The position numbers and the translations under genes are program-made. A stretch of DNA of 64,000 nucleotides from Ceratodon purpureus (taxonomy: Eukaryota > Streptophyta > Bryopsida > Pseudoditrichales > Ditrichaceae): NCBI GenBank assembly GCA_014871385.1, contig CM026422.1:24173014-24237013 (forward strand), given 5' to 3'. The notes below the pieces were generated by a model. The model made no database searches, had not been told where the DNA came from, and was given only the letters and a program-made list of their open reading frames with translations. This document shows, piece by piece, positions 1 to 64,000 of the stretch (the stretch's first letter is position 1; each line of letters begins with the position of its first letter).

Positions 1-1690
1 TATGAGTAATTAAACTGATCAAGCACTTCTTGAATCGGTACAGTTCCAATCTATGCCCGGCCAATCGATATAAGGTTCAAAATTGCTGTGCAAACGTTTG
101 CTGTAGATTCAATATCTCGAAGACTGCATCTACTTTGAGAAGCTCAGATGCTTCACAGTAGAACCAAGCTGTTCTTTGCTTCTCTCTTCTTTTTCCGCCC
201 GATGTGAAGTGCAGAATTGTGCCAAGTGACAGTCATTTTACTCTCTTCCAGAGTGTTCCTTTGCGAGAAATTAGAGTGCGCTCCCGTAATGATGTGATCG
301 TCCGGTGATTGTTGTGAAGCTGCCAGTGCCACTGTTTGAGACCTGTTAGTACACAGACTACATGGCAAGAATAAAACAGTAGACAGTAATGTTTTGTCTA
401 GATCCACTTTTCTGAGTTCAACCACAAGTCCTAAGTGGAGGCCTGTATACTAAAAAGGAACCGTAGACATCAATTCTAAATCTAATGTTGTAGAACATAC
501 TGCATAATATTAATTATACTAGACACACAAGAAGGAAACGAACCGAACTGAATTCATTTATGTGCGGCTTCAAAACAACTCCGGTAGCAACTTTCCTCAG
601 GACTGTAAGCAATGCTCAATACTGATCAATACCACATTTATCCTCCAAACCATCCCAGATTCCCATCAAAAAAACTGGGACACTAGTATCCATTCTCTTT
701 ACTCATCAACTTCATAATTAAGTAATCTATACAACATAGCGGCCCCAACCTCCCAGTCGATCAAGGTCATCCCAACTCAAACTCCTGCAGATCTCTCCAC
801 ATGAACCCATTTCAATCAAGCTCCAAGGCACGTAAACCACATCAACGTCAATAAACCATATCCTTTGAGCTCAACACATTCCGGTGAAACTCACACCAAG
901 GAGCAGGGTTACATATCCATACTCAAACCGGGTACCTGATCATCACTTCCAACTATCTAGTCAGATGGGTACATTATCCTCACCCGTTGAGTGCAATCTT
1001 TCCATTCATTGAAAACGTTAACTGTCAGCTTAAGTTAGTTTCGGTGACGAAGAAAAACACCGTCACTGATGATAATACCGACAGTCGGATGGAAGTGCAT
1101 GCAATGGAGTTGGTGGACAACTTCGCACAAGATCAATGATTTTCAAGATGAGGGTCGGGTGATGAATGCATGGCAATGCTTTGCAAACTAACACATGACA
1201 CGTCCTTGCCATTACTTCTCTGCAACATTTGACGTCCTTGTGACGTCTCTCGCCATGATTATGACAAATGTGTGTTTCACCAAGTTTACCCTGATTTGCC
1301 GACAATTGTTTTGTCATCTGCTTCTTTCTTTGGATTGCATCTGCATATTTATTTTTCCCATTTATTTTGACACAGTTTTTCTCTTACTCAGATCACGTGA
1401 AGAAGCTGTGCAGCGAGTTTCCTTTCAAGTGTGATTGTGGATTTGAGAATTTCCACCCACTCTGTTATTATGGTTGTATTTGATGAATCAGTGCTGAAGT
1501 TTTAAGATTTTCTCTGCAACTTACTCAATTGGAGCTGGCCTTCAGAGCTCCAAGAGCTATCTTTGTGTGAATTAATCATCTGAAGTTTCAAGTTTCCTTT
1601 CTGTGAATTTATGAGGATTCATGCTACATTTTTCCTGAAAGCTGTATTTTTGTCTGAGTATTTGTAATTAATTTCTTTCGGGTTTCTTTG
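1..1690. other. Intergenic, no gene recognised
   Basis: Only short open frames occur here (up to 90 codons) and none resembles a known protein. The composition is mixed and moderately AT-rich. I see no repeat ends, tRNA or clear promoter. Confidence 0.5.
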
Positions 1691-1696
1691 TATTAA

Positions 1697-2626
1697 CCCC
1701 TAAAGGACCAGGAAAGCGAAAACTGCTTTTTGCTGTTTCGGGCAGCCTAGATGAAGAGGTTAAAAGTAATATTTTTGTCTAAATTTTTTACTGCATGCTC
1801 CCTTTACCGCAATGTGTACGTGGTAAAATTTTCAAAATCAAATTCCAATTTTAGACCCTTCATCTAGAAATTTTAGGTTTCAAGTCCAAAACGGGCAGTT
1901 TCAAATTAGGTTTTTTTTTTTAAAAAAAAACAGAAATATGTTTATAACCAAATCACTACTCAAAATCCAAAGTGACCCAAGTCAAAAAGTTTACCAATTT
2001 TACAAGGGCAGCCTCCAAAAATTACATGAACAAGCTTCAGAGTTTTTTGTAATTTTGCATTTTCTCCTTTCAAAAATTGTCAAAATTTGAGATTTAGGAA
2101 TTTTCTAAATTTGTTTTTTGCTAAAATTCACAAACTCATAGATGTAACTTTTAACCGTTCACATTTTCAAAAAACCAATATCATTTAACGTTATTTAAGT
2201 TTTACCATATTGTGGTTTTTGTACCTTCTTCTGGAAAATAATTTGCATGAAGGCCAAAAAATCAAAATGAGTCTCCAAAATTTTGCATGGAGGTGCCCAA
2301 CTTAGTTACCTATATGAAAAAAAATATGAGCAAAATTTTTGGGGTAACAATCATCAAGTCTCCCTTGGCACCATTTAGACTAGTCCTTTACGACAATGTC
2401 AAAAAAAAAAAAACAGTAAACTTTGATTGTTATAATCTCCCAAATGGTCAAGATCCAACGGTTGAAATTTGACGAGGTGTAAGTGAAGATAGTAAGGTTA
2501 AAGATCTTACGGTTGGAAATACCAGCAAAGCAAATTTTATTGGAAACATACATCAATTTCCATAAGGTGGTTAAAATCTGCAGTTTTCGGTATTGGAGGT
2601 GCCAAAACACCTTGGTCCTTTAGGGG
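1697..2626 (+). mobile_element. TTAA-flanked piggyBac-like MITE, copy 1 (930 bp)
   Basis: A non-autonomous DNA element with no coding capacity. It is bounded by TTAA on both sides (1693-1696 and 2627-2630). The left end begins CCCCTAAAGGACCAGG and the right end, read on the other strand, begins CCCCTAAAGGACCAAGG, giving about 14 bp of perfect terminal inverted repeat. A TTAA target site with CCC-type termini is the hallmark of piggyBac; Kolobok elements also use TTAA but have different termini. The interior is AT-rich with subterminal stretches that recur in the copy at 3125-4054. Superfamily is inferred from ends and target site only. Confidence 0.75.
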
Positions 2627-3124
2627 TTAACATGATAGTCTAGCAAATTATGGTTGCCGATACATCTGTGGATTATAGACTGAAGAAGCATTGTACTTGA
2701 AAGTGTTCTGACGTTTTTAAAATTTCATGGTTGAAGGTGCAATTTCTTAGTGAGAATGGGATCTTGATGGTACTGTTGGACTTGAATACTGTAGCGTCAT
2801 ACCTGGTTCGTCGGAAAACAATTCTAAAACAAGAAAAGGAAAATATTGGAAAATTCAAAGGATTAAAAAAATGAAAATAAGATAAATTAGAATTAGTGAA
2901 AATTGGGCTCTTTCTCTGTCATTTGAATATATTTTCAGTATTTTTGAAAGTTTACAAGAATGAATAAACTCCTTTTATGTAAATGAAACTTATGTTTTTC
3001 AAAAATGAATATGTACTTATTGGTAGTAGATGAGGGATTTGTGGTAATTTGATAATGGTTGAAAGATATTAGCGGTGCTTTGTAGTGATCCCTAATAAAC
3101 AATTGTCCATAGCAAGGTTTTTAA

Positions 3125-4054
3125 CCCCTAAATTTCCTTGTGTTTTTGAGAGCTTGAATCCTCAAAACTGCGATTTTTTACCACTATGCCCTCCCGAGGA
3201 TATGAAACAAATTTTTTATCTTTTTTTGGAAATTCAACCGTAAGATCTTGTACCTAACCCTACTTGGAAGAACTGATTCAAATTTCAACCGTTGGATGGT
3301 TTTCATTAGTGAGATCATAGTGTTCAAAGTTTCAGCAAATATTTTTTTGGGCCTTAGCCGAGAGGCATGGTGCAAATGGGCCAAAGGAAGACTTGATGAT
3401 TATTACTTCAAACATTTTGGTCACATTTTTTTCCATGTAGCTAACTAGGTTAGGTATGCTCATGCAAAAATTTAGGCCAAAAAAAACGCTTTTTAGACCT
3501 TCATAAAAATTATTTTCTGTAAAAAGGTATAAAATTGACAAAATAGTAAAACATGCATTACAAAAACAATTTGTGAGCTAAAGAAAAATTGAACGGTGAG
3601 TAGGTACCTTCATAAATTTGTGATTTTCAAAAGAAAACAAAATTCAAAAATTCAAAAATCTCGAATTTTGACAAATTTTTAAAGGAAAAATTCAAAAATT
3701 ACTAAAAACTTTGAAGCTTGTCTTTGTAAGTTTTGGAGGTTGCCCTTGTAAAATTGGTAAAATTTTTGACTTGGGTCACTATGGAATTTGTATAGTGATT
3801 TGGTTATGAACATATTTCAATTTTTGTTTTTGTAAAAAGACCTAATTTTAGACTGCCCGTTTTGGACTTGAAACCTAAAATTTCTAGATGAAGGTTCTAA
3901 AATTGGAATTTGGCTTCAAAATTTTTACTACATAGACCTTACCGTAAAGGGAGCATCCAGTAAAAATCTTGAAAAGAAATATTACTTTTAACCCCTCCAT
4001 CTGGGCTGCCCGAAAGTGCAAAAACCCATTTTGGGTTTTAAGGATAGTTAGGGG
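3125..4054 (-). mobile_element. TTAA-flanked piggyBac-like MITE, copy 2 (930 bp)
   Basis: This is a second member of the same family, inserted in the opposite orientation. It is flanked by TTAA at 3121-3124 and 4055-4058. Its right end, read on the minus strand, reproduces the left part of copy 1, including the block around TTTCGGGCAGCC and the following stretch containing AAAAGTAATATTT. The length is exactly that of copy 1, yet many substitutions separate them, so both are old. Together with copy 1 it forms a large imperfect inverted repeat across 1.7-4.05 kb. Confidence 0.75.
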
Positions 4055-4711
4055 TTAAAGAATTGGGTAGGTTTCTTTATGTCGATTTTAAGTGTCATTT
4101 TAAATTCATTAATTTTAAAGTACACAAATAATAGCACTGTGGGATGTAATACAAGATCTATCCACTACCTCTAAAATTTTGTATAACATGATCTTCTTTG
4201 AAATTATCTTAAATAAATTAAAATTCTATGGTATAATAATTTCAATCTTTAAAAACTATGTCTATAGTTTTATGATTCTTACACATTTATTTTGTGTCTA
4301 AAATTTGGTACATTAACAAGCAACATGGTATCTTTAGAATGGTCAAAAAGCCTCAACTTACATTAGTACCCAAAAATCACTTCAAAGAGACAATATTATT
4401 TAGGACTAATTCAAAGTGTTAACTCCAATGAGGGGCATTTGAAATTTGCAACGTAACCCTATATTCCTTTGATTATGTTTCACCAAAAAAATAATCATTA
4501 AAATTGCCATTATTAATGCAGGGAATATAAAATAATTAAATAAATAACAACAATAATAATGAAAATTTTAGAATTTTTTTTATTTTTTATTTTTTTCCAC
4601 TTTTATTCATAGGATCTTAAATTTTATTATTAAAAGAATGGTTTCAAACCACAAACCTTTTCTAGGGCACTTGATTGGGAAAGTTTTCAAACCTGAAACT
4701 GAGTTCTCTGA

Positions 4712-5029
4712 GTGACTGTATGTCCTTTGTCTGCATGGGTTTGGAAGGCAGACATCCATAAATCAAGCCAGTCTCCAAAGAGCCCATTGATTCAGGCCAA
4801 TCTCCAAAGAGACTTCATCAAAGCGACCTTGGGACTTCTTGTCTGTACAAACATTGGGATACAGACACAAATCACACGTAAGTTGCCATTGCCAGAATGC
4901 GTGGAACTGCTCAGTGTTCATCTGGTGATGCATTTCATATTCAAATTTCATGCTTCTCCTTCCGAGTTCCAATTGACTTCCACTAAATATTATCCAAGAT
5001 TTCTTGATCTTGAAGTTGAAAGTTGTTAG
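4712..5029 (+). other. Unrecognised 105-codon open frame
   Basis: An open frame with an ATG start lies between two MITEs in otherwise noncoding DNA. The translation shows no domain, signal peptide or membrane segment that I recognise, and an overlapping minus-strand frame is just as long. Probably a chance frame or a decayed gene piece. Confidence 0.12.
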
Positions 5030-5341
5030 TTCCGTGGTTTCTTTGACCAGATCTGTGATAAGATTGTCGATCATGACTACTCATGCCGCATGTGCCTTAA
5101 CTGAGTGGTATCATGGATGGGGAGGTTATCAGAGAGTTGCATGCTGCATTCTTGAATTAGACTAGTACAAATATACCTATTGCATTCAGATGCAAATAAA
5201 TTAACAAAACTTTATATTTAAGCAAAACATCTTTGTTGCAAATGTCTGTTGCTGCTATGAAACTATGTATGTAGTAGCAAAGACACTATGTAAGGTAGCA
5301 GCACCAAAAATCGCCACTTTTGTAGCCTTTCTCATGTTTAA

Positions 5342-6183
5342 TCCCTAAAGTTGAAAGACCTCCAAAATGCCCAAACCCCTCAAAATTGTCCTCTTTCAAT
5401 ACAAGGTGTAAATTTTCAAGTTTTGATGTATTTTGGGGAAAATAACCATAGGATCAAGTATCTTACTTCTACATGTGTAAGTATCTCATATGTTAGATTC
5501 GAATTCCTTATCGTTTGTGAGATTCTAATATTCAAAGCTGGGGAAAAAATAAAAATTCTTTGTTGCAAAATGGGTTTGAAGTGGTTTATGAGCCAAAAAA
5601 TCAATTTCAAAAGTGAATTTGAGCTGAGGCTCTTCAAATTCTTGTTCCTAGGTGGGTAAGGAATATGTCTATGCACTTTTTACCCTCATACGACCTATAA
5701 AACCTAACAAAATGCTTGGTTTTTCGCATGGAGGTGTGCTGAACTTCAAATACAAAGGCCGGTCTTTGATAGTTAAAAAGGCATATGGAGAAATATTGAA
5801 TTGAAAATCTGATCTGTAAAATCATGCCTTAAAAGTGTTTTTACATGTACCACAAATAAAATTTTAAAAAAGTAAAATCACATTTTTTGGTAAATTTTTG
5901 AAGTTTATGTGATTTGATTAATTTTGGGCATATTTTGAGGATTAATGAGCATATACCGCAATTTTGGGCAGATTTCAGCATACCCCAATAGTGTTTTCAA
6001 ACTTTGAATGTAAATATCTACTAAAGTATGAGGAATCTTGAAGCATGAATGGTCTTGTTGGAAAAGTATAGAAAAACTCCACAATCTCCAAAAAACATTC
6101 AATTTCATATGATCTATATTTGGTAACCAAGAGCCTGACCAAAGTCAAATCGACCATGTTAGGGCTCTTTTTGACTTTAGGGG
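5342..6183. mobile_element. TTAA-flanked piggyBac-like MITE, divergent 842-bp member
   Basis: The element is flanked by TTAA (5338-5341 and 6184-6187). The left terminus is TCCCTAAAGTTGAAAGA; the right terminus read on the minus strand is CCCCTAAAGTCAAAAAGA. The interior shares the pattern of copies 1 and 2 (a GGAT-rich, GTGAGATT-type segment followed by a TTCAAAG stretch) but is more diverged and shorter. It has no coding capacity. It looks like an older or separate subfamily of the same TTAA-targeting group. Confidence 0.65.
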
Positions 6184-6189
6184 TTAAAT

Positions 6190-9100
6190 AACATAGTAAG
6201 TGTGAAAAAAATACACCAAAATCAATCATTTTGAATGAGATATTTTTGGTATCATTATTATACAAAATTCGAAACATTCATTATGCCCCAGGTTTTCTGG
6301 TTGATATAAAAATATTATGAATTTTAGAGAATGCAATATTAATTTTCAAACAAATCATAGGGTAGATTTCACAGATATATTTTCTTTAGTGCCACAAGCG
6401 CCAATAATTTGTGGTAGTTGATAGGCCATCACGTAATCTAGTTGTTATAATTTTTTGAAGTTCTTTTAAAAAAAATCATATCAACTAAAAAATATGTGTA
6501 AATTCTCATTTTTTTACAAAAGATGCATTATGCATAGTTGAACATCATTGTGGGAGTAAAATTATGCATATGTAAAGAATTTTGGAATAGATGGTTTGAA
6601 CACAAGAGGAGATGGATGAAAGACCATTTAGTACGTTGAAAAGAAGAAATTGTATATTATTGAGAAGCCACAAAATTTGGCTTTGGCAACAATTTGGGGT
6701 TGAGGTACGAGAATCATACATACACTAAGATGGCACAGAATTCAAACAACGTGGTCCCACAAGCTCCCACAATACTGCATTTGCATATGAGCAGTCCACA
6801 TCCAACACCCAAATATTCTCAGTTGTCCTCTTGTTTTGCGAATACTGGCCATGAATGTTGAGTATTCCGCATCCAATACTATGATATTCTTCTGCTGTTG
6901 TCCTCTTGTTTGGCCTTTTCTTGCTACTGGAATCCGGGCAAATTGTACCAACAAGTCCAAGAACCAATTGGTGGTTCATGCAGAGGGGCCTGCATATCTG
7001 CGGATAAGGATACGAGAATTCTTGCGTTTCTTGGGAGTTTCTTTGCTATGACTTGTCTTACGTTTGCAATTTGGAGCTCCACTGTCCTGCCTCGGGTCAC
7101 ATGGGCTGGACCTTTCTTGTACAGGGAGCTGCCTACACTCAATGTGGATCAAGACGAGAAAGAAGTAGAAATGACAACTAGGTGGTCAGCTGAAGATTAA
7201 AATGGATATATTCACCTGACCGAAGCGAAGTCAATTTTTTTCCAATTTAGAGATTTGTAAATTACACAAGGGAGTCCTTCTAGCTTTTTCTCATCTAATA
7301 GCCTAGTACAATTTTAAATCCGTCTCGAATGTGCCTCTTCATCTTGGTTTCTAAAGTGGGACCCTTGGGGGCATAAATGATTCTTTGTTGAAAATTTTGG
7401 TCCAAAAATTTGCTTGACTTTTCATTTTGCTTGTTTTCTTGAATCTTATACTTATGGTTTAGTATAGCTTTTAAAAATGTTCATTCAGTTTAGCGGTATA
7501 ATTATCTTATACAATCTATAAATGATTCTAATTATATCTCCTTATTATGTTCACAATTGAATATACTATTTTATATTGGTTGATAGAGGCAATACTCCAA
7601 CTCAAGGAAAACATAAACTTCAATAATCATAGTTATACTATCTATAATTATTTTTTGTATGATGGCTCTATTCCATTCAAAGTTATGAAAATGGTCATTG
7701 TCTGCTAATTTTATAAAAAATTGTGTTATTTCAATATTTTAGTGTAGTATAAAAATACGGTCATTGTTATTTTAATTTATTGATGGGTCAATATGGAAAA
7801 GTTATTATTTTAATATAATGCACTTCAAGCAAAACATTAATAGAAATATCCAATATTAACTATACTTAAATTGCAATGGTTTCTGGAATTAGAATAATGA
7901 TTCTTCTTATACTTAAATATTCTTTAGCTGAAGTGCACCGTAACAACGTAATGAATAAGTGAAACAAACATTGAAATAATAATTTTCTATGTTCATCCAT
8001 TCTATAAATAGATTAATATTGAATGAATGGGAGAAATAATGAATTAAAATCTTTGTAAAAATATAATCACCAAGAAGTGCGTAAAATAAAATAAAAAAAT
8101 AAATCATATTGGATGAAATTAAAAATATTTATTATATGCATTACTATCCATTAGAATGTGACTTATAGGAATTATTCTTGACCCTTTTATGTAAAGCAAC
8201 CACTTAGGGTTGATTGTGTGAATTCAACAAAACAACTGTAAATATTCAAGCATGCTATAATTCCAAATTGGCCTTGGCCCCTCATGACTCTTGTAGGCTT
8301 TTGGGTAGTTCTAAGCAAATATGACTTGCTTATAAATCTTGAAAACAAGATTTTTTCTATTTTTAATTTTAATTGTGGTTTATCATCTTTACAACTAAGA
8401 ATCCTGTCATGTGGATGGTTACAAGTGAAAGTATTGAGCAAGATGTTGATGGGCCAGGCCTTTGAGCATGAATGAGGATCGAGATATAACATTCCGCATA
8501 GGGAACAACAATGTCACAGGGACCAGGACTCAACACAAACTCATGGCTAGAATGCTCCAGTACAGAGTGGTACAGGAATAATTTGCATTGGGTTACCTGG
8601 AATAACACATAAGAGCTTTTAGAGGCTGGTATGATCACAAAATTGCATCAAGTCAAGCATCGTGAAGTGCATGAGAATGGTTCCTTAGCATATTTTTTAA
8701 GAAAATGAGTGTGCATCCCAAAGATGTTGAATCGTAAACCTATAGAATTATTTAAGTCTATTGTATATCATCTAGAGGCATCACTATTAATATTAATACA
8801 AATAGCATTTTAAAAGGTGTAAGAGTGAGGAAATCAAGTATCTACACATATACTTCTTCCCACCTATGTAAATAACTAATACTAGTTCATTGGATTTGGA
8901 TTTGTAGTTGTAAAAAGTTTCAATATCGTCATAAAATTGTCATAAAACTTGAGAGATTTAGATTTAGCAAACCAAATTAAAATATATTACAACATACAAG
9001 ATGCGCAATGAAACACTAATATTATAATTCAAATAGGAATACATGTAAAATTTAGTTATTATGGCATTTTAAACTTATATGAAATGTATGCACAGCTTGT

Positions 9101-9510
9101 TGAGAATGAAGTGTTGAAAAGAATCAAGAATTTTGAGGTATTGTTGGTTGAAATAGAATTGTTTAATATTTTTACATGTAAATTTTTTATTTTAAAAATT
9201 TGATTAAATTATTTTTAAATATTGTTACAAAATTTTAATGCTAAAAGCAAAACATAATTGGTTCTTCCATTGCAATTATGTAATTAGATACATTAGAGAA
9301 GATCTTGTCAAAGTTCATGTGCTATAGTTTAAAAGACAATATCCAAATTATTTATGTATTTCGCAATACAAGATATACAAAAGATAATTGAAATGATACA
9401 TGGCTGCTGAGACCTCAAAATTTCAATTTCAAGAACACCACATTCACTACATCATCATCTGCAAATTTTCGTCAGTAGCATGAACAAAGAAATAGAAATC
9501 ATACAATAAT
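6190..9510. other. AT-rich intergenic DNA
   Basis: No gene is recognised. A plus-strand frame at 6898-7200 (100 codons) has no familiar domain. The stretch at 6780-6920 holds two imperfect copies of a segment containing TTGTCCTCTTGTTT. From about 7.2 kb onward the DNA is very AT-rich with only short frames. A repeat module shared with the 62-63 kb region lies at 6397-6442. Confidence 0.45.
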
Positions 9511-9516
9511 TTCATC

Positions 9517-9662
9517 GAATTGACCTCTAACTATTGCAATGTCCATATTTGGATGTTTTTACTTTAATGAACCATATTTCCTCCATCTAGAATTGACCTC
9601 TAACTATTGCAATGTCCATATTTGGATGTTTTTACTTTAATGAACCATATTTCCTCCATCTA
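9517..9662. repeat. Tandem duplication, 2 x 73 bp
   Basis: Two adjacent copies of a 73-bp unit that starts GAATTGACCTCTAACTATTG. By eye they are identical, so the duplication is recent or recently homogenised. Confidence 0.9.
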
Positions 9663-9680
9663 GAGTCCGAAGGGACCAAC

Positions 9681-9772
9681 GTGAATATTGTGTTTGTTCA
9701 TTATATTCATTAATCCGATGGCCACTGTGAATATTGTGTTTGTTCATTATATTCATTAATCCGATGGCCACT
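9681..9772. repeat. Tandem duplication, 2 x 46 bp
   Basis: Two adjacent copies of a 46-bp unit starting GTGAATATTGTGTTTG. It lies only 18 bp after the unrelated 73-bp duplication. Confidence 0.88.
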
Positions 9773-9952
9773 GGACAAAGGATAATGAATCTAGAACTAG
9801 TCCCCCTTTTCGAAGGTAAACACTTTTCTACACTAAGTGCCTTGAAGACAACCGACATGTCATTCCCCCTAAGGTCTTTTTGGATACCCATACAACAAGG
9901 TCTCAAGACCCCCCACCATAATTGAATGGACTATGGTAGTAAGCACCACGTT

Positions 9953-10019
9953 GGCATTGGGATTTGAACACACAACCACCTTGACAGTGTGCCTTGACTC
10001 ATACCACTACACCACGGCC
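9953..10019 (-). repeat. tRNA-like relic or head of a tRNA-derived SINE (Asp-like)
   Basis: Read on the minus strand there is an A-box-like GTGTAGTGGTATGAG, an Asp-like anticodon-loop sequence CTGTCAA, and a B-box-like GTTCAAATCCC, in the right order and spacing for a tRNA of about 67 nt. The acceptor stem pairs at about five of seven positions, while the anticodon and T stems carry mismatches. It is therefore unlikely to be a working tRNA; a tRNA pseudogene or a SINE head fits better. Confidence 0.55.
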
Positions 10020-10275
10020 ATGGTGCCTAATTCGAGTGTCGCCGACACCGATGGAGGAGTAGGCTCAAGAAGATGCTTGCCGCTGTTCAGATGCATGTGG
10101 TAGGCAATTCAATTTCAAGTTATATTCAATTTATATTATTAAAACCTAAACATAATCTAAGACATTCTCAAGATTTTTCATAAGTACTTTATTGTTCTCC
10201 TCCTTTAGTAAGAGAAGTTTAAAAACACAAAAATAATGTTTTGTCAATGTTTTGTCTCTTCATTAATATGATTAA

Positions 10276-10302
10276 CTAGTGGGACCCGTGCCGTTGAGCA
10301 CG
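10276..10302 (-). mobile_element. Helitron-like 3' terminus
   Basis: On the minus strand a 5-bp stem hairpin (CGTGC / GCACG, six-base loop) is followed 11 bases later by a terminal CTAG with T next to it. A short GC-rich hairpin about 10-12 bases before CTRR, abutting T, is the classical Helitron 3' end. The body would extend to higher coordinates. I did not find the 5' TC end. Confidence 0.5.
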
Positions 10303-10351
10303 TTGAGCTTGGGTTGTTTGAGGCCATAACATTTACTAGCATGCATCGTAG

Positions 10352-10380
10352 TAGATAGTGGGACCCGTGATGTTAATCAC
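10352..10380 (-). mobile_element. Second, decayed Helitron-like 3' end
   Basis: The same GGGTCCCACTA context and a hairpin (GTGAT / ATCAC) recur about 80 bp from the first end, here with CTAT in place of CTAG. It is either an older nested insertion or a duplicated terminus. Confidence 0.35.
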
Positions 10381-10549
10381 AATGACATTAGTTTAATGTT
10401 CATAACTTTTATAAACTTCAAATAATTTGATTCAAAAAATAAAAATACATATGAAATGTATTTCTTTAAAAAAATAAAATATACATTGAAGGCCTCAAAC
10501 ATTGTCTATATTTTATTTTATTTTTGATAACATTCTATTGGATCAATCT

Positions 10550-11740
10550 TCAACATATTATTGACACTTGAAATGTTTTTACTCTTTTTAAAAGTGCATC
10601 ATAACATTTGTGTGTAGCTACAATACAATATACAGTCTCTACAGGTCCGTAATGTATATTTGAAAAATCCACGTTTGAAATTCTAATTTCTAGTGCAAAA
10701 GAGCCTATAATCCAAAGAGTCAACTTTGATGCAACATACACATCAGTTGCTAAACTAAATTTAGATACTTCTAATCCATGGTCACTCATTAAAGTAGGAT
10801 CCACCAAAATCCGTCTCATTTTATCTTATCTAATTTCCTTTGCGATCGATATAGATAATTGAATTGGTGAGGAAAGTCTATCCTACATGCAAATCCCTAA
10901 TCACGGACATCTATATACATATTGTCTCCTTTTCCATGCAAAAAAATGTTGTCGAGAATCAAATCACAATGTATGCTACCGTTTTTATTCAAGAAGAGAA
11001 CATCATGTAAAAAATGTCAACATAATCTTATTCGTAGTCGTTGAAACATCTTCACATTCTCCTCGTCCACTCTTGGCACTATAGGTAATTTGTTATTACA
11101 CTTGTTAATCATACTTCTCAAAGTTTTGGCATTCCACCATTGGATATATTCATATACTTTGATGGGATGGATAGCAAACAACTTAATAAATAAAGGATGA
11201 ACAAGAAGACAACTTGTTGCTTTCATGGTTCATTGTTGTTATAGCATTTCTTTCAACTAAAGTAATGAATGCTTTACTAGCATATTTTTCATCTCTTGGT
11301 ATAAAATCAACTCCCACAATGTGACATTTGTAAATGATACCATAGCTACCTCTAGCAAACTCCCTATTTCCATTCAATAAAATAACTTCAAATTCAGGTG
11401 GAAGAAAATGCAAAAAAAATCCATCTGACAGATCTTTGTCTATGCAATAAACTAATCGTCGAGGTTCAACTACTAATTTACTTAGCTCACTATTAAACCA
11501 AGTTACTTTATTCATTAAAGAGATATAATCAAGATCAACACAATTTAGAATGTGATTAACCCAATTTTTTAAATTCCATGTTGCCCTTCTAACCTCCTGG
11601 CTAATCAAACTCTGAAATCTTCTAGGAGACAGCTCGTTCTTCTCATATTCAAATTCATTACCAAAAATTTCATTTAGTAATGTTCGTTCTACATGTCTTT
11701 TATACTCTTCAACCCCTTCGACATTACTATTCAAAAACAT
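10550..11740 (-). pseudogene. Decayed HCDL-type protein kinase gene
   Basis: Pieces of a protein kinase domain run in order on the minus strand but in different frames. The first piece starts at an ATG at 11740 and reads 185 codons of N-terminal sequence ending in a glycine-rich loop (ARGSYGIIYK) and a candidate beta-3 lysine (YASKAF). Next, near 11.0-11.2 kb, comes a beta-4/beta-5 piece (HPLFIKLFAIHP...WWN). Near 10.9-11.0 kb comes a catalytic-loop piece with HCDLILDN, where HCD replaces the usual HRD. The last piece (10550-10819) resembles the region after the activation segment (SKFSLATDVY). At least two frame changes and internal stops separate them, so no working kinase is made. HCD kinases are often poor or inactive enzymes. 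The exact subfamily is not identified. Confidence 0.6.
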
Positions 11741-11884
11741 ACAAGGTAAATGATTCTCGTAACATATACTATAGAACTACTTTAGTAAGTTCATACAAAC
11801 TCAAAACTTCATGGAATTTTATACAAAAAATTGAAATTGAAAGCTTTTGGACTCTATTCAATAAAAAAATTCCTTCACATAGAA

Positions 11885-13190
11885 AAAATTAAAAATCAAC
11901 ACACAATTTGCTTTCTTCAATAGTGTTCCAAATCTAGTAATACCACTTTTTGTACGAATTACTTCTTTCATACCTACAGGCATGGAAGCAATAACGGTTT
12001 GCAAAATGTTTGGAGGTATCTCTTTCCATATTCTATGAAGATATTCCACCAATTCTTCTTTATTATGTGGCTGGGATGTACTTTGAACTTTGTCTTTTAT
12101 TTACTTCCATAGATTCTCTTTTGGAATTAGATATGGAGAGTTGGCTAGCCAATTCAAGTTCTTTATACCATGAGCTTCTCTCTACAACTTTGTCAACTTA
12201 TTGTAGTGAACTGAAGTGCCATCCTTCATTAGTGTAATGTCTAATTGACAATCCTGGAGAAAATAAAACCCACTTAAAGTGCCTTTGTAAATAAGATAAA
12301 AAAATTCACTTGCACTTCTACTTTGTGGAAGATGACCATATTCACTATTTTGAAACAGTTTTCAACTTTTGAGACTTTTGCCCATAATTTCAGCAATTAT
12401 TTTGAGAGAATTCATACATTTTTCAGAAGTTATATTTACAGATTATCCTCAAGTCAAGGATAACCTTTCTATATATTGTTAAAAAGTCAGTTACAAATAT
12501 AGAATCAATCAAAAAATCAATGAAAAATCTAAAATAAAGCATTAAATTGAGACTACAAAAATTTTCAATTTGACAAATATGGTCTTGAGGTATGATTATT
12601 AGTGGAAAATTATCAAAACTACTAAATTCACCTCAAACCATCAAGGAATTATGTATAGACTTAAAAATAAGTGCAAAATATTTAGATGAATATCACTCAT
12701 ATTCCTTTTGCCACACTCTAATTTGTCTAGAATTTTTTCCAATTTCAAAAAATGATTCATTGGTCCAAATAACTTTCTTTCAATCCTCCTTATTCCAGTT
12801 TGTATACTTTCTAGCAAATTCTAGCTTGTCTGCTCTTTGCTTGTCATTAAAAAAAAAGGTTTTTATACAACAACATGGATTTTGTAACCAAGGGTTTTCA
12901 AAGGATTCTTCATAATACAAGCACTAACATCTGCAATACTTTCCATCTAATTTTTAATCTTTGTGACCAATGAAGAAAAATCATTATTAAGGAGGCGTTA
13001 TAAGTGTCTCATTTTGCACTACATGAACTTTCAAGGCTTACCATGTGACTTTAGTCAGACTATAATTCCTCGTTTTTTAAAACTTCATAAAAATACAATA
13101 AACAGTGGAAGATGTCATTTCTAGCTCTCTTGCTATTTGCGTCCCTCTCATTCCACCTTTATACATTCCAACCATTTTTATTTTCTCTCC
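11885..13190 (-). pseudogene. Decayed Tc1/mariner transposase
   Basis: On the minus strand the parts of a Tc1-type transposase appear in order. An HTH-like piece (GGMRGTQIARELEM) lies near 13.1-13.16 kb. The first catalytic block lies near 12.75 kb and reads VIWTNESFFEIGKNSR, with N where the catalytic D should be. The third block lies near 12.1-12.15 kb and reads WLANSPYLIPKENLWK. The C-terminal piece (IWKEIPP...MPVGMKEVI) lies at 11.9-12.05 kb. Several stops and frame changes are present and terminal inverted repeats were not found. It is clearly diverged from the intact-looking transposase at 55.7 kb and lies just upstream of the kinase relic. Confidence 0.7.
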
Positions 13191-13989
13191 ATCTTAGGGA
13201 TTATGCTACTTATCCTACCCCCAACACCAAAGAGATTTGTTTCAACGAGAATAATATAGCTTATGTTAAACTAAGTCTTAAATTCACATACAATCATGTC
13301 AAAGGTTACCCCTGCAATTTACAATGCAATCACAACACGATATTGCATACATATCTTCTTAAAAAACAATGGTCCAAAAAATTGTGATGCGGCAATGAGG
13401 CTAAATGAAAACTACATGGACACAGTTTAGATAGGGCAAATGAGAACTACAACTTTACATGGTTTTTTGGGATAATTATCCACATACAAGTTACTTTTTA
13501 CAATATTACTCTTAATTCTACAAATAGGTAAAAATTTCAACGCAATTGCTCACAAATTGAACTCCTAGTGGTCACTTGAAGTTCACTATATGTAATCTTG
13601 TATAATTGGAGTTAATTAAAAATCCTGTAACATTTCTTTGGGGTACTCTTCAGTGACAATTTCTCATATGGAGAAACTGCAGGCTTTCATGTTCAGAAAA
13701 TTTACATTCTCATCAGCAACATCTATCACTTTCTCAAGATTTTCTTAAATTTTGTAGGGACTGGAAACACGCACGGTAAGGACTAGCCTAGTTTACCGTA
13801 CTACTCCTATTTGATGGAGTGCAATGCTCTCAACCCACCATGCCAATCTGCATTTCAGGGGGGCTGGCACAAGTTCTGAACCTCAAGAGGGTGCAGAGGC
13901 CCTTAGATACAATACGCGGCAGTCTCCATCCACCTTCCCAAGTGGACATCCGCGACTGGGTGAATGATGTCCAGTTGATTGATATTTTG

Positions 13990-14055
13990 TTTTTTTTTTT
14001 TGAAGCAACAAAAGGAGATTCATTGCAGGAAAATAGAGTACAGACCCTCTTCGGA
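13990..14055 (-). mobile_element. 66-bp LINE 3' tail with 19-bp target-site duplication
   Basis: The insertion is flanked by a 19-bp direct repeat (CCAGTTGATTGATATTTTG at 13971-13989 and 14056-14074). On the minus strand it ends in poly-A. Its sequence (TCTGTACTCTATTTTCCTGC...) is related to the 3' tail of the LINE at 30021-30487. It is an extremely 5'-truncated L1-type insertion. Confidence 0.85.
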
Positions 14056-14074
14056 CCAGTTGATTGATATTTTG

Positions 14075-17000
14075 GAATGTTGCATGCAACTTATGCAAGG
14101 CTAGGTACAGCCATGTACCTACATCCCTACAGATCAATTACTCCTTTGTAAATTGGAATTTGTGTCAGTTTCAGTTGGTGTAATACCATCAGCTTCATCA
14201 AGTCATGATGGTGCCCAGACGCCCAGACTCCAGACTCCTTGGATAAAGCCTATGACGAGGTCATTCCACAATTCTAGAGCCTGGTCACTTAATTGGACCA
14301 GTGTTCAGAGTAACTTATGCCCATCTGAAATCAGCCATTTCATGAATGCCCGGAATATGCCTTCGAGTGGATACCATAGGCATGGGTGTAAACTGGACTC
14401 TGGAGTATCAAAGAATGGATCGGAATCACTCAAGCCCGTAGTTCTCAATCAAATGACCATGGAGTAGGGAAAATTACTGAATGGAGTAGGGGAAATTACT
14501 CCATGTAATAGGTTATAGGTTACAGTAGTTTGGATTGCATACGATAGAAGAGAGGAGTGAGAGGTGAAGGAAATTCACGCAACCACAGTTTTAAATGTAA
14601 AGATACCTTGTTTAACCCTTATTTGACATCCTTGTTTTGCACAAATTGGAGAAAAATGTAACTTCATAGTCTTTTAGCCATATTTTCGCATTGAAGATAA
14701 AAACAATTTTGAAAATTGGAAACGGTGAATGTCAAGGTAACTTGGTTATCTAACCAATGCAACAAAAATCAATTAGATCGAGTAAGATCTCCAAAAATGG
14801 CAGTGTTGATTGTGTGGGACCTCAAAAGCAAAAACAATGACCTTAAGGACCAGAATGGTTGTCTTTGTCAATTAAGGATTAAGCAAATCCTTTATTACCT
14901 AAAATCTGGATTGTGGATGATGATGATAATGTTGGAAAGATTTCATAAAGCCACTTTTAATAAGCAAAAAACATAGCATAAAGTCACATCATGTATTACA
15001 GTTAGACCTTGATAAGTATTATGGATTGGGAGCATACTTTCAGGAAAAACTTAGACGGTAGTAATACATAACACATCTAGAGGGTGACGCCCATGATTTG
15101 TAACACTGATTAAAAAAGTAACACTTAGAAGAATTTAAAAGATAAATACGTATCATTTATAGAAAAATGGATGAAATTTCAAAATATTGATTCATTATTC
15201 ATCTAAGTCTGTCAAAAGATTAAAATTGACCAAAATTGTCTAAATTGACTCTTTTCTACTTTAGGCTTAATAAATCTCAATTGAAGCATTTTTTAATAAA
15301 TTTTGCGGTAAGAATCTAATATTAACTTGATGTACTACTCATATACCAAAAAATGGACTATTAATTCCTCTTCATTTGTAAAATCATAAAGATTAAAGAG
15401 GGCTCAAATGTCTTTTTGGCAATTGTGAAACTTTTTTTTGCCAAACTTTGTAGCATGCCCTTGTAAGACTCTTGTATACTCCAACTTGTATAAGTTGATA
15501 TTTTGAGTAGGAATTAGGTTGAGAATACATTACAATAAAAATATTCAAATAATATCTTAAAAAAAAAAAAAAAAAATCTTGCTTCCCTACATTTGAAGAG
15601 AAAAATGAGTTTATCGATGAAAAATTCCCAAAAGTTTACAAATTTACAAAAAAAATAAAATCACAATTAGTTTGAAATAAAATCTTCCATCTCAAAAAAA
15701 TTTACACCAAAATATTATTTTTTATTACTTCATCTAAGCTATCAAAATTCCAAAAAGTAGAATTGGATTTAAAGGAATTTTAGGGATAAAGCCTTGAAAG
15801 GGACGACTTGAATTGGGCAAAGTTATCTGGACAACACCTTATAAAATTATAGATGTCTTACTTGCACCTCATTAGATGCAAGCTATCTCCAGCAGCTATA
15901 AATTCCATTATGTGGAGTTTTAAAGCCATAACTTTTGCATACAAAGTAAGGAAAACGTTTTTATAATAAGTATAATTTAAATTAGTATAGGCTCTTGGAT
16001 TCTCTAAGGATTAATTTTAGGATTTAATATTTGAAGAATATATTTTGAAGTAAAATCTCACCATCTTTTTTGAGCCACGTCTTCAACATGAAATGAAGCA
16101 CAGAAAACTCATTTACTGTCTCTTCTCTGTAAATTTCATTTGTGTACAAAATTAATAAATTGTAGAGTTTTTTAAAATATGTTTTGAAAATTGGATGAAT
16201 ACCATCTGGAGATCTCTGTCAATTTCTGGTACGCTAACATCAAAAATTTCGACAGTGGCAGCGTACTGGCTTAATCCAAATGAGTCAGAAGTGCTAACTT
16301 AAGCTGCAATGGTGGTAAGGACCTAAAATAGAGAAAATCCAAAGTCCACGTGAAGGTTTCTGTAACCAACCCATATTTTGTCACTGTGCAAATCTAAAAA
16401 TAATTTTACAAACTGTTCAATTATTTTTGAAATTTCATTTGGAATAATAGTACTATATGGCAACTCATGAAATCCTGTGATGAGGAATTTTCTGAGATGT
16501 TGTGCATATTTCCTTGATTTCTGCTGGCTAATTTCTGGATTCATAGGTACCTGTTTACAGTACATATTCACATATTCCACTACAGATTGCTCAAGAATCA
16601 TATTGAAAGCAGCTTGCAAAAAATTGGTAATTCTATCCATTACAGACAAGGAGATTTGCACTAAGTCAAATCCATGCCTATTTTCTCGTTTCCTATTTTC
16701 ATGCAAACACCATAGCATTCTCAATTTCTCAACACATGTAGAAATATCCAAGCATTTTTATTCTCCTCTTGAAACACACCACAGAACATAGATGCCAGGA
16801 AATCACTAGCTCATGTAAAGCTTCCATTCAATAGGCTTTTATAAATAAAAACACATTTCATCGCACTCAAAGATTACACCCTTATCTCTACCGGAAATAC
16901 AGTCCTTCATGGTTCATGAGGGATTGAATAATGAGCACATAGCGAACCAAATGAATGTTAACGTCCCTTGATTACACTAATCACCGCAAATTTTTATTTA

Positions 17001-17960
17001 AAAAAAAAAAAAAAAAAAAAAACATCACGGAAGCACTGATGTGCCTCGAACTTGAGGCATGTTTGGGCCAGGTTAGACAAGTTTCGCCCTGACATTTGGA
17101 GCATGTGCACTGGTGCAACATCATATGGTTGCAAATTGCACCGTAATTTAGCCCAAAATAATTAGCGATTGCATGGTTGCGGTGTCTCTCTCCAAGGGGC
17201 AGGACCCATGCCCAGTCCAACAACATGGGACAGTCCTCTAGGGCAGGAACATTTCCAAAACTACAGTATGCCTAGTCACATGGATTCCAGTTTTTGGAGA
17301 CAGCAGGTAGTGGCAGGTACCAAGTTGATTGCTCCCATCTTTTTTTTATAATAATATGTGTTGACACAAGTGAAGAAAGTTATTAGACCACAGTTTGTTA
17401 ATAAACTATGAATGTAATGAATGCAGTCCGTTGTAAGCGATCTGTTTAACTTGAATATTTTATTTTTTGAAAAAATGAAACTTGTAGTATTATTTTGGTT
17501 GGTATATTTAGAAGTTGAAGACTTTGATTTAAGTTAAAATAGTTGTCAAAGATGCAATAGTGTAGACACAAATAGTTGAGAGTAAAGGAAGAGCTTAATT
17601 CGACGGCTGGCAATGTTCACGGGCAAGGCATGTGGTTAGTTGTGGGCACCCCGCAGACCTTCTCTAGAACCCTCATCATTACCGGGAATATTTATTATTA
17701 TTATTATTACTATTATTGAATTTTTTATTAATTTATTTTATTCAAGGAGTGGTTGACCCCAAAGACTAAATGTAAATTTGTTGCTGTTATCTCTTTTCAT
17801 TCTAATTGGTGCGAGTTTTCGACAAATGTGATGCTCAATTAGCAAAGCCCACATATAGCATGCTTTTAATCTCAAGTAAAAAAGATTGTTAAATTGCATA
17901 GCAAAGCAATTTTTATGAGGATATGTTTTAACTTAAATTGTCGAATGGTGTGGATCATAA
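14075..17960. other. Intergenic, mostly AT-rich
   Basis: No gene is recognised with confidence. Frames at 14153-14467 and 14716-14976 on the plus strand show no domain. Poly-A runs lie at about 15559-15576 and 16999-17022. An (ATT)n tract lies near 17690-17718. Confidence 0.4.
16323..16751 (-). other. Unrecognised 142-codon open frame, possible exon or gene fragment
   Basis: This is the longest frame between 12 and 20 kb. It has no in-frame ATG at its start. The translation is mostly hydrophilic and helical-looking (for example YVNMYCKQVPMNPEISQQ and KYAQHLRKFLITGF) and has the evenness of real protein. I do not recognise the family. It could be an exon of a decayed gene related to the plant kinase relic nearby, but nothing in the sequence proves that. 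Confidence 0.25.
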
Positions 17961-17986
17961 TAAAGATAAAATAAAATTGAGTCTTT

Positions 17987-18140
17987 TTTTTATTTTTTGG
18001 ACAAATGGCACTTTTATTACCAATGAAATTTAACACAAGGAACAAAAGCACTCAATGAACCAAGTCAAGGCCCAAGACCTTAACCGGCGAGTGAAGAGCG
18101 CGAGTAACAGCCTAAAAACGAACCCATCTGATGCCTAGAC
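17987..18140 (-). mobile_element. Truncated LINE 3' tail (154 bp) with 14-bp duplication
   Basis: A 14-bp direct repeat AAAATTGAGTCTTT flanks it (17973-17986 and 18141-18154). The insert starts with a T-rich run, meaning a degraded poly-A on the minus strand, followed by sequence like the 3' end of a LINE. It is a second example of extreme 5' truncation. Confidence 0.75.
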
Positions 18141-18326
18141 AAAATTGAGTCTTTGACGTTCATAAAAAATCACTTCGTCTTAAATATGACTTCTATTTTT
18201 AGAAAATACACCCATGAGGTGAGATTCATGATCAGGACCAGGTTCATTGAATCTACTGATCGTCCTGAACTGAAACATCAGATGCATCATCTGGGAACTT
18301 AGGTGCACAATTTCTAAGTGAACCAT

Positions 18327-18706
18327 CAGTGAATTCATTCAAAACGATGTCTCCTGATCACCATCCACAACCAGATACATTGAACCTGGACCACGCTAAA
18401 TAAAAGTAATATGAAGCTTTAAAAGTAACTTGTATTTTCTATTTTTTTAAAATAAAAAAACCCAGAATTGTTGAATCATATTCATCCTGATCAAATAGCT
18501 CCTTCATCAAAGGTTCATTTGTAGCAGATTCTAAAAATTATAAACAAGATAAAACTGGAAAAACGAAAATAAATAAATTCTTGGAGAACAATCAGTGATT
18601 TCATTCAAAATTTTGTTCCCTGATCACCATCCACAACAAGGTACATTGAACCTGGACCACATCAAGTAAAAAGTGACATCAAGCTTTAAAAGTAACCTAT
18701 ACTTTG
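18327..18706. repeat. Pair of ~115-bp direct repeats
   Basis: A segment containing CTGATCACCATCCACAAC and TACATTGAACCTGGACCAC occurs at about 18327-18440 and again at 18590-18706, in the same orientation and about 263 bp apart. Identity looks roughly 85 percent by eye. No coding meaning is seen. Confidence 0.75.
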
Positions 18707-18829
18707 TGCCAAAAAATCAACCAACCGGAAATTGTCGATTCATATTCCCAGGGACATGTAAAAATCGGAAAAAATCAATAAAAACGAAAATAGAGGATTA
18801 AAATCAACGAAAACAGGCAAAAGCTAGCA

Positions 18830-20870
18830 AATTGAAGAAGTGAGAAAGAATGGGGGAAAGTGGGGAAAAGTAGGGAAAAGTAGGGAAAAAGGAAAAGGAG
18901 GGGAAAAAGGAGAAGGAGGAGTCTAAATCGGGGGATCAACATGAGGTGAAACCGGGGAACAACAGGGAGTGAGCGGAGAGACTGACGGGAGAGACGAGGC
19001 GATGATTGGGAACGCCCGTGCTATTCTGACGGGCACGGATAAAGGGACTCGAGCCGAAGACCCCCGCTCCACGGACACGAGCACAGTCAGCACGCCATGT
19101 GTTGAGCGCTGGCTGGTACCGGTACCCGTGGGAACCCGCCCTGCCCATCCCCCAAGTGTGCCCCCGAATTGCCCTCAATCATTTTGAATGGATTTTGATA
19201 ATTCCCTCGTCAGTCCAATTTCAAGGGGGCCCCAGGAATATTCATTCAATTGTTATTATAATACAGTGGATGAAATTAGAAGATTGGCATCTCAGATGGA
19301 GATCATCGGGTACAGCCCTATAATAATCATCGCTGGTATCGAGAGGGACTGGGCCGGGCCGGGTGGAGGGAGCCCGTTTGTACGATTGGGGGCCTGGATC
19401 AGAGGAGCGGGTGGCAGGGAGCAGTACGCCCGTGATTTCTGAGGGCCTTCAACGGTTGAGTCTGGGTCTGGTACAAAGTGAATGAATTTGGCACAGACAA
19501 CGAGGAAATGTCATCATAGAATGGAGTGGTGCCTGACTGAACAGTGGGGACTGTGGGACTTACCTTGATACGCACACCATGGCCTTATCAATGATCAAGA
19601 CGCTCAAGTGTGTAAGAATGGGCAAGCTACTTACATGCATGGATGGCTGAGGAGGAGAATGGCCTAGCTGGGTGGGGTATATTTCTTTGGGACACTTGCT
19701 AATATGCTGCTATGGGGACCAGTGCTTTTGCTTTACTGGTAGTTGCCCATGTGTTCTACTCCAGTAATTTTGCGGTCCTACCCAATTCTTGTGCAAATGT
19801 TGTGATGATGACAAGAATATTATGTAGTCTGGTCTTATGTTGTTGAGATCTGTACGCATGCAGAAGATCTAGCACCTATATGTGAGGTTATAAAGTATTT
19901 TTCTTGGACAGTAATATTCTCCTGTGGTAGGGAGGTGTCTTGAAAGGAGAATGCCAAGCAGTGATCAAGTAAAAAGGTGACCTGTACTTCTTTGCTACGG
20001 TAATTGTTGTAGCGGAGCTGAACTCCACGGCCCAGCTTTCATGGACACCAGGACTTCATGTTGTTGTGACAATGTTGTCATTCCCTGAGCTTGTGGCTAT
20101 CGCACATTCAGCTGGACCCAGCACAAGCATACACATGCCCTTGCAGTGGCCACGCAGTGAAAGTTTGTCACATGGGCTTAAAACTTTAAATTCATGCTGT
20201 ACATATTTCATATCATTTAAACATCCAGGTTTCAGGTATTTCCCCCACAACCTGAGACAACAGTCCCCATTTACCAACATTAATTACACCCAACCCTCCA
20301 TTCGCCCCATGACCTCCTCTCCCAAGCTGTCTGCTCCCCTGGAAACTAGCCTGGAGAGCATGCACCTCGCCACCTTTGATTCACCTCCTCTTCAGGCAAG
20401 AAGCAAGCAAACACCCACCCACCCAAAGCATGTACACAAGGGATTTACATTATGAACACTGTCCCCTCCCAAAATAGCCCCCCAAATTGGTCTACAAGCC
20501 TGGAAGCAAGTGGGAAGTTGGAGCACCATGCTACAGCAATCCCCATGCCCAAACCCGAAAATCTGAAAGAAAAACAACAAATTCAGGCTACAGAACTGAG
20601 GGTGACGAGGCCCCTCCTTATCTCTTCCAGAACGTCCCGCATTACACATTCCATCCGAATGTACCCATTTGCTAATTCCGGCCCCCCCTCCCTGTCACGG
20701 CGCCCCGTGGGGCCCAAGTATCGGACCCCCTCCCCCTCCCCCCCATGGCCCCCCGGGCCCACCCCATGACCCACTCCCCCCCGCTCCCCCCTGTTCCCCA
20801 CCGTTCCCCAACCCCCAGAGTTTGACCCACCCGGAATCATTCAGCTGACTCACTTCCCCTCTTCACTCAT
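18830..20870. other. Intergenic; purine-rich and C-rich tracts upstream of a DUF506 gene
   Basis: 18843-18925 is a purine-only-like tract (GGGGAAAAG repeats). 20.69-20.83 kb is strongly C-rich. Open frames here are short and follow composition. The C-rich block and the CT run near 21030-21043 (pyrimidine patch) probably belong to the promoter and 5' leader of the DUF506 gene that follows. Confidence 0.4.
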
Positions 20871-21232
20871 CACACGCAACCTCCGAACTGAACATCCGCT
20901 TTCATCCATCTCCGCCTCATCCGTCCATGGCGACATTCTCTGTTCTTCCACTTCCTATAAGTCTTGCCGTCGCCCCCCGATTCCATGTAAAATCTTCCTG
21001 AGGCTTCCAGAGCATTCCTGTCTAGCTCTCTCTCTCTCTCGAGTCGTCTTCCTTCGATCAAATCACAACTTGTACACAGTTTTCCAATTGAAACGATATC
21101 GCTATCGCAGTGAGTTGAGAAGAGGTTTGTGTTTTGCGTGAATGAAAAAGAGAGAGTTCCGGGTGTCCATGGACGTTGCGATTGATCTCTAGCGTTTGGT
21201 TTTTTTGAGAGGGCGTGCGTTCTGAGGTGAAG

Positions 21233-22594
21233 ATGCCTGCAGTGTTGCCGATGAGATCGGTCGGGGCCGGGGCGAAGGCGAGGACCGGGGGGGGTCGGGG
21301 TTTGGCTCGGGCGAAGAGTGAGCAGGGGCGGGAGGAGGGGGCGGTTGTGGCGATGAAGGGGGGGAGTACGGTGGGATTGTTGTCGTCGCAGCTTCGGGCG
21401 TGCGCGGCGGCGGGGAATGTTGTGAAGGGGGCGGAATCGGACGCGGAGAAGATCCGGAGTAAGCTTTTTGGGAATGGAGTTGATGTGGAGAATAGGTTCG
21501 GGAATCAGTATATGAGCAGCGGGAGCGAGCACGAGCTGAACTCGGTGTGCTTGGGCGCTATGGTTGATAGGTTCATGGAGGACGAGGTTGATAGTGGCCG
21601 GAGTGTGCGGTCGCGGTGCAGCTGCAAATTCAGCGGGTCGATGTGCGAGTGTGATTTTGATGAGTATAGGTCTTCTCTGGGCGGGGAGTTGTCTGAGATT
21701 CTGCAGGATTTGGTGCCAAGCGCGAACGTGACCGAGCGGATGTTGCTTGGCGAGGTGAACAAGGCAATCGCCGTGGCCAGCGATGTGGTGGCCGCGGAGG
21801 GTGGCGTGACCACCTGCCTTAGGCGCCAGGTGATGAAGCACCTGAGGACCGGCGGGTACAATGCCGCAATCTGCAAGTCGCGGTGGGAGCACGTGGGGAA
21901 CTTCCCTGGCGGTGACTACGAGTACATCGATGTGGTGTTCGAGGGCGCTACGGGCAAGAGCGAGCGGATTATGATTGATATCGAGTTCCGGGCGCAATTT
22001 GAGATCGCGCGTCCGTCGTCGAGCTATAACGCGGTGGTGCAAGTGCTGCCGGCGGTGTTTGTTGGCAAGGCGGACCGGCTATTCCAGATTGTGAACATCA
22101 TGTCGGACGCGGTGAAGCAGTCGCTGAAGAAGAGCGGGCTGGACCTGCCTCCATGGAGGAAGCCGGAGTACATGAGAGCGAAGTGGTTCTCGTCGTACAG
22201 GCGGACGACGAACGACACGGTGCACAAGGCGCACGGTGAGGACATGGCGAACAATATTTCTCGGATCGCTGTCCGGGACCAAGGGTGGAACGCCCGGTAC
22301 ACGGAGGAGATGGAGGTGGACTACCTGCGGGTCGGTGAGAGGCGGGCGATGAAGGACCTGAAGAATCTGATCGCGAAGAAGCCGACGGAGGTTGTGAGCA
22401 CGAAGGCAGCGGCAGTGCCTGCGGTGGTGAACAACAGCGATTGGACACCCCCGGCGCTGAAGCCCCGGGTGTTCCAGCGCCGCGGCCAAGCAGGGCTGGC
22501 ATCGATATTGAGGGAAGCCGGGCTGACGTCGTCAATCAGGAGCTTGATCGAAGAGCAGCGCATGGAACGGAAAAGTCTGCCGATTGCGGTTTGA
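21233..22594 (+). CDS. DUF506 (PDDEXK_6-like) protein, copy A
   Basis: A single-exon gene of 453 codons; the first ATG is at 21233, in the context GAAGATGCC. It belongs to the plant DUF506 family (Pfam PF04720), which has a PD-(D/E)XK nuclease-like fold but no firmly established function. The N-terminal part (about 1-125) is low-complexity and variable. At about 128-144 there is a Cys-rich patch (RCSCKFSGSMCECDFDEY). The family core follows from about 190: LRRQVMKHLR, GYNAAICKSRWEH, YEYIDVV (about 230), IDIEFRAQFEIARP (about 246), LPAVFVGK, then AVKQSLKKSGLDLPPWRKPE and YMRAKWFSS. Length is usual for the family. Codon third positions are very GC-rich, unlike the flanks, which creates long antisense open frames. 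A paralogue lies tail-to-tail at 28020-29243. Confidence 0.92.
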   Translation: MPAVLPMRSVGAGAKARTGGGRGLARAKSEQGREEGAVVAMKGGSTVGLLSSQLRACAAAGNVVKGAESDAEKIRSKLFGNGVDVENRFGNQYMSSGSEHELNSVCLGAMVDRFMEDEVDSGRSVRSRCSCKFSGSMCECDFDEYRSSLGGELSEILQDLVPSANVTERMLLGEVNKAIAVASDVVAAEGGVTTCLRRQVMKHLRTGGYNAAICKSRWEHVGNFPGGDYEYIDVVFEGATGKSERIMIDIEFRAQFEIARPSSSYNAVVQVLPAVFVGKADRLFQIVNIMSDAVKQSLKKSGLDLPPWRKPEYMRAKWFSSYRRTTNDTVHKAHGEDMANNISRIAVRDQGWNARYTEEMEVDYLRVGERRAMKDLKNLIAKKPTEVVSTKAAAVPAVVNNSDWTPPALKPRVFQRRGQAGLASILREAGLTSSIRSLIEEQRMERKSLPIAV

Positions 22595-22599
22595 GACGC

Positions 22600-23035
22600 T
22601 TAACCGTGTTTTCTTGACATGGCGTGTAAAATATACTTATATGGTGGATGGTTGTAGATGATATGCATATAGCGCCTCTAGTATCAACGAGGCTGGCATT
22701 GTTGAGAAGTAGTTGTGCGAGATTTTGTAGGGAAAATAGTTTGTGAAATTTTGGGCTCGACATTGCCGAGATGAGAAGTTTTAGACGAGCCAGAGTCCGC
22801 GAAGGATAAGTTATGCGGCTGGTAATATAGGAGAAGCCTGCTGTGCTGCAATTTTTGGTAGCCAGGTTGCACAGAAGACTGGTATAGTTAGTGTATATAT
22901 TCTAGGAGCGGTTTTTCCGCTCACGATTACGAATTTTTGGACGAGCCACTGAAGTTGAGGCTCTGAGTTCAGTTCACTTGCTTCCATTGCAAAGAACATG
23001 TGGAAGTCTCATTTGTTGAGTATAATGAAAGACAA
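22600..23035 (+). other. Probable 3' UTR of DUF506 copy A, conserved with copy B
   Basis: Noncoding sequence after the stop is clearly shared with the region below the stop of copy B (27560-28015, minus strand). Examples are GATGATATGCATATAG near 22655, GTGTATATATT..TAGGAGCGG near 22890 and GAGCCACTGAAGTTG near 22940. The two have drifted with many substitutions and indels, unlike the near-identical 3' coding halves. Confidence 0.7.
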
Positions 23036-24360
23036 GTTTCATTGTCTACCTTGAATCAAGAAATCTTCACACGCTATTTATGTGATGTTTAGTTTGTCGT
23101 CACCCAACATCATACTAGTGTTATGGGTTGATTGCTGTAATGTTATTTGCGTTGCTATCTTCCTTGATGGCATACAGATATTTTCCCCAATGAAGGCATC
23201 TTTGGTTGTTTGTCTTGATTCGGTACTGTGCAAGGTTTCTTCTGTTCTTGAAATCTTTACCTGTCATCGCAAACAGTCTGGAATCTGGGGTGGTATGTGA
23301 AGGACATGGGTGAAACTCCAGCTTATTGTTACCGTAAGCCTTGCTATGAGTGCATGTCACGACTCACGAGTGTGTTGGATTCCAATGCATACAGCATGAA
23401 ACTGTAGGTGCATGTGAAGATTTTCTTTGGATATGCAGAATGATGGGAGGCCTTTCAGCCAACTTACACTAGTCCCCTTGAACCATGGTTATGGATGGGA
23501 GGTGCTGCTTGCTTGTTCCTGTGAAATGAGTTAGAGAGCTGTGACCATACTTGGCATTACATTGCACTTGTTCCGTAAGTAGTTGCAAGCTAGTGTGTTT
23601 GCTCGACGATTCCCCTCATATATGATTTCGGTTGTTGAGTTCAGCGATTGATTCCATGGACTTGTCATTGACGTGACCCATGAATTCTCAGGACAGTTTT
23701 TTTAGGGTTGCCTGGCTGTTTCAGTTGGACTTGTTCTCTCTAATGTGGGTCCCTTGCCAAATGACTGGTCCTCGGCTCCTCTGATGGCAACTTGCCTTTG
23801 TGTTCAATGAGAGTTTCGATGACTCATGACTCACACTTGACATACCGAGGGCCAGGTCTCTCAGTCTCTGCTTCTGGAACAGTGCATTGTTTATCATTCA
23901 TAGTTCTGCACGGCCGTATTAGCATCCTGATAACCTTTAAATGGACAATAACTATTGAGTGATTACTGCAGCAAACTATATGGGAACTAAAATTTTATTG
24001 TTTTTTTTTATATACTTTAATTTACTTTTTGATTTCCAGGCCCCATCTGTATGATTTCGTTTCAAATTTAAATAACACTTTTAACACTGTTAACTAGCTT
24101 TATTGATTGCTGTTTCTGGGTTCAGTTTTGCCTAAACCCTTTCGACATCTGCATGAGATTTTTCACTGGGTGGAAGATTCGTTTCATGATTCTAAGGTAC
24201 ACCAGCAACTTATGCTCAATCAGTGGCCTAACATACAGACGGCAGTGTGAGTTAACTTTGCAGCTCTCAGAAATCTTGAGCCAGGCCCTGCATTTGGTAA
24301 GACTTTGGATCTCGAACTTGAAAAAAGAAGTTACAGGAAGAGAAAAAGTAGTTGAGTAAA
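23036..24360. other. Spacer of the inverted duplication, no gene seen
   Basis: Short frames only, of up to 81 codons. No domain or RNA gene is recognised. Similarity to the mirror position in the other arm (26.7-27.55 kb) is weak or absent by eye. Confidence 0.4.
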
Positions 24361-24368
24361 GCTGCATC

Positions 24369-24482
24369 TCAAAAATATCACCCTCGCCAGCAGGTCGGGC
24401 CTGCTCGGTTGGCAGGTTGTTTTCCTTTTTATTTTAAATGAAGTGTTAACACCCTTGTTCCAAAAAAAAAAAAAAAAAAAAA
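24369..24482 (+). mobile_element. Truncated LINE-like 3' tail with poly-A and 11-bp duplication
   Basis: Flanked by AAAGCTGCATC (24358-24368 and 24483-24493). The insert of about 114 bp ends in a run of more than 20 A. It sits at the edge of the conserved block of the left arm of the inverted duplication, so it arrived after the duplication formed. Confidence 0.8.
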
Positions 24483-24740
24483 AAAGCTGCATCAGTGGTG
24501 ACGAAGTCCCGAAATCATTGAGCTTCAATGCAAAGCCACGGTAGTCAGTGGTGTCATAAGAGTTGAACCGTAATTCACCAGGAGTTGAGGCAGTCACGAC
24601 TGTAGCATATTCCGTAAAACCAAAAGCCCAAAGGTAATATGCCCAAGAATGTCGTGATTGCTTCGTTTGCGATCCAGAAGGCTTCAGTTCATGGCCTCTC
24701 CGTTCAATGATGTTCCCTGCCCCTTTCACCGGAGCCATCT
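24483..24740 (-). pseudogene. Coding-like fragment in the left arm, mirrored at 26455-26712
   Basis: The minus strand reads an open frame that includes NIIERRGHELKPSG, then HSWAYYLWAFGF and further to NDFGTSSPLMQL. The plus strand at 26455-26712 carries a decayed relative (IIERRGHEPKPGG, then HSQAYYFWALVF) with a frame break. The protein is not recognised. The match shows that the inverted duplication covers more than the DUF506 genes. Confidence 0.5.
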
Positions 24741-26454
24741 TCGCTGTGTCAGCTCCACGCGTGTGAATAAGTTTTCAGCTCCCATTGATTGAGCAGAGTA
24801 ACTCCACTTAGTCCAGCAGAAGGTGAGTTACTTTGGGCGAAATTCATCGCACTTGGGTGTAATTTTCATCACATCTTTACAATGTTAATCACGTCAGTAA
24901 GATAACCCTCACTTGTCTGCAGTAAAATAAAATCATCCGGTTGGGCGCCCCAACTGCCCCCCCACCCCACCAGAATGAAAATATAGGGAAGAAGGTGTAA
25001 AATTGGACTGTCTGTGGGCTGAAATGCAACCTGGATGTTTCTTTGAAAAGTAGGGAAATCCATTTGTTTCAAAAAAAGAAATAAAAAGTTGGCAGATCCT
25101 GAAGCTATCTTCCTTTAAGCGATTTGATGCTTCTAATTTCCTGATAAAGCTACCGTAACGGAGGCAGAGTTCAAATATGAGGGGTGGGGGGAGCACGTGT
25201 CCCTTTACTAAAAGCTTTCATGAGTATGCTAATTCACACTGTATGAACCCATTACATCCACCTGAAGGGAACCTTCACAGGCATCCCAGTAGAATCTCCA
25301 GAATTCTCTAATAAAACTCCAAAACTTCAGTCCGGGATCAGGAGGACTGCCCTGACATCAGGGCTCTGGTATTTCCTCTGCCACTTCCATGATAAACCTA
25401 CCCATTTTGACACATGGTACAGACTCGGTGATGATACAGTCGGTATTGGAGCCACCCCGTGACCACAGCTCAGGATTCATCTGCTTGATTTTTGGATGCA
25501 GGGACGCCGAAAGGGATCACTGTTTGGCCTGCACACAGAACAGTGATTTAGACGCACTTACGTCATTTGAAGTCAAGTTCCTTACATTCAGTGATGTGTG
25601 ATGACGTTGTGGCTACCATAAAAACATCATTAATTAATTATATGATGTGTTTTGAATTACAGGATAAGTATTGTTTTGTTTTGCTGGCTGAAGGATTTCA
25701 GCCAAGATACAGTCGACAACTTGGGTTCCTGAAGAAGGCATTGCAAATAGTGCGAAACACTTGTTCTGATACCCCAACTACCGTAAATCAGCTGAACCAG
25801 ATCAGGGCACAAATACGGCAGATTCCTGTCACGTGTACGATGGTATTCTGGAGCCTCTTGCATCATGGTGTAACTTGTGCGAGAAATCTCTGCGCTATTT
25901 TGCTTTGCAGCCTTTCGCAGCCTTTCCCTGCAGACATGTTTTAGAAATTTCGGATGAAACATCAGACAATTAACTTACCGATTTCTGGAAGCATAAGTCA
26001 AATAAGTTACCGTGTAATTCTTGTGTGGCCTCCCTCATCAATGCTTTCGCGTCAGTTATACACACTTCCCTCCGGCTTCTTGGGCTTCTTTCTACTGTGC
26101 GTGGACAGTTTTGGAACACCTCGTTACCATGATCTGTGCAGAAAACTCATACACCTGGTGAAGTGCTTTTTACTATGGGCTTCTATTCCAGGAAGTTTAA
26201 CTTTACCATGCGGCTGCATTAATTCAAAAGAAAATGTATTTCACAAATAATGTGTAATGAGTTGGCGCAATCTGATCTCAACACCTGGGCAAGGAAAGGC
26301 ATGCACGAAAATATGCAGTTATCCAATAATCCATAATCGTAATTGCTTACAAAAAACTCATTGCCACATGGCACCTAAGTTTACAGCCCACCGATGAAAC
26401 AGACCTGAGAAAGTAACAAAAGGAAGTGAACTCCTTAAAGACAACTCTGGTGGA
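24741..26454. other. Centre of the inverted duplication
   Basis: This is the unpaired or poorly paired middle of the palindromic region; the symmetry axis falls near 25.3-25.6 kb. Frames such as 25567-25944 (plus) and 25657-25962 (minus) overlap each other and show no domain. No gene is supported. Confidence 0.4.
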
Positions 26455-26712
26455 TGTAGGCAGGGAACTTTCTGAAAGACATCATTGAACGTCGAGGCCA
26501 TGAACCGAAGCCTGGTGGTTCACATGCGAAGCAATTGCGACATTCCCAAGCATATTACTTTTGGGCTTTGGTTTTCCAGAATATGCTTTAATTACATCCG
26601 TATGAACTGCAAGTGAGTTGCAGTTGGACTCTCGTGACACCAACTACATTACTAACTTGCCTTTGCACTACAGTGGGACGATCTGGTGACTTCGTCACCA
26701 CCGATGTAGCTT
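26455..26712 (+). pseudogene. Mirror copy of the unknown coding-like fragment
   Basis: This is the right-arm counterpart of 24483-24740 in opposite orientation. The shared peptide pattern RRGHE.KP.GS..KQ.RHS.AYY.WA is visible, then a frame break and stop follow. It is more decayed than the left copy. Confidence 0.5.
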
Positions 26713-27559
26713 TACCAAACAGTTTATTGTTTTTGTTTATTGCTTTGTTATTTGAGACTCCACTTTTCTTTCAAGTGCTGGCTCGAGATATTACTACCCA
26801 CATCTCTTTCAGCCGCCGGCTTTGGTCACCGATTCGAGCGCAAGTTACTCGGAAATCATTGATAGAATATTCTACAGGTGAAATAACCCAAACGTGATGT
26901 ACTCCAACAACTCCGGAAGAACTCGATGTTTGGCTAGGGCCCATTCATGCTACCTAACTGTAGAGTACTGACGATGCTAAGAGAGGCATGCACGGAGTCA
27001 CGAAAGTTGTGTAATATCTGTGAAGGTAAACGAATCGAGGTGTGAATAGGCTCTTGAATTGCCCAGCAGTGATCTGAGACGCACAGCATTGACATATGAA
27101 GCTTGCCATGACCATGAAGCTTAGGAACTCAGCGACATGTACTTCCATCACCCTGCAAAACCTTCCACAAATCTCCAATGCACCAATCATATATTAGGCA
27201 CTGAAATTCAAGAATCACTCTTACGAATTCATAGACTTATGGGGATGTTCTAACGGAAACAGACTTATAGCTGAAAGTTCCCCTAAGTTCTTCACAATTC
27301 CACCCCCGAAACCAGAGAAGCTGGTACAGCTGAAAGATATTTCTAGAATTTTAAATAACCAGAAAGCATTTCAGACTACCATATGGACAAAAAATCTGGG
27401 ATGTCATTTCCTGCATATGATATCACCTTGCAAACAAGAAAAACAGCACACAGACATATGAATACACATACATATGTATACAGCAAATATCACATTGCAA
27501 GCATCATGTAGCAACTCAACGTATGTACAAGGATTTTTTTTTTTTCTTTCATTTATATA

Positions 27560-28015
27560 CTCAATGAATAAGACTTCCACACATCTTTCGCAATGGAAGG
27601 AAATGAACCAAACTCAGAGCCGCAACTTCAGTGGCTCATCAAAAAATCGCTAATCGTGAGAGGCAACACCCGCTCCTACAATATATACACGACCCTTAGC
27701 AACTATCTGTCAAAAATTGAAGCACAGAAGCATTGTTCTATACAACGATATATAGTTCCATAACTAATCCTCTGCTGTCCCTCCTGCACCATAACCCCGC
27801 TGCCTCGGCGACATGCCTGTCTCGCAGCAAGCATTGTCATCCCGGCAATGTCAAGAGCCCTAACTCCTGCCCAAGAACGTATCCCGCAAATGCTCAACGA
27901 TTCCAGCCTCACTCATCACTTGAGGCACTATATGCATATCATCTGTACGCCATATATCATATATACCTCTATGTTACACTATCAAACCGAGCCATGTCCG
28001 CATTTCGAGGTACTG
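27560..28015 (-). other. Probable 3' UTR of DUF506 copy B
   Basis: Read on the minus strand it aligns with the 3' flank of copy A (22600-23035): shared ATGATATGCATATAG, GAGGCTGG, TATATATTGTAGGAGCGG and GAGCCACTGAAGTTG blocks, ending at a common TTGAGTATA..AATGAAAG. Confidence 0.7.
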
Positions 28016-28019
28016 AATC

Positions 28020-29243
28020 TTAAACCGCTATCGCCATCCGCTGCTCTTTGATCAAGCTCCTGATTGACGACGTCAGCCCGGCTTCCCTCAATATCGATGC
28101 CAGCCCTGCTTGGCCGCGGCGCTGGAACACCCGGGGCTTCAGCGCCGGGGGTGTCCAATCGCTGTTGTTCACCACCGCAGGCACTGCCGCTGCCTTCGCG
28201 CTCACAACCTCCGTCGGCTTCTTCGCGATCAGATTCTTTAGGTCCTTCATCGCCCGCCTCTCACCGACCCGCAGGTAGTCCACCTCCATCTCCTCCGTGT
28301 ACCGGGCGTTCCACCCTTGGTCCCGGACAGCGATCCGAGAAATATTGTTCGCCATGTCCTCACCGTGCGCCTTGTGCACCGTGTCGTTCGTCGTCCGCCT
28401 GTACGACGAGAACCACTTCGCTCTCATGTACTCCGGCTTCCTCCATGGAGGCAGGTCCAGCCCGCTCTTCTTCAGCGACTGCTTCACCGCGTCCGACATG
28501 ATGTTCACAATCTGGAACAGCCGGTCCGCTTTCCCCACGAACACCGCCGGCAGCACTTGCACCACCGCGTTGTAGCTCGACGACGGACGCGCGATCTCAA
28601 ATTGCGCCCGGAACTCGATATCAACCATAATCCGCTCGCTCTTACCCGCGAACACAACATCGATATACTCGTAGTCACCACCGGGAAAGCTCCCCACGTG
28701 CTCCCACCGCGACTTACAAATCGCAGCATTGTACCCACTCGTCCTCAGATGCTTCATCACCTGGCGTCTCAGGCAGGTGGTCACGCCACCCTCCGCGGCC
28801 ACCACCTCGGCAATTGCCTTCTCCACCTCGCACACCAGCACGCGCTCCGTCACGCTCACGCCCGGCACCAAATCCTGCAGAATCTCGGACAACTCCCCGC
28901 CCAGCTGCGACGCCTTGTACTCATCGAAATCGCACTCGCACATCGACTTGCAGCTGCACCGCGACCGCATGACACTCCGGCCACCACCAGCCCCATCCTC
29001 CAAAAACCGATCCACCATCGCACCCAAGCACACCGAGTTCACCTCGTGCTCGCTCCCACTGCTCACACACTCTCGCCCAAACCTGTTCTCCACATCAACT
29101 CCATTCCCAATCCTCTTGCTCCTGCTCTTCCCCGCCTCCGATCCCGCCACTGCCTCACTACCACCACTCCCCATCGCCCCGCATGCTCGCAGCTGCGTCG
29201 ACAACAATCCCATCTTCCCATTCCGCTTCACCACTGGCGCCAT
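28020..29243 (-). CDS. DUF506 (PDDEXK_6-like) protein, copy B
   Basis: A single-exon gene of 407 codons on the minus strand; the first ATG is at 29243 and the stop codon at 28020-28022. It is the paralogue of copy A, facing it tail-to-tail about 5.4 kb away. The same features are seen: a variable N-terminus, a Cys-rich patch (RCSCKSMCECDFDEY, one short deletion relative to A), then LRRQVMKHLR, AAICKSRWEH, YEYIDVV, VDIEFRAQFEIARP, LDLPPWRKPE and YMRAKWFSS. The N-terminal half is diverged from copy A with several indels, while the last roughly 185 residues differ at only a few positions. Function is unknown for the family. Intact frame and strong codon bias argue that it is expressed. Confidence 0.92.
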   Translation of the reverse strand: MAPVVKRNGKMGLLSTQLRACGAMGSGGSEAVAGSEAGKSRSKRIGNGVDVENRFGRECVSSGSEHEVNSVCLGAMVDRFLEDGAGGGRSVMRSRCSCKSMCECDFDEYKASQLGGELSEILQDLVPGVSVTERVLVCEVEKAIAEVVAAEGGVTTCLRRQVMKHLRTSGYNAAICKSRWEHVGSFPGGDYEYIDVVFAGKSERIMVDIEFRAQFEIARPSSSYNAVVQVLPAVFVGKADRLFQIVNIMSDAVKQSLKKSGLDLPPWRKPEYMRAKWFSSYRRTTNDTVHKAHGEDMANNISRIAVRDQGWNARYTEEMEVDYLRVGERRAMKDLKNLIAKKPTEVVSAKAAAVPAVVNNSDWTPPALKPRVFQRRGQAGLASILREAGLTSSIRSLIKEQRMAIAV

Positions 29244-30000
29244 CCCAACTCTCAAACAAGTCTGCAACTTCACCAACTGCAAATTAAACCTGCACTAAAA
29301 CAGTTCGATCAAAGTCTCAACCTTTGAGTACTGATTTGTTCCTTTGTACTGAGAACTGATCTAGTGAATTGTTTGTTGATTGACAGTGAGCTAGTCTAGA
29401 TCAGTTGTGAGATGGGTACAGCGGCAGGATCATCAACTGTCGAAGTGTGCTTTGCCATCTGGGTCCGGCAGCGGAGCTTAAGTAGTGATCGATGAGAGAG
29501 GAGAGTGTTGGAGAAGTTATGATCGAGAGAGAAGCTTGTTCAACACAATATATTGCGTGTGCGTCGCCAACTGCTGTGGTTTATATTTGCAAGCCTGCGC
29601 TCAGGGAATGTATGTGCATTGTCTGCAATTAATTGGATGGATGGAAGGATGGATATGTGTAGTTGTTTTTGGTTTTTTTTTTTTTAATGGTTTTGGTTTT
29701 TTTGGATTTTTTGGTTTTTGTATTTTTTTGGTGTTTTTGTTTTTTTTAGGGGGTGGGTGATGGATGATGATTGTGGACATGGATTGCGTGTGGATTAGTG
29801 CAGTTGAGATTGTATGGGTGAGTCAAAGTTATCTTCAGGACTGTACTTGGCATCCAGGATTGTCTGAATTACTCAGAATTGGAGTGACTTCGAGTTATGG
29901 GAAATATCAGAGATGTTTGTGAAGTTTCCTTCTTTGGTGTGGGTTGATGGACTGCATATTCTTTGTGTTGAAATATGTGTTCTAGTTGTGCGTACTAACT
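29244..30000. other. Upstream region of DUF506 copy B
   Basis: This probably holds the promoter and 5' leader of copy B, reading leftward. No clear TATA box was placed. A T/G-rich low-complexity stretch lies at 29665-29757. No gene is seen. Confidence 0.4.
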
Positions 30001-30020
30001 GGGTGGAAATGAAGAAAGGT

Positions 30021-30455
30021 ATTGAACAGTGCATCTTTGGGAAAAGAACTAGGCTGAGGATTTTAGGTGTTGCCAAGATTTGGGAGCTCCTAAGAGGTAT
30101 CGCAGTCTGGGGATGTTGGATTCTGCGAAATGAAGCCCTTTTCGAAGGCAATCACTGGTCGATGGCGAGAATTCGTTCCTACCTGTGGGACTCCATCATC
30201 GAATACGGCAGGATCGAATGGGGCAAATCCCTGCTCAAATACAAACGTGCGAAGACTCCCGAGAAGGCTCAAAGTGTTCTGGAGGGCTTCGATGCCACTT
30301 GGACAATTAGGAATCTCTTTTGTATTAGATCTGGTTTGTCTGTTGTGTGGCACCCTATGCCTTGTGACAGTCCCATTATTTTTTGGTAGCTTTGTCCCCG
30401 GTGTTTTGTCTCCGTGGGTATGTACTCTACTTTCTGCAATGGAAATCCTTTGCGT

Positions 30456-30487
<32 letters not shown>
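30021..30487 (+). mobile_element. 5'-truncated L1-type LINE with 15-bp target-site duplication
   Basis: Flanked by GAAATGAAGAAAGGT at 30006-30020 and 30488-30502. The insert encodes the C-terminal end of a plant LINE polyprotein, after the reverse transcriptase. The frame reads WELLRGIAVWGCWILRNE and then WDSIIEYGRIEWGK, typical of the region that follows the RT and zinc-knuckle part. After the stop come a short 3' UTR and about 30 A. Only the last 467 bp of the element are present. The frame is still open, so the insertion is young. The 66-bp tail at 13990 has a related 3' end. Confidence 0.88.
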
Positions 30488-30489
<2 letters not shown>

Positions 30490-30502
30490 AATGAAGAAAG
30501 GT

Positions 30503-31880
30503 CATTAATGAGTCTTAGGGTGGAAAAAGAAGAAATGATGTTGATAAGGCTTGTGGTGGTAAAATAGGAGAGGTCATTAATGGATCTTAGGGTGAAAGAG
30601 GGAGAGTTTGTAAATAATTGTAGTGATCCTTGTGTGTCTATTTGGATCAAATTGTATATTTTAGATATAATTTTTTCAAATAAATCATTTGAAAACTTTT
30701 TGGGGATGGATTTATTGAAAATTTTGAAATAAGATTGAAAATTAGTTTTGTTTTATATTAGTGTACTAAAAAGGTTACATTATAAATCACGGTAAAAAAT
30801 TTACTATTTATTTCAATTCAAACATTTATAGGTTATGATTTAATATGTAATTATAGACATTTATTTGAATGATTTGGATGATGATGGTGATTTTATTTGT
30901 TTTCAAGTGAGATAAAATACTTTCTAATTTTACAATGAGTTTCATGCAAGATTAAAGCATTGATACTCTTCACAACAAATAATGCACCAGCACCAAAATT
31001 CATCATTTAATAAAACAAGTCTAAAACATACAATTCTCCACCGACTCATGCAAAAAGTGTATCTTCCGATGCCATTTGAGTTGGTGAATCACTCACATTC
31101 CATCACATAAACAAATAAATCTATGATTGTGTTATTTTAATCAAGACCCACCCAAATACACAATTAGTATCCCCTTTCAACTCTATGGTTTATACTCCCT
31201 TGAGGATGATATTTGAAGTGATTTGGCCTACTTTACATCCAATTGCATAATTAGGGCCACTTTTCACATTATGGTTAGCAATGTCTATATACGATAATAT
31301 GATAATTGGTTTGTTTAAAAACAATTAAAAATATGAGAACATAAAATTGGAAAATTTGAAGGATAAAAAATAAGACAAACTATTTTTATTGACATAAGAA
31401 ACAAAGAAAAGAAATTTTGGTCTCCAAAGGAGATCAATGTGAATTTTGTTTCTATTTGTTCCACCACTAATTCAATGCCTAAGGGACAAGGAAAACATAA
31501 AAAATAAACCTTATTTCTTCAAAAAATTATAGCATTTTGTTTGGAGGTTAACGAACCAGCTACCTGTTACGGTGTTGTTTACAAACCACGGGTGTTGATG
31601 TTATCATTGTTATGCATAACATATTTCCATCTAGCTGCACTAATGACAAAGGTGTACAACTACACCAAAGATGAACACCAAGCAATGACCAATTACACCA
31701 AAAAAATTCAAAATCTTGGTGTAGTTGTAAACCTTTTCCACTGGCTCTCCATCATCACATAGCATAACTTGATAGAAAACACCAAGTTCAGCCTCACAAA
31801 AGCAAGCATCCTCACAAGAGACTCCAGAAACCTTCTGTGTGTAAAATAATTCAGCCCACATAAGATAAAAGAGGTGATAT
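30503..31880. other. AT-rich intergenic DNA
   Basis: No gene is recognised. A small imperfect inverted repeat around GTGTACAACTACACCAA lies at about 31650-31735. Frames are at most about 75 codons. Confidence 0.4.
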
Positions 31881-31892
31881 TCGTTACATTAA

Positions 31893-32230
31893 CCCCTAAA
31901 TGTGCACAAGGGTATATTTGACCCCTAATGCTCCTTTTAATCCAAATAAGATAATGGATACTGAGAAGCTCAGATGAAGGAGTAGAAAGTAATATTTTGA
32001 TGTGAAATTTTCTGTGAAGCAAGATTTTACTGTAACGGATTGTCTAATTGTTTTGGTGAATTTGTGATTTTTGGGGATTTTTCAAAAAGTTTGTATTCTT
32101 TCAAACCCGGATAGCTAGGTTTGAATTCTCTATAAACCCGGATAACAAAATCTATGACCTCATTTTTTTCGAAACCATTTTTTAACTTAAGTCAATAAAA
32201 ATATGGCTTAGTCAAAGTTCAACATCCATG
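31893..32230 (+). mobile_element. Possible truncated piggyBac-like MITE
   Basis: TTAA (31889-31892) is followed by CCCCTAAATGTGC, and about 80 bp further a segment (CAGATGAAGGAGTAGAAAG then TAATATTTT) resembles the subterminal part of the 1697-2626 element. The right end was not found, so the 3' limit given is arbitrary. Confidence 0.4.
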
Positions 32231-33000
32231 TAGCCATAGGGCTAGCAAAGAATGGAAACAATGAAAAAAATCGAAAGAGTAGAGTTACAATCTGTGAAAT
32301 GTTCCAACAGCACGTTCAGTGAAATGCGTCCGTCATGGTGTGATTCATCAAAGGGATGCACCATGCATAAAACTTTACAAACTATCCACAACACAACAAT
32401 CACTGAGTGATTGATTACCTCTTTAGGACTTCTACTACTCCCCGTGCCAGCGCTGCATCCTGATTTTTCACACTAGTTGTTAGCCTACCGGCATTGACAA
32501 TATTATACCAAACTCGAGGTAGCAACTCTGTCTTCGCATTATCTTTGAAGTATGTCAATTTAATAGAATATAGGAGTGGTGACTCCTCGTAGCAAGTCCA
32601 GATTGGAATTTCAGATTTTTTTTCTAATATATTCTCCATGAAACATGCTGAACTTTCATTTCAGATACAAAGAGTACATGACAGAACAGAAGCACAACTG
32701 CAACCAAACAGAGCATGAATCTAAATCGGAGAACCGATACACCAACTGCTCATAGATGCCACATCATGGTCTCCTTGAGCTCCAAGTAATGCTATCGGTG
32801 TTAACCCTGCAGAAGAATTCGGAGATCAGTGCGTCATTCCTGGACAGCCAAATAAGCCAGATGGGACCTCGGTGCACAGATCAGAGTTTCTTGCTCGGTT
32901 TTACACAACGTTGAAACAATGTTGAGTGTACAAGCCTCCCAATACATTCAGATATTAGATTGGAATCCTTTTTTCTTCTTTTATTTTTCACCCAATTTTC

Positions 33001-33270
33001 GTGAAGATCGAACGGAACACATGTTATTAGGAAGCTTTGTGCACTGTCGCCTGACCATAGACACATCAGTGAAGATAACATTCGTCATTGAAAGCATTGT
33101 GCACTGTCATCTGAAGCTACATACATCAGTGAAGATCAAACAAAACATTCTTCATTGAGAAGCTTTGTGCACTGTCTTGTGAATATTCATACATCCAAGA
33201 AGATCAAGCAAAACACTCTTCATTGGGAAGCTTTGTGCGTTGTCATCTGAATATTCATGCATCACCAAGT
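33001..33270. repeat. Minisatellite, about four units of 60-68 bp
   Basis: A unit containing GAAGCTTTGTGCACTGTC, then CATACATCAGTGAAGATCA, then CATTCTTCATTG recurs with starts near 33031, 33091, 33159 and 33227. The units differ by a few substitutions. Confidence 0.85.
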
Positions 33271-35370
33271 GAAAGCGGCCTTCTTGAAATTCTGAACATG
33301 GCGTGTTTGTGAAGTTTTATTCGACTCTGATCTGTGCGGAGTACAATTAATGGGTGTTGGAATACTTCATTTTGTCCCTTGATTTTTAAAGTAGGAGGGG
33401 GGTGGGGGGGTGTGGCTATAAAGATTTGAAACTGAGATTCACCAAGGCTTCGGTTCAAATGGGCTTTCACCCAGCCGTGGTTTTATGCTTATATCCATAT
33501 TTATGGAGATCAGTCGATACTTGACCTTTGGGATACCACATCGCACGTGAAGGTGCAACAGCTACAAGCTATGGGTAACCATGGACCCTACCTAAAATTA
33601 TGAAAATGCTTCATCCACGAAATGCAAGTGCTTCGAGAGGTATTTATACCAATATGAAATGACGAGATGAGATGAGACGAGATGCCCCAGACAATGCCGA
33701 GACCGTGGGACGTCCATGAGAACAAAGTTCCAGCCAAGAGCTAGCACCAGGGGTATCATCAACATCACATACTTGAAACTGTTAGAAGAGACCGTGAACT
33801 CCCAAATACAAATAAATCAAACCATCACAGAAGATCAAACCAGTGAAGCAATACTCCAGTTTATTTTCTGTGCATGCTCAGTCCTGTGGCTTCCAACTTC
33901 TGTACCGTAATCACTGCAGTAATTTTGGTTATCAGTACCGTAATTTTGGCCATCAGTACAGCTGATTACGGCACAGCTTTGTCGTAATCTTTCCGCCGTT
34001 TAAACCATCACTTACTTGAGAAGAACGCAAACCGTTGACGTGTATTCTCAATCCTCAAACCTCCCACTTCGGAAGCCCGCATCCACCATGCACGATTCGT
34101 AGCAGTGAATAAATGCAACGTGCCAGCCATTCCAATCAACGAAATCCTGCACTAAACTCCAATCGTAGCCCAATTTCTTGTGTTCGTTACTTAACCTTCA
34201 ATGGTTCAACCACTGCTCCAATTCTCCGGCCAAAGCGACCACCATTGAAACCGTAGCTAAGTTGAGTAATGCAAGAGTGAATCCACTTGTCGTTCCCTCA
34301 GCCTGCACATCCCAATTCACCAAACCTCGCCGGTCTCGCGCTTCGAACTCTCTTTCTTCCTGAATTGATTTGATCGATAGAGTTCAGCTCGACAGCAATC
34401 TTGGGTAGCACTGCAACACCGACCGTCCCTGGTTCGCATTTATAGCGGTGGCGACGTGTCGCTGCTTCCTCTTTCGCGCTAAGTGTCTTCCATAGTTTTC
34501 AGTTCTTGTGGATAAGATGCGCTGGTGGCTTCTGTTCCATTCATCGCAAAGCTGCAAGTCTTCGCTCAAGGTAACCGCGTCGTTAGCATTAACGGAAAAC
34601 ACAATTACAAAACTATTGGATGTGAGAAAGTTGCCAGAGAGTTGCTTCTAGGAGCAACGATACTCCCAGCAGACGCTTCTGAGGTTTAAGATTGCGAGGG
34701 TTTTAGAACACAGCTGGTGATGGCAGTTGTTCTTCTGTTGGAGACAGTGATTGACCTGCAGGATTAGCAGGAGGTGATGGGAGAGAGGATTATAGAACTG
34801 GGTTGGATAAGGTATACTGTCACGCACAGCTTCGAAGAGAGGAAGCAGCCTTGAGAGACGAAGATAATCTCCAAGCATAGAATAGATTGTCGTGGTGCGG
34901 AACATGACCAACACGGTTAACATCCTCGAAGCTGGTTGATACAATTGCATTGCAATCTGGAAATGAGACGGGACAACTAACAAACAAAACTCCAAAGGAC
35001 AGCCACCAACCAAATTTAATGCAACCAATTTCTCAGATGAAGTGATAAACCCCGAGAGATACGTAAGCAACTGATAACCGCTACGCGACAAGTGATTGGA
35101 AACGGCACCCCGCTCATACGCGTGGGTTTGAAAACTTCCAATTGATGCTCCTGTGCAATTAAAATACATGCTGTAGACAGTTGGATTCCGAGGCTACTAC
35201 GAGCGAGAAAAATCCACAGGAATAGTTTGTACTCAAAGAGAGAGGTCGCAAGTGACCTCGAGCAGCAGAAATGCTATGCTATGTATTGAACGTATGCAAA
35301 AATAGAAGTGTCTGTAACCTACCAAACCTGAATTCTAAAACCTAAACCCAATATGTAATCGAAAATTGCC
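33271..35370. other. Intergenic between the minisatellite and YlmG
   Basis: A purine tract lies at 33392-33411. Short frames on both strands, including a 173-codon minus-strand frame at 34648-35169, show no recognisable domain. The last few hundred bases probably hold the 3' UTR of the YlmG gene. Confidence 0.35.
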
Positions 35371-35373
35371 TTA

Positions 35374-36141
35374 TCACCTTGCAGTCGTATTTAGAATAGA
35401 GGTCAATACTCCGAGCACCATAAACGCTAGCATAGGGCTCAAGTCAAGGGCATTAAAGAGCGGGGGGATAATGTTCCTAAAGAGATTCAAGTAAGGGTCA
35501 CACATATCGCGAACAGCCTGCAGGGGCTGCCTCTCCCAGGGAATGTTGGGAAACCAACTGAGCAACACGCGCACCATCAACACCCCACTGTACAGCTCTA
35601 GCCACTTCGCCATGCCACTCGCAACAACCGTCAGCGGCGTGCTCACGGACCCCGGGGTCTGCGTAATTGCGGCAAAAAACAGAGGTCCGGCTGCCAGCAC
35701 TAACCTCCCCTTCAACGCCGTCACGAGCTCCTTCTCCGCATTCGTGGAACCATCAGGCAACGGCGTAGCCGTCAAAGTATCCCCCAACGCCTTCGCCGCG
35801 CGAGCCACCGCTTGCGCCACCACCGCCACAACCAAAATTGCGCGCGACACCGCCGCGCTCCCAATCACGGCGCCATTGCTCCCGCTCGCGCTGGAACTCG
35901 AATCCTCCGACGCAGCGGCGCAGACAACAGACGAGCAACCGGACTTCCTACTCCTGCCCTTGAATTGCGAGCTCGACAACGACGACGCGTGCTGAACCAC
36001 ACCGGGCGCTCTCCTGATTGCGAAAACCGATTGCGGCAACGGCTGCAGGCGAGAAATGGCTCCCCTGGAAGCCACGGATTGCGTACGCACGCCGATTGAG
36101 GTGGTCGCGCCCGTGATCAAGGACGCCATCGCTGATGCCAT
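35374..36141 (-). CDS. Plastid YlmG/YGGT-family membrane protein
   Basis: A single-exon minus-strand gene of 255 codons starting at the ATG at 36141; the frame stays open upstream without another ATG. The first roughly 85 residues are rich in Ser, Ala and Arg with almost no acids, typical of a chloroplast transit peptide. After it come a hydrophobic helix (AILVVAVVAQAVARAAKA), a second (LVLAAGPLFFAAI), and the family signature: YSGVLMVRVLLSWFPNIPW, then CDPYLNLFRNIIPPLF, then a final hydrophobic helix. These are the hallmarks of the YGGT family, related to plant YLMG1 and algal Ycf19. In Arabidopsis, YLMG1-1 affects chloroplast nucleoid distribution and thylakoid assembly. Which plant paralogue this is cannot be decided here, so no symbol is given. 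Confidence 0.9.
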   Translation of the reverse strand: MASAMASLITGATTSIGVRTQSVASRGAISRLQPLPQSVFAIRRAPGVVQHASSLSSSQFKGRSRKSGCSSVVCAAASEDSSSSASGSNGAVIGSAAVSRAILVVAVVAQAVARAAKALGDTLTATPLPDGSTNAEKELVTALKGRLVLAAGPLFFAAITQTPGSVSTPLTVVASGMAKWLELYSGVLMVRVLLSWFPNIPWERQPLQAVRDMCDPYLNLFRNIIPPLFNALDLSPMLAFMVLGVLTSILNTTAR

Positions 36142-36989
36142 CGCAAAGTTGTGTGCAATCCCTCCGTCGTCCTGCCAACGCCCAGGCTTCAAGAGACTCG
36201 TCTTCCTGGCTTTGCTCTCGCTTTGGTCTCTCTCCCTGCCCTCCCCTTCCAGAACCTTCTGCTCTGGAATCTCCAAACTAACAAGATCTTGTATTAAATT
36301 TGGGAGATTTGGAGCATATAATGCTAGATTTGGCCTTGAAGATAATGATATGGATTGGATTATGGTAGATTTGAAGTGGAGGATGGTAGATATGGAGCTG
36401 AAGATATTGATGATGTAGATCTTAGTTGCGAAGAGCGGTGTGCTGGTTGTAAGCGGTGGGTAGATTAGTTTTGAGCACTTACGGACATTTTTAGTTTTTC
36501 ATATCATAGATTTCTGTGGATTTCTACGGATTTCTATGTCTTGATTTTCATGTTTACTTTTAATAAAATTTCCTTAACTCTAATAACGTATCTTTGGGGG
36601 AGCTTCGGTAACCCCGAATCGAATGATCAATTAATTTCAAGTTTTATTGTCCAACTATGGAAAAGTAATTTTTAGAAGTTTGGAAATAAAACTCAAAATT
36701 ATTTGTTTTTTGTTTCCTAAAAAGTCATTCACAATTGATGGAGTTTTATTGGATGTAGTAGACTTCATGCAATCACTTTGAACATTTTTTACTTATTTGG
36801 TTTTAAGTTCATATGTTTGATTTCAAGATATTAGGCCCTCTTTACACTAGAAACGAGAAGACCATGAGAAAATTAGCCAAGGGCCACAGCCCATTCTTGA
36901 AAAGACCAACTCTAAATTTGACGTCCTTTGGATATAGTGTAAAGTGAGAAGGGGCCTACAAACATGTGCTGAAATTTTTAATACATTTT

Positions 36990-37335
36990 TGTTACGATTA
37001 CCTCGTAACAGCTGGACGTATGTACGGTAGTTACGTCGGTTTGGCAGTTACAGACGTCACCCGTAGTCCCCGAGAGAGCACGTAAATAGTCGTGAGAGAA
37101 GATCATGCTTCACGCAACCTCTTGTAAACTTCCCGAATAATGATAATTCCGATTGCATGATCTCCTTGTTGTTTCGTCATACATTTCCTGATAATATCGT
37201 AAGCAAGTCTGGATCCAGCTCAGGCAGCCGCTGAATCCATATCTCTCCATATCTTTTGACTCAGAACCTGATTGTCTTGAGAACCCCGACCGGGGTGTCG
37301 ACAAGGAATTCGATTGTTGTCAGCGATCCGTAACA
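36990..37335 (+). repeat. 5' LTR of the chromovirus (346 bp)
   Basis: It begins TGTTACGATTACC and ends CGATCCGTAACA, with the expected TG...CA termini and a short inverted repeat at its ends (TGTTACG / CGTAACA). Confidence 0.95.
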
Positions 37336-37415
37336 TTAGGTTGCGTCCACCATCTGTCCACGCCTCGGGGATTCGCAGAAGCAGTTGCAAATCGGGGTAA
37401 CGATCAACAATTGTC

Positions 37416-38483
37416 ATGGAGCGAGAAATACCGGACGGAGGGCGGGGACCTCCATCAGCCGAGGGAATTGAGGCTGGTTGGGCCGAGTTCATACAACAAC
37501 AAGTGCAGAGTGTGTTCCAGGCTGCGTTGCCGCATCTGGTTCAGCAAATATCGGAAAGGGCAGTCACGGCGCCTCCCCATACCTCGCCATCTGCGACCCA
37601 ACACCCAGCTGATCGGGATCAACAGAGGACCGACAACAGTGGGGAGTCTGGGGCGGGGGAAAGGGAATCGAGGGTTGCCAAGCCGGAGAAATTTACGGGG
37701 AAAAGGGGTGGGGAGGTATATCGCTGGTTTGCTCAGCTTCGGTTGGTTTTTCGGGCAAATCCGCGCACGTATCGACAAGATGAGGACAAGGTGGCCTACG
37801 CATTGTCCTATCTAAGTGGGGCTGCTCAAAATTGGGCGATGCCACTATTGCAGGCATTGGATGAGGGGCGCAGAAATGACCTGTTACTGGACTACGATGC
37901 ATTCCGAGAAGCCGTGATCTCAGTATATGGAGACATCGATCGGAGGGGAAATGCAGAGGACCGGCTTTCCACACTCCGGCAGACTGGTTCGGTGGCAACA
38001 TACATCTCAAACTTCAACGAGCACGCAGCGCAGGTCGACTGGAACGAATCGAGTTTAGTTGCGCGGTTTCGGGGAGGATTGAAGGATGACATTCTCGATT
38101 CCGTGGCAACCGCTGAAACCCAACCCATGGGCCTCAATGATTGGATGGCAATGGCGTCGAGGATCGACGAAAGGCTATGGACAAGACGTCAATTGCGGCG
38201 ACCTCAGATTCCGTCCGTGAGTCCGAGGGCGCCGGTCGTTGCTGGGAGGGAATCGAGCGGGCGATATCAGGTTGCCTCGGAGGCCCCAGGCCCTGTGCCA
38301 ATGGAGTTAGGCGTCGCTCGCGTCACCACGGCCTTGACGAAAACTGCGGCCGAACGCTTGGAGTTCCAGCGCCAGGGAAAGTGCTGGGGATGCGGTCATG
38401 TGGGCCACCTCCGGTCGAAGTGCCCAACAAATCCGTCAAAACCGCTGATCTTAGCAGCTTCCGAGGCGACTGAAGTATCTTGA
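37416..38483 (+). other. gag region of the chromovirus
   Basis: It encodes the capsid-type domain (retrotransposon gag pattern with YRWFAQLRLVF and FREAVISVYGD) and a zinc knuckle CWGCGHVGHLRSKC near the end. It is part of the element at 36990-42569. Confidence 0.9.
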
Positions 38484-41400
38484 GAAGAGCCGGGAAAAGG
38501 TCCCGCTCGGGACTGAGAACAGAATCTCAGTACCCGGGCCCTATGGGAGGGTCGATCGGGCCGTCATTGATGCTGCCAAACGGACAGCGGGGGGAGGTGC
38601 AGCGGGATCTACCTCAGGAGGAGCAAGCTGAGGTTTCCACCCCGCTGTATTTGAGGGCAACCTTGGATCCGGAGGCTCATCTAACAGTAGCCGGGCACAT
38701 TAATTCAGTAACTGTAGAGCCCTTAGTGGACTCTGGCGCCACCGGGATTTTCATGCACCCGGATTTTGCTCTCAAATGTCATGCTTTCATTGAACCCAAG
38801 AAGATACCCCGAGAAGTGAGGGTCATCGACGGAAGGGAAATCAGCTCGGGCCTCATCACCCACGAGGCCACCGTGAATTTAAATATATCTGGGCATCAGG
38901 AGGTGTTGGTTGCAGATTTGACCAACACTGGGAGATACCCCTGCATACTTGGAACCCCATGGTTGATAAAACACGATCCCACGATCCGATGGGCAGAGAA
39001 GAGAGTGGTCTTCGATTCCCCATATTGCCACGAGAATTGCTTGCGGCGGGAACGAGATCCGACATTGGAGTGTAAGGTGCCGACGGGAGAAAGAGTTAGT
39101 TTTCAAGACCCAGGAACGAGAGGAGCGGAGAAGCTCCAACAGAATCCAGGAAAATCAAAAGCGCCGAAGCACGCTATAGTGGCTGCGGCCGCTTTCAGAT
39201 TGTCCATGAAACAGGCAGAGGTATACTCGCTAGTGATCTCAGAAATGAATGACTTAGAAGAGAAAAATGATTTGGGTCAAGTCCCAAATGAATATCAAGA
39301 CTTGCATCAAGTTTTTAGCGAAAAATCCTCAAATGAATTACCAGAACATGGAATTTCTGACATGAAGATTGAGTTCAAAGAAGGACAAGAACCAAGGAAC
39401 ACCGGCTTACGACCCATGTCTCCCGTAGAGCTGGAGGAACTCCGGGCGTATTTGGAAGAAAATCTAGGAAAAGGTTGGATCCGTCGATCCAAATCCCCAG
39501 TGTCAGCGCCAATTGTCTTTGCCCGCAAGAAAGATGGCTCTATTCGAGTGTGCATCGATTACCGAAATCTAAATAAGGTAACCATAAGGAACCGCTATCC
39601 CTTGCCACTCATTCCTGAGCTTATAGATCGATTGGTGGGGGCTCGTATATTTACAAAATTAGATGTGCGCCAAGCATACCATCGTATTCGAATGGCTCGA
39701 GGCCATGAGTTTAAAACAGCCTTCAAAACTCGTTATGGCTTGTTCGAGTATTTGGTGATGCCGTTTGGGCTTATGAATGCGCCAGCGCAATTCCAATCGC
39801 ATATGCAGTATATTTTTGCTGATCTCCTGGACATCTCGGTAGTGATCTACCTAGACGACATATTAATATTTTCTAAAGACTTGGATGAACACCGGCAAGT
39901 AGTTCGAGAAGTACTTCAAAGATTGCACAAGTATGGCCTCTACGCAAAAGCTTCTAAGTGCCATTTCCATTGCACATCCGTGGAATTCCTTGGAATGATA
40001 ATTTCATCCCAAGGTCTTGAAATGTGCAAGGACAAAGTTAAAACCATTGAAGATTGGCCCATTCCAAGAACAGTGAAAGAAATCCAGGCATTCTTGGGGT
40101 TCGCAAATTTTTATAGACGATTCATCCATGGCTACTCACAAATCACAGTCCCATTGACTACATTAACCCGAAAAGATCAACCATTCGTATGGAGCTCGGA
40201 TGCAGACAACGCTTTCAAAAACCTTCGATGTCAATTTTCACAGGCTCCGGTATTATTACACCCGAACTTCGAAAGGCCGTTCATCATTGAGACTGACGCC
40301 TCTGACACTGCTACAGGTGGCATCCTCTCACAGCATGGTGATGACGGACACCTTCATCCTTGCGCATATCGCAGCTCAAAAATGTCGCCCACTGAACAAA
40401 ACTACGACATTTATGACAAGGAACTCTTAAGTATTGTCCTTGCGTTCCAAGACTGGAGAGTTTATTTGGAGGGATCTCCCCATGAGGTCACGGTAATTTT
40501 AGACCATAAAAACTTGGAATATTTTTTATCGACCAAACAGTTGAATAGGAGACAAGCTCGTTGATTAGAGATGTTATCAGCTTTTCACTTTGTCATCAAG
40601 CACAGGCCTAGACTTTTAAACGGCAGAGCCGATGCTTTATCACGAAGGGCAGACGTCACTGACTTGAACGACCCACACCCTCGACCACTGTTGAAATTGG
40701 CAGCGCTCGAATCGTGCGAACCGGTATGGACTGACCAACAACTGATACATCGTATCAAAGTATCGACGGACCATGACCCAGCTTTACAGCCAATCGTGGC
40801 ATATTTCAAAAATGGAGCAGACCAGGCTCCCTCTGACGTACGCCGCCGATTCCATGGATATTCTTTCAACGATGGCGTCCTACGGCTCCACAACAAAATT
40901 TGTGTGCCGGATGATGAGAACTTACGCCGGCAAATACTCCGATCCAGACATGACGCCCCATCAGCTGGACACCAAGGGCGGGCAAAAACCTATGATCTCG
41001 TCACAAGGACTTTTTATTGGAGCACGTTGCGACGTTATGTACATCGGTACGTCGATGGGTGCGACACCTGCCAGAGATCTAAACCTTCTCGCCATGCGCC
41101 ATATGGACTGCTGCAGCCCATCCCCGCTGCCGAGGCTCCGTGGAAGCGCATATCCGCTGATTTCATCGTCAAGTTGCCAATAAGTGGAGCCTATGATGCC
41201 ATATTGGTAGTCGTAGACAAGAACACCAAACTCGCACACTTCATTCCGACCACTGAAGCAATAGATTCCAGTGGGCTGGCGACATTATACCTTAATCATG
41301 TCTGGAGGTATCACGGCATTCCTAACGAAGTTATTTCAGACCGGGGACCCGTCTTCGTTTCCAAATTCATGAGAAGATTGTCGGAGCTCTTGCGAATTCG

Positions 41401-42223
41401 GCCATCTCCGACCACAGCGTTCCATCCTCAATCTGACGGGCAGACCGAGCGCGTTAACCAGGTCCTTGAACAGTTCTTGCGGATGTTCACCACACGCCAA
41501 CAAGATGACTGGGCTGATTTATTACCCATTGCCGAATTCTCCTACAATAATACAATCCACTCAGCGACTGGAGTGTCCCCATTTTATGCGACATACGGAT
41601 ATCATCCCTCAATATCTTTCACGATTCCTTCGACCTCTACAGTTCCGGCTGCAGAGGCCCGAATTCAAGAGTTACAACAAATTCATCAAGAAATTATAAC
41701 AATGATTAAAATTGCTGGAGATCACGCAAAGGCTAAGTACGACCAAGCGGGCCACCTACACCGCGTTTTCCAAGTCGGAGACCAGGTTCTGCTTCGACAT
41801 GATAATATCGTTACCACCTGTCCGTCCAGAAAACTGGCCCCGAAGTTCCTCGGTCCTTACGTGATTACAGATAAATTTTCTGACGTCGTGTACCAGTTAA
41901 AGCTACCAAAGACCTTACGAGTGCATAATGTCTTCCACATTTCAGCGTTGGAAAAGTATAATCAAGACACGATCACTGGACGGAAAAAGCACCCCTCCCT
42001 CCCAGTGATAACTCCTGAAGGCCATATTGAATGGGAGGTCGACAGCGTCCTTGATTCACGATTCACTGGTCGATGGAAACAACTGAAATACCTGGTTTCG
42101 TGGACTGGATATGGCCCAGAGCAGAATTCCTGGGAACCTGCGTCACATCTAAAAAATGCACCCGATCGAGTGGCAGATTTTCATCGACTACACCCGAATG
42201 CACCAAGACCTGGAGGGGGGTAA
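38480..42223 (+). other. pol region of the chromovirus
   Basis: In order it carries an aspartic protease (VDSGATG motif), reverse transcriptase (CIDYRNLNKVT, LDVRQAYHRIRM, VIYLDDILIFS), RNase H (ETDASDTATGG), integrase zinc finger and core, and a terminal chromodomain (YLVSWTGYGPEQNSWEP). Treated as a fossil: the region appears to have about one break. Confidence 0.92.
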
Positions 42224-42569
42224 TGTTACGATTACCTCGTAACAGCTGGACGTATGTACGGTAGTTACGTCGGTTTGGCAGTTACAGACGTCACCCGTAG
42301 TCCCCGAGAGAGCACGTAAATAGTCGTGAGAGAAGATCATGCTTCACGCAACCTCTTGTAAACTTCCCGAATAATGATAATTCCGATTGCATGATCTCCT
42401 TGTTGTTTCGTCATACATTTCCTGATAATATCGTAAGCAAGTCTGGATCCAGCTCAGGCAGCCGCTGAATCCATATCTCTCCATATCTTTTGACTCAGAA
42501 CCTGATTGTCTTGAGAACCCCGACCGGGGTGTCGACAAGGAATTCGATTGTTGTCAGCGATCCGTAACA
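42224..42569 (+). repeat. 3' LTR of the chromovirus (346 bp)
   Basis: No difference from the 5' LTR was found by eye. It is preceded by the polypurine tract GGAGGGGGG at 42212-42220. Confidence 0.95.
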
Positions 42570-42641
42570 TTTTTCTAATGTAGGGTTATGAAAAAATATT
42601 TAAAAAACGGAAATGATTGGCTATGAGAATTTTGGCCATAT

Positions 42642-42704
42642 GGTCCCCCGGGTTTTTAGTCAGGCCCACCTCTTTAGGTGGGCCTAACTAAAAATCCGGG
42701 GGTC
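42642..42704. repeat. Near-perfect palindrome (hairpin, arms about 28 bp)
   Basis: GGTCCCCCGGGTTTTTAGT and CAGGCCCACCT are mirrored after a four-base loop by AGGTGGGCCTAACTAAAAAT and CCGGGGGTC, with three or so mismatches. It is noncoding and lies inside the split TIR element. Confidence 0.85.
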
Positions 42705-42781
42705 TTCAAAAATGTGCCTTTTTGTTGCCACCAAGGACAAAAGTGTTGTCCATGTCATTTTCTCCTCTCCTTGTCCCTTGG

Positions 42782-43081
42782 CACTTTGGCAGGACATCCC
42801 CACGCTGGGACTTACCAAGTGCTACGAGCGTTTTTCGGAGGGGCAGGGTTGATGAGCCCTTAGTTTTTGGTTTTTTATTTTAAAATTCCCAAGAGGGTCC
42901 CTCTAGAGTAATTTGGGGCCGCAGGCCACATTTTTGAATTCAAAATTACCAAAAATGATCTTAGGGGGTCCAAATTGAAAATTTCAGGGTTTTGGAAGAA
43001 AAAAGCCAACCAATGGGAGTGGCTCCTAAAAATGCTCGTAGCACTAGGTAAGTCCCAGCGTGGGGATGTCCTGTCCACGCC
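42782..43081. mobile_element. 300-bp MITE with 9-bp target duplication (Mutator-like)
   Basis: A 9-bp direct repeat GTCCCTTGG flanks it (42773-42781 and 43082-43090). Long inverted arms begin near each end with CAGGACATCCCCACGCTGGG and extend for about 45 bp with few mismatches (CTTACC.AGTGCTACGAGC). A 9-bp duplication with long TIRs is typical of Mutator-like elements. The outermost 8-10 bp do not match well, so the exact ends are uncertain. Confidence 0.6.
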
Positions 43082-43203
43082 GTCCCTTGGGCTGAAATTT
43101 TAGGTGTAAAGTGGCATTTCTTCCTCCTCTCAATTCCTACGCATGTGATTGGCTGAAATTTCTTTTATGGCGAACTCTCGCCTCTAGTGTAAAGGGGCCC
43201 TTA

Positions 43204-43780
43204 GTCATTCATTTGATTTTATTTCACGGTTTTTCAACAAATAGGCAACACAATTCTTTTTTTACTCCGTCATTTATATTTAGAATTATGAAATGCCGAG
43301 GTTGCCCCTAAGGCACGATAGTGGAGGGGAGTTACAAGGTGAGTTATGGACCCCTAAAGGACTCAAGGTTACATTTAGTAGCAGGTGATGTATGTGTATC
43401 CAGCTGACAATACAAAGCTTCTCAACAAAGAATGCTTGGTATAATCTTCACGAATTTGGGGAAAAATAAAAGAAGTAAAATTAATTCCAATTTAATATCT
43501 GAAAGTATTTGGTAGGCTTGTACACTCAGCATTGTTTCCACAATGGCAAAGACGGTGGAAGAGGCGTTTCAAATCTGAGAATTCCACTCTCTACTTGCTT
43601 CAAGGAGTTACCACTCATATGCTCTAATGAATTACTAGGTGCCCCATGTTGAATTATCTGCCTTCACAGACAATGTCAAGACAGACTCGCTATCAATACC
43701 AGTGGGCTGGCAACCAGTGTGTTAAAAATCAGACTGCAGCGTTGGCATGGGAAGTAGTTTAAGTCCTAAGTGGTAATGAA
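43204..43780. other. Downstream flank of TSR1
   Basis: This is probably the TSR1 3' UTR plus a short spacer. A stretch GACCCCTAAAGGACTC near 43348 resembles a piggyBac-like MITE terminus but lacks TTAA. No gene is seen. Confidence 0.35.
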
Positions 43781-45412
43781 TCATTCAGTTAGCAAATGCT
43801 GTGGCCACTTCGGGTAAACACGTTTGTAAAGATTTATGCACACTGCATCCCTTTGCTGCACTACACCATCGAAGACACATTTCATCGAACCTGCATAGAA
43901 AAAGAACACACAGTCAATACTCATTACTGTAATCAATGATCCTTGAAGTATCCCGAAGACATTACCACCTAGATAGATACTAGAGTACATGATTCTTGCT
44001 ATGGGTAAATTAATATTTAGTAACTCCTGTTCCCGTGTTTGTCGTTAGAGCGGCAGTTTGAAAATAGGCCACCAGAGAGTAGCATATATGTAACTACTTC
44101 TAAGGAACCTGTTTGGGAAGTTTCAGGTGTAGTTTTTCTAGTTTATCCTTAATGTATCCAACCCAAAAAAATTCCACCAGTTCTAAGTACTGGAACATAC
44201 CGTGAGTGCCCACAGGTTCTTTAATGCGACCCCTCCTTCCGTATTTAGTCCAGAGTTCCAATGGCTGCAATACAATAATGTCGAGACGAAACCATTAGCC
44301 CAAAACGGGAAAAAGTAGTTAATGCAATAGGCAAAGTTACGAATAATGACGGCATTTCAGGGGCAGTACTTAACAACCTAAAATACATAAACAAAATAGT
44401 ATAAGTACACGCAACATAAAAATATGTGTTACCAAAGAAAGAGTGTGAAGATTACCCTGAACCAGCGCACATCCTCCGGATTGTGGAACATAAAGCGAAC
44501 GACAGCTTTCCTTTTCTGTACTCTTAGTGGATATCTGTTCAGGATGTCCACAAAAATTGTAAACACAGGTTAGACCAACATAACTCAGGATAATCAGCGC
44601 GAGAACTAGTTCTCTTACACCATTGCCAAAACCTAGCCGTCACTGCAGATTTCCGAAATAAAAAAGACGAACGGGATAATTATACAGCGGGAGAGAACAG
44701 TTAAAAACACATCATAGTTAACAGATACACTCATCTCATCCCCCAGCACCTAGCAATGAGATAGTTATCTTTTTAATTTAATGCATGTAAATAGTTACAA
44801 TGATGGTTTTTAAAAAAAAAAAAAATCTAAATTTACGCAATAGGAAGAGATACATACCCTGACAAAACAATTTTCTTCAATATAACTCTGTCTGGGTCGA
44901 CACTTCGCAAGGAGCCGTTAGCAACAACGGTAGCTCCTACATCGGTTTCTTTGAAAACGATGAGCGGAAGAGTTGGAAAGCTAATTGGTGCAAAGATTGA
45001 GGCAATTGAGAAGCGACCGGGATGAAGAAACCTCTCAAACTTATGTTTGTCCATGTTAAGATCATCAGTGGAAAAAATAGGCCTGCAGGAACAAAATAAC
45101 TCGTCAAGAAACTCACCATGGCTAGAATAATGGAAGAGGTCAGACAAAAATCCTCCAATAATAAATTAGACTCAATATCAAAATGTCTGAGGATGCCTTG
45201 AAAATGAGTCCGAAAGATAGGATTATGACTCTAATTATTCCCAACCATGATTTATTCTGAAAACTGTTTCATGTACCTTGTATGATGCCGCCTGAAGCCA
45301 GTGTGAAATATCAGCAACTCCTTTGACTTTATAGGATCAGTGTAGCTTTCGCTCTTCTTAACGCTGTTACAATATTAGCAAAAAAGGGAGTTCAGCACAA
45401 AAGATTTACAGC

Positions 45413-45453
<41 letters not shown>

Positions 45454-48400
45454 AGAAGAAGAAGAAGAAGCTCTCATTACTTTCCATAGAACAGGGCAGA
45501 AAGAATGTTTTGAGCACAATGTCCAAGAGAGAAAATCAATTTTCAGTATGAAACTTAGGGAACATGACTTTGAAAATGCAACTTGGAATGGTAATGCAGA
45601 TCACATCAGTGTCAACCAAGCTCAACCTTCACTAGTAAGATCATAAGATAAGTAGACAAGTGAGTAAATCAGTACCTGTAATGCAAAACTGACATCTTCG
45701 TCTCGTGTTGTAGAAGGCCACACACCACAACTGGGTTTGTCTTGTAGGACTTCAATAAAGGTTCAACTTTGGATGCAGGAACTTGCAGGATATGTAATCT
45801 CACAAAGCACCCAGTAGCAAAGCTGCCCTCTTGGATGCCAGAGTCAATTTCTTTAACTTTTGATAAAACACTTTTTTGGGTTCTAGGAAAATTATCGAAG
45901 GCAAAGATTTTGGCATACTCAAATGGCAATGATTCCTGCTCCCGACAAAATCATTGATGTTCAATGTTAGACCTACTATATGTGCGAGAAAAGTAATATT
46001 ATGTGTCAAAGCAGTATTTGAAAAGCACCCACAACAGCAAGTGCAGTGTCAGCAAGCTATTCATGAACTTAAATGTATTAAAATTGAATATCAACAACAT
46101 CGAAACATCCATACGGATATCCTTGTGCCTAAACAATTAGCAGGACAAAAAAGAAGAGTTAATGTCGTTACCTTTGGATCCCAAGGTGAGGTACGAAGAG
46201 ATTTCAAGCCCCTATACTTTGCAAACCGTTGCCGAGCAGGTATATCGCTCGGAGTGTCCACTTCGTCAGGAAATTCTGTACCCAAAGTAGAACACAGAAA
46301 CGAAACCGATAATTAGAACTGCTTAAAAGATACTCCTGATCGTAAAATGCGAGCAGAGGAATAGTAGCACCAGATCAATAAGAGTCCTAAGTACCTTCAT
46401 CGGCAGCATGAGCAGCCTTCAAACGCTCTATTTCTGACTTCCTCTGCTCCGGTGTCAAGTCTTCTTCATCCTGAAAATTGAATAAAACAATTATGAATCA
46501 CACCACAATATGTATAGACCAAATCAAGCAATCAATAACCAAACAATACAAACCAGGATAAGAAACAAGATTCTTGAACTGAACTGTACCAATTTGGACA
46601 TGCATCCAAACTGCTGCTACGATGAACTGTTTTGAAATAACAAGTCCTCAAAATTTACGTACACGTCCCTTAATCCTGAAAACAAATACAATACAGTCCA
46701 GAAACCACCTATAAATAGCGAAACTCAAATTTGGGTACTGACCATCATCTCGCTTCTTGTGTCGTCACCATCCCAAACAGATGTTGCTCGGTCATCTTCA
46801 CTAATGACACTGCCCTCTCTGTCATCATCCATAGCTTGTGCGTCTAAGCCAGCACCTTCCATATCATCATCAGCATCGTCGTCATCACCAGCATCTCCCT
46901 CCTCCTGATCAGAGTCCTCTACAATCCAGGCAGCCTGCATTCAAAATGCTCTCTGTTAAACAACTAATGCAAGCTAAAATTCCAAAAAAAACAGGCTCTT
47001 GGTACAGCTGTAAACCAGTAAAAAAATCGTCCCCCATATCACTGTACTAAAGTAATCGCAAACAACCACCTCATCACAAGTATAGCGAGCCTTACTGCAC
47101 TATGGATATGAAATTTACTTAATGGGCTAAAGAAGCTGTTGCACAAAAGAATTAAGACCAGTAATGCAGATGGTTCGAAATATCAGATTTCGCATTATAA
47201 CCTGATACTCAGATGTGCCTCGGGGTAACACACGTTTCTTTTTGCGATGTTTTGCTTTTCCAGCCTGTGCAAGCTCCTCTTCCGTTGGCCAAGTCTACAA
47301 AATATATGAGACCACAAGGTCAGCAAATGCGAATAGCCAGTCGGATAGGGCAGGGTTATTTGTGTCAATGCGTCATAAAACCAGGCGTTAAGTATCCATA
47401 ACGAGCATCCTTTTAAAGCCCAAATCATGAGAGCAAGGACGCTGCTAATAGCCACTGGCCTTCGAAAGGTATTCTGGAAGCATATTACATAGTCACTACA
47501 TCAGCAGGACTTCAAACGACCATACGATTCCAAAATGGTGCTCAACTTCAAAGAAGGTGTAAAGAGATACCTGTTCTCCAGCAAGATCATCAGGGATGTT
47601 CTCAACGATAAGAGCCTCCTGTAATGCAGGGTTGGCAACCACAGATGTGCTAGCCTGATGTACACACCACATAAAATTCTTAGAAACATTAAAAATGATT
47701 TGTTTCAAACTCACAGAAGATTTCCGTGAGAACCACTCTCTTGAAGTCAAACAGAAACACTCAATATACTTGAATACTCTTTGTCAAAAACGTGAACGCA
47801 AAAATTGTAGTGTAAGTTAGTAGAACTTCACCTTCTGGCCTGCAGACACATCTTCGACTTGCATACTGTCTCCACTAACATTTTGACGCTTCTGCTGCCT
47901 CAAAGGACATGGATCTTCCACCATGTCAATCTGCTTCAGCTGAAAGTCACCTACACCAGCTAAATGTACCTGCACCCGAATACCGACAATAAGATTAAAA
48001 TCACATGGTAAAACCCTGCATGTGAAATTCTAGGTGAGAATTACACGCATGCAGTACTTTAATAAAAGCCATCAATTTCATCTCGCAAAGACGATCCTCG
48101 TCAAGATAACACTGTTCTCTAACGCAACTGTCTCATCTACCCAAAGAAATGAAAACAGGAGAAATTTAAAACAAACAAACAAATATTGAAAAAAACCGTT
48201 CGCTTCAAAGTTCACTTAACGCGATATGAATTACATACCAGCTGATTGACGGATATGGCTCGAGAACGAACATAGCCAGACACCCGCAAAATGCCGGTTC
48301 CTGAAGAATTAGGATCTGCCTCGTATTCTAGCTGCAAAAGGAATAGAACCAATATGAGAAAGCCGACAACTTTGTACTTAGTATAATCCCAACGATTGAG

Positions 48401-51225
48401 ATAATGAAGTACATGTACGATAATATTGGTCGTTGTTGTGGAAATCGATCATATACCTGTTGAGCAACCAGATAAGGACGTTGCGCGCGCCAGGTTGGGT
48501 TTGATAAACGCTGCTCTGCCAGATGGCGCAATACCTGTGTGTCCAAACGGAAAATTAGCATCTGGTATATCATACTCTCGTCTAACTCATGTGATAGGCT
48601 GAGTCGCTGGCATCGGCAACGTTCCTGAAGACTTGCAGTCTAAGGGCAAGGCACACAGATGGAAAAGCAAAAATGTGGGAGAATGATAACATCATATTCT
48701 GAACGTACCTGCTGACACTCATCTGTGGAATCAGCAACATGCATCTTCGTATCTTCTAGAAGTTCAGTCTCCAACGCTGCAAGCGCACCTTTTTTAACAT
48801 CTGATTTCTTCTTTGCCGCAACATCAGCTAGACCCTGTTCAAATTACAGCAGTTCCAAAAAACTCAGAATGAAGAATTATGTGACGAACCTAAAAACACT
48901 GCACAAATATGCAATCATCGAACTAAGGATCGAGACAAGACGTCCAATTACATTTCTTCAATGTGCAGTCGAAAATTAAACGCAATATATACAAGTGTTT
49001 ATAAAATGGTAACATTCAATATCCAGACCGAAAGATGGAAACGTGCCAAATAATTTGATTTTCACAAAGCATCAAGATTTCATCACAGAAGTACTGGAAG
49101 GACTTACCACCAGTAGTCCGGTAGTTACTGGGAGGCCCAAAGATCTCAACATTGACAGACATTTCCTTCCGCTTGGATCAATATACCCGCCTTCGTCTGG
49201 CACGACATGACCAACGAATGCAACAATATCTGCCACCTGCATCCAATGAACCGAATACGTGAATCCACACGGACGCAAGTACTGATACTAGTACTCCTCA
49301 GCAATAAAAATAAAACAAAATAAATATTAGCGTAGGTGCAAAGAATGATACAGGAGCCATCAAATATAACAAGTGGTTCTGGACATACCTTCGCAACTTC
49401 AAGACATGCTTGTAAATCATCACGTGGCGCTTCTATAATCTGTTAATTAAGAAGCCCAGACATTAGGAACAGGCCAGAATCCAAAGAAATTCAAGATTAC
49501 ATCTCTAAATGAATTGATAAAGCACATGCAACCTCAACACTTCTGACACTTAATAGAACAGTTTGTGGTCACGTTAAAATGCACCGTCTCAAGACAGACG
49601 TCTTAATATGCATTAAATGCAGTTGTCTTCCTGGTATTGGCATCTATATTGTGTGGTTTCTTCTTAGACTTTAAGATCATAAATACGTAAATCCATGACA
49701 TATTGTTCATGTGTGCTAGGTTTGAAGTAAGTGATCTGAATGCGACACTCTAGTAGTATGCTCACCGTCAGGCGAAGCTTGAAGCGGGGAACAGCAACTG
49801 TAATCGCTCCCGGTTCCTTGTTCTCTCGCACAAAGGTACTTTCTGTATCCATAGCGTCGCCATTTTGACCAATGGTTCCATTCACTTCTGCTGTCTGGCA
49901 CACCGCCAATATTCGCTCCTTCAAGGCTTCAACATTGACCTTTGCTGAAAGACCTACAAGAGCCTGGGAGAATGACGAATCAAAAAGTTCAAGTCAGCAG
50001 TTCAACAGATTACTAACCATACGTGACTACAAAAACCAGCAACTTACGCATTTCCGGAATGCGGTTTTACTTGCAGAACCACGATCAGCCCAATAAATGT
50101 AAGAAGGACTAACCAAAATCCTTGGGGCACTCGAAGGGCTGCTGCTTGCACGCTTCTCAGCTAACACACCGGCTCTCTTTTGCTCGCGAATCTGCTCAGG
50201 AGAAAAATAATAGGGACCGTCACTCTCTACGGTAAAAATACACATCGATCGGCAAAACAACACGTATGAAAAAACGAATGTTCGGCAGACGTCTTCCGGA
50301 AGAGTTCTATTATACTAATGTAATGCCCCCATGGATGAGATCACCAAAGCCTTTGAAACCCTAATTATTGAAAACTAAAAAAAGTAGGCTTCGTACGTTC
50401 TTGTTCCGCTGGTGTCTTATCTCTCGAGCAGCTTGGCCGGGTGGAGGAACACGCGCAGCACCTTTTCCAGCAACTTTGTCGCCTGTACATACATTATTGG
50501 CATTGCCAACTAAATAAACATCACGACAGCTTCAAGTCGTTCCAAATTTTGAGCTGAAAGAGTGAATTTTTTTCTATCTCTCTCTTCCACGCACACACAC
50601 ACCCTCCTTGACCTAAAATCAACAGTATCGACACCCTCGCCATCGCCACAACCAAACTCATCCTTCAATTTCACATAGACTATCCCCACTGATCTAAAAC
50701 CAATGCCCGTCCGTCCACTTTCCAAAACAATCCAACTTCATCAGAACACTCCAACACACTAGGAACCAAAACGTCATGGAACACGAAGACAACAAAATTC
50801 GGACAATACAAAGACACTGAATCAACAAGTTCACCCAAAGATAAGCCTCCCCACAGTGCGAATTTCACATTAAAAACTAGTAAAAGCTACTACCAATTCG
50901 AACACATCCACTGCTCCTAGGTCCAGCTAACCTTCAACCAACAATTCCAATTCGAAGCCACAAACCTAATGCACCAAAAATCTGCTAGACATAAGCCCCC
51001 ACCCCAGAAACCTCTAAACCTCGAAGGTAAAACTCCAGTTGCAAGAGATCATTGCGGTATGAGTGTGAGTAGATTGTGAGATGAGTTTAAGATAATTGTG
51101 AGGTAGAGGTGGTTGGTGAGTTGTTGGTTACCAGAGGAGAGCTTGTGAGCATTCCGGGAGGACTTGGAGGCGAAGCGCGTCTTGTGAGCCTTGTTCTTCT
51201 GGGTTCTGCCAGAGCCGCCCGCCAT
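43781..51225 (-). CDS. TSR1: TSR1, pre-rRNA processing / 40S maturation factor (21 exons)
   Basis: A GTPase-like factor of the Bms1/Tsr1 family that acts in late cytoplasmic 40S subunit assembly. Exons by splice site and phase: 51225-51132, 50482-50397, 50191-50114, 49963-49766, 49439-49389, 49236-49108, 48834-48709, 48534-48457, 48331-48239, 47969-47832, 47654-47571, 47294-47202, 46934-46743, 46470-46395, 46275-46172, 45935-45676, 45363-45277, 45082-44858, 44534-44456, 44264-44201, 43890-43781. They sum to 2445 bp (814 residues), close to human (804) and yeast (788). Signatures: basic start [48 protein letters not shown], an Asp/Glu-rich block (exon 13), [30 protein letters not shown] and, last, [16 protein letters not shown] and YPKWP. 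All introns use GT-AG and phases agree throughout. No classical GTP-binding P-loop is visible, as known for Tsr1. Confidence 0.94.
45417..45470. repeat. Poly-A / (GAA)n microsatellite in a TSR1 intron
   Basis: A run of over 30 A is followed by six GAA units, between exons 16 and 17 of TSR1. Confidence 0.9.
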
Positions 51226-51361
51226 GGCGACGGAGCGGGGGAGAAAGCGGGAGAGGGAGGGAGAGGGAGGGAGAGGGAGGCTCTAGCACAGGGAGGACGC
51301 CATGGCCATGCTGTGCGACTGCGACTGCGACAGCAGCGTCAGGTGAGCTCGGCTTGGGACT

Positions 51362-51435
51362 AAACCCTGGAAAACAGAGTGAGTGAGTGCGTCGGAGTGT
51401 GTTTGGTTAAACCCTAGAGAGGCCAAAACCCTGCA
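51362..51435. promoter_or_regulatory. Cluster of telo-box-like motifs upstream of TSR1
   Basis: Within 200 bp upstream of the TSR1 start are AAACCCTGG (51362-51370), AAACCCTAG (51409-51417) and another AAACCCTG near 51427. A perfect AAACCCTAA lies in intron 2 (50356-50364). Telo-boxes are common in promoters of plant ribosomal and ribosome-biogenesis genes, which fits the gene. Function here is inferred. Confidence 0.45.
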
Positions 51436-51439
51436 GTCA

Positions 51440-51764
51440 TGTGTTCAGGCCAGGCGGCTCTTGAGTCTTGTCTTCCCCACCTCCACCAGCCCTAACTTAA
51501 TTAATAAGTTAACACATGATATGGCCAGGCTCAGCTTACAATACCAACTTCCCCTCTATTTTATTTTACATAACCAACATGTTAACACCCAAAGGGGAAA
51601 GAATAAAATTATAAATTATTCTTGTCTGATTAGTAAACTTTTACATTGATCCTTTGTAACATTCTTCTATTTACTTTTAGATTTTATACACAAGGAATTG
51701 ATATCATCGTTTTTGAAATTGTCAAAACTATAAAAAATATATATATATAATATAGTAATTACAC

Positions 51765-51808
<44 letters not shown>

Positions 51809-52145
51809 GTGTAGTATTCTTTTTTAAATGCAAATTCAACCTACTAGCTAGCTTCTTAAAAAGTACAATTTTTTTATTATTGTACATGTTTTTGACACAT
51901 TTAATAAAGATTATTTTTCCCCTGAAGACAAAAGGTGCTAATTTTTTGTAAATAATTTCTTTTGATCATTCAATTTAAAGTGAATCACGAGTCAGTCATT
52001 TGATATCTCCATAAAGCATCAAATATTCCAATTACAATCTTTTTTCATAAGTTCATAATAATTACAAACATTTAGATTTAACCTAGTTGGAGAATGAATA
52101 ATGGTATGATTGAAAGAAATGTGCAATTTAATTTGTATTTCTTTC
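51440..52145. other. AT-rich intergenic with (AT)n microsatellite
   Basis: TATATA repeats lie at about 51739-51750 and 51769-51800. No gene is seen. Confidence 0.5.
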
Positions 52146-52151
52146 CTTATA

Positions 52152-53093
52152 CCGTAGGTTAAGAGCAGGTTCGGCAAATAATAATTCCAAAAACAGATGC
52201 CGAAAATTTTAGGATATTATTGGCAATTTTAGCCGAAAATAATATGTATTATTTTTCAAAATTGCCAAAAAGTAAGAAGTTTTTACTTCTCACTAGAATT
52301 TTACCTATAGTGGAAACTAATACGAATTGTGAAGGAGAGAATGTGCTCCTTTTGTAATCAAGCTCACTCACATTAGTTCACAAAGAATATGGGTTAAGAA
52401 GTAGCAAGACACTAAGTGAGGCTTTTCAAATGTGTTGTACACAGATTTTTGGAGTCCAATTGAGCATAGAAGATGAAGTTTTAGAGAATTGTGTTTAACT
52501 AACAAAAGTTGAGAAATCAATCCTTCTTCTACCTCCAACAAGTTTTGTGTTAAAATGAGTCTTTATGCAAAAGATATGAACAAATCATTGCAGCCATGTA
52601 AAGATCCAAAAAAAAAATTGCATTCATAACAGTTTTTCGGAGGTCATTTGTGCATAGAAGATTAACTTTTTTGAAATTTTGTTGGTCTTAGAAAAGCTTT
52701 AAAATCAAGTAATCTTTCACCTCCAACAAATTTTATGTCATTTGAAGACTATATGCAAAAGTTATGTGTGTTATAAAAAAAAGACTAACTAAGTGCTTCA
52801 CCTCAAAGTTCACATTTCCCATATGCATTGTTGGACACAACTCCACTCCACTTGAATAAAGTAGAGAGCATTCTCACAACGTCACTTGCATCTAACTTGT
52901 AATGTAATGCATGAATGTTGTACATGATACAAACTTAAGTAGAAATGTAAAAAATGATTAAAGCCGAATTTTTTAAAATTTAAGAAGAAAGATGCCGAAA
53001 TTTTGAATATACTATTTTTAGGTGACAAACACTAAAATCATAAATTAATTAATTATTCGGCAAGATAGCGCCGAAGCTGCTCTTAACCTACGG
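52152..53093. mobile_element. 942-bp TIR element with TA flanks
   Basis: The left end reads CCGTAGGTTAAGAGCAGGTT and the right end on the minus strand CCGTAGGTTAAGAGCAGCTT, each next to TA (52150-52151 and 53094-53095). The shared terminus continues with TTCGGC, about 24 bp with one mismatch. Inside are two imperfect copies of a segment with CACCTCCAACAA and TATGCAAAAG. There is no coding capacity. A TA duplication hints at a Tc1/mariner-type mobiliser, but the terminus is not a known one to me. Confidence 0.7.
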
Positions 53094-53476
53094 TACTTGA
53101 TGTTATAATTTATATCTAATTTATAAATATAAATGATTATTTTATGAATGCTTAGATATATATATTCATACATATTTATGAATATTTTATAACAATTGGT
53201 ATTTGGCAATTTCATGCATAAAATAGAGTTATTAGAAAAGGCACCAAAGTTTGTTTAGTTTTTATTTTGAATTTGCATATTTCTGCAAATTATAACTTAA
53301 CATTCAGAATACTATATATTTTGATTTAATTTTGATTTAATATTTAATTTTGATTTTAGTTACAATATTTCAAACTTCACTTATTCTTATTGAAGCCATG
53401 TGTTAAAACAAATCACATAAGCAAATTCTTATAGAATAAATTTTTTAAGGAATGATTTACTTCTTCTAAGTAACAA

Positions 53477-53668
53477 TCACCTTGACCAACTGCTTTGCAA
53501 CTTCATAGATGCATGACAATGTATCACTTTCTCCTCCAATCTCAAAAGCTCAAAAATGTCAATTCTTCCAAAATGCATTGAGGTTAATAAAGCAGGTAGC
53601 ACATTGTCATGCACTCTATGAAGTGTCATAATGGTTAACTCAAGATATCTTTCATTTGGGTGAAGCAA
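53477..53668 (-). other. Unrecognised open frame, possible decayed gene
   Basis: A minus-strand frame (LHPNERYLELTIMTLHRVHD...) has protein-like evenness, and similar traces run up to about 54.0 kb, with stops. No domain is named. Confidence 0.15.
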
Positions 53669-54079
53669 CTTATCTATGTAAAAAAATCAAAGCCACTAAA
53701 GACCATTTTTCCATAAATATTATACCTCACCATGCCTCTCATCCAACTTTTCCAAATCCTAACTCACACATAATACATCCAACTCAAATAGAGAAATAAA
53801 CCTACCAAATTCCTCCATGGTCAACTCGAAAATGTTACATGGCAACCATACTTCTTTGCCTTTACCCTCCAAAATTCACCAAGACAAGATTCTTCATCCT
53901 TCTTCCATCTAGTCAATTTGAAAACGAGTGCCTTCTTGTAGCTCAACTTTTTCTCTTATACTCCCTAACAATCCATTATTGAGAATCTGCTTGTGTGACT
54001 CTCCTGCTCATGTTAGTGTTTTTCCACACACAAACATATTTCATACATTGACAGGATATTGTGTAAATATTTCAAAGGT

Positions 54080-54538
54080 AAGGCACTAGGGCCATGTTGG
54101 TGAATTAAGAGAAGGGTTTGGAGATTCAGTTTGGGTGGATGGGCTGAGAGTTACTTCTCATCAAACTGGATGCAAGGCTAATTTCTTCGCTGCGCTTCAA
54201 GTGAGTCTTTCACATAATTTTCATGCGAAGACAATCCCAAATTCAACACAACAGTTGAGGATGCTGTTGCTGTTTTTTACTGTGCTTTCTTACATGAACG
54301 ATTCTCCTGCATTGGTTAAGGTCTAAGGTTTGCTATGGTTGATGTTTAGCGGAGAGGATGATGGAGCGGTGGAATTTTTACAGGAGCTTAGTTTATTTTA
54401 TTGTCCGACAGTATGAGATCATGCCCAACTTGTCTTTCACTTGGAAGGCAATCACAGTTATAGGCTTCAGCTGCAGAAAGGCTGTCCTTTCTTGACATGG
54501 AAAAAAAAAATCTTAGATTTTGTGGAAATTCCCCGAAG
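54080..54538 (+). other. Exon-like fragment of an unknown gene, left of the Tc1 element
   Basis: A frame reading FGDSVWVDGLRVTSHQTGC and KANFFAALQ runs to a GTGAGT donor near 54200, and further exon-like pieces follow up to the Tc1 insertion site. On the other side (57040-57226) a charged, coiled-coil-like frame (IKDRIEKSKVRRDRMQAL) ends at GGTGAG. They may be parts of one host gene interrupted by the transposon, or unrelated. Confidence 0.2.
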
Positions 54539-55251
54539 TACAGTCAGGTACAGCTCATTTACGAATTCTTGCCCTCAGCCTTCTCTGTGCTTCACAAATT
54601 CCAAAACTTTAAAAATTTGCCAATGTCGGTGGAATTGGTTGTTGACTTCGAATTTTTTTCACCTGGTCCCACTGCTAGAACTAGGCCGAAGACTTATTTC
54701 TCCGCCGTCAAATGCAATACCATTTTCAGAAGAAAAATTTAAATCTCAACATGGGCTTCACATGGCCACGCCGCCCCCTCATGCTTATCGCCACCGCTCT
54801 CCCAATTGAGAGATATAACATGCCTGTTATCTCAATGCATTCAAGCTCCACATATGCTTGGCAACAAGGTCCCCAAGCCTTAGAACATCTCCCATGCTCC
54901 CTCGCCCCTGCATTTCCCGAAATGCATAGGATATACCCAGTTCACGAATGCCCAGGTTTAGCTCAGGTTCAGCTCAGAAAAGCAGCCCAGGTTATGCTCA
55001 GGAGCTCGAGGAGGGAGTATTTATCCTTGTGAGATTGCCGAACCCCAGTGCTTATGGGATAATCTGCAAGCACTTCTTCTGAGAAAGTTACTCATCGGCA
55101 TAGTACTCCTGCTTTTCTGACGAGATCCTCGAATACCGAAGTGAATGGAAGTATATTCATGTGTGTGTCATGGCTTTCAGAAATTAGATGCTATTTCTGC
55201 AAGGCATTAAAACTGAGCTGCCTGGGCTTTGCCGTATGTTGTTATGTGCAG

Positions 55252-55368
55252 GATTTTGGTTATCCCCAAACCACATCAACAGAAGGTCTCAAGTCATTTG
55301 TGTTTAATGAGCCTGTGGTCATAGATGCTGGTCGGATACCTTCACTGGGCCCAACTGCTATGTTCGTT
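55252..55368 (+). pseudogene. Captured exon of AP-4 complex subunit mu
   Basis: The 39 codons read DFGYPQTTSTEGLKSFVF then NEPVVIDAGRIPSLGP, matching the conserved segment of plant AP-4 mu, the medium subunit of an adaptor complex in trans-Golgi and vacuolar sorting. The exon is bounded by a TGCAG acceptor and a GTAAGT donor, so it was taken up as genomic DNA and not from mRNA. No other AP-4 mu exon is found inside or outside the transposon. The frame is intact, which suggests recent capture. Confidence 0.75.
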
Positions 55369-55732
55369 GTAAGTTTCTTTTCCAAGTCACTAGTTGATGG
55401 ATCTTAGCTTTGTTGAAAATGAGAGCAGTTTCTGGTTCTGCATAGATATGTTGAGATGCTGGTTCTGCATAGATCTGTTGAGATGCTGCTTGAAGTGGAT
55501 ACTGATTCGAAACTGGTTCAACTTGAAGTGGATATTGCCATCAGACAGCTTGAAGTGGATAATGATTCAGCGTCTTATGAGCTCAGCTTCAATCGTTTCT
55601 TCTCAATTCCACATCATCTTCAAATATATATTTGGTGAGTTTTATTTCCATATCTTCTTTGGTCTTATTTTACAATGAATTCTCAAATGTTTCTTCAATT
55701 CTCATAGACTTAATTGCAATTTACAGATCATC

Positions 55733-56746
55733 ATGCGTACCCGAACATTGAGCAATCACGAGAGGGGTCTAATCATAGAATTGAGGAATGCTGGGATTAA
55801 ATCTGGACGGATTGCAGAATTACTGGGAATGCCTCGTTCTACCGTTTCCACAGTTCTAACAAAATGGAAGAAATTTGGGTTTAATACCACTCAGAAACCT
55901 AAACCGCGACCACCAAAGCTATCTAATCGTTCAGTTAGGGATCTAGCACGCCTTGTTCAAGGAGATCGTCGATTAAATTTAGTATCAATTGCAGAGAGTT
56001 TTGGTGTTCATAGAAACACCATCCGCACTTACATGCGACAACTTGGATTTGGAAGTCGGGTAGCTATAAGGAAACCTTTCCTTAGTTTTATGCATAGAAA
56101 AAAGAGATTAGCATTTGCTCGTAGATACAGGCATTGGACAGCCGAAGATTGGTCAAAGATTATCTGGACCGATGAATGTTCTCATGAATTGGGTAAAGAT
56201 TCTCGGCGGATTCGAGTTTGGAGAAAAGGTCATGAAAAATATGCCGACCAATGTCTTGCGCCAACATTCAAATCAGGGAGAACATCCGTTATGGTGTGGG
56301 GAGCATTCACAGGTTTTGACAAGAGTCCTCTCGTTTTTTTACCAGAAGGGGAGCGAACGGCAATTCCTTTTGTGGAACATGTCTATGATAGTGTTCTCTG
56401 TGGCTTTTATTTCATGCACGATGCATCACATGAACTTCTCTTAATGGAAGATGGTGCTCCTGTGCATCGTGCTAAGCTTTCTGGACTTTGGAGACAAGCA
56501 CATGGCATTCAGAAATTGCAATGGCCTGCCAATTCACCCGACTTGAACTCCATTGAGAACCTTTGGAAAACCATGAAAAACAAGTTTCGTTATTACAAGA
56601 GACCGCGCAACAAGGAGGAAATGAGGGCACTCATTCAAGTCATTTGGAATGACATTTCTCTTGAACAACTCCAACGGCTGATTGAAACCATGCCTAGACA
56701 AATGCAAGCTGTGATTTCAGCAAGGGGGGGTAGCACTCGATGGTAG
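55733..56746 (+). CDS. Tc1/mariner DD34E transposase
   Basis: 337 residues, the usual length for a Tc1 transposase, from an ATG at 55733. Residues about 1-110 form the paired-type DNA-binding region with two helix-turn-helix motifs (GRIAELLGMPRSTVSTVL and then SIAESFGVHRNTIRTYMRQL). The catalytic domain follows: first Asp in IIWTDECSHELG (about 147), second Asp in LLMEDGAPVH (about 241), and Glu in NSPDLNSIENLW with exactly 34 residues between the second Asp and the Glu, so DD34E. Between them are VMVWGAF and LQWPANSPD, standard Tc1 blocks. All catalytic residues are present and the frame is open, so it could be active. A GTGAGT...TTACAG pair at 55635-55732 may be a leader intron. Confidence 0.93.
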   Translation: MRTRTLSNHERGLIIELRNAGIKSGRIAELLGMPRSTVSTVLTKWKKFGFNTTQKPKPRPPKLSNRSVRDLARLVQGDRRLNLVSIAESFGVHRNTIRTYMRQLGFGSRVAIRKPFLSFMHRKKRLAFARRYRHWTAEDWSKIIWTDECSHELGKDSRRIRVWRKGHEKYADQCLAPTFKSGRTSVMVWGAFTGFDKSPLVFLPEGERTAIPFVEHVYDSVLCGFYFMHDASHELLLMEDGAPVHRAKLSGLWRQAHGIQKLQWPANSPDLNSIENLWKTMKNKFRYYKRPRNKEEMRALIQVIWNDISLEQLQRLIETMPRQMQAVISARGGSTRW

Positions 56747-56989
56747 GTAGTTGGCACGTTAATTATAGAATGTTTCATTATTTGGAAGTTTCATGTATTT
56801 TTTTTTTTTTGTAAATAAAGTACTCTTCACTACGAACCCACAGCAACTTTCGGTTTGAAAATCGGACTGTTTTTGAGCATGATACAGCTTTCCCAAGTTC
56901 ATGAACTTCCCTGTGCACTTGGGCTGCAGACAAGAATTCGTAAATGAGCTGTACCTGACTGTACAATAGGATTTTCATGAAGTGATTGG

Positions 56990-57780
56990 AAAGTGAGAAC
57001 CTGTGCTAAGAGTGGCGTTGGGTTGTGCCGCGGCAATTTTGATTCATACAGCGATCGAACTCCACACGCTCCAATGCCCTGAGCAAGGGCTCCAGGCCTG
57101 GAAGAAATCTATAAAAGATAGAATCGAAAAATCTAAGGTTCGGAGGGACAGAATGCAAGCACTTGTAGATAGAGATGGAGAACACAAGAATCAAAGTTTG
57201 AGGACAAAAGTTCAGAGCTGGAGGTGAGAACAAGTAGAATCAGTCTTATTGGGCTAGGTTACCTTGCATCTCCTTGTCATCGTGTACAATTTGTGAGAAA
57301 CTACTGTAAAGTATTGTCAGAAATGAAACCACTTGCCTTGGTCACAAGAACCAGTAGCTGTATCAACTCACCAAGAGTTTACATCCAACAACCATACAGG
57401 AGTGACCAATGTCCAAGCTCCTCACGTTAATTCAAATTCTCAGTGGCCTTACCACATTCTCACAGCTAAAATTAGCAGTCCGTCCGTAAAGGTTGTCACT
57501 AATACTTCCAGGCACTTGGAAGCAATAGAAAGTCTAACCTGTGCCGTCTAAAAGAACCGAACTATGCCGTAAAATCCAGCAGGTGAGCAATTTTCCAGCA
57601 TGACCCCAGCAACTCGTTTCCCTTGAACACCTAATCTAACCAGCAGCAATCGATACTCACAAAATCTGGTCCATACTTTCTCGATAACAAATCTTTCAGA
57701 GCAGAGCTCTGTGCAAATGGACTCTGTTCTACACAAAGTACAAGCCGATGTTGGAACACGTGTTAAGATTTCCATGATGC
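56990..57780. other. Spacer between the Tc1 element and the SLP gene
   Basis: It contains the charged exon-like frame at 57040-57226 mentioned with the left flank. The rest probably includes the 3' UTR of the stomatin-like gene. No complete gene is seen. Confidence 0.3.
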
Positions 57781-57787
57781 ACAATCT

Positions 57788-59981
57788 TTAAGCTGGAGTT
57801 TGAAGAGTGAAGTTCCGGGCAACAGTGGGCTCTGCAGCTCGGGTAGGCTCCGGCCGGCTCCTCTCATGCTCCAACGGAGTGGGCTTCCAAGGACCTGGAG
57901 GGAGACCCTTTGGTGCAGGCTCACCAGTGGACATCCGTGTCGCGACACCATCTACTCCAACAATTCCCTTGTAGATAGACAGCGCTTGAGCAACCATAGC
58001 TGCTGGGTCAGCAGTATTGCTAGGAAGAAGCATCGTTGTACTTTCCTTCGCAAGGTTACTGAAGGCTTGTAAGTACTGCTCTGCGATACGAAGGGATGCT
58101 GCCTCAGACCCTCCCTCTGCACGGATGGCATTCGACAGCAAGTAGATACCCTTCGAAGTTGCTTCAGCACGAGCCAAAATAGCTTCCGCCTCTCCCTTTG
58201 CTCGGTTCACCTGACCAAAGAAAGCCATGAAACATGTAAGACATGTAAGTATATGCAAACAGGGAGCCTTGAATCGCAGTATAGACACTAAAAAACAAAC
58301 ATGGATGGAGCTACTAAAACATCGGGAGCAAGGTGTGATGAGAGAGCCTGGCGAGCACGCCTACCTGATCCATCATAGCTGCTTCAGATTCCAAAATCAC
58401 CGAATTCTTCTTTCCGTCAGCAATGTTAATATGAGATTGTCTCTCTCCTTCAGACTCAAGAACCTGCGCTCTCTTTCGCCGCTCTGCCTCCGCTTGCATC
58501 TCCATAGCCGCTCTCACACCTGGAGGTGGAGATATGTCTCGAATCTCATATCGCAAGCACTGGAGACCCCAGTCTGAAGCAGCTTCGTTGATCGACTTCA
58601 CAATGTTTTCGTTCAGAGTATCTCTCTCCTCGAAAGTCTTGTCAAGGGTGATCTTACCGAGTTCCGACCGCATAGTTGTTTGCGCAAGCTGGAGTCAACA
58701 CAGATGACCATTATCAGAAACAAGTTACGCCTCCAAGCTGAATATTGAAATGACAAAACAACTTCTATGAACAGCTCGAGACATAGTTTAAAGACACTAA
58801 CTATCGAACTCAAGAAAAATTCCTAACAGCACACGGGTTCATAATTTTGTTATCAGGCTAAGCAATTTAGCCCACTCGTATTGTAAATTGTAATTATCTT
58901 GACACAGTTTTCCAAGCAGGAAACGACAGGAATAGAGCTCTACACACTGGTCACCAGAATTCAAGAACTCGGGCATCAGTGTCTACTTGACAACAAAAGT
59001 AAGATAGGGCAAGGAACCTACAGACACTTTCCATCTACCCATTAGATCGTCAGAATCTAAGCCACACAAAGAGAACAATTAAATTGCATTACTTAAATAC
59101 CTGAATGATAGCATATATCGGATTTTCCACTCCATATGAAGCCCGAATAGGGTCCACAATCTTGAGGTACAGCACTCCATCAATTGAAATGCTGACGTTG
59201 TCTTTCGTGATAGCAGTCTGGTTCGGAATCGGAATGGCTTCCTCCTTCAAAGAATGCACATAAGCGATCCTGTCCACAAGAGGGATCATGACATGGATAC
59301 CTGCTCCCACCGAGATTTTATTCAGATTCTCAATCAAACGTTCCCCATTTGCATTCAAGCTCATCAACTAGAGCGCAACTTGAAATTCGTGACAGAAAAA
59401 CCAAAACGCTCTCAAAATCAATGAAAAAAATTCTTACACCCCGCAACCAAATCAAGAAAACCCTAGCACGACCGCAACGCGAAATCAAAAACTAATCAGA
59501 GAGAATCCAGACCACATTCTCAAAATTCAGGCAACAAACCTGATCCCAGCGTCTTCAAATACTTCCCGAAGCGCTCGATCACGAACGCGCTCTTCTCCGG
59601 AACGATCCGCAACCCCCAATTCGTCGGCGGAGACATCTCATACCGAAAGCTGGGATCATCGCGCCCGCTCCTAAACCCCCGCACAGGCGTCCAACTCCCG
59701 AGCGCTCTCACCACGGCATTGTCCGCGCCACGAGCCCCAAACCCCGACACAAACCGCGACGACGCACCAACGCCACCACCACTCCCCGATCGCACCGCAC
59801 TAAACCCTCCCGTCGCCGCAGCTCTGCCCGCAGGCGATCGCGCAGACCTCAACAGCGCTCTCGCCCCCAACGTCCCCAGCGCCTTCGCCACAGTCGCACC
59901 GCCCCCCGCCGATCCCACAGACATCGCCAGCGCCCTCGCCCCCAACGTCACCACTGCCTTCGCCTCGCCACTCGACGCCAT
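57788..59981 (-). CDS. Mitochondrial stomatin-like protein (SLP2 type), 4 exons
   Basis: Minus-strand exons are 59981-59540, 59300-59101, 58688-58365 and 58210-57788, giving 1389 bp (462 residues). All introns are GT-AG and phases agree. The first roughly 115 residues are Ala/Arg/Gly-rich with few acids, a mitochondrial targeting sequence. The SPFH/band-7 domain follows: [20 protein letters not shown], then [46 protein letters not shown], and [14 protein letters not shown]. The C-terminal part ([36 protein letters not shown], then STTMLLPSN) is a coiled coil typical of stomatin-like protein 2, which forms large complexes in the inner mitochondrial membrane. The plant homologue (Arabidopsis AtSLP1/2) supports respiratory supercomplexes. 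Confidence 0.93.
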
Positions 59982-60051
59982 CTCTCCCAATCCTAACCCT
60001 CAATGCCCCCCTCTCTCTCCCTCAATTCACAACCTCGCCCTCAATTGCTGA

Positions 60052-60690
60052 GCTCTCTGGAAAGCCACATGCTCTGGTGACGTGTTAAGGCTTCATGGCG
60101 TCATTATAATGTGCGACCTGCGATGGTTTCCGTGTCTCCGACATGCTTGGGCTCCAAGCCAGTGTTGCGATGTCTGTGTCTGTGTGCGTTTCCTTCACGG
60201 CGTGACTTCGCTTCGGTTCTGTGGACAGGGTGACGGATTCCGGGTGGAATCCGGGTAGGAAATAGGGTCGACTGTTCTGGAGACGATCGTGTCGTCGTGG
60301 TTTGGAAGGGAGGTTTCGCGTTGGAACTCGCCTTGTCGTCGTGGAGGCGCGAGTCCGGCAGGGATAAGGGAATGACGTGCACACGTGCCAGTTTCTACGG
60401 GATAGTAAGTTACGGTCTGCATTTTGTGTGCATGCGTTTCTTGAGGAATTTTTTGTGACACGTCACACGAGTTTTTTATGATGTGTTTGTTTTCTAGAAA
60501 AGAATATACTCATAGTAAAAATGACTTGAAATGGAGTACAGAAGAGTTTTAATAGGGGGTTTCAGAGTGCTAGGCAATCCTTGGGGAATGGGTTATCAGG
60601 GAATCATTTGTTCGTCCAAGTTCAGGTAAACCAGCCTGCAACTACCACTGACTCATATATATATACACTAGCTGGGGAATCACTAGAAAT
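60052..60690. other. Upstream region of the SLP gene
   Basis: Likely promoter and 5' leader for the leftward SLP gene, partly GC-rich up to about 60.4 kb. Minus-strand frames at 60085-60461 overlap one another and show no domain. Confidence 0.35.
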
Positions 60691-60698
60691 ACCAAATA

Positions 60699-60881
60699 CA
60701 GTAGAACCTGCCTAAACTAATACTGTTGGGACCATTAGATTAGGAAATTTATTAGTTAATGGAGGTTGGATGTACTACTTGCTGATGTAATAGTACTGTT
60801 GGGACCATTAAATGAGGGAGGTTATTAGTTTAGACAGTAAGTTATTAGTTTAGACAGTATTAGTTTAGACAGGTTCTACTG
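60699..60881. mobile_element. Emigrant/Lemi-like pogo MITE (183 bp)
   Basis: Flanked by TA (60697-60698, 60882-60883). The left end is CAGTAGAACCTGCCTAAACT and the right end on the minus strand CAGTAGAACCTGTCTAAACT; the match runs about 27 bp with one mismatch. The sequence CAGTA(G/A)AACCT..(T/C)(A/T)TAAA(T/C)TAATA is the terminus of plant pogo MITEs such as Emigrant and Lemi1. Inside, ACTGTTGGGACCATTA occurs twice and TTAGTTTAGACAG three times near the right end. Confidence 0.85.
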
Positions 60882-60884
60882 TAT

Positions 60885-61860
60885 GTATAAAAAGTTGATG
60901 ATAGTGGTGGAAATGGGTCAACCGGAAGTCGAGAGCTTATTAGCATGCATTTCCAAGGTTACCTCGGAGTTACTGTATTTGGAGGTCAAAAGAACTTGAC
61001 TACTAGTGTGATTTGAAGAGAGCTCCCAGAGAAGTGGAGAGCCCTCAGAGGATTAGGGCTACAAATGATGCAATTCCCGCTTTATATACCCGCACCCACG
61101 GTTTAAACAAAGTATTGGATAATCATGTCATTGGAGAATCAAAGCAAAAAAATGGGGCACTTGTATTAAATATGTTGAATAAATAAACAATCATTTGAAA
61201 TTATAATTCTTTTTACTCAACCAAAAAATAATTAAAATTAAAAAACATTTTGAATTGTGAGATGTATGTATAAATTTGTATTTATTCCATCAACGAGGAA
61301 CTCGGAAGAAAAATTGTCGCTGTGGTGACCATCGTTGTCATGTCCTTTGGCATGATTGGTCCTATATGGTTGTGAAAAGAAAAATGAGATTGAAGTTGGA
61401 GTTGGAAACTTAAAAGGTTGTTTGAAAGGTTATATAGATTATATAGATGGCTATTCAAATGGTTATTGCAAAAAGTTATTTCAAACAATATTTAAAAATC
61501 AATTGACATATTTTAAAAACAAAAATAAAGCCTGACTTCATTCATTTTTGTGTAAATTTTATTTTATTTCATTTTTACATTAATACCTTTCATTTTTTAT
61601 ATTTAAATTGAAAAATTATGATTTTTGTCGACGGTCGTACGAAGCATTGCGTAGCCCTAGTTTATTTATTTTTAAAAGTACTACATTCCAAGAAGTAAGT
61701 TTATAGAAATAATTTGGCGTAATATTAAAAATATAAAACTTTAAATTTTACATACCCTTATACTTCTATATTAATATGTTATTAGATTTTGAAAATTAAA
61801 ATTTTTTCATTGAAATTCAAAAAAAAAAACATTTAATGTTTATTATGTACTTTTTACTTC
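60885..61860. other. AT-rich intergenic DNA
   Basis: No gene is recognised. A segment ending GCGTAGCCCTAGT at about 61650-61662 has a weak Helitron-like look but no convincing hairpin. Confidence 0.4.
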
Positions 61861-61865
61861 AATAG

Positions 61866-62545
61866 TATTACATCAACCACCGCAAATCAATGACGTTGAA
61901 GGCGCCAATATATATAAGTACTTAGAAATTCACACTACGAAAAAAATGTATGTCCATCCTTCCATTTGTCCGTCCATCAATCACAAACCAATTCCACAAA
62001 AAATCTTACAAGAAAACTTATTTATGTATTTTGTAAAAACATGTAACCTTTTTTTATCTAAAAAGGTTATTTGTATGTTGTTTTCAAGTCTTCAATCATT
62101 TTTAGTTGAATTTTTTTTAATCTTCTTGTTACATGTCTTTGTATATCATAACAAAATGCACACTATAAATGCATTCATAATTTATTTTTTCAAGATTATA
62201 AGCAATTTTGAAATAATAGTTATTGCAAAAATGTTTTTACAATGTTATGTTTATTTATGTAACTATTTTTACAAAATGTACATTTTAACATGCACTTATG
62301 TTTTAATTTTTTCTTATAATAAAATTCTCCATACCAAATAAAATAAAACTTAAAATATATTACAATGCAAATTACTTTGAATACTTAACTACTTTGTCAA
62401 TTGTAAAAAAATAATAATAATAATAAAATAAACATATGAGTTTTATTTGTGTGATGTTTCATCATAGCTAATAGGGAATGAATTTGCATTGGCGCCATAA
62501 GTACCAATGATTTACAATGGCAAGTAGGGCACTCCATAATCTAGT
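61866..62545. mobile_element. Probable decayed TIR element (~680 bp)
   Basis: The left end (TTACATCAACCACCGCAAAT, then GGCGCCAAT) and the right end read on the minus strand (ACTAGATTATGG, then CATTGTAAATCA and GGCGCCAAT) align over about 45 bp with gaps. The interior is very AT-rich and has no credible gene, although one 131-codon T-rich frame is open. Related modules lie at 6397-6442 (plus) and 63104-63152 (minus). Confidence 0.4.
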
Positions 62546-63600
62546 CTATAAAATTTTGAAAAAATACATCTACCTTACTAAGGCTTTTTACAATAAAATA
62601 TATAAACAACTTCTATATAATTTATATTATAGTAGAATTATGAATTTTGTATTTTTTTAAATTAAAACATTATTATGATTAAAAAAATAACACAAATACA
62701 TGTTTGAAATTAACATTTTATAAAAACTAAACATAAATATAGTATATTAGTAACGTAAATTTTAAAACTGGTTTTTTGCTTCAAATATACCAATTTTAAG
62801 TTCACGTGTATATTTTGTAAGAAATTAGGAATTTGAAGTTATCATTTTTAATCTTCAAGATTTGTGGGAATTTTGAAAGTAATCATGAATGCATTGTATG
62901 AAGATGTGTACAAACATTTGACTTCTATATTGAGCTGATAGGTATATAAAATACCTGAAGCATTTCAAACAACACTTAAATAATTTTGCAATTGATAAAA
63001 GAAGTTGCATATTTTAAAGATATATAAATTTGGTTTATATTAAAGGTTTCATGTGGAATTGACATCATGACGAGACTAACATAGTTCTTTTTTTAATTAC
63101 ATATTAGATTTTGTGGTGGCTTATCGACCATTGCAAATCATTAGCACCAACATAGCCAATGATAGTTCATTCCTATAAGCCTTCATAAAACAATGATGTT
63201 AAAAAAAATGATTTATCCAATTTATTAAGTTATTTTTTCATTGTGAAAGTAGTTTTATATTCCAAGTAATCTATATTACAAATGAGCATGGATGTCTCAC
63301 TCGACGGTTCCACGCCGGAATCCGTCGAGGAGACACCCATGCTATGACACGTCGACATGCACAAGCTGCAGTTCCGCATCTCCGATGCTCTACTTTCCTC
63401 TGCTCCACGCAGCCTGCGCATGCTGCATGTGCCGAATGGTGCAGAGATGACGCGCATGCCATTTCTCCTTCACCACCACCATCATCGGCTCCATCTCCAC
63501 CGCAATCAACCAGGTTTGCATTGCTCGCCTCATCACTCAATTCTGCAGCTATAGAAATGATTTTCTCTAAGCGAGTTGGCGATGGTGGAACTTTAACGGA
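62546..63600. other. AT-rich DNA and upstream flank of the P450 fragment
   Basis: An (AAT)n tract lies just before at 62407-62427. From 63.28 kb the composition turns GC-richer, and overlapping frames at 63271-63604 are read on both strands. None resembles a P450 membrane anchor. It may hold a decayed first exon. Confidence 0.3.
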
Positions 63601-63614
63601 ATAGTTGTGGTGGT

Positions 63615-64000
63615 GCAGGAGCGACAGTGGAAGTGCTGCGGCATTACGACCACTTGAACGACTGGTGTGTGCTTAGAGATGGCCTTACCTTTCCTTGCGG
63701 GTTGGCTGATCCTGCAAATGTGGAGCATATCCTCAAGACTAGCTTCCACAATTACTCAAAGGTGTGTTGGGTATGGATTGTTCTGAATTTGGGTCCAAAA
63801 TGGGAATTGACACAGCTATGAGGTTTGAGAATATTCTGATTTTTTAAGAAGTTTCGAATTGGATCACTTTGTCTGGAATGGTGCTCTTTTTTATTAATTT
63901 TTTTCTGATTTGGCTGGGTTTGGGATTTGGTATGGTCATGCAGGGGGAGGTTTTTCACAAGACGTTCGAGGTTTTCTTGGAGATGGGTTCTTCAACGTGG
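63615..64000 (+). pseudogene. Cytochrome P450 (clan 86, CYP704/CYP86-like) fragment, cut by window end
   Basis: The plus-strand frame reads GATVEVLRHYDHLNDW, then LADPANVEHILKTSFHNYSK, matching the N-terminal third of clan-86 P450s (fatty-acid omega-hydroxylase group). An exon end at 63761 and an intron 63762-63943 (GT...GCAG) fit the family. Exon 2 then reads GEVFHKTFEVF in phase, but the expected LGDGFFNV motif follows in another frame, implying a one-base loss near 63990 or a sequencing error. The stretch between LNDW and LADP is also shorter and unlike the family. Most of the protein lies beyond the window. Likely a pseudogene, or a gene with an assembly error; the subfamily is uncertain. 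Confidence 0.6.

Follow-up and report, generated by a model that had tools for sequence, protein, structure and literature searches.

Capture of host sequences by DNA transposons is well known (PMC13317346, PMC8903248, PMC8277862, PMC2572040), whereas no description was found in the open-licence literature of Tc1 elements that encode a transposase and have repeatedly captured host DNA at a single position in the leader, as judged from titles and abstract openings. Among cut-and-paste elements, capture has mostly been described for those without a transposase; mariner elements with gene fragments are known from rice and maize and are non-autonomous, and the packFinder survey separates the elements that do have a transposase, with any element giving a transposase match being classed as autonomous (PMC8903248). 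Tc1-like DD34E elements have already been described in a moss, as PpTc1 and PpTc2 (PMC4054914), and a closer relationship to fungal elements than to those of other plants has been described for the moss ones (PMC7466625).

Here, we analyzed a 64,000-nt stretch of the Ceratodon purpureus genome (C2:24173014-24237013; hereafter, the window) and searched the 362.5-Mb assembly, which comprises 151 contigs, including contig C6 of 110.5 Mb. Positions 54541 to 56961 of the window were confirmed to be a transposase-encoding Tc1-like element that carries host AP-4 mu DNA.

The element and its AP-4 mu segment

The features of the element are as follows (window coordinates):

54541-56961, (+) strand: whole Tc1-like element, 2,421 bp, with CAGT...ACTG ends (sequence reading and nine other AP-4 copies)
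54539-54540, unstranded: left TA target-site duplication
56962-56963, unstranded: right TA target-site duplication
54541-54571, (+) strand: 5′ terminal inverted repeat (TIR), 31 bp, perfect, read from the sequence
56931-56961, (−) strand: 3′ TIR, 31 bp, perfect, read from the sequence
55018-55024, (+) strand: TATA-like box TATTTAT, putative core promoter of the transposase gene
55073-55081, (+) strand: left edge of the capture site (CTTCTTCTG), from the junction alignment, by eye
55082-55431, (+) strand: captured AP-4 mu gene segment, 350 bp, 93% identical to C8:1587568-1587916, same sense as the transposase
55252-55368, (+) strand: AP-4 mu exon, 117 bp, 39 codons, open, acceptor GTGCAG and donor GTAAGT kept
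55432-55488, (+) strand: tandem 27-bp unit, 2.1 copies, bordering the captured segment on the right
55635-55726, (+) strand: predicted 5′-UTR intron of the transposase gene, 92 bp, GTGAGT...TTACAG, from splice-like signals in relatives
55733-56746, (+) strand: DD34E transposase open reading frame (ORF), 337 aa and stop

An inverted-repeat search also recovered a 43-nt arm pair at the element ends (93% complementary). The 337-aa ORF matched the Pfam families HTH_Tnp_Tc3_2 (E = 3.9e-13) and DDE_3 (E = 8e-13) as well as Sleeping Beauty SB100X (E = 2.7e-29), and the spacing from the second D to the E, hand-counted on the ORF translation, is 34 residues for the residues that we take to form the DD34E triad. 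Together, the CAGT...ACTG ends, the TA duplication, the HTH and DDE domains, and the 34-residue spacing place the element among the Tc1-like (DD34E) members of Tc1/mariner. ORF integrity and copy similarity suggest that the transposase may be active. The TATA-like box was present as GTATTTAT or GTATATAT in all 18 family copies examined (see below). The predicted intron lies just before the start codon, with its signals recurring in most of the relatives read; L026 lacks the donor region and L028 was unmatched there. The 27-bp tandem unit resembles the site sequence of empty relatives. The first-pass annotation, made from the letters alone, had described perfect TIRs with TA duplications, an open DD34E transposase, and an intact AP-4 mu exon with its splice sites, and all three are in place.

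Elsewhere in the window, a stomatin-like ORF (57788-58288, (−) strand; Band_7_C, E = 6e-27) is separated from the element's right end by 827 bp. At 37416-42223 on the (+) strand, long ORFs resemble, by eye, the gag and pol genes of a Ty3-type LTR retrotransposon, the gag-like part having a CCHC knuckle, and two closely similar long ORFs in opposite orientation, ~5.4 kb apart (21215-22594, (+) strand; 28020-29282, (−) strand), are apparently an inverted gene duplicate, as judged by eye.

The captured segment aligns with the intact AP-4 mu gene at 93% over 353 bp (515 bits), and the same arrangement recurs in nine more copies, which argues against a chance match. In it, the 117-bp exon keeps both splice sites and stands between the last part of one intron and the first part of the following one; since intron ends flank the exon, the piece was copied from DNA rather than from spliced RNA, in agreement with the DNA-level capture originally proposed. 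The 194-aa host peptide encoded by four exons, including the captured one, has the AP-4 complex mu-1 as its best solved relative (E = 5e-40), followed by AP-1 mu (5e-33), and matches Adap_comp_sub (3.1e-17). The element's own exon-bearing ORF (88 aa) gave AP-4 mu-1 at E = 0.032, is too short to name firmly, and had no Pfam match. When 5.7 kb around the gene was used as the query, 10 element copies and the intact gene contained the piece, and no other place in the genome did (35 of 35 candidates scored). The gene is located on C8 and the window on C2, so the gene does not surround this locus, a doubt that the annotation itself had raised.

Comparison of the window copy with the intact gene revealed 5 differences in 117 exon positions and 16 in 232 intron positions (gaps uncounted), while the AP-4 copies differ from one another by 1.6% on average in the intron parts (nine copies, L030 left out). 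Because the divergence from the gene is the larger of the two, the capture looks older than the spread of the AP-4 copies. Splice dinucleotides are kept in all 10 copies. L034 (1-bp loss) and L030 (stop) no longer have an open exon frame, and post-capture exon changes are mostly amino-acid changing (by eye); therefore, coding use of the exon is not indicated, and selection on it is not supported.

Family copies and other host inserts at the same site

The family comprises 18 copies (the window copy and L022-L038, L030 included), which is a lower bound drawn from the best 40 of 156 candidates; L039 (376 bp matched), L040 (163 bp), and matches of 64-72% identity were left out. Its elements measure 1.8-2.8 kb. 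TA adjoins both ends in 15 of the 18 copies examined; L023, L029, and L038 are without a 5′ end and were therefore not counted among the copies with a complete TIR pair. Host DNA is present in 14 copies: 10 carry the AP-4 piece, two (L022 and L023) a piece from the 5′ flank of an aspartic-protease gene, and two (L024 and L027) a two-piece insert, the remaining four (L025, L026, L028, and L029) being empty, as judged by eye. Carriage of the AP-4 exon by every copy, as considered in the first-pass annotation, is thus borne out for 10 copies and fails for the other 8 of 18 (L022-L029), in which the middle of the window element, including the AP-4 piece, did not align.

An ORF of 333-340 aa is found in 8 of 10 AP-4 copies, in both protease-flank copies, and in none of the 6 others. 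A mean dN/dS of 0.84 (9 of the 10 intact ORFs, 36 pairs) does not demonstrate selection for recent function; values for intact ORFs against broken copies were ~0.68 (L025) and ~0.50 (L026). In the transposase tree, in which 3 of 17 inner branches are well supported, L022 and L023 nest weakly with the AP-4 carriers (80/73, drawn open), and the two-piece carriers L024 and L027 are not sisters, L027 joining the empty copies (94/95).

The insert of L022 and L023 (~343 bp) has a sole other match in the genome, C8:7583899-7584247, at 90% (3 of 3 candidates scored). Downstream of this source is an aspartic-protease-like ORF (TAXi_C, 7.9e-33), and the orientation matches that of the transposase. The insert of L024 and L027 consists of two joined pieces from two chromosomes (4 of 4 candidates scored), part 1 from C7:12333675-12333948 (L042; 82%) and part 2 from C5:8201381-8201678 (89%), with 3 bp (AAA) common to both parts at their join. 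Some 40 bases separate the end of the C5 source from the start codon (ATG) of an opposite-strand BAP31-like ORF (E = 6.8e-4, below the Pfam cut-off). No element was found around the source piece in the source loci (9.9 kb each), which outside the piece gave only three matches (21-41 bp, E 6.8e-4), each of them in the non-coding sequence at the 3′ end of elements.

The capture site lies between the TATA-like box and the predicted 5′-UTR intron. The left ends of the three insert kinds fall within about 11 bp (junctions by eye), while the right ends are not shared, with the two-piece insert reaching about to the predicted intron. Junction homology amounts to 0-3 bp (by eye), which is compatible with end joining of filler DNA, and homology singles out no repair route. 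At the level of sequence, three insert kinds match separate loci and sit at one site, each in at least two element copies.

Two further extra pieces considered as captures were rejected as high-copy nested repeats, namely ~740 bp in the leader of L026 (L026:2880-3640; best 40 of 2,557 candidates) and ~389 bp in L030 (L030:2284-2673; best 40 of 1,282 candidates). The L030 repeat has ~39-bp inverted ends, and 30 of the 40 full-length copies scored (best 40 of 1,282) are on the 110-Mb contig C6. TIR-like ends numbered at least 188 (at least 98 forward and at least 90 reverse), and 11 sites were read among the matches listed (L051-L061) and compared with 6 of the 18 family copies. Six of these (L051-L056) are short elements of 505-994 bp, palindromic and non-coding by eye, that have only the TIR (~32 bp) in common with the family and are perhaps MITEs moved by the same transposase. 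The other five (L057-L061) have one matched end and, likewise, only the TIR in common, L058 also matching the L026 repeat. On this comparison with six family copies, capture in short elements with the same TIR was rejected. For other Tc1 subfamilies, sizes and repeats were compared in six regions (L045-L050) taken from 119 transposase matches (best 119 of 710 candidates): L047-L050 are compact (~1.7 kb), L046 measures ~1.8 kb, and repeat inspection of L045 gave no clear TIR pair.

Probable leader exchange, proposed mechanism, and alternative explanations

The outer parts of L022 are 99.5% identical to the AP-4 carrier L032, whereas the inner leader is only 83% identical and holds a different insert. 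Specifically, the two copies differ at 8 of 1,622 outer positions (1/209 on the left and 7/1,413 on the right) versus 50 of 302 inner positions (Fisher 1e-33, with bounds set after viewing the alignment); the stretch right of the insert (element 892-1014) is intermediate (10/123). L022 and L023 have 100% identical inserts, preceded by three inner-leader windows (element 200-538) that are only 91-98% identical, a contrast with no simple explanation. A search for the donor of the L022 leader was unsuccessful: outside L022 and L023, most of the inner leader has no match better than 80%, although 66 bp of it match L026 at 97%. The alignment with L032 indicates that outer and inner parts of different origin are combined in at least one element, a mosaic. 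The tree positions of L022 and L023 with the AP-4 carriers and of L024 apart from L027 agree with leader exchange, although tree support is short, and the latter also weakens a one-capture history for the two-piece insert.

We consider it probable (roughly 80%) that host DNA was captured recurrently at one leader site through template-switching repair, that leaders were exchanged, and that transposition then spread the products. The repeat-rich leader stretch with its 27-bp unit would suffer a break or stalled copying, and the break would be mended by copying other loci, through template switching during gap repair or replication, which would explain the unlinked sources, the two-piece insert, and the exchanged leader. 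Similar repair may also have moved leaders from one element to another, after which the transposase would spread filled elements. With its position between the putative core promoter and the coding sequence, the leader is where inserts should do least harm, which would account for its tolerance of them. Whereas the inserts, their sources, their common site, and the mosaic can be read from the DNA sequence, we infer the repair route, along with the promoter, the intron, and any advantage for the element.

A rather unlikely alternative is that captures or insertions occur anywhere in the element and only those in the non-coding leader survive, in which case the shared site marks no hotspot. The leader is the longest non-coding stretch, and an insert elsewhere does go with a broken copy, as in L030, where the ~389-bp repeat sits in the transposase. 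Survivorship alone, however, predicts a spread over the ~800-bp leader rather than three left ends within so few bases (P = 0.0006 for three uniform breakpoints, in a post hoc test that assumes three independent events).

It is doubtful that leader swapping has been selected, with host-derived leaders altering regulation, evading homology-dependent silencing, or gaining expression. All 10 full-length ORFs are in capture-bearing copies, and the four empty copies have broken ORFs (10/14 carriers versus 0/4), but the copies are related, leaving few independent cases, and 4 of 14 carriers are broken too. The L022 exchange is limited to the inner leader, and ORFs begin shortly after two of the four source pieces. 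Against this, the AP-4 piece comes from an internal exon and is not a promoter, and it still has 67 of 334 21-mers in common with the host gene, which could invite silencing instead of averting it. We would give similarly low odds to leaders acting as exchangeable cassettes, with the site refilled repeatedly, leaders swapped, and silencing evaded while TIRs and transposase stay constant. Among retroelements, LINE-1 undergoes leader replacement. If leader exchange were adaptive, DNA transposons would have an equivalent of the promoter replacement seen in retroelements, for which BARE-2 has been named (PMC13317346).

Use of the AP-4 exon as a coding exon, spliced in frame to the transposase through the predicted acceptor before 55727, seems very improbable. 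The exon ends on a codon boundary, ATC ATC ATG follows the acceptor in frame, and an upstream in-frame ATG occurs in 8 of 9 AP-4 copies checked (all but L030); against this, one join in three would be in frame by chance, use of the exon would require retention of the upstream intron part, and the frame is broken upstream in L035 in addition to the L034 and L030 lesions. Finally, that TIRs of two different elements surround a gene fragment by chance, or that a gene remnant holds a nested insertion, can be dismissed almost entirely, which also settles the annotation's second doubt, on TIRs from two elements, in favor of capture: we found no point in its support, ten copies have the same arrangement, and TA flanks both ends in the large majority of the family, including eight (L030-L037) of the nine further AP-4 copies (all but L038).

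Comparison with known capture systems

Empty elements, three filled kinds, source loci, and a mosaic are found here in one genome, making the capture route directly testable, and uptake and spread of host DNA by such elements can happen repeatedly. The first-pass annotation had called exon capture unusual for an autonomous-looking Tc1 element in a plant; capture by a transposase-encoding Tc1 element is supported, and the claim is narrowed by the moss Tc1 elements (PMC4054914) and the mariner gene fragments (PMC8903248) already on record. That the AP-4 piece is one of three insert kinds at a single site, and that leaders look exchanged, was not visible from the one stretch available to that annotation.

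As described in PMC4054914, PpTc1 and PpTc2 of Physcomitrella are alike in their moss host, CAGT ends, TA duplication, DD34E transposase, and many similar copies, with a 338-aa ORF and 33-bp TIRs. They differ in size (1,584 and 1,709 bp, versus 1.8-2.8 kb in Ceratodon) and from the Ceratodon family in its long leader and its host DNA in 14 of 18 copies; in the main text of that paper, "captur" and "gene fragment" have 0 occurrences. Turmoil-1, a Harbinger element of C. elegans, carries two host gene fragments at nearby places, one with an intron, from which its authors tentatively infer a hotspot (PMC2572040). It differs in superfamily, in having its fragments inside long ITRs, and in being one full-length copy, and sister elements with alternative inserts are not described in the available text of that source. 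For Pack-TIRs of animals, the gap-filling and FoSTeST models propose that multicopy gene-carrying elements arise through template switching and are then amplified by transposition (PMC8277862), much as proposed here; those are animal elements, and the main text of that paper has 0 occurrences of "tc1" and "mariner". Pack-Mariner and other Pack-TYPE elements are likewise DNA transposons whose TIRs enclose part of a host gene but are defined as non-autonomous (PMC8903248), whereas 10 of 14 Ceratodon carriers have an ORF of 333-340 aa. Since packFinder sets transposase matches apart, the Pack-TYPE label would not be given to elements like the Ceratodon one, which resembles Pack elements in how it works but is not filed with them.
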